Source: Prosopocoilus inquinatus (lineage: Eukaryota > Arthropoda > Insecta > Coleoptera > Lucanidae). From it: a stretch of DNA of 64,000 nucleotides. The DNA is taken from assembly GCA_036172665.1 (NCBI GenBank), contig CM069872.1, positions 39,604,101-39,668,100 on the forward strand, given 5' to 3'. A program made the translations under genes and the position numbers. The notes under the pieces were generated by a model, which was given only the letters and a program-made list of their open reading frames with translations, searched no databases and was not told the origin of the DNA. Shown one piece after another: positions 1 through 64,000 of this stretch (positions are counted from its first letter, which is position 1; every line of letters begins with the position of its first letter).

Positions 1-950
1 GGAAGTCAGGGCCCCCTTTTGTCTAATATAAATATTTACCGCAAATACAAGCGACTTCGACCGTACAAGAGTTGAAAATTGGTGGCAAAACTGAAAATGA
101 AATATGGCCACACGTTAAACAAAAAATAAATACAGAGACACTGGTTGCTAGTTGTTATTTCGACGGAGAGATTAAACTGCGTTCACACTTAACATTTAAC
201 GCTTTTGGGCCTTCTTTATGTCATCATAATCGGGTGGTTCCTACTGATGTCATGGTGTTTTCGATTCGAGCAAGCCCTCCCTCCCCAGTTTTAGCTTTAT
301 TAGTGGGCAACGTGCATGATATTGGCCTCGGATGAGGTAAAGTAAACTGATTGATTATATTCAGTCCGATTATATTTTATGCCAAGTGAGTTGTTCTACA
401 GACAAAAATTGTTTCGGGAAGTAACAATTAGTGAACCGGTGTGCTCGAGTAGATTTATGAAAGACAATTTTAATCTATAGTTTGAATTAATATACATATT
501 TCAATAATCAATTTAATTCTAACATTAAATGTAATCTAGAGATTGAAATGAGCAACTGCTAAATGAATCAGCTCCGTTTTGATTATCGTTTAACCCAATA
601 TACATTCACGTATTCTATTCGTGACAATACAACGCATTGTTTTTTTTTAAGCTGTAGCTGCAGGTGAACAGAAGCGGGAGAACCGCACTAGCGCTAGTAA
701 TCTCGGCTGTAGCCGAAGTATCGCAAGCAAGCATCAACTATTTTTTATTTGTTAAGTTAATCCAAATATTAACATAACGTACATCCTGTATTTAAGTCTT
801 CCTTGTTGGATTTATGCAGATATTACGTGTAAACAAAAGGGGATAATGTAGGTGTAAACAGAACGCAAATATTTTCGCGTCTGTGTTCCGTTTCATACCA
901 CCCTCGCGAAACGTTAATTTCCTGTCAGATTTAATAACCGTCTTGACGCA
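1..950. other. AT-rich DNA without a recognised gene
   Basis: No protein family is recognised here. An 87-codon open frame at 72-335 (+) resembles nothing I know and has no clear start context or splice sites, so I do not call it a gene. The rest is AT-rich single-copy-looking sequence. Confidence 0.5.
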
Positions 951-1330
951 GGTCTCAGGTTTTGCGTAAGATTAATTCAACGGCGTCGTCACGTCGACGC
1001 TTACGGCCCGTCCGCAGCGGGTGCGGAATCACTTCCGCCGCCGTCGCCGTCGTCGTCGTCTGCTCTTAATCGTTGAAAATAGCGCAGAAAACGGCCGATC
1101 GATTCGGAAAACGGGAGACGTCCCGGGAGGATCGGTCGTAATTGCTGTTTAACATGCTAATTAAATGAATCAAACGACGTGTATAAATAAATTGGGAGTT
1201 ACATCATCGATCCTGGGGAGGTACGACGCATTTTGCAGTATGCGGCAAAATCAAACGCCCCGGGATTAAGGGCGTTCCAAAATTACTTAATTAATTTCCT
1301 CCATGTTGCTAATTAGAGGAGCTTAAACAA
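950..1330. promoter_or_regulatory. GC/CpG-rich island, candidate regulatory DNA
   Basis: This stretch is much richer in G+C and CpG than its flanks. It holds a run of CCG/GTC-type trinucleotides near 1035-1060 and homeodomain-like sites (TAATTA cores near 1158, 1290 and 1310). No frame is open across it and it is not repeated elsewhere in the window. Such islands between AT-rich repeats in insect introns are often conserved enhancers. That is inference from composition only. Confidence 0.3.
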
Positions 1331-1440
1331 CCGTTAAAGCTTTTTGTTCTGGAATGAACATTCAATAAACTTGTATATTTTAAAGCATCTCACATTGAAA
1401 ATATTGAAACTCTTCGTTCAACCTTGAGATATATCATCGT

Positions 1441-1665
1441 GGATCTTCGGATTGCGGAAAGGCGAACGTTATTGTTAAGTTAATCGCGCGTGAAAATGGC
1501 TTGATGTTTGAAAACATGCTACTTACCTGGGTACTAGCAAGATATTATGCCGTGGAAACTAACTTCGGCACAATGCCAGCTGCTAGTGATGACCAGCGTG
1601 GGAAATTAAATACTTGAGAGAAATTGAGCGTCACTTAATTTTAACCGGAAATTAGTAAAGGAATA
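1441..1665. repeat. Dispersed repeat, copy 1
   Basis: This matches 5285-5480 in direct orientation through several blocks, including AACTTCGGCACAATGCCA and GCTTGATGTTTGAAAA. Indels separate the blocks and no terminal repeat or coding motif is seen. A weaker relative may lie near 24890-25010. It is an old repeat of unknown class. Confidence 0.6.
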
Positions 1666-2216
1666 CGCTCAAATCATGCACAGAAATTTCATTGTAAATA
1701 ACAGGATTTTAAAATTTAACCAGACAGTATTCAAATTGGAAAGAGCACTCAACGTTTCACTATCGATTGATATCCTATAGCGGCTTCCTTTAAAATCTGC
1801 CGATCAATCCATATGCTGTTTCCAATTGCGGATTCGAATTAAAGTTTTGAAAATGGAATTTCTTCCGAAACATGTCAACTGGACAACCTATTTTACTTTA
1901 ATAAATGTATTTGAAAACTTAACCTACAAAATTTTATAGTGACTCGAGGCTTCTCCTTCTATGAATTTTATCTTTTCAATTTGTTAAAGCTTAAAAAACT
2001 TTTATTTACAATTTTCAACGCAGAAGAGTTGATTTCAATTAAGAATTCTATTCTTAACATGTGTAAACCAGATTTCAAAGCAGTTTGACATCAAATTGGT
2101 TCGTGATTAACGGGACAAAAATTAAAGTGAAATTCCTAACATACTCAGATAAGGGCGGTTTCTTTGATATGGATCAGGCGCGCTATATCGTTAGATATGA
2201 ATAGAAAAGTACTATA

Positions 2217-3320
2217 AGCGGCTTCCTTTGAAATCTGCCGACAAAAGCGCCGCCTCGCAGCTCCAAATGCTGCACAACCTTGCGTCTAAGGAAATGCCAC
2301 GTAAGTTCGATCTTAAAGCGATATACTGATTGAAGAATTTCTTAAAGCAGCGCGCGTCATGTAATTTGCGCTAAAGTAATTAATCTGTCATTTTTCGGGA
2401 ATCTTAGTCATGTACTCTCGATAAGCGAAATTTTGAATTGCAACAAACATTTACGTCTAGGTATTCCAAATTTCTGAAACAACCATTTTTTACCAAATAA
2501 TCTTCCAACGGATTTAGGATAGGAGCTTATCACTAATGAATTTAAAAAATTTTCTAAGAAAAGTATAACCTTAATCATTGTAATGTATTTAGCGAGAACT
2601 AGGCTGCGATTGTTAAGCGTGCAAATCTTACTGTAAACATGTTCAAAGAATTTGAGTTTCAAGGTCACTACAACTGAGTAAAAATATTAAAATATAATAA
2701 CAATGAAATGCCCGTAACTGTCGGTATGAGGCCAAGTCAGAAAGTTAGGAAGGAAACGAAAATATTAATTACACCGTTAGATACTAATAGCTTGCCCCAA
2801 GAAAAACTCCTTTTGAAATCTGCCGACAAAAGCGCCGCCTCGCAGAGGCCTAAATTGGCGTCTAATGAAATGCCACGTAAATTCGATCATCTTAAAGCGA
2901 CACACTGATTGAAGAATTTCTTAAAGAAACGCGCGTCATGAAATTTGCTCTGCAATAATCTGTTATTTTCGGGAATGTCAGTCTTGTACGCTGTAGGTAC
3001 TCAAAATTTCTAAAACAACCTCCTTTTTAGGAAATAATCTTCTAATGGACTTAGGATAGGAGCTTGTCACTAACGAATTTTAAAAAGTTTATTAAAAATT
3101 AAACATTAATCATTGTAATACGTTTAGCGAGTACAAGACTGCGATTGTTAAGTGTGCAAATCGTACTTTAAAAAACATGATAAAATTATTTGATTTTCAA
3201 GGTCACTACAACTGGGTAAAAATATTAAAAATATAATAATAATAATAATAATATGGATGTAACTGTCGGTATGAAGCCGAGTTAGAAAGTCAAAAAGAAA
3301 AACGGAAACATTAATTAAAT
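2217..3320. repeat. Tandem duplication, about 582-bp unit, two copies
   Basis: The block starting near 2225 (marker GCCGACAAAAGCGCCGCC at about 2239) recurs 582 bp later (about 2821). The similarity continues through blocks such as AGGATAGGAGCTT and TTTCAAGGTCACTACAACTG into a short AAT microsatellite near 3236-3252. The copies are clearly diverged. The small open frames inside (for example 2708-2908) lie in duplicated repeat DNA and I do not treat them as genes. A third diverged copy of the first part is at 9232-9425. Confidence 0.75.
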
Positions 3321-3806
3321 GATTACAGTAACAGAAGAATAAGTAAATATGTAATTCGGCTCTGTTAATTTGTGACTCATACACCTTGGCCTGTACGTAT
3401 ATGTATAGTAAATGATTATCTAAAAACAAATGCCAATAAGGGATGAGCATGAGATTTTCCCGAAGATCAATGACTGTACTAGAACATCTGCATGATTCCG
3501 CGGAACTTATGTCACTCAAATCATATAAATACCGAAAGTTTTTGACTATTAAACAGTTCGACGATACATCGAAGGTCCTCCAATAGGACTTGCGCCACTA
3601 CGTGAATTCATTCTTATTGTCATGATTGCCTTTCCACCATGTCACCATATCGGCCGAGTTGTTACGAGATGATAAGATTTTGGATATTGCGGGGTACGCG
3701 GGTAAGATATAGTTAACTTATTATAAGGGGAGCGCCACTACGTAACGTTTTTCCTTATACAAAGTCTCGCTTGCAGGGCAGGATATTGGCGAACGAAAGT
3801 AATAAG
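3321..3806. other. No gene recognised
   Basis: AT-rich sequence following the tandem duplication. The minus-strand open frame at 3148-3519 is a low-complexity shadow that runs across the AAT microsatellite. Nothing else is supported. Confidence 0.4.
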
Positions 3807-3862
3807 TGATGAACAGATAAAACAGCGACATCTTGCGCTTGCTTTTTGACCTGACATTACAA
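3807..3862 (-). repeat. Fragment of the hammerhead retroelement family
   Basis: About 55 bp match the left outer end of the ribozyme-bearing insertions at 51.4 and 56.0 kb: GATGAACAGATAAAA, then a segment like GCGACATCTT and TTTTTGACCTGACATT. The ribozyme itself is absent. The match is oriented as in the minus-strand halves of those insertions. It is followed by a T-run. Probably a heavily truncated copy. Confidence 0.65.
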
Positions 3863-4097
3863 CAATTTTTTTTTTAAAGTAACAAGGTTTACTTACGCCG
3901 CACTCGACACACCGCCGCCTCCCTGGATCGTCTCCGGAGTCACAAACAAAACTCACAAATGACTTTAACAAATTATATTACCGAAGGTTATCACTAAGTC
4001 ACAAACTGACAATAATCGTAATAATAGCGATGATGATCTGAAATACTGACTTCCTTCTGATTTACAAAATCCGTCCGTGCTGAATGCCGGTGTATTT

Positions 4098-4480
4098 TCT
4101 AAAAGTTCGGATCAACGGTCGAATATCAAAAAGTCAGCGTCTCGCGAAAACACGGATAAAAAGCGAGCGAGTTAATTGCTTTTTATTAAAAATAAACTCC
4201 GCCGATGCAGCGCAAGTGAGATTTAATGACATGGATTCCCCTATGGAATTTTCTTTATTTCATGTCCGTTTGTGGACGTTCCTTGACCTAAGATACTTGA
4301 TCTGCAACGCTAGCAAACGTTGCGTGTCGGTCAATCCATGCCAAGCTCGCGTCAATAACCGCACCTGTGAAATGCAACCAAACGATTTTTGCCTAAAATA
4401 CTCGTGTTAAATTTCGTGTAAAATCCAAAATGAAAACTAATTTAGAATGCGATTTGTCAAACGTGACATTATAATCATGT
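4098..4480. repeat. Dispersed repeat family member
   Basis: Shares scattered blocks with 28965-29320 and 32990-33690: a GAGCGAGYGNGTTAAT-type block, a GATCTGCAA block, and a final AACGAATTTAGAAT-like block before a TTTTTCAAACGTG-like end. Divergence is high. The 108-codon frame at 4084-4410 lies inside the repeat and has no recognisable domain. No terminal inverted repeat was found. Confidence 0.5.
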
Positions 4481-5284
4481 GAAGTGTAATTAATTTTGAC
4501 CATGCCCCCCAAACCCCAAATTCACAGTTACATCATAAAAATAAAAAGTTCAGTGTGTTGGTGAATTTGAGTGTCCACAAAAGTTCAGTCAGTCAACTAA
4601 AATTTATTTTAAATTAGAATCAACAGCGACATCTCGACATACAACGTGGCTGCTGTTTTAATTCCATCAAATTTGCAAACGGAAAACTACGATCCCGCGG
4701 GAATGTGCCGTCGGCTTAATTACGAACGCAAATTTACATGTTAACTGACGTGGAAGGACGAGTGATGTTTACGTGCACATATAAATCAAAATTATCACGG
4801 TGTACTGCATTAAAGTGATACGATCGCGACTGCGATTAGCTAACATCCTTCCCATTTCCCGTTCGTCGTTTTGATCCCGGCAACAAATAACTCGATCGCT
4901 TTCTGATTGTATCTCGAACTCGCTTTCTGAGGATAACGTATAAAGCATTCGCTAACTTTGCCCTTTCACAGTCGATTTAATCCAGTTTGACTTTGAATGG
5001 ATTAGTGTAATCACTGCTGTCACATTGTGATACTATGAAGGCTGCTATATTTCCCTTAATTTAAAAAATAAATGCATTTATATTTCAATTTCAATAACAA
5101 AACCATTTACGCTGTGGTAGTAGTCGAATATTGTTGCAATTCGGGCATAAAATAATGGCTTTCCATTAAACCAAAATAATTCAATTATTAACAGTGGCTG
5201 AGTACATTCAAACAATCAATAAACAGGCGAGAATATTGTTGCTGAACGCGGTCGGAATATTCTACCAGCCTGTGTATCACCGTG
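4481..5284. other. No gene recognised
   Basis: Single-copy-looking AT-rich DNA. The region around 4660-4960 is slightly GC-richer and could be regulatory. No splice-bounded open frame is apparent. Confidence 0.35.
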
Positions 5285-5480
5285 AGTTTTCGGATTATAG
5301 AAAGACGAATGTTATTGTTAAGTCAATTGCGCATGAAAATTGCTTGATGTTTGAAAATGTACTGGCAAGATGTTGTGTCCTGAAAATTAACTTCGGCACA
5401 ATGCCAACAGCTCATTCGTGACAGGCGTGAGAATTGTTAGCAAAAATTTGATGCCACTCGATTTTAACCAGAAATTAAGA
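5285..5480. repeat. Dispersed repeat, copy 2
   Basis: Direct-orientation partner of 1441-1665. The aligned blocks include TTATTGTTAAGT, GCTTGATGTTTGAAAA and AACTTCGGCACAATGCCA. The open frame at 5194-5421 runs through this repeat and is therefore unlikely to be a host gene. Confidence 0.6.
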
Positions 5481-6930
5481 CCAGAAATTAAAAAAGTTTA
5501 TACACAAAGCTTGTGTTGCGTCTCAAGAGGGTACCCTAATATTGATTACTGCATGAGGGTACAAAGACTAGAACGATAAACCATACGCAATAACTCACCT
5601 ACAAAACATATTTACCTTTCGATGGATTGCAGCATTTATCCCCAAAGGGAAGGGCGGTACTGAAACTCAAATGGGACAGAAAAACCCTTGATTTAGCTAG
5701 CTCAAAGTTCAGATCAACGGAGAGCGATATCGTAAGTGAAACATCAATCGAGAATCCAATAAATAATCTGGGTGCGCCAGTAAAGTTTAACCCAAACCAA
5801 GAGTTCAGTAGACCCGAAGACCCCTTGACAATACCAGAAGGGCCGTCCTTAATACGTGTACGTATCCTCCAAAGAGAAACACAGTCGTACAAGTATGCAC
5901 CTTGCTATAGTATTGTCACAAAGAAAATAGCAATAAATATCCCAATCAAAATCGAAATCAATTTTAAATATGGTCATAGATAATGAGCGACAAGCATGAG
6001 TGATCAGCGACAATTTATTGTGTACAGATAGTTGTTGTCACTCCATGAGTACCCAAAGTACGGTCTTTATTCCATTATACAAATAAATGACAAAATTAAA
6101 TTAATAATGTTAGTTTTTGGAATTCCAACAAAACTTTACAGTTTCTCTACAAACGTGCATAAACGCACAATAGTAAATAATACCAACATTTAAGTAAAAC
6201 AGAATCTGAAGGACTTACGTTTCACGCTTAAAATAAGTCGACAGAATATACTTATCTAAAATATCATAAATTCAAATAATGAGGTAACTACCCATACTGT
6301 GAGGTTAAAACGAATTTGAATTATAACGCGACGGAGAAGGAAGTTTAAATGTCAACTAATACCTTGACCGGAGTCAAAGTTAGTATATGAGAAGTTGTCT
6401 CAAACTCTTGAATTTACATGCATAAAGCCAAATGCCTGGTCGCACTGGTGGGGGTGTCCGTGCGGGCTCTCGTGACGTCAGACTACATTACGGCGATTTT
6501 GATTGGCCGCGATCCACGGCGCATGCACAGTCGGTACCGTTACCATAACAACGCAACTACTTATGATGATTTTAAATGGGGCTTCAGTTTGAATGAGTGA
6601 CGTGGACCTGAGATCCATACGAAAAATGTCGAATCTATCCGATATTGGATAAGGCGGCAACTTCCCATATACTAACTTTGGACCGGAGTGAGGTTAGAAA
6701 AACAACAACTCTTGTGGTGAGGCCCGTGCATCCATCTAGTGAACAATTGGTGTTCCTGCCAAGTCCAGTAATGGCGTCAACGACGGCAGGCGTAACTGCG
6801 AAATCCAACGGTTTGTACAACGCACCGCACAACGGGATGTAACTTACCTTGGAAGTCGATGAGAGTTGACAATAACAATCTCTAAATTAGCGGTAAAACT
6901 ATCGGTAAAAAAAGCCTGGAACAAATACGA
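5481..6930. other. No gene recognised; one unexplained open frame
   Basis: A 118-codon frame at 5627-5983 (+) overlaps a 97-codon frame on the other strand. The plus-strand product is hydrophilic and rich in K, S and P with no motif I recognise. It has no obvious start context, splice acceptor or partner exon. I leave it uncalled. The rest is AT-rich, with two short GC-richer patches near 6430-6530 and 6700-6830. Confidence 0.35.
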
Positions 6931-6934
6931 CATG

Positions 6935-7210
6935 CACTAAGGGTAGGAACATACCGAAGATGCCTCGCTATTCATCCTCAATGTTCAGGTCGCGCTCAAT
7001 ACTACGATATTACCTCGATGTAAAACAAACGTATAGTTTTAAATGGAATCGTGCATATCGAAGATTCACGCTGCTATTCGTTTTTGATATACACGGTTCT
7101 ATTTAAAACTGTACGTTTGTTTTAGATCGAGGTGATATCGCGGTATCGAACGCGATATAAACATCGAGGGTGAACAGATAGGCATCTTCGACATGTTCGT
7201 ACCCCAAGAG
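6935..7210. repeat. Imperfect inverted repeat (foldback)
   Basis: The left arm at about 6935-7047 is the reverse complement, with mismatches, of about 7100-7210. Paired blocks include CGAAGATGCCT with AGGCATCTTCG and AAAACAAACGTA with TACGTTTGTTTT. The spacer is about 50 bp and is itself weakly self-complementary. The right arm also begins the direct repeat at 7100-7440, so this looks like two oppositely oriented copies of one element. Confidence 0.7.
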
Positions 7211-7440
7211 TCGCCTGATTTAACGTGAAGACAACTTACCGTATGAACGGCTTGTCGGAGACACTCGTCCAACAAAATTAATGGGAAAATGATTCCTAAC
7301 ACAGATTAGATTTGCCGAAAGTTGGAACAATAAGGCTCTTAAACCAACGTGACACGCAACCGGCTCGGGCGAGAGTCAGCACGGAAGAAAAAAAAATGTG
7401 AACGAAGGGAACCTTAGTACGGCGTAACCATCGACGTTAG
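7100..7440. repeat. Direct repeat A, copy 1
   Basis: Matches 7878-8235 at about 777-bp spacing over some 340 bp. Shared blocks include GACACGCAACCGGCTCGGG and CACTCGTCCAACAAAATTAA-like text. The 67-codon minus-strand frame at 7099-7302 is a repeat shadow. Class unknown. Confidence 0.8.
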
Positions 7441-7461
7441 AATCAACTTAAAGATATCATA

Positions 7462-7875
7462 GCCCTGGTCTTTATGAAACAAAACTAATTGTTAGAAGAA
7501 CAGTAATTTTTTACTCTTTATAAAGGGATTCTGAATCAATTAAAATACTGGATCAATTAGATATTAAAGATGGTGGTTTCTTAACGAACAGTAAGACAGC
7601 CTGTTGTAGGAAATAAATCCTCAACAAGCCAAGAGCTTGAATGGTCTTAAAGCTGGTCAGTCGTCTGATACGTATTCGTAACCTAGAACGCTTCGATAAA
7701 AGTTTGCCAAAAAGGCGGCAGAGCACAAATTCCTTACAAGTGAACAAGAACCCTGAGTAAAATACCAAGTAGAAACAGAGAACTTACCAAATCAGTCCAA
7801 CAAAAGTAAACTAACCGAAAGATTTAAGAACATAGAACTGACCTTGCCAATAATTTGAGTATTTTGCACTCAAAT
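7462..7875. repeat. Direct repeat B, copy 1
   Basis: Resembles 10612-11032 in the same orientation. Shared blocks include AAGACAGCCTGTTGTAGGAA and AATAATTTGAGTATTTTGCA, plus a CAGTNATTTTTTACTC-like block. Indels are common. The unit sits between the two copies of repeat A, suggesting that A and B belong to one composite old element. Confidence 0.7.
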
Positions 7876-7877
7876 TT

Positions 7878-8235
7878 CTATTTAAAACTATGCGTTTCTA
7901 TTACATCGAGGTGATATCGCGGTTTCGAGCGTGACCTAAACGTCGAGGGTGAATAGCTAGGCATCTTCGACATGTTCGTACCCTAAGAGTCGTCGTGATT
8001 TAACATGAAGACAACTTGCTATATGAACGCCTTGTTGGAGACACTCGCCCAACAAAATTAATGGGAAAATGATTCCCAACACAGAGTAGATTTGACCAAA
8101 GTTGGAACAATAAGGCTCCTAACCCAATGTGACACGCAACCGGCTCGGGCGAGAGTCAGTACGGAAGAAAAAGAAAATGTGAACGAAGCGAACCTTAGTA
8201 CGGCGTAACCGTCGACGTTAGAATCAACTTAAACA
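7878..8235. repeat. Direct repeat A, copy 2
   Basis: Second copy of the 7100-7440 unit, beginning with a CTATTTAAAACT-like block and ending after CGTCGACGTTAGAATCAACTT. It flanks repeat B on the far side. The A-B-A order could reflect terminal repeats around an internal segment, but no TG...CA boundaries or polymerase motifs support an LTR element. Confidence 0.75.
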
Positions 8236-9231
8236 CATTCATGCCAACTTACAAAATTTAACAAAAAATTACATAGAAAATAACCTTACGGAGAACGGTC
8301 GTAACACTTTGTTACTATTTAGTTTACCTTCAAATGCAAAGCTTAATTTGAAACAATATTATATCTAAAAGAAAATGACGTAAACGGATCCGCTTTCGCT
8401 TAAGCGTTGTGCAAACTAGATCGGAAAGGGCAGTTAGTTACATAACTATCACTTGGCGACGCTCCAAATTCAACATGGAAGCTGCCTGTCTGTTCAACGG
8501 GTAACGTAGAAAACCCCCTTCCACTCCCCCTTACAACCATACATCGCATGATGAGGTAGGAAACAAAACGAAATTGAATCACCCGGAACTCCTTTAAAAT
8601 TTGTCGATAAAGAAAGCCGACACAGGTGTTTGCTATTAATACGCAAATAAAAACCCATAAAACTCAAAATACTCGAAATGCTTTTTCATTCACAGAAAAC
8701 GGCGGTATTTCTGATGCCACGTGATGCACAATATTGCAAGATATATTACAGAGTTTTGCACAAAGGAACCGTTACATTATAAATGCATCGTTGTAAATTA
8801 GGAAAGGAAATTAATATTTCAAAACGCCATCCTTGGAAAAGCGCAAAAAGTCTGAACAATATTCGCGAAAATCGGTAACTAACAGAGGGCGTTCTTAATA
8901 AGGGAAACAAACGTCTGTCATTATTATTATTCAGTGTAATTTGTTATATTCGATCCATCATGCTTCTTGTTAATTTTATTATTATGTGTACTTTATGCTA
9001 AAAGTACGGAAGCGTCACGAAACTTAAAACAAACATTTCAATTTAATGTTTTTTTATAGGTTAACTTCGTGATTTTCTTGAATACGCTTCAATTCTTATA
9101 AGTTTTGAATGCGATGCTTCTCCTGTTCGTTTTCAAGCGGAACTTGCAATTTCTATTTATGACGATTGCATTTATAATGTAACGATGCGTTTGCACAAAC
9201 TCTGTATTATTAGCTTGCCGCAACGAAAAAT
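8236..9231. other. No gene recognised
   Basis: AT-rich DNA with no long open frame, no paired termini and no repeat partner that I could identify in the window. Confidence 0.4.
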
Positions 9232-9425
9232 ACGTGAAGTCTACCGACAAACAGCCCTGCAGCTATCCAAATACAGCATCATAACAACAATGTGACATAA
9301 ATTCGAACCGAAAGCCATATACTGATTGAAGAACTTCTTAAAGAAGCGCGCGAGATGTAATTTGCACTTAAATAATCCACCATTTTCTATCACACACGAA
9401 ATATACTCGATAAGTGAAATTGTAA
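9232..9425. repeat. Diverged third copy of the 2217-2960 repeat
   Basis: Blocks such as CATATACTGATTGAAGAA, CTTCTTAAAGAAGCGCGCG and a GATAAGTGAAATTG end match the units at 2.2 and 2.8 kb. The preceding CTACCGACAAACAGCCCTGCAG matches with several changes. Orientation is the same. Confidence 0.6.
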
Positions 9426-10611
9426 ACCGTAAAAAATAAAATATTTAAAATCGGCGATGAGCAATAACTATTGCTTCGGTAATTGGTTGCACATAACTCA
9501 AATATTCGAGGACCAACGACGAATCTATGACAACGCCCTTCGCGAAAGCAGCTGGATTGAGGCTGCAGTCTCTTTCTATTTTACCGCTTGTCTCAGTTGG
9601 CGGTAATAGTAAAGGTACTTTCTTTCATAATCAACTCCCGGAAAAATATATTTTAATGCCATGCTCCACCTACTTTCCGTAGGCGATGTGGCTCGTAGTG
9701 TGAACATGTCGCAGAGAACAAGTAGAAACGCGCAGTTAACTTGCTACATAGATTACTTAGTTCTGTGTTAAATAAAATTGGCAAGCACGTCTGTAGTTTA
9801 GATTTCATAAAAAAAATCATTGAACGCGTCGTTCAAACAGAAGTATTTAACGTTGCACTTATCAGCGGACAATACCGAGAATATGTTTTTTTTTCTTTTA
9901 GTTTACAACACAAAAAGCTGAAGCGATCTGAATTTATGCGAATGTGAGAGGATTGTGATTAGATATAGGATATAGGCGATGATACAAAATACATAAGACC
10001 GGGTCCAGGTAATAGTTATTTTACATCTGCGCTATTACTTATTTAGAAACCAAAATGTTTTCTTCCTTTAATTAAGCCACAAATTAGAATTAAAAATGCA
10101 TATAGATAGCTATTAAAAACTAAGATGTCTATACTCAAAAGGGCATAGGTACGTTACAGCCGACTTTCAGTCGTTTCTAAAGATTATTCATTTTGTAGTT
10201 TGCGAAGTTAAAATGAAATATCCTCACACGTCTCTCGCTATGAGTAATGAACCAAGCGGGCCAACTCCGCAGGACCGTAATTTCACAACGTGATGGTCCC
10301 CTGTTATGGCGACAGGAGCACCCCTGGAGAGGTAAAAGTCGTTAGGGCTCTGAAGTATGGCCCTACATTAAATGAATTCTTTCCCTTTGCTCTTATTTAT
10401 TAAGTAATTCTATTTTATTATGTTTTGTAAGCGTTCCTTTTAATCTGGCTGTCAGCAAGATGCACAGCGCGTTTCTTATATTTGTTAAAATTTGAGGAAT
10501 GAATGAATAAATAAAGGCAAATAAATTATTAAAACGACAAATAAAAATAAATTCAAGTAATCACTTTATTTGCTTAGTTTTTCTGTAAAACGGTTGGGGT
10601 GAAAGATACCG
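9426..10611. other. No gene recognised
   Basis: AT-rich DNA. The 68-codon frame at 9741-9947 has no recognised domain. Near 10490-10560 there are AATAAA-rich segments that may be a retroelement 3' tail, but no coding remnant precedes them. Confidence 0.35.
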
Positions 10612-11032
10612 TGGCCCTGATCTTCATGAAACAAAATTAACTGTTACAAGAAAACAGTCATTTTTTACTCCTCGCTGCCGCCATCAAAATTATAAAGGTA
10701 TCCTAGGTGAATTAAATATTAAAATATTGTTACAGCAAAGTAGTTTCTTGACGAACAGCAAGACAGCCTGTTGTAGGAACTAGATCTTCAACAAGCCCAA
10801 AATTTGAATGGTCTTGGAGCTGGTTGGAACGTTTGGTATATGTTCGTAATTCAGAACGCTGCGATAAAAGCTTGCCGTAAAGGCAGCGGAGTATAAATTG
10901 TCTTTAAGTGAACAAGCCCCCTAAATAAAATATCAAAAGGAAACAAGAAAACGTACCAAATCAGCCCAACAAAAGTACATCAACAGGAAGGTTTAAGCGC
11001 GTAAAACAATAATTTGAGTATTTTGCACACGA
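10612..11032. repeat. Direct repeat B, copy 2
   Basis: Partner of 7462-7875. It retains the AAGACAGCCTGTTGTAGGAA block and the closing AATAATTTGAGTATTTTGCA block. It also holds about 20 extra bases near 10675 that the first copy lacks. Confidence 0.7.
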
Positions 11033-13449
11033 AGAAGTGTTACTTCGCCTCTAAGTTAAGCTGACGTTATAAGAGGTTATGAAAACCAACGGCTCCCCCA
11101 CAATAATTGGAACGAAAAATGAAACGCAGTTGATCAGGCCAAGTTTTGAGTGAATATTGATGAAACCTCCAACGGGGTGTGGAAATGCGAACCGCAGGTC
11201 ATGGGAGTTCCACGTCAAGCGTAAAATTCAATACAAACTCTTAGCAATGCAATTCGACCCTCCAAATATCGAATTTTATTGGCAACAACGGCGACTAACA
11301 ATGGCTTCCAGATAAAAAAATATTTGCAGAAATGTTTCGGTGAATAACTCGACAGAATGGGCGAATTGATGATTGGAATTCACTCAGTAGGGACGGTCAA
11401 TTATACGAAAACTGACCTAAATATTTAGAAAGTGAACGGTTTCGAAAAAGTTAAAATTATCTTATCAGGAATTGTAATTAATAATAAAAAAAAAATAAGG
11501 GGCAATGGCTGGGTTCAGATGACATACAGGGGCCAGTGGCGACAGAATGGAGTAAAAAATGTAATTCAAAGTGAGCCAGTAACAATGTTCAATAAATTAA
11601 TATTTTAATGTGTAACCAACGAAAGATTACACGCTTTAAACATCGCAATTATTAAGAGATGGCGATGACAACCGAATTGCAAAAAATATGGAACGAAGTA
11701 TATAAAACTAACAAAAGACATTATAAAAGAATAGGCATTATAAAAGTATAACAGATTGGTTGAGCCCTGTATTTAGAATTTACATAGAATACCAAAAGTC
11801 AGACTAACAAAAGTTTTTACAAAAGGGAGAAGCCCAGAAGAGGTAGAACAAGAGAAGAAAAGCTTCAAGAAGTAACAAATCGAACCATGCAGGATGAACA
11901 AAAGAAATGGTACACTGAGGAAAAAATAGAAAGAAATAACTAACTTTGGAGAACAGCAAACTCGATCCATCAGACTTACACTTGAACGTACGTTGGTAGA
12001 CTTAAATAGGTAAAAGAAATTCCATTTCAAATAAAAAATAATACGAGTAATATGCCCTTTATTTTAGCGAAAAAAAACGAAGAATTATAAACGTCTAGAC
12101 GCCCTCTTCAGGCGACGACATCATTTTAGTATAATTGCCTTTTTATTCGCAATGGGATATTTAATTGGTCTGTCGAGAATAGGACAAACACTTTTCCGAG
12201 GGGCTGACGCGCCTAAGCTGCGAACGGAAAATTATTTTTAGATTATGATTGCTCAGTTTATTGATTACATATTTACTTACATTGGATGGGGAAACACTTC
12301 AGTGCTTTGTTACATTAGTTTTGATGGGAAATCGATAGCGGACGGCTGAGATAATGTATGGGTGAGCGCCGTTTGTAAAATATGAAAGGGGGTATTGATA
12401 TGTATGGAGAGATAACCTTGAATATTTCTGGGAGATTAAACCGAAAGGGTTAATATCTGACAGGGATGTATGTGAAGCGTAACATAACGTGTGTGTTATG
12501 TATAAAGGGCAAATATACTAGCCTTCAAAATTTGACATTTGTGAAAAATCGCAAACGGATTTTGTTGGAAATGAAGACTTAGACTTATGCTATACCGGCT
12601 GTTTCAATTTAGGACGGCGACCGGCGGTATAAAGCAAACCGTACCTTAGAGCTTCGGGAAAAAAATTATAGTCTAAATGACCAAGGGAGGTGCAATCAAT
12701 AGGCTCAACAATAAAAATTAATTTTACTAACAAAAGTCTCAAAATAAGCTACAGCTTTGTTAGCGCCATTGGAAAGCTGTATTAATTTTGCACAACTTTG
12801 ATTTTAGACTTATTGTCGTATCGCCATTAATAAGAGTGGAGGAACCAGTTGAATTATTTGCTTTAAAAAATATCATAACTTCTGTACTCTTTATCAGAAA
12901 TTAAGGAACTTCACCTCGTTTGAAAGGGAATTTGAAGTTGACTTAAATACTCTATTCAGTAACTCCGACTAATTTATTATAAAGTACGTACAGGTCGCTA
13001 TTTTCAAAAGTAATAGTTTACCCAGTTTTCAAAAAAAATAATAATAATTATAATCAGTTTAACTAATTGAATGCATTCAGCAAAAAGGCACTTTTTATTT
13101 CAATACATAAACAATAAAAAAGGAATTAGGAAACGGGATGCAAGGTTGCCAGATTTTTTACGGGCAATGTCGCCAACTTGTCGATAAAACGTAGCCAACA
13201 GGCGCCAATTTTTTTCTAAAGACTATATAACATGTTAATTTGTGTATAATATTTGTTAAAACCAGTGTCAAATCAATCAAATATTTGAATTTTGTATTCT
13301 TTTACAGTAGTCAAAAAAAAAATAATAATCTGAAGGAAACATTAAGCGTTAATAAATCTTAATTCGATTGCTTTGTACAATTTTGCAAATTTTTCCTTTG
13401 ACTATTTCTACAATCATGACATGAACCTGTACAGTTTAATTTACGACTG
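11033..13449. other. AT-rich DNA with minor transposon relics
   Basis: No host gene is recognised. At 12590-12633, TATACCGGCTGTTTCAA resembles the ends of the long-TIR element at 54792-56939 and is followed 20 bp later by CCGGCGGTATA, so a tiny deleted copy is possible. On the minus strand near 12090-12115, CTGAAGAGGGCGTC followed by GACGTTT recalls a Penelope-type terminal hairpin in a decayed state. Confidence 0.35.
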
Positions 13450-13477
13450 TACACTGCCGGTCAAAAGTATGAGCCCG
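13450..13477 (+). mobile_element. Isolated Tc1-type terminal sequence
   Basis: TA is followed by CACTGCCGGTCAAAAGTATG, a typical start for a Tc1-family terminal inverted repeat and close to the termini of the intact element at 31008. I found no matching reverse-complement end in the following 3 kb and no transposase frame. This is best read as a one-ended relic. Confidence 0.4.
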
Positions 13478-13734
13478 AACTTGTCTTTGTTTTGTACATA
13501 CCTGCATTAGAAATGTGTAACTTGAAGTTAGAACTTGGGGAAATCTACGGAAATTTAGTCAATCTTGTTTACCTTAATTCACTTTCTGTCGTGGTCATGC
13601 AAACCAAGTACCTTGGTTTACATCAGAAACATCGCGTCATTTTTTTTAAATAAAGATATAACAGAAAAGAACAACAGATATTTTAATCAAAGAACAATGA
13701 TATACGAAAAATAATCTGATATCAAAATCCAGAA

Positions 13735-14870
13735 CAAATTAAAGAAGAAAACTAAGTGAAACCTGCAAAAAAAAACAGGAACAAAGAGAAATGAAAAATA
13801 AAACTGCAAATAATACAAGGCATGAAGTGAACAAAAAAAAATAAAAGTAGATCGACAACTCCAAGCTGAACGAAAAAGAACAATTTTCCGGACGAATGAA
13901 AAAAATCGTAGAAAATAAACGCAAACTGTGAAAAGTCAATAAGATGATAAAAAAAAACAAGAAAAGAAATGAACGATGAAATAGGGTGCGCAAAGCAAAA
14001 GATCACAACTGAGATAGATACAAAATAAAAACGATTAACTACAAAAAGCATTAATAAAATGCCTAAAATGAATTCGATAAGGAAGGCAAAAGAGAAATAC
14101 ATGTACGAAAGCGTAAAGAACAGAGAAACAAAGGAAGATTGACGACTGAGATGAACAACAAGAAACAAATGAAATTTCAAACGAAAACAAGAAAAGAAAT
14201 TAACGATGAAATACAGTGCGTAAAGTAAAAGAAGACCACAACTGAGATAGACACAATATAAATGAAATACGACGAATTACAAGAAAGCATGAATAAAATG
14301 CCAAAAATCAATTCGATAAGAAAAGCACAAATTAAATACATAGTACGAAAGTATAAAGAACAGAAAAATGATGACTAAGATTAAAAAAAAAAAAACTACT
14401 AGGAAACAAAAGACAATTGTAAAAAAAGCGTCAATCAATAAAACGTGTAAAATCAATTTGACAAAATTGACAAATCTGAAAAAACTCAACCAAAATGAAT
14501 GTTAAAAAAAAACAGAAGTACTGTGATACTATGACGGATAAAAAAAATAAAAATCAACGGAAATGTTTGCAAAACAAACTCATAAATGGAGTCAATAAAA
14601 TGTGAATACTAATTCTATTGAAAAGAAGAAATATGCAAATAAAGAATAAACGAAAACAAAAGAAAAATAGATAAACAAAAAAATAAATGAAAAACCGGAG
14701 ATCCTTCAGCCGAAAACATTTGCAAGTCAAGAAAGTAGCAGGAAATAAAAGTACAAAATAAAGAAAACGAACCGAGAAAAAAATACACCAATTTCTTAAA
14801 ACTAAATTAATTAAAAGAGAAAGAAAAATATGAAATGAACAAAAACAAAAGGAGACGATACTCGAAGTTT
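13735..14870. repeat. A-rich degenerate tandem array, about 229-bp unit
   Basis: A block starting AACAAGAAAAGAAATGAACG (13957) recurs at 14186 with few changes. Matched internal blocks include AACTGAGATAGA and a CAATTCGATAAGAAAAGC-like segment. A further diverged unit is visible near 14595-14700. The plus strand is almost entirely purine and A-rich. The long minus-strand open frames (for example 13752-14180) are poly-F/S/L translations of this composition, not genes. Confidence 0.7.
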
Positions 14871-15261
14871 TCTCGTCATATAATACCTATAAATTGAAGT
14901 AACGGCAGAGACATAGTCATAATTGTTCGCATTGTATATTTTTTCTTTGTATAACCTCTACGGTTTAAATTTTTTGGTTGGTAAGGTGGCGTACTTTTGT
15001 TTCATGGATTAATATTAGAATGAATGTTGGTATATGAAGACCACAACAAAAGTAGCCCAAATTAGGTGGCAAACTCCAGTTTTTTAAAACGCAAATACCA
15101 CGTGAAATTTTGGTAATTAAAACTTTCATTTACTTCATTTTTGGATTAACAATAGGCGAATTTGTTTGAATTTGCCAATCTAGAATACCAGCAGGGCCGG
15201 CGGAAAGCGATAAGCAAGGTAAGCAAGGCATGAGGGCGGGGCGCCACAATATGTTAATTAA
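14871..15261. other. No gene recognised
   Basis: Spacer between two A-rich tandem arrays. A short GC-rich patch at 15185-15245 has no recognisable feature. Confidence 0.4.
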
Positions 15262-16262
15262 AAAACGATTAAAGGGTAGCTTGAACAATCTCAAGGTCAA
15301 CCAAACTTGAGCCAACAACTGAACTCAACTCAAGCAAAAAATTAAAAATAATTTTAAATAATTTTCTACGGCCACCCAATTCAACTGAACTCAAATTAGC
15401 TCCATTCAATTCAAGTTATAAGTTAAGAAAAAGAAACATTAAAAAGTTAAAAGTAAAAGGATGTTAAAGTCAGGCTTAACAAATCTCAATGTCAATCCAA
15501 CTCAACTCAACTCTATCTAACTGTATTCATTTGAAGCAAGAAATTAAAATTAAAAGATGTAAAAATTTAAAAAACGATTAAAGCGATGTTCGACCAATGC
15601 TAAGGTCTATTAAACTCGACCCAACAATTGAATTCGATTCTATACAACACAAGCAAAGAATTAAATATCAAAAACCATTAAAAAATTAAGTCTACACAAT
15701 CTAACCGCACTCAACCTAATTCGATTCAACTCAAGTTAAACATTTAAAACAGTAATTAAAAAAAATTAAAAGGAAAAAATATTACAACATATACATGGAT
15801 TAAAATGAAGCTTAATAAATCTCAAGGTCAACTGAACTCGCCCAACTTATTACTTATTATATTGCTTTCCATTCTAAACAAGTAAAATTTTTTTTTTAAA
15901 TACCTTAAAATAATCAGCGTAAAATTTTTTTTCTGGATTAAAGTTAAGCTCAACAAATCTCAAGAACAATAACCCAACTGACATCAACCTAACTTCATCT
16001 AACACAAGTAAAAGGATACAAATTAAAGAAAAATTAAAAGTCAGACTTGAAAAATGAATTAATTAAAATGAAGTTCAACTAACGTCAAGGTCAATTCAAC
16101 CCAATTAATCGGAACCTGATGCCATTTAACACAAATAAAAATTGTTAAAAGTAAAAATCAATTAAAACGAAGTTCAACCACTCTGAACGTCAACATAATC
16201 CAACCTAGTTTCGTTCCACCCAAGCAAAAATTAAAAAAATGATAAAATAAAGCAAAAAAACC
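15262..16262. repeat. Second degenerate tandem array with a recurring TCTCAAGGTCAA motif
   Basis: Units of roughly 110-200 bp repeat a pattern: GATTAAA with AAG or GAAG, then TCAACAAATCTCAAGGTCAA, then CAACT-rich text, then CAAG followed by AAATTAAAA. Versions of the TCTCAAGGTCAA core occur near 15290, 15486, 15598, 15818, 15956, 16082 and 16180. Divergence and variable spacing suggest an old satellite or an expanded minisatellite. Confidence 0.7.
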
Positions 16263-16406
16263 GTTAAATTAAGTATTAATTTTTTCGTATTTTAGAATTG
16301 TTTCTCACAGCCAAATAAAAATTAATTCGCCCATTTTGGTCGCCGGTCTCCATTACAGAAAAAAAAAAAACCAAACGGTTACCACGATTTATCGCCCATT
16401 TGGTAA

Positions 16407-16748
16407 TACAGGCTGATTCAGAATAAGTGTCCGGTCCGATAGGAGCAATTCGAATGAAAGAATTGCGTATTATAAATTTTTTCCGCAAAAAGCCATAAAT
16501 AAAAACGTTTAACAGTTTCATTCCAAGGTAAATGCTAGTGTTTCGTTCTATTTCACGCGAGTTCATTGCTCTTGTGACGCAATACAGCTGCATTAGTGCC
16601 CATCAACCAATTTATATCTAAACGTTCAATGCATTTTATGTCAAAAACTATGGATATTACACCCTTTATGCATGCAGACTTTCTGTTTTCTTTTTCTGTG
16701 TACTACCTGTGGTTGACGAGCCGGACACTTAGTTTGAATCACCCTGTA
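16407..16748. mobile_element. TA-flanked MITE with about 28-bp terminal inverted repeats
   Basis: The left end TACAGGCTGATTCAGAATAA, followed by GTGTCCGG, is matched in reverse complement by the right end at 16721-16748, which ends CACCCTGTA. TA flanks fit a Tc1/mariner-type duplication. The interior of about 285 bp has no transposase; the open frames across it (16276-16593 and 16596-16838) cross the termini and are shadows. It shares the TACAGG start with elements at 19499 and 54792. Confidence 0.8.
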
Positions 16749-17590
16749 TATCGTCATGGTTGGCAACACTGTCTGATTCTAAAATCACATACGAAATTTT
16801 CCTATGATCGTTACTTTTTAAGCTTACGGGTTCGGTAGCAATCATTTGAACTGGTTCAAAGTTAAGCAAAAATTTGTCAAAATTAACTCTAACATAAATT
16901 CTGGAAAAATAATAGATATAACAAAAATCTGGCAACTATGAAATTACTTACAATACTTTTTCTACAATCGATTTCATACTCTATAGGAACTAATAATGTC
17001 AGCTTATAAAGGATGCATACTATTTTTTTGAGACAACTTTATAAATTCACGCGAAGTTGTTTCTTTTTTTTTGTGGAAAGGGCGCCAGTTACTGTTTGGC
17101 ATAAGCGCCAACTACCCTTTCTCTAATTCTGAATACCAGCATATACATCAAAAAATGTTGCCAAACTAATAAAATAAATCTCATTCCTTTATAGTTGCTG
17201 AGTATGTCTAAAATGAAGCGGAATTTCGCCCAATCTGGCAACCCTGGCGGGATGCTCGCGCAGATGAATTTGCAGAAGTTTATGCCGTAATCATTAACCA
17301 ATCAGAGTAAAGAATTGAAAAAAATTCCTTAAATGAGTATTAAGAGACTTAGCAAGTAGTCAAACACTAATTGCCAAAAGGCCGAATAAACACTAAAGTT
17401 GTTACATTTTTTGTGTGGAAATTTGGAAATGTAACAACCATTCAAAATAGTAGAACTCCGAGGATGGAAGAAAACAAGAAGAATAAGAAGAAAAAGCCTC
17501 GAGGTTATTGTCTCTCCTTAACAGAGATTTGTTATTGATAACTCCAGTTGTTAACTTTTGAAAGACTGCCCTAAATATTTCAACCTTGTA
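16749..17590. other. No gene recognised
   Basis: AT-rich DNA. GTTGCCA-type phrases recur near 16760, 17150 and 17240 and again at 13145, perhaps scraps of one old repeat. No open frame of interest. Confidence 0.4.
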
Positions 17591-17599
17591 AAATTATTT

Positions 17600-18130
17600 C
17601 GTATTCATAGCGATATGCTCAAGAATCTGCTTTCATCGTCGAAAATTAACATGTAAATCCACTTTCCCGGCAATTGAGAAAAACCATGCTTCCTCTGGGC
17701 ATTTCCTTCGTCCGGGGTCGAACGTAACAGCATTAGCATTCATGATGTGGAATTCGCCGGTTATAAATTCCGTCCCGATTTTAAACGGAACCGAACTTAT
17801 CTCGTTACTCGGGCTTTTTTCTTCGTTCATTTCGCGGCGTAACGAGCGGGAAAACGCCGAAGTTTCATCGCGCGTTAGAATGAAAATCCAAGCCGGCTAT
17901 ACCTAGGAACTATAGCCGCGCCACCCTGCCGAATTTAATTAATTGCGACGAATAATTTATGTGGCGATGTTTTTCCATTAAAAGTTCCCGTTGCGACGAG
18001 GCGAGGCGACGCGACGCTTGTGCATAATTTATTTGTGAGCGAAGCGTCCGGAATTGTTTGCAAATTTGAGCGGGAGGAATTATTGAATAATTGGAATAAA
18101 CAGCATCCTAAATGTATAAAATTCGCTTTC
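17600..18130. promoter_or_regulatory. GC/CpG-richer island, candidate regulatory DNA
   Basis: CpG-dense sequence (for example GGCGAGGCGACGCGACGC near 18000) with TAATTAATT motifs at about 17937 and AATAATTTAT stretches. It is not repeated in the window and is not open in any frame for a splice-bounded exon. Composition suggests constraint; function is inferred. Confidence 0.3.
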
Positions 18131-18210
18131 CCTAAAGGAATTGTACTCATAAAAACAGATTGAATTGGTTTAGGTTCTATCAAATTAAATTTTAAAATTT
18201 AATTAGTTCC

Positions 18211-18283
18211 TAGCAGCGGCTTGAACGCTTGGCCGAACAACTATTAGGCGTGGGTTCGAATCCCTTTGTCGCCTACCACAAAA
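18211..18283 (+). other. tRNA-like B-box sequence
   Basis: GGGTTCGAATCCC at about 18250 is a good RNA polymerase III B box with a T-loop. It is followed by CGCCTACCA, resembling an acceptor end plus CCA. Upstream, CTTGGCCGAACAACTA is a poor A box only about 20 nt away. A full cloverleaf cannot be drawn: the T stem is weak and the anticodon arm is missing. It is more likely a truncated tRNA pseudogene or SINE head than a working tRNA. Confidence 0.35.
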
Positions 18284-19430
18284 TCTTAATCTCTAATACT
18301 TACATCTAAACAGAAAGACAAGCTTGCGCTGTTGCTTATTAATTATTGCCCCGAGTACTTCAGTGAAGATGAGCGTAGTTCAAAGGTCTAAACAAGCGCC
18401 AGGGCGAACGAATAATCAGCTGAGTGGATTCCATATTCCTAATTCGGTTTATGCAATAAATTAGGAAGATTTGAATTATCAAACATGCGTTTAACGACTC
18501 GTAACATATAAAATGAAATTTGTATGCCGACAATAATAATTCAAACAATTCGAGCAACCGAAAGGTAAAATACTAAGTCAGTGTTCTTTTACTGTGTGCA
18601 AATATTTAAATCTGCAGTATATGACCATAAATGGCAACGATTGAACTCATATGTTCTTAACATAAATATAATAGTTTTCGAGAAAAATGCAGTGCCAGAT
18701 TTTCACTAAACCGTTTGAGAACTGCTGGCACAGCTAAAAGTGGAACGCGGGCGCCTCTTCAATTACGACCCGCAGCCGAAGTAGGCCAGGGTCAGCGCCT
18801 TACTGGATTCTGAGCAGGAACGACGTAAACAGCGCCGTTCCGATCAGCCGGTCCGTCAAAACGTTTACAATTTAAATTAACTTCACTGCAAGTAATTACA
18901 AGTTTAAGTATTTTAAAATAAAATCTAGTGCAATTCAAGAAGCTGAGGTTCGTAATTACCGAACAAATTAAAAGCAAGGCATAAACAAATTGTAATTTCT
19001 CATTACATATAATTTTTAAAAGACTTATAAAAATTTTACTTTTACTTTGTTTCCAAGGACCGTAAGTAATAATACTTTCATAGCTAGCAGCGAGATTGCA
19101 GCAAAAGTTCATTTACGTAAAAGAGTGAAGGAAGAACACTTTTAACGTGCTTGCCTAATGATGCGTAAATTTTCATCGATAGTTGATATCGTAAAACAAA
19201 TAAATGTAATATTACTTCACTCAGTGAATTAAAATAATTAAAATTTTAAATAAAATAATTAATAAACGATATCAGTGATTATTATTACGAAACTCTGCGT
19301 TGAATATCGAGTGCGGTATCGGTGGGCGTATTCATACCGACAGGAAGGCGAAGTTGATCTTCCTATCTTTCTCGCACATTTCACTTTCTCTCACATTTTT
19401 TTGCCTATGATACGGTAGCCACCAAAGTAT
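18284..19430. other. No gene recognised
   Basis: AT-rich DNA with a small GC-rich patch at 18730-18860. The 106-codon minus-strand frame at 18792-19112 has no recognised domain. Confidence 0.4.
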
Positions 19431-19806
19431 CCGCAGAAGGTAACATTTCGAGTACCACACGTACCACTGAGGTTTTTTTGCATATAGTATACGCTGTATA
19501 CAGGGTGTTCTTTTACTATATGCAAAAAGAAACGTCAGTGGTAGTACACGAAACCCGTACCCATCATTAAACCTTCTGGTAAACTTTTTCGTTCGCGAAA
19601 AATGAACGCAAAACTGGAAAAAAATCTTCTACGTAGATCAGTTTTCTTGTACGAGTTATTATTATCTACTGTCTGCAATGAAGTATCAAATTTAAGTCAA
19701 ATTTGCAAAATTCCTTACGGCTTTCTTATTACAAGTATGCAGTTCATGTTCGTACAGGATAGTAACAGCGTTGTCAACTTTAGTGGGGGTTACGGAACAT
19801 CCTGTA
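19431..19806. mobile_element. TA-flanked MITE plus an inverted partial copy
   Basis: TATACAGGGTGTTC at 19497-19510 pairs with GAACATCCTGTATA at 19795-19808, bounding a non-coding element of about 308 bp (19499-19806). Immediately upstream, 19431-19496 is the reverse complement of the first 60-90 bases of the element: GTACCACTGAGG faces CGTCAGTGGTA, and GCATATAGTATA faces a TACTATATGC-type segment. The locus is therefore a full copy with an inverted partial copy sharing one end. Confidence 0.7.
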
Positions 19807-19849
19807 TATACATGTGGCTCGACACCCCCAGGCGGGGTTTCGCCGCTTC

Positions 19850-20525
19850 AGGCTGAAGCCCTTACGATCCAAAATTCTGAGGTTGATTAGTCCTCGTAAA
19901 ACTTTAGTTACGCGTTGGTTGCTTGAGTTTTCATTTTGTCCACTATTTTTTCCATTCATTTGTATTTGTATTTGTATTTTTGTCTTTTGTTCCCAGTTAG
20001 ATATTCCTATATTCCTGATATCACCTTCCACCTCATATTTCCATTTGTTTTTCAGTCTTCCTCTTTTCCTTTTACCTACAGGTTGCCATTCCATAATTTC
20101 CCCTATGCTTGCTTTCAGGCCCGAATCTCCATACATGTCCAAGCCATTTTGTTCTAAATGACTTAATATATCTGACTATATCTTCACCTTCCAACTTTTC
20201 CTTTATTTCGTGGTTTGCTTTTCTTCCGAACGTATTTTCATTTTTTCTTGTTGGTCCTAACATTTTTCTCATTATCTTTCTTTTTAGAACTCTTAATCCG
20301 CATATGTTGTTCCCTTTGTGTTAGTGACATCGATTATCTCTGTGCCATAAGTTACTGCAGGTCTTATATTGGATTTATAGATTCTGATCTTTGTTTTTAT
20401 AATAATTATTCTACTTCCTAGTAATTTTTGATTTGCTTATAATGCTCTATTTGGTATTTGAATTTTCTCCTGTGTTTCTGTTTCCATTTTTCTATTCTTA
20501 TTTAATATTTTTATCATAAGATCTT
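19850..20525 (-). pseudogene. RTE-like LINE, C-terminal part
   Basis: Minus-strand frames read IRPAVTYGTE, then MRKMLGPTRKNENTFGRK, then RTKWLGHVWRFGPESK, then PVGKRKRGRLKNKW and VEGDIRNIGIS. This order (YG.E, R..LG, W.GHV, GKR..GR.K..W, V..D) is characteristic of the region after the reverse transcriptase in RTE-type non-LTR elements. Stops and frameshifts break it. The N-terminal part is at 21165-21770, separated by an inserted LINE. Confidence 0.75.
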
Positions 20526-20535
20526 AACATTTAGG

Positions 20536-21150
20536 TGCCCTCCTTATTTATACAATCGGATTAGATTCCGTACGGATGTTCACAACAACATTAGAAATCG
20601 CGGTCTTCTGTCAATACCAAGTCACCGACTGGAATTCTTTAAGCGTTGTTTTAGATACAAAATAGTTGATGTTGTGAACGGCCTGCCAAGAGGATTTCTT
20701 CAGATGTCTCCTTCATTATTCAAGAAAAAACTTAAATTAAGATTGCTCAGTTATTAACTACTGTTGTCAATTATGGAACTTATTTTTTTTTCCTTTCTAT
20801 TCTTTTCCTTCCTTTTGTTTTCTCTTTTTTTTCTCTTTTACCTTTTCTCTTCTTCTTTTCTTTTCTTCTACCTTCTCATTTTTTTTTGTTCTTCTTAGAA
20901 TAAATTATTTTTTGATTAGTTTTGTATCCACGCCCCCGATATTAGCGTATTATCAGCCTTACTTGTGTGTCTTGTTTTTTTTTCTTTTCTTTTCTTTCAA
21001 GGTCTTGGTGGTATATCAGGGATCTGACTTTTGTCAGCTCGTCTGAACCTTGACCTTTTAAGCATGGGAATTTATTTGCACAATTATTGAATGTCTGTAG
21101 TATAATTCATGCTTAATAAACTCTATTATTATTATTATTATTATTATTTA
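20536..21150 (+). pseudogene. CR1/Jockey-like LINE 3' end inserted in the RTE-like element
   Basis: From 20536 the frame reads CPPYLYNRIRFRTDVHNN, RNRGLLSIPSH, then VVNGLPRGF and a stop near 20755. This is the typical tail of CR1/Jockey-type reverse-transcriptase proteins. A T-rich 3' UTR follows, then a GCTTAATAAACTCTATTATT tail with (TTA)n at 21123-21150. The LINE at 50.1-54.7 kb has the same protein tail and the same GCTTAATAAAC ending. The copy is 5'-truncated and oriented opposite to its host. Confidence 0.8.
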
Positions 21151-21164
21151 AATTTGCCTATCGC

Positions 21165-21770
21165 TTGATCGAATTCATAATTTCCTACTTTTATCTTTTT
21201 TTGGCTCATACTTGACTACAGATTCTCATGAATTTGTTTTTTTTCCTTTTCATTTCCAGGTCCATTTTACTTCCTTCATTTTCCGTTTTTCTTTTAGATA
21301 TTCTTCCATAATTTTCCTTTGTTTCGTTATTAATACTATGTCATCTGTATATGCAACTATTTCTCCGTCCTTTGCTCTCAGTGTGTCTTTTTTGTTTATT
21401 CTACGAAGTACATATTTACTCCGGTGCTAGATTAAAGAGAGTGGCGGATAAAGCATCACCCTGTCTTTTTTATTTGAAATTCCTCGATTTTTTCATACCG
21501 TGGCTACTGTTGTGCTCAAGGTCATTTGTATTAAATTTCTCAACTTAATCGGTATTTTCATTTCCTTTAAAGCTTTCATTAGAAGTCTAACTGAATCAAA
21601 AGCCTGTTTACAGTCTACAGAAAGTATTTCTATGTATAATGCTATTAAATTAGCATACTTTCTGAATGACTTGTTTGATTATATGGATCGTATCTCCTGT
21701 TGACCTTCCTTGTATGAAACCGATTTGATGTTTCTTATAAGCAACCGTTTTATAATTTTGTATTTAAGAG
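21165..21770 (-). pseudogene. RTE-like LINE, reverse-transcriptase part
   Basis: On the minus strand the text reads GRSTGDTIHIIKQVIQK, then a damaged CKQAFDSV-like segment followed by LLMKALKEMKIPIKLRNLI, then GDAL, then DGEIVAYTDDIVLITK. YTDD at 21340-21351 is the polymerase motif C. Stops and shifts make it non-functional. It continues on the far side of the inserted LINE at 19850-20525. Confidence 0.75.
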
Positions 21771-23950
21771 AGCAATTTTTACATTGGGCTTGATCGCCTT
21801 TTCTTGGTTGGTTGTACCTTATACCTTTATTCCACTCTGTAGGCATCTGTTCAGTAATTCATTTTTTACAATTAGTTTACACAGGGTGTCTCAAAACTTC
21901 TGTCTTTAAATGAAATTGTAAGTTCCTCGTTACATAAGAGATTAGTTCTGCAAATCTGAAATTTTTTGCCCAAAAATGAAAAACTGACCTTTCACAAGCG
22001 AGCGCAGTCCCTTTGTTTTGAAACCTTTGCTTGGTTTACGACTTGTTTCAGCAATTTATTCAGATAAAAGCAATAAACCGCAATAAACCTTTGTATTTAC
22101 GTTTAGAAGAACTCGGTCAAGGTCTTATTGTATATGAATATGAAACCGACTTGCGGACATCGGCATGTTTATTTGTATTTTCAACATGCAATAAGTAAGA
22201 ACGTTTGTCTACGCACCGCTTTGTAATAGACAATAACAATTATGTTAAAAATGAGTACCTAATATTCGTTAGATTTTTGCTGAAGTAATTAAATATCTTC
22301 GTACGCTAGTTTTGTAACTGCGTTGAAAATGCGTGAAATTATTTTTCAATTATCGCACTAATAGCTGCAGAATAAGTATGGCAAGAGAAGAAACTATTCC
22401 TATTGTAAAAATGGAAAGCAAGAATTGGACTATGATACGATGAAAAATTTTAATAAATTACATTGCCTGTACACACAATAATCTATGGGTTCAAAATAAG
22501 TGATTGAATAACTTCGCTAGCTCTCAATCAAACTATTTTATTAATTGTTTACATTCCAACACAAAACACATATTTTTGTAAGAATAATATTGAATTTGAA
22601 TTTCTACGTCGGTTTAAACCATAAAGACAAAAAAGCTCTCGCCTAGTGCAGACGTTTATTTCGTCGTTTATTCCAAGTTTTAATAAAGAAACAAATTTAT
22701 TTTTGCTGTACAAATACAATAAACAAGAACAACATTTTAAGTTTATTAGCGGCGATTTGCAAATTAATACGATGCAAGAATTTCCACTTTTTCGATCGCC
22801 TTTAGATTGAATTTTTTAAACTTAACTTTTAATTAGCATTATTAGGGATTAGCATAAGACTAATCATCAATTAATGCAATACGCACAGAATATTTTAAAC
22901 TATTAAGAACTTACCTAGTTACAAAATTGATCTGCTTTTAAAATTAACAAAAAAACACGATACTTGACCTGCCTTAAGTACAGTATCTGTGCATTAGGTC
23001 ATGGCCTGCGTTTATATGACTTTTTATGGCCTCAAACGTCGGATAATAGTTGAAAACCAAACTCCGCCGGAACATTTAAGCTGCATTCAGCGACCTTCAA
23101 ACAATTTCTATGAAAAAGTAAAATAATTTTTATCTGCGTTATTATTACTATCTGACCAATAGTTGTATAAAAAATTTTGCTTCTCTTCATGATCACTATT
23201 TATGATTTCAATTAAAGACATAGGTTTAGAGACACGATGTATAGTTCGTTCTGATATTTTTCTGCTTCATATTTAATCAGTCCCATGTTAATGTTAACTA
23301 CGCCGGAGGCGTTTCCATTTTTGCTCCCTTTTATTATTTCTTTTATTTATTCATCTTTTTGTATTGGTTCTCCTCCGTCTGTGAGCAGTTCTTTTGAAAT
23401 ATTCCTTCCACATTGTTAAGTTTGAGAACTTTCATTTGCTCAGTTTCAAGATATTTTACAAAGATTCAGAAACTAAATTCAATTTATAACAAGCTCTCAG
23501 CACGGCATGCTGTACAGAAAGAATGGTACGAAAAGGAAAACTTCTGACGTGATAAGTATAAGGTGTAAACAAAATATAAATTGCGGATTGTTAGACGATC
23601 TTTGAAGTGCGCACAAAAAGAATTTCTCAGATCCGATACACCTGTGATTTCTCATAAATTCTATAGAATCAATTTCATAAAACTGACCCTGTACTTAGTC
23701 GGCGAAAGGAAGGTTCGGAAAGCGAAACAAAACGTAAAAAGATATAATGGACGCCGCTACAACTTTTTAAATAAAAACTTCGAAATACGTTGTTGAATTC
23801 TGTACGTCAATGCGTCCAAGTATGCAGCAATTTGTAAATATCAGTAAAGTCTATGCAACAGTACTATTTATAGAAGAAGTGTGATAAAATAAAAGAACAA
23901 AATATCACAACTAGAGCTCGGATTGGGTTGGATTTTAGGACAGTAATCAT
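21771..23950. other. No gene recognised; one MITE end
   Basis: At 21879-21905, TACACAGGGTGTCTCAAAAC is a typical end of a TA-inserting MITE, but no opposite end was found. The remainder to 23950 is AT-rich DNA without a supported gene. The 71-codon frame at 23581-23796 has no known domain. Confidence 0.4.
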
Positions 23951-23952
23951 CT

Positions 23953-24090
23953 TTTTAGTCGGACGTTGGCCGTGTGTTCCTAATAATGCCCCCAAATCTG
24001 TGCTTTAGTTGTAACTATGCTCTTCAGTCGGACGTTGGCAATGTGTTCCTAATAATACTCCCAAATCTGTGCTTTAGTTGCAACTGTGCC
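23953..24090. repeat. Short tandem duplication, 69-bp period
   Basis: The block beginning AGTCGGACGTTGGC occurs at 23957 and again at 24026. Both copies contain GTGTTCCTAATAAT and CCCAAATCTGTGCTTTAGTT, with a few substitutions. Confidence 0.85.
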
Positions 24091-26189
24091 AGCTAGACAG
24101 ACTGTTTTGATTAAGAAAACGATAATAAATTAATATTTTTAGTTAACGTGTTAACTCGGATAATATCTTAGATAAGGAAAGAAACAGGATAGCTCACGCC
24201 ATATCCAAGCCATGAGAGGAAACTGTTACAATTTCTTCACGGATTTTAGTCCCTAACAATGAATTAAACACTTAGTGATAGTTTATAGAAACAAGGTGTA
24301 TTATGTAGCAAATCAAACCGACCCGAGAAGAAAGAGCCTGGGTTACATTTCACAGGTAAAAGAACCTCATTCATATTGAATTTTCTTCAAAATCAACGAT
24401 AGCGACAATATATTTATAATGATTGTATAAACACGTTACGGAGAGAAGAATCGTTGTCATCTTAGATAGATATTACGTAATATCTAAGGTTGAGTAAAAA
24501 AAAAATGCATTGAGGGGATCCTGGAAGGAGGAAAATTCCCCCCCTCCCAAAAAAAAAAGAAAAGAGAGACAGACCATGTTACGTGATAAAATAAGTCCTA
24601 TAAAAATGCCGCTAATATCCAGGTATCGATTACATCCAAACATAAAAAACCTGAGTTTTAAAAATATGGACGCGTTCAAGAGAAAAATTCAAAAGTTCAA
24701 AAATATTCAACAGATCAATTGGCAGTGATACTTGAAAGTTACACTCAAAAAAGTTTTTGCATGACAAAATCTACTAAAACTGTAAAAGAAAATCAATGAC
24801 AAATAGAAATCTGGAAAATCAAATTAATTGAAAACGTGACTAATTCAGTGACTGAATGTAACTGTAAATCCGTACACAACAAATATGGAAATTACCTCGA
24901 ATTCGACACAGTGCCTACCTACCTGAGCAAAAGCAAGATTTGTGCTGAGGAAATTAACGTGCAGCAAAGCATGCAGCCTCAGTTGTGACGGGTGTGGTTG
25001 TTAATTAAACGAAACAAGGATCAAAGAACAGCAACAATAATTTGATAACACACACTAGTTAGCGGTAAATATGCAATACTTCAAAATCAGAAATAGAATA
25101 GAAGGTACATGAAATTAGAATTATAGTATGTACCGGGCTTAAGCCGGGTCCACATTAAGATTGCGCTGCGCTCCCTCAAAAGGATCGTCATGGTCAACTT
25201 CAAACAAGACGCTGGCTTCACAGGTTAAGGCACTAAGACCGCGACGGACGGAATAGTATCCAAAGTTGACCAAAACAAAATATAAAAGCCTGTACGTAAA
25301 ACTGACACAAAAGAATAGTACAAAAACTTAGTGAAAGTCTGTAAGGGAAAAAAAAGATGCCAACAACACCTGCATGTCAAAGGAACTGCCCTACACGTCA
25401 GGAACGAGGTTAAGACAACTCCGAAGAATTTTAGTCACCCAACATCATGTTAATAACCGACAAGACGTCGTACGCAAAGGAAACCTCTCCGAGGTTCCTT
25501 CCAAAACCAAGATTGTGTCGTCCCAAGGACGGCACTCACAAAAAGGAGCCCAAACTCCGTACAAAGACCCCCCAGGTGCTGGGATTATTACTAAACGAGC
25601 ATGACGCTCCGAAGCGCATTGTAATTAATAAAACGAAACCAACCATGCCCTCAAATGTAAAGGAAGGGTTTGCTTGTATCGGAACTATCGTGACATCAGC
25701 AGGGAACAACGAATATCAGCCTGACGTAAGAAAACCCCAGTGACGTTAAAGGTGAGACCAATTTAAACTATCCGTGGAAATATTACCTCGCAGAAACTTT
25801 GATTTTCACTGGATTTTCACTGGACTGGACTAATAGGAAAAAAAATAGACGGCGACGGAAATTTTATGACTATATGAACGCATGGAATAACAATTTCACC
25901 CAATTCTCATGAACTACATAAAATGTGCTTGCAAACGCTTCAAAAGATGAAGCAATCCTATATAAAAATAGAATTTCCGAACGATATTATTTATTTAAAC
26001 ACATTGAGAATTTCTTACGGGCAGTTTTTCAATCAAGGTTTAACTTTAAGCTCAGTTTTGTTTCTGTGGTAACAATTGTAAGGACAATTGTTTTTATAGG
26101 AATAAAACGGAAAGAAAGGATGTTTTTACCTATAACTTTCTATTTAAGCAGGTAAAGAAAAGGGAAAACGATGTCTGTATATGACAATC
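24091..26189. other. No gene recognised
   Basis: AT-rich, with a GC-moderate stretch at 25140-25740. That stretch has overlapping open frames (25374-25604 and 25447-25743) of basic, proline-containing text, no known domain and no splice signals I trust. A diverged relative of the repeat at 1441 may lie near 24890-25010. Confidence 0.35.
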
Positions 26190-26245
26190 ACGAAGTATGA
26201 TCACGACTGATCAATTAAGGAATAAATAAAATAAAATAAAAGAGT
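26190..26245 (+). repeat. Short repeat tail shared with 53996-54021
   Basis: Twenty-six bases starting TGATCACGACTGATCAATTA at 26198 are identical to 53996-54021. Here they run into an A-rich tail (AATAAATAAAATAAAATAAA), as at the 3' end of a SINE or LINE. The body of the element is not recognisable upstream. Confidence 0.6.
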
Positions 26246-27177
26246 ATTACTATCAACCTTTTTTGACTGCAGCGATTCTTTTATGACAATTAATGACTAC
26301 CTTTTAGGTAGAATGGAGTAACAGAGATTCTGAGATACCTTGGGACAGTCTTCGATTAGATTCTGGGCATCGAAACTGATTTTCTTTGCCTGTACAAACA
26401 TACACACACACTCACTTATGTTACCCCGAAGGGCTTTCTAAGGGGTTAACTGCTGGACGGTTGGGTGGACACTTTTTTAATTTCGAATTCTCTCAAGTCG
26501 CGGTGCCTAATTATTTATATTACAAGCTTCCATCTCTTCTCGCTTAACTTACAGTCGTTACAAAGGTTGCCCTAAATCGGACAACTTTAACAAGTTTTAA
26601 AATTAATTTAGCACGGCGGGGAGCAGGATGTATTCGTACGGTTCTGCGGATGGCGCGATCTTATCTAGGTGTATGTTTAGACTATGATGTTTCTTATCCA
26701 GCTCTTATCTACTAAGAAAGTTTATGTTAAAATAAAACATTAAATTCCACCCGTAGTAATCACGTTAAAATTTCGAATAAAATATACTTAACTACTTGAA
26801 CGATTAGGCTCAACTCAGACGGTAAATTAGATTATTGAGAAAATTAAAAAGAACAATATTACATGTTAGTTCTGATGTAATAGTGTGACTACACGATAAA
26901 TTAAACAAAATAAATAAGTCTTCTAAACATTTCTTGTAAGAACTCGTAGGGAGAAAATTTAAACTATTGTTATCTGTATCTGTATATGTTTTGCTTGCTA
27001 TTGATAATGTGTCTGTTGCCACCGACTATGCTTAGGGGCGTCTCGCAGATACATTATTATCTTTTGTTTTTCTAGTTTCTTGTATTTTGGAAGAAGTGAT
27101 TTTCTTTTGTGGTTTACGGCTTTGATTTTTTGGAATTATACTACTGTCAGGATTGATATTATTCTATTTCTAGGTGA
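26246..27177. other. No gene recognised
   Basis: AT-rich DNA without long open frames or paired termini. Confidence 0.4.
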
Positions 27178-27480
27178 TATTATACTATTGCTAGGGATTA
27201 TATACTAACCAATATTATGTAAAGAAATGTAATATTTAGGTACTTTTTCTGTACGTACATAATATGAGTTTAAGCAGACCGTGGAAGTGGAATAATTATG
27301 TGGTCATGTATTGACGTAACTGTAAATGGAAAAAAAAACATTATACTATTACTAGCAGTATTACGTTAACCAATATTATGTAAACAAAATGTAATATTTA
27401 GGTACTCTTTCCATACCTGCATAATATGTGTTGAAGTAGGCCGTGGAAATAGCAACGACGTAATTGTAAATGGAAACAGA
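27178..27480. repeat. Tandem duplication, about 160-bp unit
   Basis: Both units share a TTATACTATT start, then ACCAATATTATGTAAA, then AATGTAATATTTAGGTACT and CATAATATG, then GTAAATGGAAA. The second copy starts near 27339 and has small indels. Confidence 0.8.
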
Positions 27481-28224
27481 AACTGAAAAAAACAATTCAG
27501 CTTTAAAGCTCTTTTAGAAGAGAAACCTACAATTTCCAATCTCCTCCACGGCCAGGTCTTCGTTTCCTTCCGAAAATGTACGTTTTGGCTTCAGAAACAA
27601 AAAGAAATTTGGCGGAGAAATTGATAAACAGGGAGGAGAATTCGGCACATTTAGTGTTAAACACTTTTTACGTCGAATGTACCATTCTACTTCTTACTGC
27701 TATTGAGTGGGAGGGGGAAGGGGTGCAGTTTCCCTAGTGATAACACAAAAGAGAATAAAGAAATCTGTACATTAACCACAAGGACGAAACGTATTTCTTG
27801 TTCTTTCTCTCTTCATTATCCAAGTTCTTTCTTGCAAAACTTGAGTCACGATTTCCTTATTGTAGTCTACTGGCTCTTAGAGTGTGAGTTTCTCAATTCT
27901 GTTTTTTTATGCGGTGCTGAACTTACGGTACGGTTTGTTTTCGGATTGTTGAAATTACTCCACTTTTCTCTCTTAGTCTGATAGTCTCTCTTTTTACAGA
28001 AGCTTTTATTATAATAAACACGTGAAAATACGGGATCAAATATAATTCTGAATCTTTTTAGAAAATATATTACTCAAACAGATAAAAAAGATGAGACGTC
28101 TCTCCAGACTTCTCGAACCGATCGAAGTTTTACGCACGAGCTGTCAATCAAAAACTATTCTCCGGGAGATGTCGTATCCATTTGATTTCAGTCTGTTTAA
28201 GTAAAAATATTGTGATGGTGCAAG
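27481..28224. other. No gene recognised
   Basis: The 92-codon frame at 27703-27981 is rich in F, L and S without a recognised family. Nothing else is supported. Confidence 0.35.
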
Positions 28225-28237
28225 AAAAATAGTTACG

Positions 28238-28757
28238 AACAGTTTAAACAGCGACATCTTACGATAGATTTTTGACCTAACATTGCAGTGAGATAGGGAA
28301 ATTGAAGCCAGTTTGATACATATTTACATAATAAGTTATCCCATGCAAGGCAGCCGTGCTTGCAGTCATAATGAAAGTTAAAAAGAAAATGTTCCAAATC
28401 GTTTTTGATTGCAGTGAAACCCTCGAGCAGTTCTGTACAGCAAGGTATTTTTTTAAAACTTTCATATTGCTGTGACAGCAAGCATGGTCGCCTTGCATGG
28501 GGTGACTTATTATGTAGCAAACTGACTTCAATTTGTCTATTCTACTGCAATGTTAGGACAAAAAGCGATCATAGGATGTCTTTCTTTAAACTGTTCATTA
28601 CGCATTTGCGATTATCCTTGGTCGAGTCGTTTCGGTTTGCAGTGGAACTCCTAAGCTACACTTCTGTTGAAGAAGCCCCAAATAGGACTGAAAGAGCTGT
28701 ACAGAGTCTGCTTGAGGGTTTCACTGCAATCAAAAACGTTTTACAACAAAACTTTTT
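28238..28757. mobile_element. Inverted hammerhead-retroelement insertion (oldest copy)
   Basis: A minus-strand partial unit (28238 to about 28440) meets a plus-strand unit (to 28757). A 13-bp duplication AAAAATAGTTACG flanks it at 28225-28237 and 28758-28770. The left outer end AACAGTTTAAACAGCGACAT and the right end near ACAAAACTTTTT match the ends of the other insertions. The minus half begins within a few bases of the ribozyme cleavage site. Substitutions are frequent, so the copy is old, yet the duplication is perfect. Open frames here are shadows. Confidence 0.85.
28660..28708 (+). ncRNA. Degenerate hammerhead ribozyme
   Basis: Same layout as the intact ribozymes: stem I strand TTCTG, box TTGAAGA (first C changed to T), stem II AGCCCC...GGACT with one mismatch, GAAA at 28690-28693, a damaged short stem III, then TA before CAGAG. 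The C-to-T change in the invariant box should abolish or strongly reduce cleavage. Confidence 0.6.
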
Positions 28758-28964
28758 AAAAATAGTTACGTTATAATGTTTCCGTTTTCGTTTTTCCATC
28801 ATATCGAGAGCACGTGCCCGCAGGGCTGGGCATTGACTTGCGAAAAGGAAGTAAGTAATTTAAGATTTACATTATCTAGCCTACCTGCACACTCACACTC
28901 GACCCAATACCGCCCCCAGGAACCGATTTACAAATACTTAAAATCGTTAGCATCTCGTTGAAAT

Positions 28965-29320
28965 AAAATTAATGAGTGAGCGCGTTAATACGATCTGCTG
29001 ATGCAGCATTGCAAATAAGTTCAGCAACTTGAATTTTAATTGTCAGAATGGAATCTCCTCATTTAAAACGACAATTTTACCTGCGTACCAAAGACCGAAA
29101 AGGAATTTGATCTGCAAGCAAAGCAAACGTCGGTAATTCACGTAGACAGTTTTCACAGCAATTAAGCCGCTGTCGTTGACCTTACTTGCGAAATGCTAAC
29201 TAAACAATTCTATCAATTTAAACCAAAAATACGCGCGTCGATTTTTGTGTAAAACCAAAAGTAAAAAAAGAACGAATTTAGAATACTCCTATAATTTTTC
29301 AAACGTGTCAATATTTGTAT
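28965..29320. repeat. Dispersed repeat family member
   Basis: Related to 4098-4480 and 32990-33690. Shared text includes GAGCGCGTTAATACGATCTG, a TGATCTGCAAGC block, CTAAACAATTC and ACGAATTTAGAATA near the end. No coding motif. Confidence 0.5.
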
Positions 29321-29479
29321 ATATTTTAATTTACTGCCAAGGTTGTTGCGAGTTTTCACAATAAATTAGGTTACTAGCAAGTAAACAGAGGGCAGATATA
29401 ATATAATTTTCAGAGCTATTCTTGATAAATGATTTTAAAATGTAAAGTGACTCCTCCTTTTTAGAATGAAGAATCGAAG

Positions 29480-30350
29480 ACGTTGTTGTTGTGCGCATCC
29501 AACAACGCACGTGTTCTGCTAACATTATGGATGAAGTAAGAGATGGTTGGCCGGATATCCGACACCCGTCATTTCTGATGATAACGGTGAAATGGGTCGG
29601 GGAGATAGGACGCGGCGGGGCCATTTGTGCTGGAAATTGAATATACGTGCCTCTTCCTTTATCCACCCCCGAAAATATTCCTGCGGACCACCACTTCGCA
29701 TTAATTCACACGATTTACGCCGTTACGCGGAGTTAATTTATGCTGATTACCGCCTCGGTTTACAAAAGGCACAGGCACATCAAAATTACAAAGTTCTTCT
29801 TCGGCCAAACAATGGCATTATCATAATTAAAAACGAAACAGTTTTTGCGGCGACTTTTCATTGTTGTAACTTTAATTACGCTGATATTATTATTACGAGC
29901 GAGTTTCGCTTTCGCGTTAAACAACGCGGAAAAAAAACACAGCGTTATCTTTAAACAAAGTTTCCTCAAACATCCACCCCTAAAAGCAAACTTGGCGTTT
30001 AATTGTCCGGGGAGTTTCGCCGCCGCTTTCAAATAATAATGCCGCCCGTCATAAGTTTCAAACGGCCGCCAGTTTATTGCGATTCGTGCAAACGTCAAAA
30101 TTAATTTAAAAGTAAAAGAAGCGCTCAAAGATGAATAGTTTCGTTCTGTGCGCTGTTGAGGGGCGTCCATGAATATTAACGGAGAGACAGAATAGTTTAA
30201 CACAAAAGGCCCGAATGCATTCGCATTCGTCGACGGGCGAAATCCATTGTTGCGAACGTAAATGTGCAAGTTTGCAATTTCTCGTTTCATGTTTTGCACC
30301 TCGGTGCACCTGAAACGAAGCGGCTTCATCTTGCATATTAAACACGAGAA
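29480..30350. promoter_or_regulatory. GC-richer island, candidate regulatory DNA
   Basis: Higher G+C than its flanks, with CpG-rich blocks and TTAATTT/AATTA motifs (for example around 29700-29730 and 30000-30060). The minus-strand open frame at 29760-30377 spans 205 codons, the longest in the window, but reads as basic low-similarity text without a known domain or splice sites. I regard it as a chance frame in conserved-looking non-coding DNA, with some doubt. Confidence 0.3.
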
Positions 30351-30377
30351 AACGTTGTTATTCGTTACATTATTCAT

Positions 30378-30960
30378 GCAGATAGAAACCTCTTAAAAAG
30401 CTTCAATTTTTCATTTTATTGTATTTCTTATATCAAGCATCCTAAAGCCAATTTTTGTTTTTCCTTCCTATCATTTTTAACGGGAGTAAATAATATAATT
30501 AAAGAAAGTAGCATCACACACTTGGGTTTGTTAATGTATATGAGTTTGTCATCCTTTATTTCCGTAAATCGGAACGAGAGTGAGGAAGAGATTATAATTT
30601 CTAGGTCCAAAACCTCTGATTTGATTTTTACTCAAATAAGCAAGTACGTGATCCACTTTAAAAAAATTGCGCTTTTCAAAGCCTGACAATTCAATTAATC
30701 AGGCATGTATTGTCACGGAAAAGACAGAGGATTCAACGTTTATACGTGGGAAGAAAATGTTCGTTCATTTTACGGGAGATTATTAAAACACTAACTACTA
30801 CTACTAATAGACTAAACATTAAGAAAATAGAATTATAGTTTTCATTAAAATTAAGATTGGTTTTAAGTCATGAATTCACAACGCACATTGGTTCATCTAA
30901 ATTACTCGTAGAGTCACTCGTTTGCTTGGCAAAACCGAACATAAATTATTGATGGTAGTC
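30378..30960. other. No gene recognised
   Basis: AT-rich DNA leading into the Penelope-type inverted repeat. No supported coding. Confidence 0.4.
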
Positions 30961-31007
30961 CATAATAGGTAAAAATGAAGATTGTACGAATAAGACACAT
31001 CCTAATA

Positions 31008-32579
31008 CACTGACCGGCAAAATTATCGCATCACTTAAAATGCGAGGACTTGGGGTTATGCGATGGTTAGAAAAATTCAAAGGCTGATTGCGTATTGTAG
31101 TAGGCTTATTAAACAAGCTCAGTAGTTGGTTATGGATACTAAAAACCAATCGACATACACTTTCTGCAAAGTTAATTGTCAAACAATCAAAACTGCGAGT
31201 GTTATTTTAATTGTTTCTACAACTATTGAATTGCATTTTTGTTAGAAATTAATGTCAGTTAATGTTTCATTTTATGCTGTTTTGTTTAATTAATCATTTT
31301 TAACGGATACAGACAAAAATGAATAGAAACAGTTATCATTTAACATCTGAACAAGCTGCAATGACAATTGCACTCTTAAATGACGGCAGGAGTCAACGCT
31401 ATGCCGGTAGAACTCTAGGAATGAATTCACGACGGTTTCTAGAATTGCTAGAAAGTACCAGGACACTGGTGAGCTCAAACGGAGGTCAGGTCAAGGTCGC
31501 AAAAGCGTTACATCTGAAGCTAATGACCGATTCGTTCTCTTATCATCTTTGCAAAATAGGCAATTAACGCCACCACAGCTCCAAAGTGAGCTTCATAATG
31601 CTAGAAATGTCGAAGTGATTGAAAGAACTATACGAAGACGACTGATAGAAAATAATTTAACCAGCAGAAGACCAGCGAATGGACCTTTACTGCTCCCATA
31701 TCACAAAAGAGCAAGGTTACAATTTGCCCGCGATCACATTCATTGGAATGCCGATGACTGAGGAAGGGTACTCTTCACGGATTTGCCCTAAATTCACTTG
31801 ATGGTCGTCTTAGAGTATGGAGAAGAGCCGGAGTACGTTATGCGGAGTGTACTATGGTTAGCACGGAAAGTTTCGGTGGCGGATCTGTTATGGTTTGGAG
31901 AGGAATCAATCTGCTCGTTAAAACAGATCTCGTTCTTGTCGCTCGTGGTGCTCTAAATATACATCGGTGCACGACCGAAATATTGGATCCATTTGCACCA
32001 TTTGTGGGAGACAATTTCCTCTTTATGCAGGATAACACACGTCCACACGTTACAAGAGTGGTGACCAGGTGCTTAGAAGAAGTCGGAATTAAAAAATTAG
32101 ACAGGCCAGCGAGAAGTGTAGACTCAAACCCTTTTGAGCAAGTTTGGAATACACTTGGCCGAAAAATCAAAGCGCGTAGAAGTCGTCCACAAACGCTTAA
32201 TGAACTCGTTCAAGCCCTTAATGAAGAGGGGGAGCAAATGCATCACGTATTCATCCAAGAGCTGATCCAAAACATGCCCCGTAAAATGGATGCAGTTATC
32301 CGAGCCGGAGGAGGTAATACCAGGTAGTAGAAACTGACCTAGAATGTGCAGGCAGATACTAAAATAAAGTTGTCTGCGTTCAAGCGAATTAAACGACACA
32401 TAAGTGTAATAATCATTTTATCAGCAGAACCGATCTGTTTTATGTAATATTTTTAGTGTATTTGTTAAAATTGAAAGTTAGTATATTATTATTAAGTTTT
32501 TTTTTTTTTTTTGATAAAGCAAAGTTTTCATAACAAAAATAGGTTTTTCTATGTGATGCGATAATTTTGCCGGTCAGTG
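31008..32579 (+). mobile_element. Tc1-type transposon, full length, 1572 bp
   Basis: The termini are 27-bp perfect inverted repeats starting CACTGACCGGCAAAATTATC, at 31008-31034 and 32553-32579. They are bounded by TA at 31006-31007 and 32580-32581, the target duplication of Tc1/mariner elements. The single transposase gene inside is broken. Perfect termini with a damaged gene suggest recent movement by transposase supplied in trans, or recent decay. Confidence 0.95.
31319..32327 (+). pseudogene. Tc1-family transposase (DD34E), three frame segments
   Basis: Segment 1 (from 31319) carries the N-terminal paired-like DNA-binding region (LTSEQAAMTIALLNDGRSQR). A shift near 31450 leads into KYQDTGELKRRSGQGR and the second helix-turn-helix region, to RARLQFARDHIHWN. 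A TGA at 31759-31761 probably replaces a tryptophan codon. A deletion of about 11 bases at about 31781 removes part of the FTDESRF motif that holds the first catalytic Asp. The last frame (31791-32327) keeps the second Asp in FMQDNTRPH (32031) and the Glu in PFEQVW (32136), 34 residues apart. The protein cannot be functional. Confidence 0.9.
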
Positions 32580-32989
32580 TATGTTATAATATGTTTTATT
32601 CTAGCGATCGGCTTCAGTTTCTTTATGCTGCTAACGCCGAAAATAAATTTTTAAATAAAATTGTAAATGTTGAAAAAGAAAAGAGTTTGTCAGGTACATT
32701 CGATTGAAATGGTTGGGAGAAACTCAACTCTTCTTTTTCAACATTTATAAATTTATTTTTGACGTTAGGAGGCTGAAGAAGGTGTATCTATTCACGAAAC
32801 CGGTTGTTAGAACAAAATATTTTATATTTATTAGGATGTGCCTTCTTTTTACAATCTATAAAAATAATTAATGTTTTATATTACCCTTAATGTACTTTAG
32901 CTCTTCATCCGATGCCAACAATCATGAATTCGCTAACTCACTGTGACGGGCTTACTATCCGTATAGGATGTGACAAAATGCATTTTCTA

Positions 32990-33690
32990 AAATTTCGGGT
33001 CCAAAAGACGATCTATCAAAACTGTCAGCGTCTTGTCGAAACACATTTAACGAGCGAGCGTGTTAATTGCTTTAAATGAAATATGATCCGCTGGTGGTAG
33101 CATTGTAAGTAAAGTCAAACGACTTGGAATTCATTTGTCATAAAATTAAAGCGTTAATTTTGCTTGCGTTCCATTAACCGAAAAGAACTTTGATCTGTAA
33201 GTTGAAGCTGGCGACACACGACGTGACGAACGTTAGCCCAAACATACGGTATGAGTTAATTGAGTTGGATAATTGATGTAACAAATTTTTCTGCTGAACG
33301 GTGCATCGAACATAGGCACGAAGTGTGTAAGCCGTGTTTCAAAACAGCTGATGATTTCCTTCGAACGTTGGAGGAAATCCTTTGACACAGGTCAAAAATA
33401 CCAACAATGGCCCGAACGTGTTTAAACACGAAAGTTGGACGATTGCATTCGTAGCTCGTAGGTTTGAAAATGAGCCACACGATGCGACAAACTCTCAATC
33501 GTCCAACGTTTGAAGACGTTTAGACGTATCGTCTAACAGCAGTATAAGCACACGTCGGCAATTCCTGCCAGACGAGTCCTAAGTCGACGACCGTACTTGT
33601 GGAATGTTCACTAAACAATTCGTGTTAAATTTTGCGTATCTCCAACAGTAAAAACGAATTTAGAATATAATTTTTCACACGTGACAATAT
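32990..33690. repeat. Dispersed repeat with about 300-bp internal insertion
   Basis: The ends match 4098-4480 and 28965-29320 (GTCAGCGTCTTGTCGAAACA, GAGCGAGCGTGTTAATTGCT, then CTAAACAATTCGTG and ACGAATTTAGAATA). The middle, about 33230-33540, has no counterpart there. It includes a hairpin, AAAGTTGGACGATTG facing CAATCGTCCAACGTT (33431-33512). It may be a separate small foldback insertion, but its exact ends are unclear. Confidence 0.5.
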
Positions 33691-34829
33691 GACAAGCGAT
33701 TTCTGTTCACAAATTAGTTCGTAATGGTTGTTTCGGTCTTTCATTAATCAGCTTTTTATTCTGAGCTCTTCTCCTTGGGATATTTCGAAGCCTAACCTGA
33801 GTAGTTAATTGGTATCGGTGATTGAACCGAACTCCGCGACCGAAGCACACAACGTGCTTATTAATAAGGAAGGGTTGACATGAGGATACTGACAGACGCA
33901 ACGTTTCGCCAGTTCATCCATAACATTGTGTTACGTGGTAACGAAAGAAGCGCCAAACGCGGTTTGACCTACGAAAAGAAATGGGCCTGCCTCAACCGTA
34001 ACTTACCGTGTCTCAGAAGTAGGGTCGGAAAGGGTGAGAAGAAAAGTTAGGATAGTCTTATTCAAATTCCTCCGGGATGGGATGCCAATAGAACAGCTGC
34101 GACTGCCCGAAGGCAAAGGTAACGGTTGAATCTTTGTTTACAGGCCAAAGCACTTAGAGAATGCAACGACTCTTAAAGTTCAAACAACGCGCACGAGGTT
34201 AAGAGAAGTGGTAATCACCCGATGCCGAGTTGGCCGGTGAAAATCTGCCCCTGACTACTTGCTATAAAAGAGATAAAATATGGAATTAACGATCGCGAAC
34301 ATTAAACGCACGTGGAAAACAAACAAGTAACAAGATGAAGAACAAAATGGTGCTTACCTCGCTGATGAATCAGCAAGTCGAGAAAGGGTTCCCATGTCCA
34401 CTATAATCGCAGAAAACGGTCCCCAACTTGTCGGGGCAACAATAAGCGATGTGAGTGCAACTATCCAGCACGATAAGGTCACTGATTCAACGGCAAAATC
34501 GTTTCAGAAACACCCCAAACCCCAAACTCACAACGTTACTGAGACGTGAAAATAAACCTTTGTAGCACGCTTACTTGTCGCTAAGAGAGAGAAAATGCCC
34601 CGCTGAGGTCAAATACAATCACAAGCTACCACCATGTCCTTTACACGTATGCACAAAGGGAAGCCTACCCAACCAAAACGATTACAAAGAAACACGAATG
34701 TAACGATTGAGGCGTCTTCTCTTGGACGTAATCCAATCGTGAACGGTGAATGGTGAATGAATGAGGTTGGACACTACCAAGTTGGAGTTAAATTATTTCG
34801 TATTTTGAATTTGTTGCGTTCATTTTAAC
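33691..34829. other. No gene recognised; moderate-GC repeat-like DNA
   Basis: Text around 33950-34020 recalls 35190-35290 (a CGTTTAGCACGTTTTGAC/CGCGGTTTGACCTACG pair, then GAAGGAGG/AAAAGAAATGGG..CTGC..CAACC). No long open frame. Probably old transposon interior. Confidence 0.35.
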
Positions 34830-35165
34830 TATTCTTTTATTTATTTTGAACGTCACGTAGTCGCAACGTCAGGTAGTCGCAATTACAGTTAAATTATTTA
34901 ACGGGTGCCATGTGTTAAGTTTGTAAACGAAACACAGGCGGCGTTTTTCGGATATGAATATCAGTCTCGTTTTTTTATACTTGTTGTTTGAAGTAATTGC
35001 GTAAGTTTGGTGATCCTCCTTTTATATTTTTCGGATGTGCAAATAAAGGTAGGTATGCGATAACTGATATTCCTTTTATTAATTACTTCCAGTTATTTAG
35101 TCTTCTATTTGAATCACCCATGTCATTGAATTAGTCGACACTGAAGCAACTTAAAATTCACAACT
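34830..35165 (+). repeat. Dispersed repeat C, copy 1
   Basis: About 300 bp similar in direct orientation to 36995-37290. Shared blocks include TTTGTAAACGAAA, GGATAT...TATCAG, CTTGTTGTTTGAAGTAATTG, CCTCCTTTTAT, an AATAAAG signal, AATAACTGAT-like text and CATTGAATTAG. A poly(A) signal in mid-repeat could fit an LTR, but no agreed TG...CA ends or polymerase fragments between the copies were found. Confidence 0.6.
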
Positions 35166-36185
35166 TTGTCACGAGGTGTAACAAAAGGAGCGTTTAGCAC
35201 GTTTTGACTCGCAGAAGGAGGATAAAGTATGGGTCTGCGCCAACCATAACCTATCGTAACTCTGAAGCAAGGTCGGTTGTTGCCTCGGAGACTACGATGG
35301 TGAGAAAGGCTGTGTAAAAATGCCCACTCAGAGGAGACGACATGTAACGATTAAGGACACCACCCAGCGGTGATTATGCAATCTAAACGGTTTCGGTGAT
35401 ACACAGCTGTATCCCTGTTTGTCCCGAAAAATGCAACTCCTCAAGACCCGCTTCGGTGCTGGTATACCCCAAATGGTGATCGTTAGGGAACATAAAAACA
35501 AAGGAACCCCAATAGTGCTCTGTAATTGTATTTTTTTGGAAATCCCTTCGCACAGGTATGTGTCCCAGCCAATGTGGTTATTCAACAAATAGATTCTAGT
35601 TCGGTTCAAAAATTAACACTTCGGAGAGATTACGTTACACGAACTCAGCGGACGGAATAAGAAATAATAAAATAAAAAGGAAAAATCTTCCGTTATAATC
35701 TTTCCGGCAGCGGTACTTCCTTCTTAAACCTTTCCAACGAAGGCACGAGGGGGATGGAGGACGTTCACGCTGCTCCGGGTGGAACAAGGGCAGGCATAAG
35801 GCGGCGTTACACTGCCGACGACGCGACGGGCAAAAAAATATTAACTGCTCCCGTACCAGTCGCTAAAAAGAGAATTAACAACATATTACAATCGTTAACA
35901 AGATACGCCCGTAGAAAACAGGCAGGATCAAGATGAGTACTAAACAAGATGGTAGCTACCTTGCTTGGGAAAGAAAAGCAAGCCTCAGAATTATGAACTA
36001 AAAAATTGCCACATCGAAAGATCCCGCGGCTAAGCGAGATAATCCGCCGAAGACGGACGGGTCACTAATTCCAAAAATTAAATGCCGGCCGCAGGCCGTA
36101 CCGTCGCGAGCAACAACACGTAGACCTCAAAAGTATGACGGGAAACCTACCCGACTGCAAAATCGATGCCAGGCAAATTAACGTA
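35166..36185. other. No gene recognised; moderate-GC DNA
   Basis: Lies between the two copies of repeat C. The frames at 35328-35609 (-) and 35754-35936 (+) have no known domain. No gag, protease, reverse-transcriptase or integrase motif is seen, so an LTR element is not supported. Confidence 0.4.
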
Positions 36186-36345
36186 ATAACTTATTAATAA
36201 TAGCAGTAAATATCAAATAAAAATGAATTAATTGTAATTGAAAATACTCGACTATTATAATTAATTAATTATAATTACAATTAATAAATTGTAATTGCAA
36301 TTAATAAATTCTAATTGTGATAACCTAACAATTACCACAATAATT
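36186..36345. repeat. AT-rich palindromic repeats
   Basis: Reiterated TAATTGTAATT and AATTAATAAATT words give several short self-complementary segments (for example TATAATTAATTAATTATA near 36255). Low complexity. Confidence 0.6.
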
Positions 36346-36994
36346 AATTAAATCTTGCCGAAATAATGTAATTGTTCCCAATAGTGTAGAAATGTATAAG
36401 TTAAATCACCTTTATTGTAATTAATTTCCTTCAACCCCCTGCAACTCCCCTTCTCAAAGCTTCATTCTCATGGAACTGAACATTGTCAGTACTTAATAGC
36501 AAACAATTTGAACATACCTCATAATCAGTTGTAAATTCTCATTTTTTATGATAAAAACATAAACGTTTGTAACTAACCAAACAGCCGACCACAAATAAAT
36601 TAGACTGGAATGTTCGCGCTAAGGGGAAACCAAATAAAATCAAAATTGGATGCGATATTTAGTTATTTTTTTAATGTGTTAAGTACTGTGGATAATTATA
36701 TTATTTTAAATTTATTTAAAGTATATTAAAACAATTCCGTTTTATTTATTTTGACTCGTCTGTGTTTTATTCGCTTGGCTTCTCCAGAAAGGAAACTAAA
36801 TGCAAACTCCTACGTAAACCCACTTTAATAGAAATTAATTTCGCGGAAACTGAATTTAGAGTTTATTTTAATTGCTAAGTTGGTATTCATGTAAGCGTAG
36901 TTATTAAAGTACGTATGTAATTAAAATCAAATCAAGCGAGCTTTCCGTGTTAGTTAGTTAACCATTTACTCAAAAAGAAATTGGACGAGATTAG
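36346..36994. other. No gene recognised
   Basis: AT-rich single-copy-looking DNA with no supported feature. Confidence 0.4.
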
Positions 36995-37290
36995 TTAAAT
37001 TATTCATTGACTGTTAGCTGTTAATATTTGTAAACGAAATACGGGCCCCGTTCTTTGGATATCAGTTTTGTTTAACTTGAAAGTTTTTGGATTAATTGCA
37101 TTTGTTGTTTGGGGTAATTGCTGAACCTCCTTTTATGTTGTTCGGTTGTACGAATAAAGACAACAAGTATACAATAACTGATGCTCCTTTTTTTTATTTA
37201 TTTCAGATTAACTGGCGCTTCATTTAAATCAGGCCGTTTCATTGAATTAGCCGGCAGTCGGATATACGTACATTAATTTCCATTCCCATA
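36995..37290 (+). repeat. Dispersed repeat C, copy 2
   Basis: Partner of 34830-35165, about 2.17 kb downstream in the same orientation. It preserves TTTGTAAACGAAA, TTGTTGTTTGGGGTAATTG, ACCTCCTTTTATG, CGAATAAAG and CATTGAATTAG. Confidence 0.6.
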
Positions 37291-37779
37291 ACGTTGCGAC
37301 TTACAGGCACATAGCACAGTTTAACAAAATTAAATCGGGTACTGTGCGACTGTGAAGTTGGTGGGTTCTGTAACTGTTCAAGCAAATAAAATTCTCGTAT
37401 GAGCTACTATTATATTTCTTAAGCGCTTTTAAATACGCTAGGAGCAGTGACCAGACATACATTAACAAATGAGAAATTAAGAAAATAAAACATGATATAG
37501 AATATAGAGGAATGTTAACTAAACTTTGCGAATTGCGAATTTCAATACGGTATCCTGCGGAATTATTATTCACGGGGGACGCCCGGGAAATCCAATCTGC
37601 TCAGCAACAAATTTATAAATAAGCCAACATGATTCTTTTTGTTTAAATCAGTACTTGAAATAGTTACATTAATTTAAGGCAACTGTACAGAACCAAACTG
37701 TATACAAAGAGTTTCACGTAAGAAATTTTTAGATGAAGAATTATTATCAATAATAAACGAACAAATAATGTAACAATGA
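37291..37779. other. No gene recognised
   Basis: AT-rich DNA. The minus-strand frame 37301-37573 has no recognised family. Confidence 0.4.
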
Positions 37780-38120
37780 TTTATTTCCGCGTGTAAAATA
37801 TAATCCCTAAAAAGTCGCCCGCCCCCATACATCACCGCGCGTTTTCGGAAGGCACACACATATCTCATTGTAAATTGCGATTGAGGCGGTGATTCCCCGA
37901 TACCGTAAATTCCCGAAGCGGCGTCGCTTTAATACCGGCCGGCCGTCTTTAACGGCGTTTAATACCGGTTGTAAGGGCGCAATAAAGGGGAGACCTCCTC
38001 TCATAAATAGCGCAGCGACGTAACATAAATTTTTACGGCGTCTGCACTCTTTTAAAGATAATTGAACACCGTTCCTGGCGGATAAATTCTAATTTACAAC
38101 GAACTCGTTCACTTCATTGG
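37780..38120. promoter_or_regulatory. GC/CpG-richer island, candidate regulatory DNA
   Basis: CpG-rich single-copy-looking sequence (for example around 37880-37990). No exon-like open frame bounded by splice sites. Regulatory role is inferred from composition only. Confidence 0.25.
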
Positions 38121-38864
38121 ACGAAATACGCGTTTTCACTGCAACGCATAAAACGAAACAGTTCAAGCAATTAAAATAGACAGTAAACATTATTTTCCCT
38201 TTTGGTTTCGAATGTTTTCAAATAAAAAAGGTATAAAACACTAAAACAAATGATGTAGGAACGAAGTTTTCCCATTTGGTTAGTGACGTCATTCTCAGTT
38301 GTTTTTGATTGCTCGGTGTATGAAACCTGCTGAATGATAGTTTTTGTTTCCAGTGAAAATACATTAATTAACGCAATTGGTTCTCAAAACTTGTTTTTTT
38401 TAAGAAAATTAAAATGAAAATCTCGATTTTCCAGGTTATTTACTTTCATTGCCGCACAGAAAAATTTATTCAGCAGTAGTTCTCAAACTTTTTCGCCGTG
38501 GAGCCACCACCCATGATTATCGAAACCTTTACATACTTAACCTCTCGTCTTTAAATGACCTTATTTCTCTTTTATTTTGTTTTACAGACATTTTTAAAAA
38601 CTGCTCTTATAGAATGATTTTGTCAAAATACATTTTGAGAAACAACTGCTCATAGAAGCTAGAATACTCTAGCCATCATCTTTTTTGGATCAGTAACGGA
38701 AGTAACTTCAGAAATCATATCTGTTCCTCACAGCAATTTTTTCACAGAAAAAGTTCTTTAAAAATAGTTTTTAGATACTCTCTTCTTGAAAAAAAATGTT
38801 TTCAGCTGATGGAAACTGTTTACCGGATATTAAATGGAAGAAAATTAATAGCGGCTGAAGATTA
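38121..38864. other. No gene recognised
   Basis: AT-rich DNA without paired termini or coding signs. Confidence 0.4.
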
Positions 38865-40060
38865 ACAGATGGCGTTACTTTTGTTTTGCTACTTATTCGA
38901 AATTGTGTTTCGTAATCTTATTTCCTGAATTTTCAATTGCTTTGAAATTATTTCCGTTCCAATAAAAGGATTACAGTTATGGCTCGTGGTAACAGATGGC
39001 GCCACAAATGTTATTTCTTTATTAGAAAAGCTCCAGAAAACCAGAGCTAAGCGGAACTACGCTTCAATTGTTTCGCAAGCACTTTCTTGAAGAAGAAGTT
39101 TGTTTCCAGTTGTTTTGAAATTGTTTCCCAGAAAATAAAGGGAACAAAATTAATTGCAATTACAAATTAACAGATCGCGCTAGTTATTTTTGAAACTTTG
39201 CATTCCACTAATTTTTATTCAATTTAATTGTTCGAAATTGTATTTCGTAACGTTATTTTTGAATTTTTTCAGCGTTTATCAGTTGCTTCGAAATCCTCGA
39301 ATGAAGAGGACAAAATTACATCTCAGGGTAACAGACGGCGCCACAAATGTTCGTAAATTCTTTCGCTCGCGGAAGTAAAATTAAAATAAAGTTTTTTGTT
39401 AAAACCATCTTTAATATCAAAAATTTAGGAATTCCATTTTTTTATTACTTGATAAGAAATAAATATTTCATGCGTTATCGTAAAGAGATGGCACTATGCG
39501 TTAACCTTGTAGGGTTTTCGTCTGACTGCTCTGGGATGATTTGAGGGTATCTCCATGCTGTTTTTAAATGAGGTTAAAACAAAATGCAGATACTCTAAGA
39601 GTAGCCCAGAGCAGTCAGATGAAAACGCTATTAGTTAACTTTTTAAAAAGAGGATTAGCAAAACTGAGTAGGTAGTTAAAGAAACAATTAGCCAAAAAAA
39701 CTACTCAAAATAGCTGAGAACGTCCGAGAACTCAGTTTTGCCAATGCTCTTTTAAAAAAGTAAGCTAAATAGCGCATTGGGAGTGCCATCTGTTGGCTGA
39801 TCGCAGCAATACGATAACGTGTTGTTTATTGTTTTGTCAATAGTAACAAAAAAGTTCCTAAATTTTTGCCATTAAAAATGGTTTTATCAGAAAATTTTAT
39901 TTTAATTTTTTTTCTTTTACTGTTTAAGAAAAATGAAAAAGTAAAAACATATTTGTATTCCCAATTGAACACAATATTTTTTGAATATTCTTAGCGTTTG
40001 TTCGAAATCCACAAATAAATAGGTTAACAGGGTAACAGATGGCGTCGCAAATGCTCGTAA
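38865..40060. repeat. Degenerate repeat with recurring AACAGATGGCG motif
   Basis: TAACAGATGGCG-type motifs followed by CACAAATG-like text occur near 38870, 38991, 39170 (mutated), 39329 and 40029. They are usually preceded by GAAATTG...TTCGTAA..TTATTT and AATAAA...GGTAACAG blocks. This is a loose tandem family with units of about 120-180 bp. A foldback element (39385-39905) separates the fourth and fifth units. Confidence 0.65.
39385..39905. mobile_element. Foldback element with nested hairpins
   Basis: The outer left arm (AAATTAAAATAAAGTTTTTT, AAAACCAT, CAAAAATTTAGGAA, TTATCGTA, GATGGCACT) is the reverse complement of the right arm ending at 39905. Inside are two more hairpins: GTTTTCGTCTGACTGCTCTGGG facing CCCAGAGCAGTCAGATGAAAAC, and GCAAAACTGAGT facing ACTCAGTTTTGC. 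No transposase is present. The entire segment could fold into one branched structure. Confidence 0.75.
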
Positions 40061-41124
40061 GTTTTTTGTTTCACTTTGCGTTCAAAAATTTTATTTGTGC
40101 GAAGCTGTTTTCAGAGCGTTGTTTTTGAACTAATGTTTCATTTTTTTTTAAATTTTTTTCCCGGCAAGTTACAAATTTAAGGCGCGTGTTAGCAAATATC
40201 GCCGCAACTGTCATCATTCGAAATTAACGCTTCAAACGTTTTCTTTGAGTTTTATAATGTTTTTTATTATTTTAAATTCGTTCACTGACAACAATATTTC
40301 CAAAAATTCATCCTTCTGTTTTAATTTAAAGATGATTCAGTAAATTTCTTTTTCTCTTCATTTTCTTTCTCTTTCTATTTATTACAGACGCACGGTAGCG
40401 GACAATAAAATCCGACAAGTATGTAACATTACTTGCAAGTCGAAATAGAGCCGTTTTAGTTGCATGAAGATTGTCAAATATTTTCCTCCAGTCGTTGTCT
40501 TTTCCTTACGAGGATGTCCTCTCCGGAATTCTTGATAAAGTTAGAGTGAACTTAAAATTAGTAACTAAAAGAGAATAGTAATTTTAACAAACCTGTTAAA
40601 AAGTACAATTGAAATAATACACAAAAAAAAAAAAATAAAATAACAAGTGACGTGTAGATAGTTTATAAATTAAATGTTTTATATTTTCAAAAACGTTATA
40701 CAAGGAAACAAAACTTTACAAAAATAAAATGAAAAATTCGTTAGATACGCTAAAAAACACTTCGCGGGAAAAGCTTTTGCCTTCCTTTTACGAATTTCAA
40801 ACTGAAGAGGTCCGAAGATTAGCTGAAGAGGTCCGCAGATTAACTAACTGTTAATTCAAATGTTAACGTTTTTTTATGAACTATCTCGCTTTCTCGCCAT
40901 GCGTACCTGTGACGACGACCTTCTACCCTAGACGCTTTCAATAGTTAGATGGCCTAATGATCATATTTTGCGCTGCTTTTTTCCTGAGCTTCCCACGGGC
41001 TTCAGACCCAAGCCTGGGATGCTGAATCGACAGAACGTTCCAGATTAAACAAAAGAAAATGAAACATAAAGATTTTATAAAATATCTTATTACATTGAGT
41101 ACGCGAAACATAAGAAATCATATT
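40061..41124. other. No gene recognised
   Basis: AT-rich DNA. A moderately GC-rich stretch at 40890-41050 shows no gene. Confidence 0.4.
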
Positions 41125-41903
41125 AGAGGTATTCAGCGGATACAATCGATTCACAATCGATTTATGATTACATACAGTTTAGGGTTCAATGTATATGAAT
41201 CGATTCAATATTGATTGTTAAATTTTTAATCGTAAAAATTTTACGATGCATTGCAATGCGATTAAATATGGCGTCGAAGTGTCATTTGCTGTAAAAGATA
41301 AGAAGTGGTGAGTGTTATGTGCGCTAGTTGTTTATTTCAGAATAAGTAAAAGTAAAAAGAGACTTACGTTCTTTAAAAAACTGAACCTCCGGAATTTGGA
41401 ATTAAAAAAGAAATGCGTTGACAACTTCGATAATGTGTTACCGCTTCCTGGCGCAATGCTCAGAAGACATGAGCCGCATTAGATTAATGAATAAATTGTG
41501 AAATTATACATTGTGCAAAAGATTTGGACCTTATGAAGAAATACATCATTCACAAGGGCTATTGTGCCATTATTCCAGTTTTATGGGATTCCTCAGCGTG
41601 TAATGCTTCTTTTGAGACTGCGCAGTGCCGCAGAAAGTGGTATCAGTTAATTGGTGGAAACAGAAGTGGCAATCATAGAAATATCGATACCGGAATCAGC
41701 AATGTCGGGGATAAAAACGGCGTTATTAAATTTAAATTTATTATTACTATTTGCTGGTTAGAGGTTATAGGTCACCTGTCACGACAAATCAATGACGATT
41801 AAATTAATCGATTTATTTGTTGAATGCCCCTAGTGTGTTTATGAAACGATTTAAATCGATTAAATCCGATTATAATTAATCGATTTGTTTATTGAATGTC
41901 CCT
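41125..41903. mobile_element. TIR-bounded DNA-transposon remnant
   Basis: The left end TAGAGGTATTCAGCGGATAC, then AATCGATT, is matched in reverse complement by AATCGATTTGTTTATTGAAT, then GTCCCTA, at the right. A second right-end-like copy (AATCGATTTATTTGTTGAAT, then GCCCCTA) lies about 70 bp inside, near 41808-41834. A 92-codon frame at 41524-41802 contains TAQCRRKWYQLIGG, faintly like the SANT/MADF-type DNA-binding region of PIF/Harbinger accessory proteins. Target duplication is unclear, so the superfamily is uncertain. Confidence 0.5.
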
Positions 41904-42391
41904 ATACGTATTGAAATTTTCGAATTCTTACCCTGCAACCCCTATAGCTGAGCTGCTGGTCAAAACATGTACATATACTCTACTGTCAGTATTGTACATA
42001 CAAGAATAGCGTTAAGTAATAACTTTAGTCGTCACCAACTGGAATTACTCTCTAAGTTCTGCCTCCTCTTTGAAGTTAGACAACTTTCTGCCAGAAAATG
42101 TTTTACAACTACTTTTCTTGTTTCCATTCTCAATTTCCTGTTTATATTAGCTAAGGTTTGAATAAAAACGTGTTTAGATTAAAAGGGTGGTATATACTTC
42201 TACAGTTTCATTGTTGTTGAACTTTACCATTTAATTCCTGTTGATGTTAATAGTTCAATATATCGAAGTGTACTCATGTGATTGTTGTTTTCCTTTGTGT
42301 GAAGATGAGGGTGTTAGATAAAACACTTGGAAATTTGAAGTTCAATTGACGACCCCATCTAAGGTCCTTATCGATTGTGTTTCCTTTCCAG
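41904..42391. other. Putative intron upstream of the exon
   Basis: AT-rich DNA leading into a polypyrimidine tract and CAG acceptor (TTTCCTTTCCAG ending at 42391). No other coding is visible. Confidence 0.5.
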
Positions 42392-42592
42392 ACAGTCGTC
42401 CCGCTCGTAAGGACTACAATAAGTTGTCCGGGGACGAGCACGTCAGAAACAAGAGCGAACACCTGGATAACGACCCGGTGTGCAAGGAAGAATTCACAAC
42501 AGGCAACGAACCCCTCGATACAGACACCGACTCCAGTTTCACGGACCTCGAGCTGGATGACAGGGATGAGTTCTCCGACGACTCAGATTACG
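42392..42592 (+). CDS. Internal exon of an unidentified host gene
   Basis: This 201-bp exon is bounded by TGTGTTTCCTTTCCAG and by the donor GTGAGT at 42593. It is open in one frame. Its codons are strikingly richer in G/C at third positions than any other frame in the window (CTGGAT, GACCTCGAG, CACGTC). Both flanking introns are in phase 1, so skipping the exon would keep the frame. The 66 complete codons encode a hydrophilic, acidic segment: basic start SRPARKDYNKLSGDEHVRNK, single Cys in DPVCKEE, and acidic C-terminal part DTDTDSSFTDLELDDRDEF. I recognise no domain; it looks like a disordered linker of a larger protein. Other exons must lie outside the window or be too short to see. Confidence 0.75.
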
Positions 42593-42999
42593 GTGAGTTT
42601 ACGACCCTTTTTATTAACTCAAGTTGAAATTTCTCATTCGCAAAGTTTGAAGGAAGCTCTTAAACGATTCTAATTTACGCTCCGGAATTTTATGGTGGGT
42701 AAGTTCATGAATGAGCCTTGATGATGATATCATTCGGATCTTAGTCCTTTAATTTATTAAGGTTGGGGATTATTAAGCACCCGACGTCTTTAAATTTATT
42801 TTATTTTATTCCTCGACATTGCGCTCTTACGTATTAATTAAAACTCATCCTTTCAGGTTTCTAAGCTTGATTGGAATTAACATTTCTAAAATTGTTTTGA
42901 TAAATACTCGTCGTTAGGGTTGAGTTTATGTAACGATGTAAGAAACTGTATCAGTGTGAACTCTGCTTAATATATAATTAATTAAACAATTTGCAGTAA
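42593..42999. other. Putative intron downstream of the exon
   Basis: AT-rich sequence following a GTGAGT donor. No further exon is recognised. Confidence 0.45.
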
Positions 43000-43930
43000 A
43001 ACAAGGATTACTTGGATACAACCCATTCAAAAGACGTATAGCTAATTATACACCAAATCTCACGGGATTTCCCCGTCGCCGTTAATAAAACTACTCGAGG
43101 CCGCAAATAATTTGGAGCTTTTTATTACCGCAAAATTACTTTTTTAATTAAGCAATAATATTCACGTAGGCACTCAGTTTACAAATCTGTTTATTACTAA
43201 CACGTTATTAATTATTGCAGACCATGAAAGTAGGTAAATTTCATTTTAATTAACAGCCCTAAATCCCCAGCTCATTTTAATAACGCGATACAGTGTGCAA
43301 AAACGTAATTTAAAGAGGGCTTAATTAATTTTACGTGTGCATACGCCGCTGTAATCAGTACAGTACATTTTCGGTCCGTGCAACAGATGAGAATATGTGT
43401 ACGCTGTTTTAATTAAATTAGGGCTTCCCCGAACTTCTGGATATTAGTTACTCGACTGCATTGCCCGTGGCTGTTTTGTGTCAAGCAAGAACCTGAAGGG
43501 CGTGTAAATTAATGCAGAATACATTTTCTCTGCTGCTTCAGTCAATGTAAAGGTTTCTTTTTCTTCCTTTTAATATGGAAGTCTCTTAGTAATCTCTTAA
43601 TTGACGCCTAGGGATTTTATTAACATTCATCATAATCATAACGTAGAGCAATTTTCCGACGTTCTTCGCTACTAAAAGCTTCTGACGGCGTAAAGTCGTC
43701 GACAAAGTTTTCTCTAATTGGGCACCCAATAAGGTCGCCGGAGGAAAAGCACGCGGTTTTATAATCCAGCTGGATGGCGTACTGTCGTGGGAGTTTCTTT
43801 CAGCGACGCGATGTCCTCGTGGGAAGGAAATCCCCGTTGAAAATGCAGCTAACGAACTGAAAATGTTTACGAGAAAGCTCTGAAGACGCTTGCGGCTTTG
43901 ATGGTAACTCTGAGATTAGTTTTAATTTAA
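43000..43930. promoter_or_regulatory. Candidate conserved non-coding island
   Basis: Follows the exon by about 400 bp. It mixes CpG-containing blocks with many TAATTA/TTAATTAA sites (43140-43240, 43320-43420), lacks repeats and long open frames, and includes balanced GC segments at 43680-43900. This looks like intronic cis-regulatory DNA. It could contain enhancers for the host gene of the exon at 42392; this is inference. Confidence 0.35.
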
Positions 43931-44981
43931 GTCAGTATTACGGTGACGATCACCGTTTAATCTCGCAGAGTTGCGTGGTTAATACGCCTTCTTTGATGTT
44001 ACAGATTGTGATAGATATTTAGTGAAAAAGCTTCTAGGCGCCAGTGTTGCCTGTTATTTGTTACCGTTTGTTTTACAAAAATTCACGAAAAATCAACCAG
44101 ATCCTCTTGCACAAAGTGATTTTAATGAATGTTTTATATTTATTACCAAGTGCTTGTTAAATATATCAAATCCGAAAAAAATCTGTTAAAATGCATCACT
44201 TTGGTAACACTGGCTTGGCCTACACCACACTACACCATAATATTGAAATTGTACATCTATAATTTTGCCAACTGTTTCAACGAATTGTTTTTTATTTTGT
44301 CTTCTTTTCTAATTCATTCGAGTTGTCTTCAATCATTATCAGGCCTAAGCGCATTTTAGGCGCAAGGTTTCGTTAAATATACGAGGAACTACTAATATGC
44401 TGAAGCGATCATAGTCGGAAAAAGTTCTAATCTTTAAAGCGTCTGCCTTATAAAAACAAAACAGTAAACCAGTCGAAGCCCGAGAAATCTATGCGGCACG
44501 CAGTAACCACTACAGTTCTGGTCGACTGGATATAAAAACTTGTTTACATAACCGGATCATTTCCAAATGAGCTCGCATTCTTTTTGCAGTGACGGCGCTG
44601 TAATTGATATGAATTAAATGTATTACGCCAGTCTTTTTAAAAGTTGCATTACGGAATTATAATGTTTTCATAATTATTAATTTGAAAGAAACTATAAGGG
44701 CAATTATGTTACATACGTAATTTACATCAAATGGTTACTTCTGATGCAATGAGCTCGAGGGTTAAAGCGCCTCGGGCATAAAAGCCGTTCAGCGGCGACG
44801 TTGATATCTACGCCGCTGCTTTGTTTATCTTTATACTAGTTTTTACTAGATATCCTAGGAATGTCCGACCCTTAATCATTATTAACGATTGAAGAGAGTT
44901 TAAATTTGGTGCTATAGTTTTTACTGTATTTCACATTTACAAATATGATTACGATGAAGAAATACTGAGTATTTACCGATG
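43931..44981. other. No gene recognised
   Basis: AT-rich DNA, with a GC-richer patch at 44740-44820. No coding motif. Confidence 0.4.
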
Positions 44982-45090
44982 CTGGGTTTCCACACGTCCG
45001 CCACACGACATCCGGTATTCGAAAAAAATTATAAATAGGGTCTGCAATTCCATATGCCATATGTCGTATGCCGGACGTGTGGAAATTCAG
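44982..45090. mobile_element. 109-bp MITE
   Basis: CTGGGTTTCCACACGTCCG at the left is matched in reverse complement at the right (CTGAATTTCCACACGTCCG, two changes), followed inward by CCACACGACAT facing ATGTCGTATG. The spacer is about 45 bp. No clear target duplication is visible. Termini of this kind are common in hAT-like MITEs. Confidence 0.65.
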
Positions 45091-46170
45091 TATGAAAGTG
45101 AAGGTGAGTGACAGAACCGGATGTTGTCGTCGTAATGACGCCTTAATATGACATAAAAAATCACACCCTCCACTTTTACTTTTCTCAATGTGTAGTTTCT
45201 TATCTTCAGTAAAAACGCCATTTTTTTATTATAGAATAAGATATGTAATTTATATAAATGTTAGGGTTTCTTATTTAATAAGTAAGTTTACATAAGGTCA
45301 GATGTCTTCTTTAACGAACCTACCCGACAAAAAAATGATTACGTAAAGTTACTGCATGGACATGACCTGGGGCGCCGCTTTCCTCACTCGGAATATCAAA
45401 TTCAAAAGGAAACTAAACTAAACTAAATACTGTAAATTTTGTTCTCGACTTAAAACTTAATATTTTCCTTGCTTTTCAAAAATTCTGAGAAGAACTGCAT
45501 CCGTCTTAAGCTGCCCTCTGAAGGCTAAGTGACAGTGAAAACCGTACCCTCCTAGCTCGAACCCTTTCGAAAATACTAATTATTTTATTTAATATTCGGC
45601 GGCGCTTCCACCATATTTTCTAAGAAAAATCGCTATAACTCAGAAACGAAAAGAGATAAATTGATGCGGTTTTCACTGTACAGTCACCAGATTAGGGTGC
45701 CATTATCCTTGGAGGGAATCATTTTTTTGTCAAATAAATGAAATTTTTTCTCAACTTAAAACTTCTTATTTTCCCTGCTTTTAAGAATTTCCGGAAAGAA
45801 CTGCATCTGTCTTAAGCCACCCTCTGAGGACTAAGTAACAATGAAAACCGCATCTTCCTAGCTTCAATCGTCTCGAAGATATTAATTATTTTATTTAACA
45901 ATCGGCGGCGCTTCCACCACATGTTCTAAAAGAATCGTGATAACTCAGAAACGAAAAGAGATAGATTGATGCGGTTTTCACTGTACGGTGACCAGATAAG
46001 GGTGCCATTATCCTGTAACGGAATCATTTTTTTGTCAAATAAACGAAACTCTTTCTTAACTTAAAAATTTATGAAACAAATAAAAAAGCTTTTTAAAAAC
46101 GAGCTAAAAGAGTAATTTATTGACTTAGTTGACGTTTCGCAAATATAACTATTTGCTTTAACAAAAGTGA

Positions 46171-46548
46171 ATGAAACAAACTTTTGGTACAGCAATGGGA
46201 TCACCTCTTCCTCCTGCTTTAGCTGAAAGTGTTATGCAAAAATTAGAAAAAAAAGTATCATTAATTCGTTACCTTTTGATCTAATTTATGTTATATGTAG
46301 ATATTTTACTAATTTTACCTGATCTTAAAGTTGATTATATTTTAAAGAAATTTAATTCTTTTCATAATAGGTTACAATCTATTGTAGAAAAAGAAAATAA
46401 TAATTCCATAAGTTTCTTAGATGTAAATATTATCAAACAAAATGGTAATTTAATAACAAATTGGTATTACACACATACATGGTCAGGTAGATACATTAAC
46501 TTTAATTTCAACCAAAAAGTCACAAAATTTCAACTATTATTATTTTAA
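46171..46548 (+). pseudogene. Penelope-type reverse transcriptase, C-terminal fragment
   Basis: The frame opens KQTFGTAMGSPLPPALAESV, the motif preceding the catalytic box in Penelope-like polymerases. A stop follows near 46282, then YVDILL where YVDDIL is expected, so one catalytic Asp is missing. FNSFHNRLQSIVEKENNNSI and SFLDVNI, then NGNLITNWYYTHTW, follow; these are the thumb-side motifs of the family. Everything upstream of this point is missing. Confidence 0.8.
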
Positions 46549-46559
46549 CTGACCGTGCA

Positions 46560-47190
46560 GTATTACTTTCAGACAAATTATTTATAACTGAAATATTAAA
46601 TTTAAATTAAAAAAAAATCTTATTCAAAATTCTTACCCTGAGAAACTTATTGCCTCAGTAATAAATAATCGTTTAACGCATTTGAAAAGTGTTAATTGTA
46701 TATTTAACAATTTACAAAAAAAATCAGGAAATAAATACTTACCATTACCTTATATAGAACCTTTACATGATTCTTACACATTTTTTCAAAGAATTGCATT
46801 TACATTTAGCCAGTAAATCATCTGATAATTTTAACATTACTTTTACTAATTTAAAAACAAAAACACCTGAATTTCAAATTCCAAATGTAGTTTATCAGGT
46901 AAATTGTCAAAGCTGTAACTCAGCTTATATAGGTGAAACTAGCTAAAATTAAAAAAAAAGGTTAGGTCAGCATAAATATTATATCCAAAAAAAGAATGAG
47001 AGTCATTCAATGTTAGCAGAACATTGACTCTTAACTAAACATATTTTTGATTTTGAAAATGCTAAAATTCTTTATCAGGAGTCTAACACGTTGAAACGTA
47101 GATTGATTGAAATGTATAAATTAAAAATGTGTAATAATTCAATTAATAAAAGAAGAGACTTTACAAATTTGAATGATATATTTTGTTGAT
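46560..47190 (+). pseudogene. Penelope-type C-terminal part with GIY-YIG endonuclease
   Basis: After shifts the text continues as KKNLIQNSYPEKLIASVINN, then YLPLPYIEPL, then FQIPNVVYQVNCQSC and NSAYIGETS. The CxxC pair followed by AYIGET is the hallmark of the GIY-YIG domain in Penelope-like elements. Downstream KKRLGQHK, SMLAEH and the final KRRLIEMYKLKMCNN agree with the family. In-frame stops occur after GETS and near LAEH. In active elements this nuclease nicks the target DNA. Confidence 0.8.
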
Positions 47191-47519
47191 TAAATGAGAT
47201 ATAATAATCGGAAACTTCCTTGCTTATATATTAGAAAAACTGTATTATTATGTTATTTTTATTATTGTTAGAGAATTGTTGTAATTTTTGTTACAACAAT
47301 TTATTTGCATACTCTAGTTAGGTTTTACCAGGATTTCCATAACTCTTGCAGTAAATACTGGAGTATATGTTAAGACGGGCCTGACCGCATCAATAATGAT
47401 ATTCTTGGTTTACAAGTTATATCTTTGCTGATAATTTTTTTTTACCACTACCAATCTCTTCACAATTAATTAAAAAAATAATTCTAGGCTAAATTGTTTA
47501 TATTTTCCGTTATTCAATT

Positions 47520-47560
47520 TTGATAAAGCAAATAATTATATTTGCGAAACGTCAAGTAAG
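47520..47560 (+). ncRNA. Degenerate hammerhead motif in the Penelope-like terminus
   Basis: TTGATAA stands where CTGANGA is required. Then come a perfect 7-bp stem II (GCAAATA/TATTTGC, loop ATTA), GAAA at 47546-47549, a two-base-pair stem III (ACGT) and C at 47553 as cleavage position. The inverted copy at about 46130-46165 keeps the stem II, GAAA and GTC but reads TTGTTAA in the box. The layout matches the hammerheads known from Penelope-like elements. The changed box makes cleavage unlikely in this copy. Confidence 0.65.
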
Positions 47561-48190
47561 TCAATAAATTACTCTTTTAGCTGGTTTTTAAAAAGCTTTT
47601 TTATTTGTTTCACATTCACTGCAATGTTCACGAGCAAGACCTATCCAAAAATTAAAACTTAATATTTCCCTTGCTTTTCAAAATTTCCGGAAAGAACTGC
47701 ATCTGTCTTAAGCTGCTCTCCGAGGACTAAGTGACAGTGAAAACCGCACCCTCCTAGCTCGAACCCTTTCGAAGATATTAATTATTTTATTTAACATTCG
47801 GCGGCGCTTCCGCCATATTTTCTAAGGAAAGTCGCGATTACTCAGAAACGAAAGGAGACAAATTGATGCGGTTTTCACTGTACGATGACCAGATAAGGGT
47901 GCCATTATAATGGGAGGAAATCAATTTCTTGTCAAATAAATGAAACTTTTTCTCAACTTAGAACTTAATATTTCCCCTTCTTTTCAAAATTTCCGGAAAG
48001 AACTGCATCTGCCTTAAGCTGCTCTCCGAGGACTAAGTGACAGTGAAAACCGCATCCTCCTAGCTCGAACCCTTTCGAAGATATTAATTATTTTATTTAA
48101 CATTCGGCGGTGCTTCTGCCACATTTTCTAAGAAAAATCGCGATAACTCAGAAACGAGCAGAGATAGATTGATGAGGTTTTCACTGTGAG

Positions 48191-48549
48191 GTTGCCTGAG
48201 GTGCTCGCGATACTGCAGGTACCTTCGGGAAAGCCGCAGAGTAATCTGGTGCAATCGGGAATGCTCTGGAAGTTTCCACACGAGTATAGAAACAGATGTG
48301 TTAGCTAAAAGCGTATCGGCGCGCTATCGAGTATAATTTCTCAACCCCCAAGTCGTAACAATATTGATATAAATAATAAATGAAGTGGAATCCTTTGACG
48401 TTTTTTTTTCTGGGCTTGATCTATTTGCGCGTTGTTCACACCTCTTTGTACTTCATACTTGTCATAAATAGATTACTTGAGCTTGAGAACCATCCATTGT
48501 TTGACCTTAGTCAAAAAGCGATAGGAAAGCTACTTTATTTTCAACTGAC
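48191..48549. other. No gene recognised
   Basis: Transition from the satellite array into GC-richer DNA. Nothing supported. Confidence 0.4.
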
Positions 48550-48990
48550 TATTTGATTTCCTTTCCGCTTGGCCGTAACAAAGTCGCAAACACGTCGAAC
48601 GACGAGAAACAAGATTGCCTCATGAACACACGCAGCAAGTCGACCGTAAATTTTAACGCATGATCGGGAACGAACGTCTTCCGAAATGGAATTTCGCGAG
48701 CGTTCTTTGCGGATTCCCCCCTCGCGCCCCTCACGATTCCAGGCGGTCAAAATATAGCGTCGTTCTTTAAGACCGAGTCGGGGGCTGTTAATTACGTTCA
48801 GTTCCGAGCAAGGAGTTTAATTTCAAGTTTGAATCGAGAAGTTTGATTCCGGACGGCCGCTGTTTACCGCCTATTATGGCGGTGAACGGTTATTTGGGTC
48901 CGAAATCACGTTTAGGGTTGAGGGGGTGAGACATAAATTACTTGCTCGGGTCTACCGCAAATTTATCACGCTCTCGCGTTAGCGTTCGTA
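48550..48990. promoter_or_regulatory. GC/CpG-rich island, candidate regulatory DNA
   Basis: Dense CpG and balanced composition (for example 48680-48740 and 48850-48905), flanked by AT-rich DNA. The overlapping minus-strand frames at 48541-48750 are arginine-rich and unrelated to known families. Function inferred from composition. Confidence 0.3.
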
Positions 48991-50108
48991 GAGAATGTGA
49001 TTCGAAAATTTAGAGAATTTAGGCCGTCACAACAAAAAATAAAGCCTTCAAGAAACTCAACTCGCTTTGATGAACCAGGTTTTATTTTTATTTATTTACT
49101 CTTCTAGTAAAAGAAATTGCAATCTGAAATTTTTTAAATAAATGTGTAATTTTTTTAAGTAAGCAAAAAACGTACTTAACGTTACGTTAACTGAACTGTG
49201 AGCTTCTGCTAACTGAACAGTTTATTTTTCTTAACATTCATGCAAGTCAAAGCGTGTGAAGTTTTGTGTTCATCAGAAATGAGAGATGATTATTGTCAGA
49301 TACACTAACCACAGCTTAAGCCGCGAAGTACTGGTTTAAAAAGAAGTTACTCAAAGGTTCTAATATCGTGATTAAAGAAGATCTCACTAGGCTTCGCTTA
49401 AACCTATTAAATCAAGCTTCAAAAGTATTTGGTTATAAAAACATCTGGTCTTACTTCGGCAACATATACGTCAACATTGCAAACAAAAGGTATGTAATTA
49501 GAAGTATGTCAGATATTGAACAAGTAACACGCTGATAAAAATCTGGAGTTAATTGTAACACTTTTTGGACGCCAGGGAACACTTTTTCGGTGTTCCCTCG
49601 CTTCCATCCGTTTGTGGAGTTACGACAAACGGAGTTAGGATGTTTACCATTGAAACGTATGTAATAGAACAGAGTTAAGCTTATCCTTGTTGGAATAAAC
49701 ACTTAGTTTTAGATACGATTTAGTCGGAAAAAGAGAACAATAACGCCAAATTCCATGAAGATGAACAACTTTCAGATAAAACTTTATTCGAATTTAACAC
49801 CGAACGGGCATATTACAATTAATTCCAAAAATTTTTATGTGTGCATGATAAGGAGCTTAGCACCGACCGCCACTTTCCTGGTTCCATCTCTGCTCTCTGC
49901 TATACTTACACGTTTTTGGTTCAGCGTATGACACGTTATCTTCAGTTGTTTTATATTTAGGTCACTTCTTGTGGTAAATTTTCGATACACATTACTCACA
50001 GATATTGTTAATATCAGTACGAATTACATTTAATTTTCTTTTGTTAAAATCGTTTTGTTTTTACAAGTTCTTGTCAAATATTTGCCTTACAAATGAAATT
50101 ACTATACG
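48991..50108. other. No gene recognised; may include a LINE 5' UTR
   Basis: AT-rich DNA. From about 49850 the sequence precedes the LINE start codon and could be its 5' untranslated region, but the element's 5' boundary cannot be placed. Confidence 0.35.
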
Positions 50109-50232
50109 ATGAATAGCGGGCTAAAAATTGCACATTTAAACATTCGATCTATGTTAAATGATTTTCATAAGTAAGTGTATATTATTCAACATAATAAATT
50201 TGAAATTTTATTTTTAACTGGCTGTTTAATAA

Positions 50233-50762
50233 TGTCACGATTACGGAAAATTTGAAAATCGTATTTAATTAATCTAGCAATACGAGTTATTTGCTGATAA
50301 GCGGTTTGTTGGTGCAACGACTCAGGCGATAAACTTGTAGCGTGAATCCGCAAAGTTGCAAATACGCAAATAACTAGGGCATTGTATAAGTGTTTAAACA
50401 CAATCAATTAATTCACGATTTAATAGAAATGACGATTGGAAACAACGTGAAAAACCTGACATTACCTTTTCAGCAACCAAGCAAAGTACGGGTTCAGTTT
50501 TGCGGAAATTTGGTCATGACGTCACGTACATTGGCAGTATAAAGGATGTCCGTAATTTGTAAAAGATGTCAGTTAATCTGATCGTCGTCGTGGGATACAG
50601 TTATCTGTATTTCTGACCTTTAAACAATAAAGGTAGTCCTAGTTGTTTTAATGAGTTAGTTTGCACTTTCCCTGTTACTCCCTTTTCACCCCCCAAGCTA
50701 CCCAACCTCCGCGTCTGAACGCCGACAGCTCGTAACCTGCTGGAGACGACCGACGCGTGACA
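50233..50762. mobile_element. Solo LTR, 530 bp, inside the LINE
   Basis: The ends are TGTCACG and CGTGACA, a perfect 7-bp inverted pair with TG...CA. The 4-bp duplication ATAA is at 50229-50232 and 50763-50766. Removing the LTR and one ATAA rejoins the LINE endonuclease as FNNIPSNV. A TATAAA is at about 50540 and an AATAAA at about 50628, as expected for promoter and polyadenylation signals on the plus strand. No internal retroviral-type genes remain, so recombination between LTRs is implied. A 4-bp duplication fits gypsy or BEL families. Confidence 0.85.
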
Positions 50763-51622
50763 ATAATATACCATCAAATGTCCTTGAAATTAGAAATTTT
50801 GAGTTCATTAGGTGTGATCGTAATGAAGACGGCGGAGGCTTGGGTGTGTATGTCCACAAATTCATAAAGTATACATTACATAAGTCAGAAATCACAAATT
50901 CCATGGAATCTATGGCTCAAATTATGTTTTGAAAGTATGTGTATTGGGGTTGTGTACAGACTGCCATATTATAACTATTCTGAATTTTTTCCTTACTTTG
51001 AAGATGTGATATTAGAACTGTCTGCATCTTATGATGTATATTTTTGGTGATTTTAATATCGATCTATCTTTGCCTTATTACTCACTCGCTTTGCAATTTT
51101 TTGAACTTCTTTATACATTAGACCTGAAGCAAATCATTGACGAGCCTACCCGAACCACTGTAAGAAGTTCTACACTAATTGATCACATCATTACTAACTC
51201 TATTAATGAAACTAATGATTTCGGTGTAATGGATACAATCACTTCGTCCGATCATTCACTAATTTGGTGTAGAGTCTCAGTAAACCGTAAACCTTTTATC
51301 GAGATTTCAGATCATTCAATTTAAATAATTTTAATTTGGATTTGTTAGGAGTATTTTGGGATGAAATTTATTTCTTTATATTTATCGATGACATTAATAG
51401 GAAAGTAGAATTTGTCAATAGTAATCTTTTATGAACAGATAAAATAGCGACATCTTACTATCGCTTTTTGACCTGACATTGCAGTAGGGTAACAAATTGA
51501 AGCGGGATTTGCTCCTAATAAGTTCCCCATGCAAGGCGGCCATGCTTGCTGTCAAAGCATAATGAAAGATTTTAGAAAAATTTCGTGCAAATCGTTTTTG
51601 ATTGCAGCGAGAACCTCGAGCA

Positions 51623-51671
51623 GCCTCTGGACAGCTGTTTCAGCCCTGCTTGGGGCTTCTTCAGCAGAAAC
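51623..51671 (-). ncRNA. Hammerhead ribozyme, intact, minus strand
   Basis: On the minus strand: stem I GTTTCTG pairs with CAGAGGC; box CTGAAGA at 51664-51658; stem II AGCCC/GGGCT with loop CAAGCA; GAAA at 51641-51638; stem III ACAGCTGT (no loop, as in dimer-dependent short-stem hammerheads); GUC site with predicted cleavage between 51630 and 51629. Outside stem I, CGAGC/GCTCG and a long imperfect stem (TTGCAGCGGGA with TCTCGCTGCAA) extend the fold. Confidence 0.88.
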
Positions 51672-51905
51672 GTAGCTCGACATTCCCGCTGCAAACAAAA
51701 ACGACTTGCCCAATTTATTCGCATTTGCGATGTAAGAGTGATGAACAGATAAAATAGCGACATCTTACTATCGCTTTTTGACCTGACATTGCAGTAAAAA
51801 AAGCGATAGTAAGATGTCGCTATTTTATCTGTTCATCACTCTTACATCGCAAATGCGAATAAATTGGGCAAGTCGTTTTTGTTTGCAGCGGGAATGTCGA
51901 GCTAC

Positions 51906-51954
51906 GTTTCTGCTGAAGAAGCCCCAAGCAGGGCTGAAACAGCTGTCCAGAGGC
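51906..51954 (+). ncRNA. Hammerhead ribozyme, intact, first of a tandem pair
   Basis: Stem I 51906-51912 (GTTTCTG) pairs with 51948-51954 (CAGAGGC) through two G-U pairs. CTGAAGA is at 51913-51919. Stem II is 51920-51924 with 51931-51935. GAAA is at 51936-51939. The short stem III is 51939-51946. C17 is at 51947. All invariant core positions are present. Predicted cleavage falls between 51947 and 51948. Outer pairing GCAGCG/CGCTGC and CGTTTTTG/CAAAAACG extends stem I to about 51874-51985. Confidence 0.9.
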
Positions 51955-52215
51955 TGCTCGAGGTTCTCGCTGCAATCAAAAACGATTTGCACGAAATTTT
52001 TCTAAAATCTTTCATTATGCTTTGACAGCAAGCATGGCCGCCTTGCATGGGGAACTTATTAGGAGCAAATCCCGCTTCAATTTGTTACCCTACTGCAATG
52101 TCAGGTCAAAAAGCGATAGTAAGATGTCGCTATTTTATCTGTTCATCACTCTTACATCGCAAATGCGAATAAATTGGGCAAGTCGTTTTTGTTTGCAGCG
52201 GGAATGTCGAGCTAC

Positions 52216-52264
52216 GTTTCTGCTGAAGAAGCCCCAAGCAGGGCTGAAACAGCTGTCCAGAGGC
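52216..52264 (+). ncRNA. Hammerhead ribozyme, intact, second of a tandem pair
   Basis: Identical to the ribozyme 310 bp upstream: CTGAAGA at 52223-52229, GAAA at 52246-52249, cleavage after C at 52257. A transcript crossing both would release 51948-52257, a 310-nt monomer that could be ligated into a circle by a host RNA ligase. That product is a prediction. Confidence 0.9.
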
Positions 52265-53987
52265 TGCTCGAGGTTCTCGCTGCAATCAAAAACGATTTGC
52301 ACGAAATTTTTCTAGTAATCTTTTAGAATTATTTTTGATACACATGTGCCTACGCGAAAACATCATGCTTTGAACAAATTCTCTCCTTGGTTAACTGATA
52401 ATTTAAAATTGATGATGAATTTGCGGGATAAGGCGTTAAAAACATTTCAGCGCTCGCATTCTCAAGAGCACTGGACGTATTATATGACTTTAAGAAATTT
52501 AGTAACACTTTCAGTTAGGTCTGAAAAGAAAGCGTATTTAGAATACTCGATCAGAAATTGCAAATCTAAAAATATCTGGAAACATCTCGAAGATTTCGGG
52601 GTTCATAATAACAAACAAAAATTATATTCCAACGAGTCTTGGTGATGCTAATTCAATTAATATTCATTTTTTGACCTACTTGCAACTTGACGGCGATGAC
52701 TCTCATCAGGTAACTAAGTATTATATCAACAAATTACTGGATGTTAAATTTACATTTTCCCCCGTCGCTGAAGACGAAATTTCTAAACTTCCCTTAGGAA
52801 TTACTAGCAAATCTTACGGTGCTGAAGATATTAACATTGATCTTATTTACTTTTGTTGCCCATACCTCTTGCCTATTTTCACAGACATTATCAATAACTG
52901 AGGGTGTTTTTCTCAGGTGCTGGAAAGAAGCTAGGGTACTGCTTTTACCTGAAGTTACCAACCCAAAATCCTCAGCAGATATTCGCCCCATTAATTTAAT
53001 GGCCAATACTCTCTAAAGTACTTGAAACAGTAATAGAAAAACAATTAAGAGAGTTTCTTAACGTCCATGACATTATCCCGGATAAGCAGTCTGGCTTTAG
53101 GTCGCGCTATAGTTGCGCAAGTGCTTGTAACTGCTATTATTGATGACGTTAATAAATTTGTAGTCTTAATTCTTCTGGACTATAGCAAAGCATTTGACCT
53201 TGTTAAACATGAAATTTTACTTGCTAGACTGAAATCTATAGGTCTTATATAGGCAAATCTCAAAGAGTTTATTTTACTGGAGTGTTTTCTGATTCCTAGC
53301 AAGTCAATCGTGGTCCACCGCAAGGATCAATCTTGGGACCACTTTTATATTCTATTTACACCTCTTCATTTACTAAAGTAATAAAGCATTGCTGCTATCA
53401 TTTCTATGCTGACGACACTCAGCTATATTACTCTTTCAAAACTAATGACGTCGCTTTATCTTGTGAACTTGTGAATCTAGATATAATAAATAAGCTCATT
53501 GAAATCTTGAATCAGCATGGATTAAGATTTAATGCTACTAAAACTTCTGTTTTACTATTTGTAGGAGGTAACTCTAGTGCAGACGTCGTGAAAGCTCTAC
53601 GCTTGAATTTGAAGAATTCATCTTTGAATTTATCGGACTCTTGCAAAAACTTAGCCTTGTATATGGACTGCAATCTCAAATTTATCACTCACGACACGAA
53701 TGTTATTCGTAGAGCTTTTACTAATCTCTAATTAATTTATGTTAACCGACACTACTTAACAAAATCTATCAAATACACGTTATGTGAGACGTTAGTACTT
53801 TTACATCTTAACTATTCTGACACTATTCTTGATTCTTTTTTGTATCTTATATTCGGATTCACTTCGACTTCGAGTCCAAAACTATTGCATGCGACTTATT
53901 TTCCGAAGACATAGACAACATGTCTCACATAAACTAAAGGATTTGAAGTGGCTAAATATGAAAAATGGACGGTTTTTGCATACTGCT

Positions 53988-54056
53988 GTGGAGTGTGATC
54001 ACGACTGATCAATTAAGGAATCAATTCTATAACTGGACTGCAGCCCAGTTATAGAA
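53988..54056. mobile_element. 69-bp insertion with 12-bp target duplication and a palindrome
   Basis: TTGCATACTGCT occurs at 53976-53987 and 54057-54068. Taking out 53988-54056 plus one copy restores the LINE text around HTA..QFYIKILTYK. The insert starts GTGGAGTG, contains the 26-bp repeat shared with 26198, and ends in a 36-bp near-perfect palindrome (AATTCTATAACTGG ... CCAGTTATAGAATT, centre CTGCAG) whose last two bases fall in the duplication. Confidence 0.8.
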
Positions 54057-54454
54057 TTGCATACTGCTCAATTTTACATTAAGATTCTCACCTATAAATG
54101 CCCACCGTACTTATATAACAAGATCCGATGCCGAACAGACAATATTAGAAGCATAAAAGTGAGTTTTTCAAGCGGTGTTTTTCTTATCGTATAACGAACA
54201 TTACGAACTCCCTTCCGCAAGAACGTATGAAATCAACTCCGGCTATGTTCGGTAAAAAGTTAAAACTAATACTATTAGATAAGCAGAACCACTGTGCTAT
54301 CAAAACTTCAATTGTTCATACCACCAGCGTCGTTCTGGATCATTTGAATGTGTGTTAATTTCATCGATGTGTGCCATATCTTTACCATGATCAATGTTTA
54401 ATACTAATGGGATCAGGAGGAAGACTTTATTAAGCATAAGTTTTCTTTTTTTAA

Positions 54455-54650
54455 AAAATTTTTGTGCAAATCGTTTTTGATTGCAGTGAAAACCTGGAGC
54501 AGCCTCTGTACAGCTGTTTCAGCCCTACTTGGGGCTTCGTCAGCAGAGACGAAGCTCGACATTCCCACTGCAAACAAAAACGACTTGTCCAATTTATTTG
54601 CAAATGCGATGTAAGAGATGAACAGATAAAATAGCTACATCTTACGATCT
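54455..54650 (-). mobile_element. Single hammerhead retroelement copy in the LINE 3' region
   Basis: One minus-strand unit without an inverted partner. It ends on the left at TTTTTGTGCAAATCG and on the right at TAGCTACATCTTACGAT. It differs from the 51-kb copies at several sites. Flanking duplication is not clear (CTTTTTTTAA versus CTTTCTAATAA). It interrupts the LINE 3' untranslated region. Confidence 0.8.
54502..54550 (-). ncRNA. Hammerhead ribozyme variant, minus strand
   Basis: Box CTGACGA (54543-54537) keeps the CUGANGA consensus with a different N7. Stem I GTCTCTG/CAGAGGC is fully paired. Stem II is AGCCC/GGGCT with loop CAAGTA. GAAA is at 54520-54517 and stem III is ACAGCTGT. The cleavage triplet is GUA instead of GUC, predicted between 54509 and 54508. 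The changes all preserve the structure. Confidence 0.85.
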
Positions 54651-55739
54651 TTCTAATAAAACTGAATTTGTTCGTTTGTTTCTTTTTTCAAATGTATGCT
54701 TAATAAACGTATTATTATTATTATTATGTAATAAAAAGAATTGAGTAACTGTAGGAAATTTCAAATTGCATAAACAAAAGAGTCAATGATATACAGGCTG
54801 TTTCAAATTCGACCCTCACCATGGGGATCTCGCTTATTCGAAGAGATATAAGGTAGGTTTAAATTTGGCAAAGTTGCTAAATTTGCTGAGTATTAATAAT
54901 CCGGAAAGAAAAAGTTTCTATGTTAACTCTTATTCGAAATAATTGTAAAAAAAGAAAAATTGTAATTTTCTTATTTTGCCTCTATCTTCCTTATTTAAAG
55001 AGATATCAAAAAAATAGAAGTACGTTGTTAAGGCACTTTTCAATTCTCTACACAGTGGTAAACACTATTTTTCTATAACAAGTTTCGTCAAATTGATACC
55101 ATCATCAAGTTCATTTTTTCTTATGGCGCCCATATTGAAATATAGTGGCCAAAGAATCTACTCATTATGCCGATTACGGTAATATAGTACATGTTATAAA
55201 AATTCTTTAAAACATGGCCAGATTAAAAATGTTTAACGTGAAATAAGAAATATTCTAATCAACAGAAGATAGTTGAGGGTTTAAATTAAAAATAATGTAT
55301 TCGTTAGACAGTAATTTACTAAATACTTTTTGTTTGCACAACAAAAACACAGAAACAGCAAGAATCGATACTTTTGAACCTATTTAGAGAACAAACGACA
55401 GCTTAATATTGATTATTGAAATGTATTGTTTCGACGAAGAAAGGAAATCAATTACTAGCAAAAATGACCGATGTGAGTGGATGTATTTTCAGGTTTACTT
55501 ATATAGAGTAATTTTTTAATTTTTTTATCAACCTTGCCACGGAATTTAAAGGGCATGTCTTAGCTTAGTGTTACGTAACCTCCAGATCTGTAATGAGTTA
55601 TTTTTGAATTAACAAATGATTATACTACCCAAATTTCATGAAAAGCTGTATTTAACTTCACACATAACAGTCATTTTTGTTCCTGTATTATTGTAATCGA
55701 TTCTCATTTTTCAAAATTACTTTTGATTGTAATATTATT

Positions 55740-55993
55740 GAATAGTTTAAACAGCGACACCCTACAAACGCTTTTTGACCTAACATTGCATTAGGAGTGA
55801 CAAGTTGAACCCAATTTGCTACATAATAAGTCATCTCATGCAAGGCGGCCGTCCATGCCTGCTGCCAAAGCACAGTTTAAAGTTATAAAAAATTGTTGCA
55901 AATCGTTTTTGATGAAGCCCCAAATTGAGCTGAAACAGCTTTACAGAGACTGCTCGATGAATTCACTCCAAAAAAAAGATTTGCAAAAAATTA
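55740..55993. mobile_element. Inverted hammerhead retroelement insertion, diverged
   Basis: A minus-strand part (55740 to about 55913) joins a plus-strand part (to 55993). TGTAATATTATT at 55728-55739 and TGTATTATTATT at 55994-56005 are the target duplication with one mismatch. The plus part starts inside the ribozyme (GAAGCCCCAAATTGAGCTGA), so CTGA of the box and the 5' stem I strand are missing. GAAACAGCT...CAGAGACTGCTCGA survives. No intact ribozyme. Confidence 0.82.
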
Positions 55994-56025
55994 TGTATTA
56001 TTATTATTCTAAGCTATTATTTATT

Positions 56026-56329
56026 AACAGATAAAATAGCGACATCTTACTATCGCTTTTTGACCTGACATTGCAGTAGGGTAGACAAATTGAAGCGGGA
56101 TTTGCTCCTAATAAGTTCCCCATGCAAGGCGGCCATGCTTGCTGTCAAGGATAATGAAAATTTTAGAAATTTAATTGGGCAAGTCGTTTTTGTTTGCAGC
56201 GGGAATGTCGAGCTACGTCTCTGCTGAAGAAGCCCCAAGCAGGGCTGAAACAGCTGTCCAGAGGCTGCTCGAGGTTCTCGCTGCAATCAAAAACGATTTG
56301 CACAAATTTTTTTTTTTTTTTTTTTTTTT
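56026..56329. mobile_element. Inverted hammerhead retroelement insertion, young
   Basis: A minus-strand part (56026 to about 56164) joins a plus-strand part holding a complete ribozyme. It ends in a T-run of about 24 bases (56306-56329) where other copies have TTTTTCT. CTATTATTTATT flanks it at 56014-56025 and 56330-56341. It landed 20 bp from the right duplication of the 55740-55993 copy. Confidence 0.9.
56217..56265 (+). ncRNA. Hammerhead ribozyme, intact
   Basis: Stem I GTCTCTG (56217-56223) pairs with CAGAGGC (56259-56265) with only one G-U pair, better than the 51-kb copies. CTGAAGA is at 56224-56230, stem II is AGCCC/GGGCT, GAAA is at 56247-56250, stem III is ACAGCTGT, and cleavage is after C at 56258. 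Relative to the 51.9-kb ribozyme, the stem I change TTTCTG to TCTCTG turns a G-U into a C-G pair. Confidence 0.9.
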
Positions 56330-56941
56330 CTATTATTTATTGTCCGGATATGTTCAGAAGTACCGTTCACTTACTATTTTTGTGTTTCTATTGCATACAA
56401 ACAATATTTAGTAAATTAGTGTCTAACGAACACACTGTTTTTTAATTTAAACCCTCAACTATCTTCTGTAAACCATAATTTTTCTTATTTCACATTAAAC
56501 ATTTTTATTCTGGCCTTGTTTTAAAGTATTTTTATAACTTGTGCTATGTTTCCGTAATCGGCATAATGAGTAGATTCTTTTGCCACCAAATTTCAATATG
56601 GGCGCCATAAGGAAAAATGAACTTGATGATGGTATCAACTTGACGAAACTTGTTATAGAAAAATAGTGTTTACCACCACGTAAAGAATTGAAAAGTGCCT
56701 TAACAACGTATTTCAATTTTTTTGATATCTCTTTACATAAAGAAGATAGAGGCAAAATAAGAAAATTACAATTTTTCTTTTTTTACAATTATTTCAAATA
56801 AAAGTTAAAATAGAAACTTTTTCTCTCCGGATTATTAATGCTCATCAAATTCAAAAACTTTGCCAAATCTAAACCTACCAACTATATGTTCAAATAAGCG
56901 AGATCCCCATGGTGAGGGTCGAATTTGAAACAGCCGGTATA

Positions 56942-57639
56942 CAGTACCACAATTTTAATGGAATATTAGAGCCATGATTATATGTATTAATGGTACACTA
57001 AGACACTGATTTAATAGCAACTAATAGTTACAGTGATTTATTTGAATGTCTTTCAATTTCTTGACCACACAAACCCCACGCCAATTCTTCTGAGAGACTG
57101 ACGACTTACTTTAATGCTATTTCAGTGTTGTGATGATGTGAATCTAATCTTCTTAAAGGGTTTCAAATTGGAAACGTTCGTAGAAGAAGCTTTTCGTTAG
57201 TTTTGCATCAAATTTACGGTTTACACTATCTACATACATTTGCACGTAAAAGTTTATTTAATACTAAATACCTTGTTACCTTTGCTTGCTTGTCTTTGTA
57301 AGTTCATTTCTATAATTATTATAAACAGTATCTCCTGTTACATAATATTGTTTGTGCGCTTGTTTATTCCATACTGTTGTTCCTCACTTTACCAAAATAT
57401 TATTTGATGTTGTTGTTAAACTTTTAAGAGGACTTTTGAAACAGCATTCTTCGTGTTGTGACAACGCACAGTAGTTTAATAAATTAATCCTACTCCTTAC
57501 TATTGTACAATTATTAATAAGAATTAATTATTAATAATTGTGAAATTATCATTTACAATTCAATTGTTAATATTTGAAAATGTATAAACGAAAATTCTCC
57601 AAGACGTATTTTCACAATCTCTTTGGAAATATCATTTTC
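56942..57639. other. No gene recognised
   Basis: AT-rich DNA to the right of the long-TIR element. No supported coding or repeat partner. Confidence 0.4.
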
Positions 57640-57900
57640 AGCCTTCATCCTTCAAGCGGCCGACAAATCCGCGTTAATTGAATTTTTTAATACCCCGGTG
57701 GCATCGACTGCTTAAATAAATCTCGTCCGATGAAAAATGAGATGGAAAAGAAGGCGAATGCAAATTCAGCCCCGCTAATTAAAAGAGCGCCGGTTTATGT
57801 TACCCTTGGAGGCCCGCTTTGACGACAATCTTGACGACGCCAATTACGCCCTTGTAATTTCCATCTCGTCTGTGGATCGTAACAAAGACAAAGGAGTTTA
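57640..57900. promoter_or_regulatory. GC-richer island, candidate regulatory DNA
   Basis: Short single-copy-looking block with GCTAATTAAAAG (57772) and balanced composition amid AT-rich flanks. No exon signals. Inference from composition only. Confidence 0.25.
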
Positions 57901-58025
57901 CATCAATTATTATATCCGCCAGAGATAGGAAATATATCCGATGATGTAATGGTGAATCTGAATTTTTGTTTCATTATATTTAACATATTATTGATTACAG
58001 TGAATCTATAAGTATTTATTGATAA

Positions 58026-58358
58026 TGTTACGAATTTGGGGTTCACAAATTATAGTCGTTAAATTTCAGAACACTTTAATTCAAAGCTGTCGCTTTACGT
58101 AATTTACAACACAGTTGTAATGAGCTTGTCTATCAAATAACACTTTTACAAAATGTACTTTCTATTTATTCGAGGTACGAATCCTTCGATCGCTAACTTC
58201 ATAACTAACTACTCTTGGCGGATCGTACGGCTTATATAGCAGAGCCCTCTGTTGCTCGCACTTACTAGAATGATCGAGTAGTCTTCGGTCATGTTCTGTG
58301 ACGCAAGGTGGCGTACTGATGCTAAAAATAGATCTGTTTGCGCATCACGGCTGTAACA
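58026..58358. mobile_element. Probable solo LTR, 333 bp
   Basis: Starts TGTTACGAATT and ends CGGCTGTAACA, a 6-bp inverted pair with TG...CA. It contains CTTATATAGCAG near 58229 as a possible promoter. Flanks GATAA on the left and ATATA on the right share only ATA, so the duplication is weak or mutated. No internal genes are present. Confidence 0.55.
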
Positions 58359-59246
58359 ATATATACAGCGTTCTCTCCAGAGTTTTTAAAATGTAGTTTC
58401 TTGTTTAATATTTAATGAATTAGTCCACGTTCCTTTCTTTATGTATGTTCTTAGTTCTTATTTTCAGTTTTTACCTCCCGAGTGTTTTGCTCCCGCTCTT
58501 CCTGTTCTAATTTCTTACTTTTGCAGTTTCAGGAAGTATTACACTTACATATCTTACTCGCCATTTTATCTTTTTAGTTGATCGAAGAAAAACCTGCATT
58601 TTGTTGTTTCTCTTCTGGTGTAGTGTAAAAATTCAGAATCTCAGTACACTTCATTTAATTAAGATACTTTATTAACTTAGAACTCGTACCGGAACATGGC
58701 TTGTATGCAGCTCCCGGAGAAGCCAATTCTACGAATTCTCAGGTCAGATTTAGCTACCCACGTCACCCTGGATCATAATACGTACGGCATGAGAATGAAG
58801 TTCATGCAGTTCCGAATATGATTTACAATTAGTCTGTTTAAATTTCCTCGCTGTAAGGTTCTCAAAATTCAAAATATATTCTGTTAATCAATTTTTCTAA
58901 TTTAAATTAAATAAAGTGTAACTAGGAAGCATTCCCGATCGGCGAGGGTAAGTTTCCCTGTTTAAAATTTAGGGGCTAACAAAGGTTTTTAGAAGTAAAC
59001 TGATATTTGTTGGTCTCTTCTTCTGTCTTTCATATTTTAGTTTCAATTTGATGGTAATTGTTAAAATTTAATTAATTAATTAAATTACGTTTCACGTTTT
59101 ATTTGTAATCTCTTTCCGTTTTATTTTAATATACTTTATATTAATTAAAGATTCAGATTTTTATTTGAACTATTATAAGGAAGGACTAATAAGTAAGCTG
59201 AGAAAGAGATAAGGAGTGGACTGATTTCGACAATTCGAAAAATGTG
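58359..59246. other. No gene recognised
   Basis: AT-rich DNA with no supported feature. Confidence 0.4.
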
Positions 59247-60543
59247 AGGACTGTATCGAAAATTATTGACGCACTAAAAATCAGTATTAATGTTTACAAG
59301 GGGATATAAAATTTTACTAGTATTTGAACTAACACTTTATTTTGAATATATTTAATAACGAATACAACAGAAATTGTAACATTTCAGATATTTTTGGCTA
59401 GTTTTCGAACTTCTTTTCTTATACTACACATTAGGGTTTGGACATCAGTTTCTGAAAAGGACTTGGAAACTTTTGACCAGTTTTCTTTGAACTGGTCGAG
59501 TGTGTTGGCTGCTTCAACATGTTTCCGGAGTCTTTCTTTCGTGATTGCCCAAAATCTTTCAATTGGCCGAACTTCCGGGCAGTTATGCGGGTTCATGTCT
59601 TTATGGACGAAACTGACCTTTTTATCTGCATACCACTTTTGTGCCAAACCACTGTAATGGCAGGTGGCCAAATCAGGCCAAAATAATACATCCCCTTCGC
59701 GTCTTCGAATTATTGGTAAAATTCGCTTTTCTAGACATTCTTTCACATACGAATCAGTTTTCATAGACTGGTCAAGGGTTTGCTTTTCATACTGTACTCG
59801 CATATTGCTTGCCATACAAGCACTTTCTTTCCGAACTTTACCACGAAGATTGACTTCTCCGCCTTTAGGATGTCACTCTCTTGCGCAACTGTGTAGTACT
59901 GTGGTCCTGGTAATGTTTTATAGTCTAGTTTAACGTATGTTTCGTCGTCCATGATTATGCACTGTCTATTATTTGTCAAAACAGTATCGTACAACTTTCT
60001 AGTCTTGTTTTTACCGATTCCGTTTGCTTTTTAGTTCTTTTAGGACATTTCTGTTTTCTGTAGGTCTTTAAATTATTCCTTACTTTTGCCCTTTGCACCA
60101 TTCCAATTGAGGTTCTAAGTTTTTTTTGCCACATCTCTGACAGACAGCTCTTTCTTCGATTGAAATGCCTTGCAATTTTTTTTATCCATGGTAGAGTTAG
60201 ATGGACCTGACTTTCGCCAGATCTTGGCAAGTCCTTGAAAGTAGCATGTTCACCGTATCGTTTTATAGTCGTTCGAACCGCTTTCTCGCTAATTCCTTTC
60301 AGCTTCGCTAATTTTCGGTAAGACAAACCTTTTATTAAGCACCAATTGTCCACAGTTGATTTTCTTTTTAATACTGACAAAATCGGCATGCTGTATATTT
60401 AATAATAATAACCAAAATTAAGCAAACAAAACTGTAACTTGACATCTATAAAAAAAATGTTACCTGTCACAACGAATGAAATTTTATTCAAAGCTGCCTT
60501 GATCGCGCGTCATTGTTGCGTCCATAATTTTCGATACAGTCCT
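59247..60543 (-). mobile_element. ITm-type DD37E transposon, about 1.3 kb
   Basis: Terminal inverted repeats begin AGGACTGTATCGAAAATTAT at the left and match the right end (rc) with one change in the first 25 bases. TA at 60544-60545 is the right target site; the left flank has TG where TA is expected, probably a mutation. It contains a broken transposase on the minus strand. Confidence 0.88.
59384..60389 (-). pseudogene. DD37E transposase, three frame segments
   Basis: From 60389 downward: N-terminal helix-turn-helix (SYRKLAKLKGISEKAVRTTI), then LPRSGESQVHLT and a second DNA-binding region. A shift near 59985 leads to CIIMDDETYVKLDY (first Asp near 59945), KVLVWQAIC. Another shift near 59762 leads to YVKECLEKRILPII, then LFWPDLATCHYS (second Asp 59674-59672) and RPIERFWAITK (Glu 59560-59558). 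There are 37 residues between the second Asp and the Glu, the spacing of the DD37E clade first recognised in mosquitoes. Two shifts inactivate it, though all three catalytic residues are kept. Confidence 0.88.
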
Positions 60544-61025
60544 TAAGTAGACATCATTCGAGCAATTTGTAGAAAATATTTTGGAAATCGATTTCCATCC
60601 GAAAACCAAGAGCTACTAACAAAGAAAATCAAGATCCAAAAGTCTCCAAGACTGTTTAAAGAATTGGAGATAAAAAGGGGTTGAAAAGAGGTTATTTAGC
60701 TCGTTGGTTTTTATGGTTATTATTGGAACAAGGGAAAAAGTTCTCGTCTTTTTTAACCTGTCACCCTTCTCCACCCCCGTCTGCACGTGTTCTCTTTTAT
60801 GCTTATATTTTACAAAGATACCTTTAATCATAATGAACATGTAAAATAGCGACATCTTACTATCGCTTTTTGACCTAACATTGCAGTAGGATAGACAAAT
60901 TGAAGCGGGATTTGCTCCTAATGAGTCCCCCATGCAAGGCGGCCATGCTTGCTGTGAAAGCATAATGAAAGTTTTTCAAAAAATTTTGTGGAAATCGTTT
61001 TTGATTGCAGTGAGAACCTCGAGCA

Positions 61026-61074
61026 GCCTCTGGACAGCTGTTTCAGCCCTGCTTGGTGCTTCTTCAGCAGAAAC
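61026..61074 (-). ncRNA. Hammerhead ribozyme, one stem II mismatch
   Basis: Box CTGAAGA (61067-61061), GAAA, ACAGCTGT and GUC are present with stem I GTTTCTG/CAGAGGC. Stem II reads AGCAC against GGGCT, giving one A-G mismatch. Predicted cleavage lies between 61033 and 61032. Activity is likely reduced rather than lost. Confidence 0.82.
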
Positions 61075-61549
61075 GTAGCTCGACAATCCCACTGCAGACC
61101 AAAAACGACTTGCCCAATTTATTCGCAATTGCGATGTAAGAATGATGAACATGTAAAATAGCGACATCTTACTATCGCTTTTTGACCTAACATTGCAGTA
61201 GGATAGACAAATTGAAGCGGGATTTGCTCCTAATGAGTCCCCCATGCAAGGCGGCCCAAGCAGGGCTGAAACAGCTGTCCAGAGGCTGCTCGAGGTTCTC
61301 ACTGCAATCAAAAACGATTTGCACAAAATTTTTCTAAAATCTTTCATTATGCTTTGACAGCAAGCATGGCCGCCTTGCATGGGGGACTCATTAGGAGCAA
61401 ATCTCGCTTCAATTTGTCTATCCTACTGCAATGTCAGGTCAAAAAGCGATAGTAAGATGTCGCTATTTTACATGTTCATCATTCTTACATCGCAATCGCG
61501 AATAAATTGGGCAAGTCGTTTTTGGTCTGCAGTGGAAATGTCGAGCTAC

Positions 61550-61598
61550 GTTTCTGCTGAAGAAGCCCCAAGCAGGGCTGAAACAGCTGTCCAGAGGC
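61550..61598 (+). ncRNA. Hammerhead ribozyme, intact
   Basis: CTGAAGA at 61557-61563, stem II AGCCC/GGGCT with loop CAAGCA, GAAA at 61580-61583, stem III ACAGCTGT, C17 at 61591, stem I GTTTCTG/CAGAGGC. Identical in the core to the 51.9-kb ribozymes, though the outer stem differs (GGTCTGCAGTGGAAATG instead of TGTTTGCAGCGGGAATG). Confidence 0.9.
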
Positions 61599-61668
61599 TG
61601 CTCGAGGTTCTCACTGCAATCAAAAACGATTTGCACAAAATTTTTCTAAAATTTTCTTTAATCATAAT

Positions 61669-62029
61669 ATATAAATTCATATAACTGATGAAATGTATTT
61701 GAAACCTGTTTTTTATAATTGTATTTAAAGTTTAAAGGTAAAATCAACAAACACATTTCCAATGAAGTAAATCGAAAAAGAAAATATAAAAAATAGATGC
61801 AGCTTTCAGCAATTTATGAGTTTTTCATACAGAACATCTCAATCAAGAGGATTTTGTTTGATTTCATTAAACTCTGTGCTCTAACAAGTTCTGAATTTGC
61901 AACTGACGTTATTCAGTACGACATCGAGGAAATTTTATACATCAACAACATGTCAGCAGGTTCCAATTTTCCCCCCGTCTCTAATCACATCACCGACCAC
62001 ATCTGTTTTCCACAACGAATAATTAATTA
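61669..62029. other. No gene recognised
   Basis: AT-rich DNA. The 77-codon frame at 61797-62030 has no recognised domain. Confidence 0.4.
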
Positions 62030-62286
62030 AATGGCGATGCAAACTAGACGAGACGTAGTGTGTGATTGATTGGAAATTTCATTCTCTTTAAACCTGCTGG
62101 ACGTGACACCTTATCAAGCCGAAACGTAAAGGCGAGTTGCAACAAACGCCGCGCCACCCGCCCGCCGCCCCCAGCTTCTTTTTTTGTTTAATAATTAAGC
62201 ATGGTCACGGACAAAGCCGGCGTCCGACGATGGAAACTAATTGGAAAAGTTTTAATTGTTCACTCTAAATATGCCAGTGTTCCCTC
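62030..62286. promoter_or_regulatory. GC-richer island, candidate regulatory DNA
   Basis: Contains a CGCCGCGCCACCCGCCCGCC run near 62148 and TAATTAA sites, without repeats or exon signals. Inference from composition. Confidence 0.25.
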
Positions 62287-62752
62287 TTTTTTTTATTAGG
62301 GGCGAAACAAACTCTCGAAAACGAGGAAAGAGTTGGACTGTGACTCTGTCACTAATAATGAGTGAGTGAGTGAGTGGTTCTGCGCGCAAATTACTACGTG
62401 AGATGGAAAAAAACATGTTCTCGACGTTTACTAATGAAGGATAAAATTAGAATGCAAAAAGAGTTTAAGTACTTTAAAATTCACCGCACAAAATAATTAT
62501 TGAAATTAATTTACAGTTGGCCAACTGAAGGTAAAATATTGTGTAAGGGACACTGATAAACCGAAATTGGAACGAATTGAATAACTAAGTTGCTGCGAAT
62601 GAAACAATGTTTATTTTTCAGTAAAATATGCCGGAATTCTTTTTTTATTGGGGGCGATACAAACTCTCGAAAACGAAGAAAGAGTTGGACGGTGACTGTA
62701 TCACTAACAATGAGTGGGTGAGAGGTTTTGCGTACAAATTGCTACGCGAGAT
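62287..62752. repeat. Local duplication, about 115-bp block at 352-bp spacing
   Basis: 62287-62405 and 62638-62752 share TTTTTTTATTRGGGGCGA, then CAAACTCTCGAAAACGARGA, AAGAGTTGGAC, GTCACTAATAATGAGTGAG-like and TACGNGAGATGG text. The 79-codon frame at 62628-62867 spans the second copy. The shared block has mixed indels, so coding constraint is not evident. Confidence 0.75.
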
Positions 62753-63322
62753 GGTAATGTTCGTGATTTCAAGTTATACAAACTTGAAGAAGACCGTGGA
62801 CTGTTACTGTGAAACCTCGATAACTGAACAGTTTGAAAGATATCCACCAAAGTACGTTAAACCTTGATACAATAAACAAGAAACTAATTCAATTAGAACT
62901 TACGACGAAATTCAAATTAAATTCCAAGCGTGTGGGTTATTGAAAATCAACATAATCTAATCTACATGGATTGTAATACTGCATTGCTCGCTTCACTTTC
63001 TTTTAATGTTTTCTTTTATGAGATTTAAATACGTTATAATAATAATAATTAACGAAAAACGGAGGCAAATTAGCGCTGAAGCAGACAATCAGCTGTCCCG
63101 AGCTGGTTTTCAGAAGGAGATGGGCGAGGTCAAAGGTCATGGGCGCCAGAAGAAGTGACACTGACTGATTTCCTGGACACTGCGGGAACGTCCTCCAAAG
63201 ATTGCAGTGTGCGCCAAAATTTCAACAAATTCCCAAACTCTTGCATCCAAAGTAATTGTTCGTCTCAACAAAACCACGGATCGTACTTAAAACGCATATT
63301 AAACACAAGTTAACAATGACAG
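62753..63322. other. No gene recognised
   Basis: AT-rich DNA; a GC-richer patch at 63110-63200 shows no gene. Confidence 0.4.
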
Positions 63323-63507
63323 TGTAGCGTTATTTACCAAACTTTTGGCTGAAATACTTAAATTCAAGATTCCAATTTATTGGTTTTATTTGACAGTCTC
63401 TTTTTGTACATAAAAACAACAAGTAATCACATAACGACATATGTACTCAAAGCCTACTAACAATGTATATACAACAGATATCTATTCCACTATATAATTC
63501 CATATCA
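63323..63507 (-). mobile_element. Possible 3' LTR of a gypsy-type element
   Basis: On the minus strand, immediately after the pol stop, a purine tract (GGCTGGGGAAGA) is followed by TGATATGGAATT. This is the usual order of polypurine tract and LTR start. About 185 bp on, after CAAATAAAACC and CCAATAAATT signals, a CTACA end is possible. The far boundary is a guess because no second LTR is in view. Confidence 0.45.
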
Positions 63508-63525
63508 TCTTCCCCAGCCAATTAG

Positions 63526-64000
63526 CTATGCGGTTTTGGCTTCTGGTTTCGAATTGAAATCGTGGCCTAGTTGGTTGTAGCCATAACGAATGTCTGGTTT
63601 TCTTTGTCGTTCACTGCGCCGTAAAGTAAACTGAGGAGTTTCGAATTTCTGTTTGTCTAAATTTTCTATTGGTTGAATTTGTACTGGCCGGTCTTCAAAA
63701 ATGGACGTTGTTGTCGAATTTTCAACATTTTTTCCAATTTCCAATTTCTCAGGTACTTTTGCTAATGACACGCGTAGTTGATCAGCGTGTTTCTGTTTTG
63801 TTTCACCATTAATTTATACTGGGTAGGAATGCGCCTCTGTTTGTCGGTGAAGAATGCCTTCTCGGCATCCAGTTGTCCTTTCATTTTGTACCCAAACAGG
63901 TGCTCCAGATTGAAATGATCTTTCAACTGTCTTCTTTTCATGAGCAACATTTTGTTTTGTAATTTCTTTTTCCATATGATGTCTTGGATCTGATTTTAAA
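63526..64000 (-). pseudogene. Gypsy-type pol, integrase C-terminal end (partial)
   Basis: Reading from 63999 downward: SFQSGAPVWVQNERTTG, REGILHRQ, then SYPV, an in-frame TAA, and INGETKQKHADQLRVS. This order (VWV, W/REG.I, YPV, HADQLR) is the GPY/F-type tail of Ty3/gypsy integrases. It is followed by a linker and LRRSERQRKPDIRYGYN, a common end of gypsy pol proteins. The stop at 63526-63528 ends the frame. The element continues beyond the window. Confidence 0.75.

Follow-up and report, generated by a model that had tools for sequence, protein, structure and literature searches.

The window, which is the whole stretch of 64,000 nucleotides of Prosopocoilus inquinatus DNA that was analysed, contained an insertion of 881 bp (insertion B, positions 51432–52312) in a decayed LINE. 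The insertion was bounded by two exact copies of a 13-bp target-site duplication, TAGTAATCTTTTA, at 51419–51431 and 52313–52325, and none of 500 random flank pairs gave a match as good. The flanks were those of a decayed non-LTR retrotransposon, with an endonuclease-like piece at 51016–51321 (below the Pfam cut-off) and an RVT_1 domain at 53300–53728 (Pfam, E = 1.4e-11). When the flanks were rejoined with one copy of the duplication, a single open LINE frame ran through the site. The insertion was composed of two arms of one 310-nt unit, numbered here so that position 1 is 51948 and position 310 is 52257. The left arm (51432–51796, minus strand, ~365 nt or 1.18 units) had 100% identity to the unit and its outer end at unit ~196–199, and the right arm (51798–52312, plus strand, 515 nt or 1.66 units) had its outer end at unit ~55–65. 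The repeat analysis of this region gave a 310-bp direct repeat (51783–52004 and 52093–52314), a 349-nt inverted repeat of 100% identity (51431–51779 and 51798–52146) with 18 nt between its arms, and no LTR-like repeat. The GC content of the unit was 44%, and its longest ATG frame, read around the circle, was 93 aa. The longest frame in insertion B, 125 aa from stop to stop, lay within the unit's own sequence, and the insertion had no RT or GIY-YIG frame.

Three type I hammerhead ribozymes were detected in insertion B by a descriptor scan. Their cores, from C3 to the cut-site C17, were located at 51630–51664 on the minus strand and at 51913–51947 and 52223–52257 on the plus strand, with predicted cuts after 51947 and 52257 in the latter two. 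Each contained CUGAAGA, GAA, a five-pair stem II, a seven-pair stem I, and the GUC site, and stem III was formed by two pairs and a 4-nt loop, AGCU (or by three pairs and 2 nt). Past an internal loop, stem I continued as part of a 35-nt inverted repeat (86%), and the predicted fold of 52178–52300 had an energy of -73 kcal/mol with a z score of -10.6. The sequence-only reading had placed two plus-strand hammerheads 310 bp apart and a third on the minus strand within 51432–52313, and this observation was confirmed. The repeats and the descriptor scan agreed with it; the core nucleotides, stems, and GUC site were complete in all three copies; and the span matched the insertion as delimited by its duplications. 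The 310-nt monomer that had been predicted at 51948–52257 on the plus strand followed from the positions of the two cut sites, and it spans the whole unit. The duplication itself was missing from that account, and the minus-strand hammerhead, present as claimed, belonged to the second arm of a head-to-head pair and was not a stray copy.

A search with covariance models, which the sequence-only reading had named as a check, gave an ambiguous outcome. The whole window had no Rfam match at the gathering score, and Hammerhead_1 was absent from the matches at E ≤ 1 in a search of 1201 bases. One significant sub-threshold match to Hammerhead_1 was found in a short search of 141 bases, at 52217–52263, over the second plus-strand core (23.8 bits, E = 5.6e-4; the gathering score is 34). 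Matches to microRNA families at a permissive Rfam threshold were rejected; they fell on palindromes and on stem I, and every listed match had a score below gathering.

Across the window, the descriptor scan gave seven hammerheads, whereas 20 Markov-1 randomised windows gave none. The four outside insertion B lay in other copies of the unit. Insertion C (60835–61655, 93–95% identity) was head-to-head with an exact 13-bp duplication, and contained hammerheads at 61067–61033 (minus strand, with a three-pair stem II) and 61557–61591 (plus strand). Insertion D (56026–56329) had an exact 12-bp duplication and a hammerhead at 56224–56258 on the plus strand; the script merged this insertion with copy E, and its head-to-head layout and end positions, judged by eye, followed the rule described below. 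Copy E (55728–56013) was older, lay beside D or contained it, and lacked a convincing duplication, its best candidate being equalled by 56 of 500 random pairs. Copy F (54449–54649, minus strand) was a single arm that ended on its outer side at unit ~60; no duplication was found for it, and its hammerhead at 54543–54509 had a GUA site. Insertion A (28238–28757) was older (75–77% identity) and head-to-head with an exact 13-bp duplication, and held no intact hammerhead by the scan. Fragment G (3807–3875, minus strand) consisted of 57 nt of one arm with an 11-nt duplication containing one mismatch, a match equalled by 17 of 500 random pairs.

The assembly searched comprised 649,647,856 bases in 173 contigs. 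The sequence-only reading had also made a second genomic copy a test of its claim, and the unit matched at least 203 times in this 650-Mb genome, a lower bound because 40 of the 1273 first-look candidates were scored. At least eight matches were 100% identical over 310 bases, one being the unit of the window itself and the remaining seven lying in two further insertions. The recent activity that had been proposed was supported by these seven identical units, and the family is young and may still be active. In 40 kb from four arbitrary places of the genome, no retrozyme copies were found. Among the matches listed, 38 clusters were formed by our own grouping (insertion B and 37 other loci), and all 37 loci were fetched; these represent the youngest copies because they were the best-scoring among the 40 of 1273 candidates scored. 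The anatomy was scored in 47 clusters from 43 stretches (the 37 loci and six window excerpts) at an identity of at least 93% (70% for the older window copies), with neighbours no more than 45 nt apart joined. Both ends were in view in 35 two-armed insertions, 32 from the loci together with A, B, and C of the window. L039 and the second cluster of L034, each with an end at the stretch edge, were left out of the end count.

Both orientations of the unit were present in 37 of the 47 clusters, and the order was minus then plus in all 37, with the 3' ends outermost and no tail-to-tail pair. The other ten clusters had one orientation only. The outer ends fell at unit positions 45–75 and 190–212 (~60 and ~196) in 34 of the 35 two-armed insertions, with the ~60 end on the left in 19 and on the right in 15, so that both genomic orientations occurred. 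The exception was L034, with outer ends at 68 and 159, no ~196 end, and no duplication (5 nt by script). Additional short inverted pieces were present inside L031 and L059, and L041, L048, and L056 were one-armed with no duplication found. In two L055 clusters, the plus arms were under the cut-off (90–91% identity), and the ends were at 61 and 207–209. When the family sequence was folded as a circle, the predicted energy was -119.9 kcal/mol with 65% of the bases paired; the ~60 ends were located in a predicted single-stranded stretch (48–67), and the ~196 ends at the base of a predicted hairpin closing at ~195.

Exact duplications of 12–15 bp flanked 32 of the 35 two-armed insertions (12 nt in 15, 13 nt in 11, 14 nt in three, and 15 nt in three). 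Besides L034, the remaining two were L044, with 7 nt by script and 15 by eye, and L066, with 8 nt by script and 12 with one mismatch by eye. The A+T content was 86% in the 32 duplications, compared with 67% in the outer flanks. When the two sides were mirrored, the bases beside the duplication showed the same preferences: G at +1 in 16 and 15 of 32, T at +2 in 25 of 32 on each side, and A at -9 in 23 and 26 of 32. With the sides pooled, T at +2 was found in 50 of 64 and G at +1 in 31 of 64. The target motif was a weak, symmetric one, with GTT next to the duplication (TSD|GTT). This mirror symmetry points to an endonuclease with the same mode of cutting on each strand.

A DNA foldback element or a MITE moving as DNA would also have long inverted repeats and target-site duplications. 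However, the outer ends were unlike (~60 and ~196), and the inner junction and the arm lengths varied among insertions, so that each insertion looks built anew, and a DNA element of this type is very improbable. Long perfect palindromes are also a known assembly hazard, and the inverted units could in principle be palindromic artefacts of this kind. Such an origin is scarcely credible, given that the two sides ended at different unit positions and that exact duplications were present at 32 places.

The head-to-head form could also have arisen by ordinary LINE twin priming, with a LINE carrying the retrozyme. LINE remains were present in the window, and insertion B sits in one. Twin priming gives an inverted 5' part, duplications of similar size, and short junction overlaps, and the ~60 end adjoined a short A/T tract that was sometimes expanded (insertion D and L044, by eye). 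However, only a minority of LINE insertions arise by twin priming, and their internal starts are scattered, whereas all 35 two-armed insertions were inverted and both start points were fixed in 34 of them. Furthermore, no long poly(A) beyond the unit end stood out in the 32 borders, judged by eye over 12 bases each. A LINE origin by twin priming is unlikely.

The arms were analysed in 32 insertions with 64 arms (30 loci with B and C; L034, L059, and A were left out). The arms were 70–1159 nt long with a median of 520 nt, 56 of the 64 exceeded one unit, and the largest reached 3.7 units. The hammerhead cut site was crossed by 61 of the 64 arms. The inner ends were spread across the unit, with five of 64 within 5 nt of the cut site where about two were expected. 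This surplus, which might reflect run-off at cut RNA, was counted against the circle reading. At the junctions between arms, an overlap of at least 2 nt was present in 27 of 32 insertions, compared with 17% expected at random; the others comprised four gaps and one 1-nt overlap.

When the repeated passes over the unit were compared, with arm borders set by hand so that overlaps were excluded, site differences within an arm amounted to 0.40% (76 of 18862) and those between the arms of one insertion to 0.52% (148 of 28697). The value between insertions was 1.15% (20319 of 1759868), and none of 500 permutations of arm partners gave a between-arm value as low as that observed within insertions. 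At sites covered at least three times, with gaps uncounted, 21 substitutions recurred in all passes of both arms, 68 were confined to a single pass, and five were mixed. The arms of L065 were cleanly separated by two mixed variants, which indicates that these arms came from two RNA molecules. The overall pattern fits one RNA copied round and round, and a putative RNA circle as the template is supported by copies that continue past the cut site and make several turns of the unit.

The template could instead be a linear multimer that escaped cleavage, which is possible but doubtful. Genomic arms of up to 3.7 units could be transcribed, and the same variant pattern would result if a multimer had been copied from an earlier arm that was itself homogeneous. 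In addition, the Penelope protein of Anolis could insert RNA that had not been processed, and hammerhead cleavage was not required in vitro (PMC11167929). On the other hand, the 43 stretches contained 136 intact hammerheads by the scan (a separate BLAST count, made regardless of their state, gave 140 full-length hammerhead segments), so a multimer would be expected to be cleaved, and the passes shared variants or differed singly, with only five of 94 substitutions mixed.

Taken together with the circle as template, the insertions are probably those of a non-autonomous metazoan retrozyme, in which an RNA circle would be copied from two fixed starts into head-to-head cDNAs, most likely by a Penelope-like enzyme. 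The transcript of a tandem arm would cut itself at its hammerheads to release a monomer of 310–311 nt, as the anatomy suggests, and the monomer would be closed into a circle. An endonuclease/RT would cut the two target strands 12–13 nt apart at an AT-rich site with the weak symmetric motif. Such a staggered cut would leave 3' overhangs, as judged from the duplications and the mirror-symmetric motif. Both 3' ends would then prime reverse transcription of the circle at unit ~60 and ~196, the fixed ends observed in the insertions, and the lengths of the arms indicate that this would often continue for more than one round. The two cDNAs would meet and be joined head-to-head, mostly at the microhomology found at the junctions.

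The enzyme is most likely that of a Penelope-like element. A purified Penelope-like protein from Anolis cleaved and extended both strands of an AT-rich target, and it started inside the RNA at two sites that matched the genomic tail (PMC11167929). Penelope copies are reported to carry pLTRs inverted head-to-head, one of which bears a 31-bp tail, and duplications of 8–10 bp that some copies lack (PMC3846280). A decayed, presumably Penelope-like element in the window, described below, shows this layout and speaks for such an enzyme. Slightly favoured on balance is the broader view that the retrozyme is a parasite of Penelope-type two-sided integration, in which a circle would undergo rolling reverse transcription from sites chosen by the enzyme, and that an inverted pLTR plus tail would be its general mark. 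In the observed insertion plan, the retrozyme resembles hammerhead Penelope-like elements in its head-to-head inverted ends, of which the outer end can take either of two positions, in its short duplications at AT-rich targets, in the presumed extension of both strands, and in having a type I hammerhead within or close to the terminal repeat (PMC3846280, PMC11167929). It is unlike them in having a unit of 310 nt with no RT or GIY-YIG frame, and start points ~136 nt apart instead of a 30–40-nt tail (PMC3846280, PMC11167929).

The interpretation offered by the sequence-only reading was, as a whole, partly supported. Its retrozyme design with no LTR matches the metazoan non-LTR retrozymes (PMC7229834), and the lack of an LTR is normal because these are the kind concerned. 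The family had seemed unnamed, but its kind is already described (PMC7229834). As in that kind, the unit has a type I hammerhead with a short stem III in an animal host, and forms non-coding tandem units (170–400 nt with GC below 45–50% there, 310 nt and 44% here); duplications there, when present, exceed the 4 bp of plants, and they are 12–15 bp here (PMC7229834). Plant LTR retrozymes (PMC4918200; features as given in PMC7229834) are likewise non-coding with tandem hammerheads, and have RNA circles where one is predicted here. Their hammerheads are type III, they have LTRs, their duplications are 4 bp, and their circles are 600–800 nt, whereas the hammerheads here are type I and the duplications 12–15 bp. 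Animal retrozymes, their circles, and the suggestion of Penelope mobilisation have been published (PMC7229834, PMC7761336, PMC11722881). The mobilising enzyme has been ascribed to either LINEs or PLEs, the latter being considered a strong candidate (PMC7229834), and later still to "LINEs or PLEs" (PMC11722881).

Metazoan retrozymes have been described as tandem repeats (PMC7229834), and no mention of head-to-head pairs of animal retrozymes with two fixed outer ends was found in the literature searched. Thus, although the kind is known, the insertion anatomy is apparently undescribed in that literature. With the fixed pair of ends, the symmetric motif, and arms that cross the cut site, the question of the mobilising enzyme can be tested from sequence alone in any genome. 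In addition, a concrete assay is offered by two start sites on one circle.

The window also contained a decayed element on the plus strand (46072–47646), presumably Penelope-like, as named from RT motifs together with a GIY-YIG-like piece and inverted ends. The relic was composed of inverted ends of 101 bp and 95% identity (46072–46172 and 47512–47612), an RT piece (46285–46545), the GIY-YIG-like piece (~46890–47180), and a hammerhead relic from 47520. The RT piece gave no Pfam match, and no homologue of it was found. No intact Penelope element was found in the window or the loci, which counts against the proposed enzyme; there were no Penelope matches in the 67 loci examined, and the 40 kb from four arbitrary places contained no convincing Penelope piece; two weak matches were present in L070 (E = 0.15 and 0.40). 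A motif shared by the relic ends and the unit, ACTGCAATGT, and a 20-column match that ended at the ~196 end were both dropped, and neither is claimed because shuffled sequences reached them (47 and 208 of 1000). The target-site duplication of the relic was poor (~9 nt with a mismatch, by eye), and this and its different tail spacing also weigh against the proposed enzyme. The relic had the layout of inverted ends with a one-sided tail, in which an extension of 34 nt was present on the right end only, compared with the ~136-nt spacing of the start points in the retrozyme.

In L065, a retrozyme locus elsewhere in the genome (G000:C1:57796900–57799500), the variants at unit positions 246 and 252 differed between the two arms in all passes, that is, in every reading of the unit within an arm, which argues that this single insertion drew on two RNA molecules. 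An ATG frame of 93 aa was readable round the predicted 310-nt circle of insertion B (51948–52257). The unit was 311 nt in many other copies, compared with 310 nt in insertion B, and the frame may therefore not be conserved among copies.

At the ~60 end, one of the two fixed outer ends of retrozyme insertions, T or A tracts had grown to >12 nt by eye in insertion D (56300–56329) and in the retrozyme locus L044 (1990–2040), as if the polymerase had slipped at the start. The sequence TTTATTAAGCATA adjoined the one-armed copy F and, by eye, occurred again, inverted, on the opposite side (54426–54438 and 54695–54707).

The decayed Penelope-like element (46072–47646) had inverted ends and a 34-nt tail on one side only. 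Its hammerhead relic retained GAAACGTC and contained TTGATAA in place of the expected hammerhead core sequence, CTGATGA. The target of this element was, by eye, a repeat (45400–46070 and 47640–47900) with several diverged copies within the window. Pieces of two Tc1/mariner-like transposases were located at 31758–32324 and 59387–59872, with DDE_3 matches under the Pfam cut-off.
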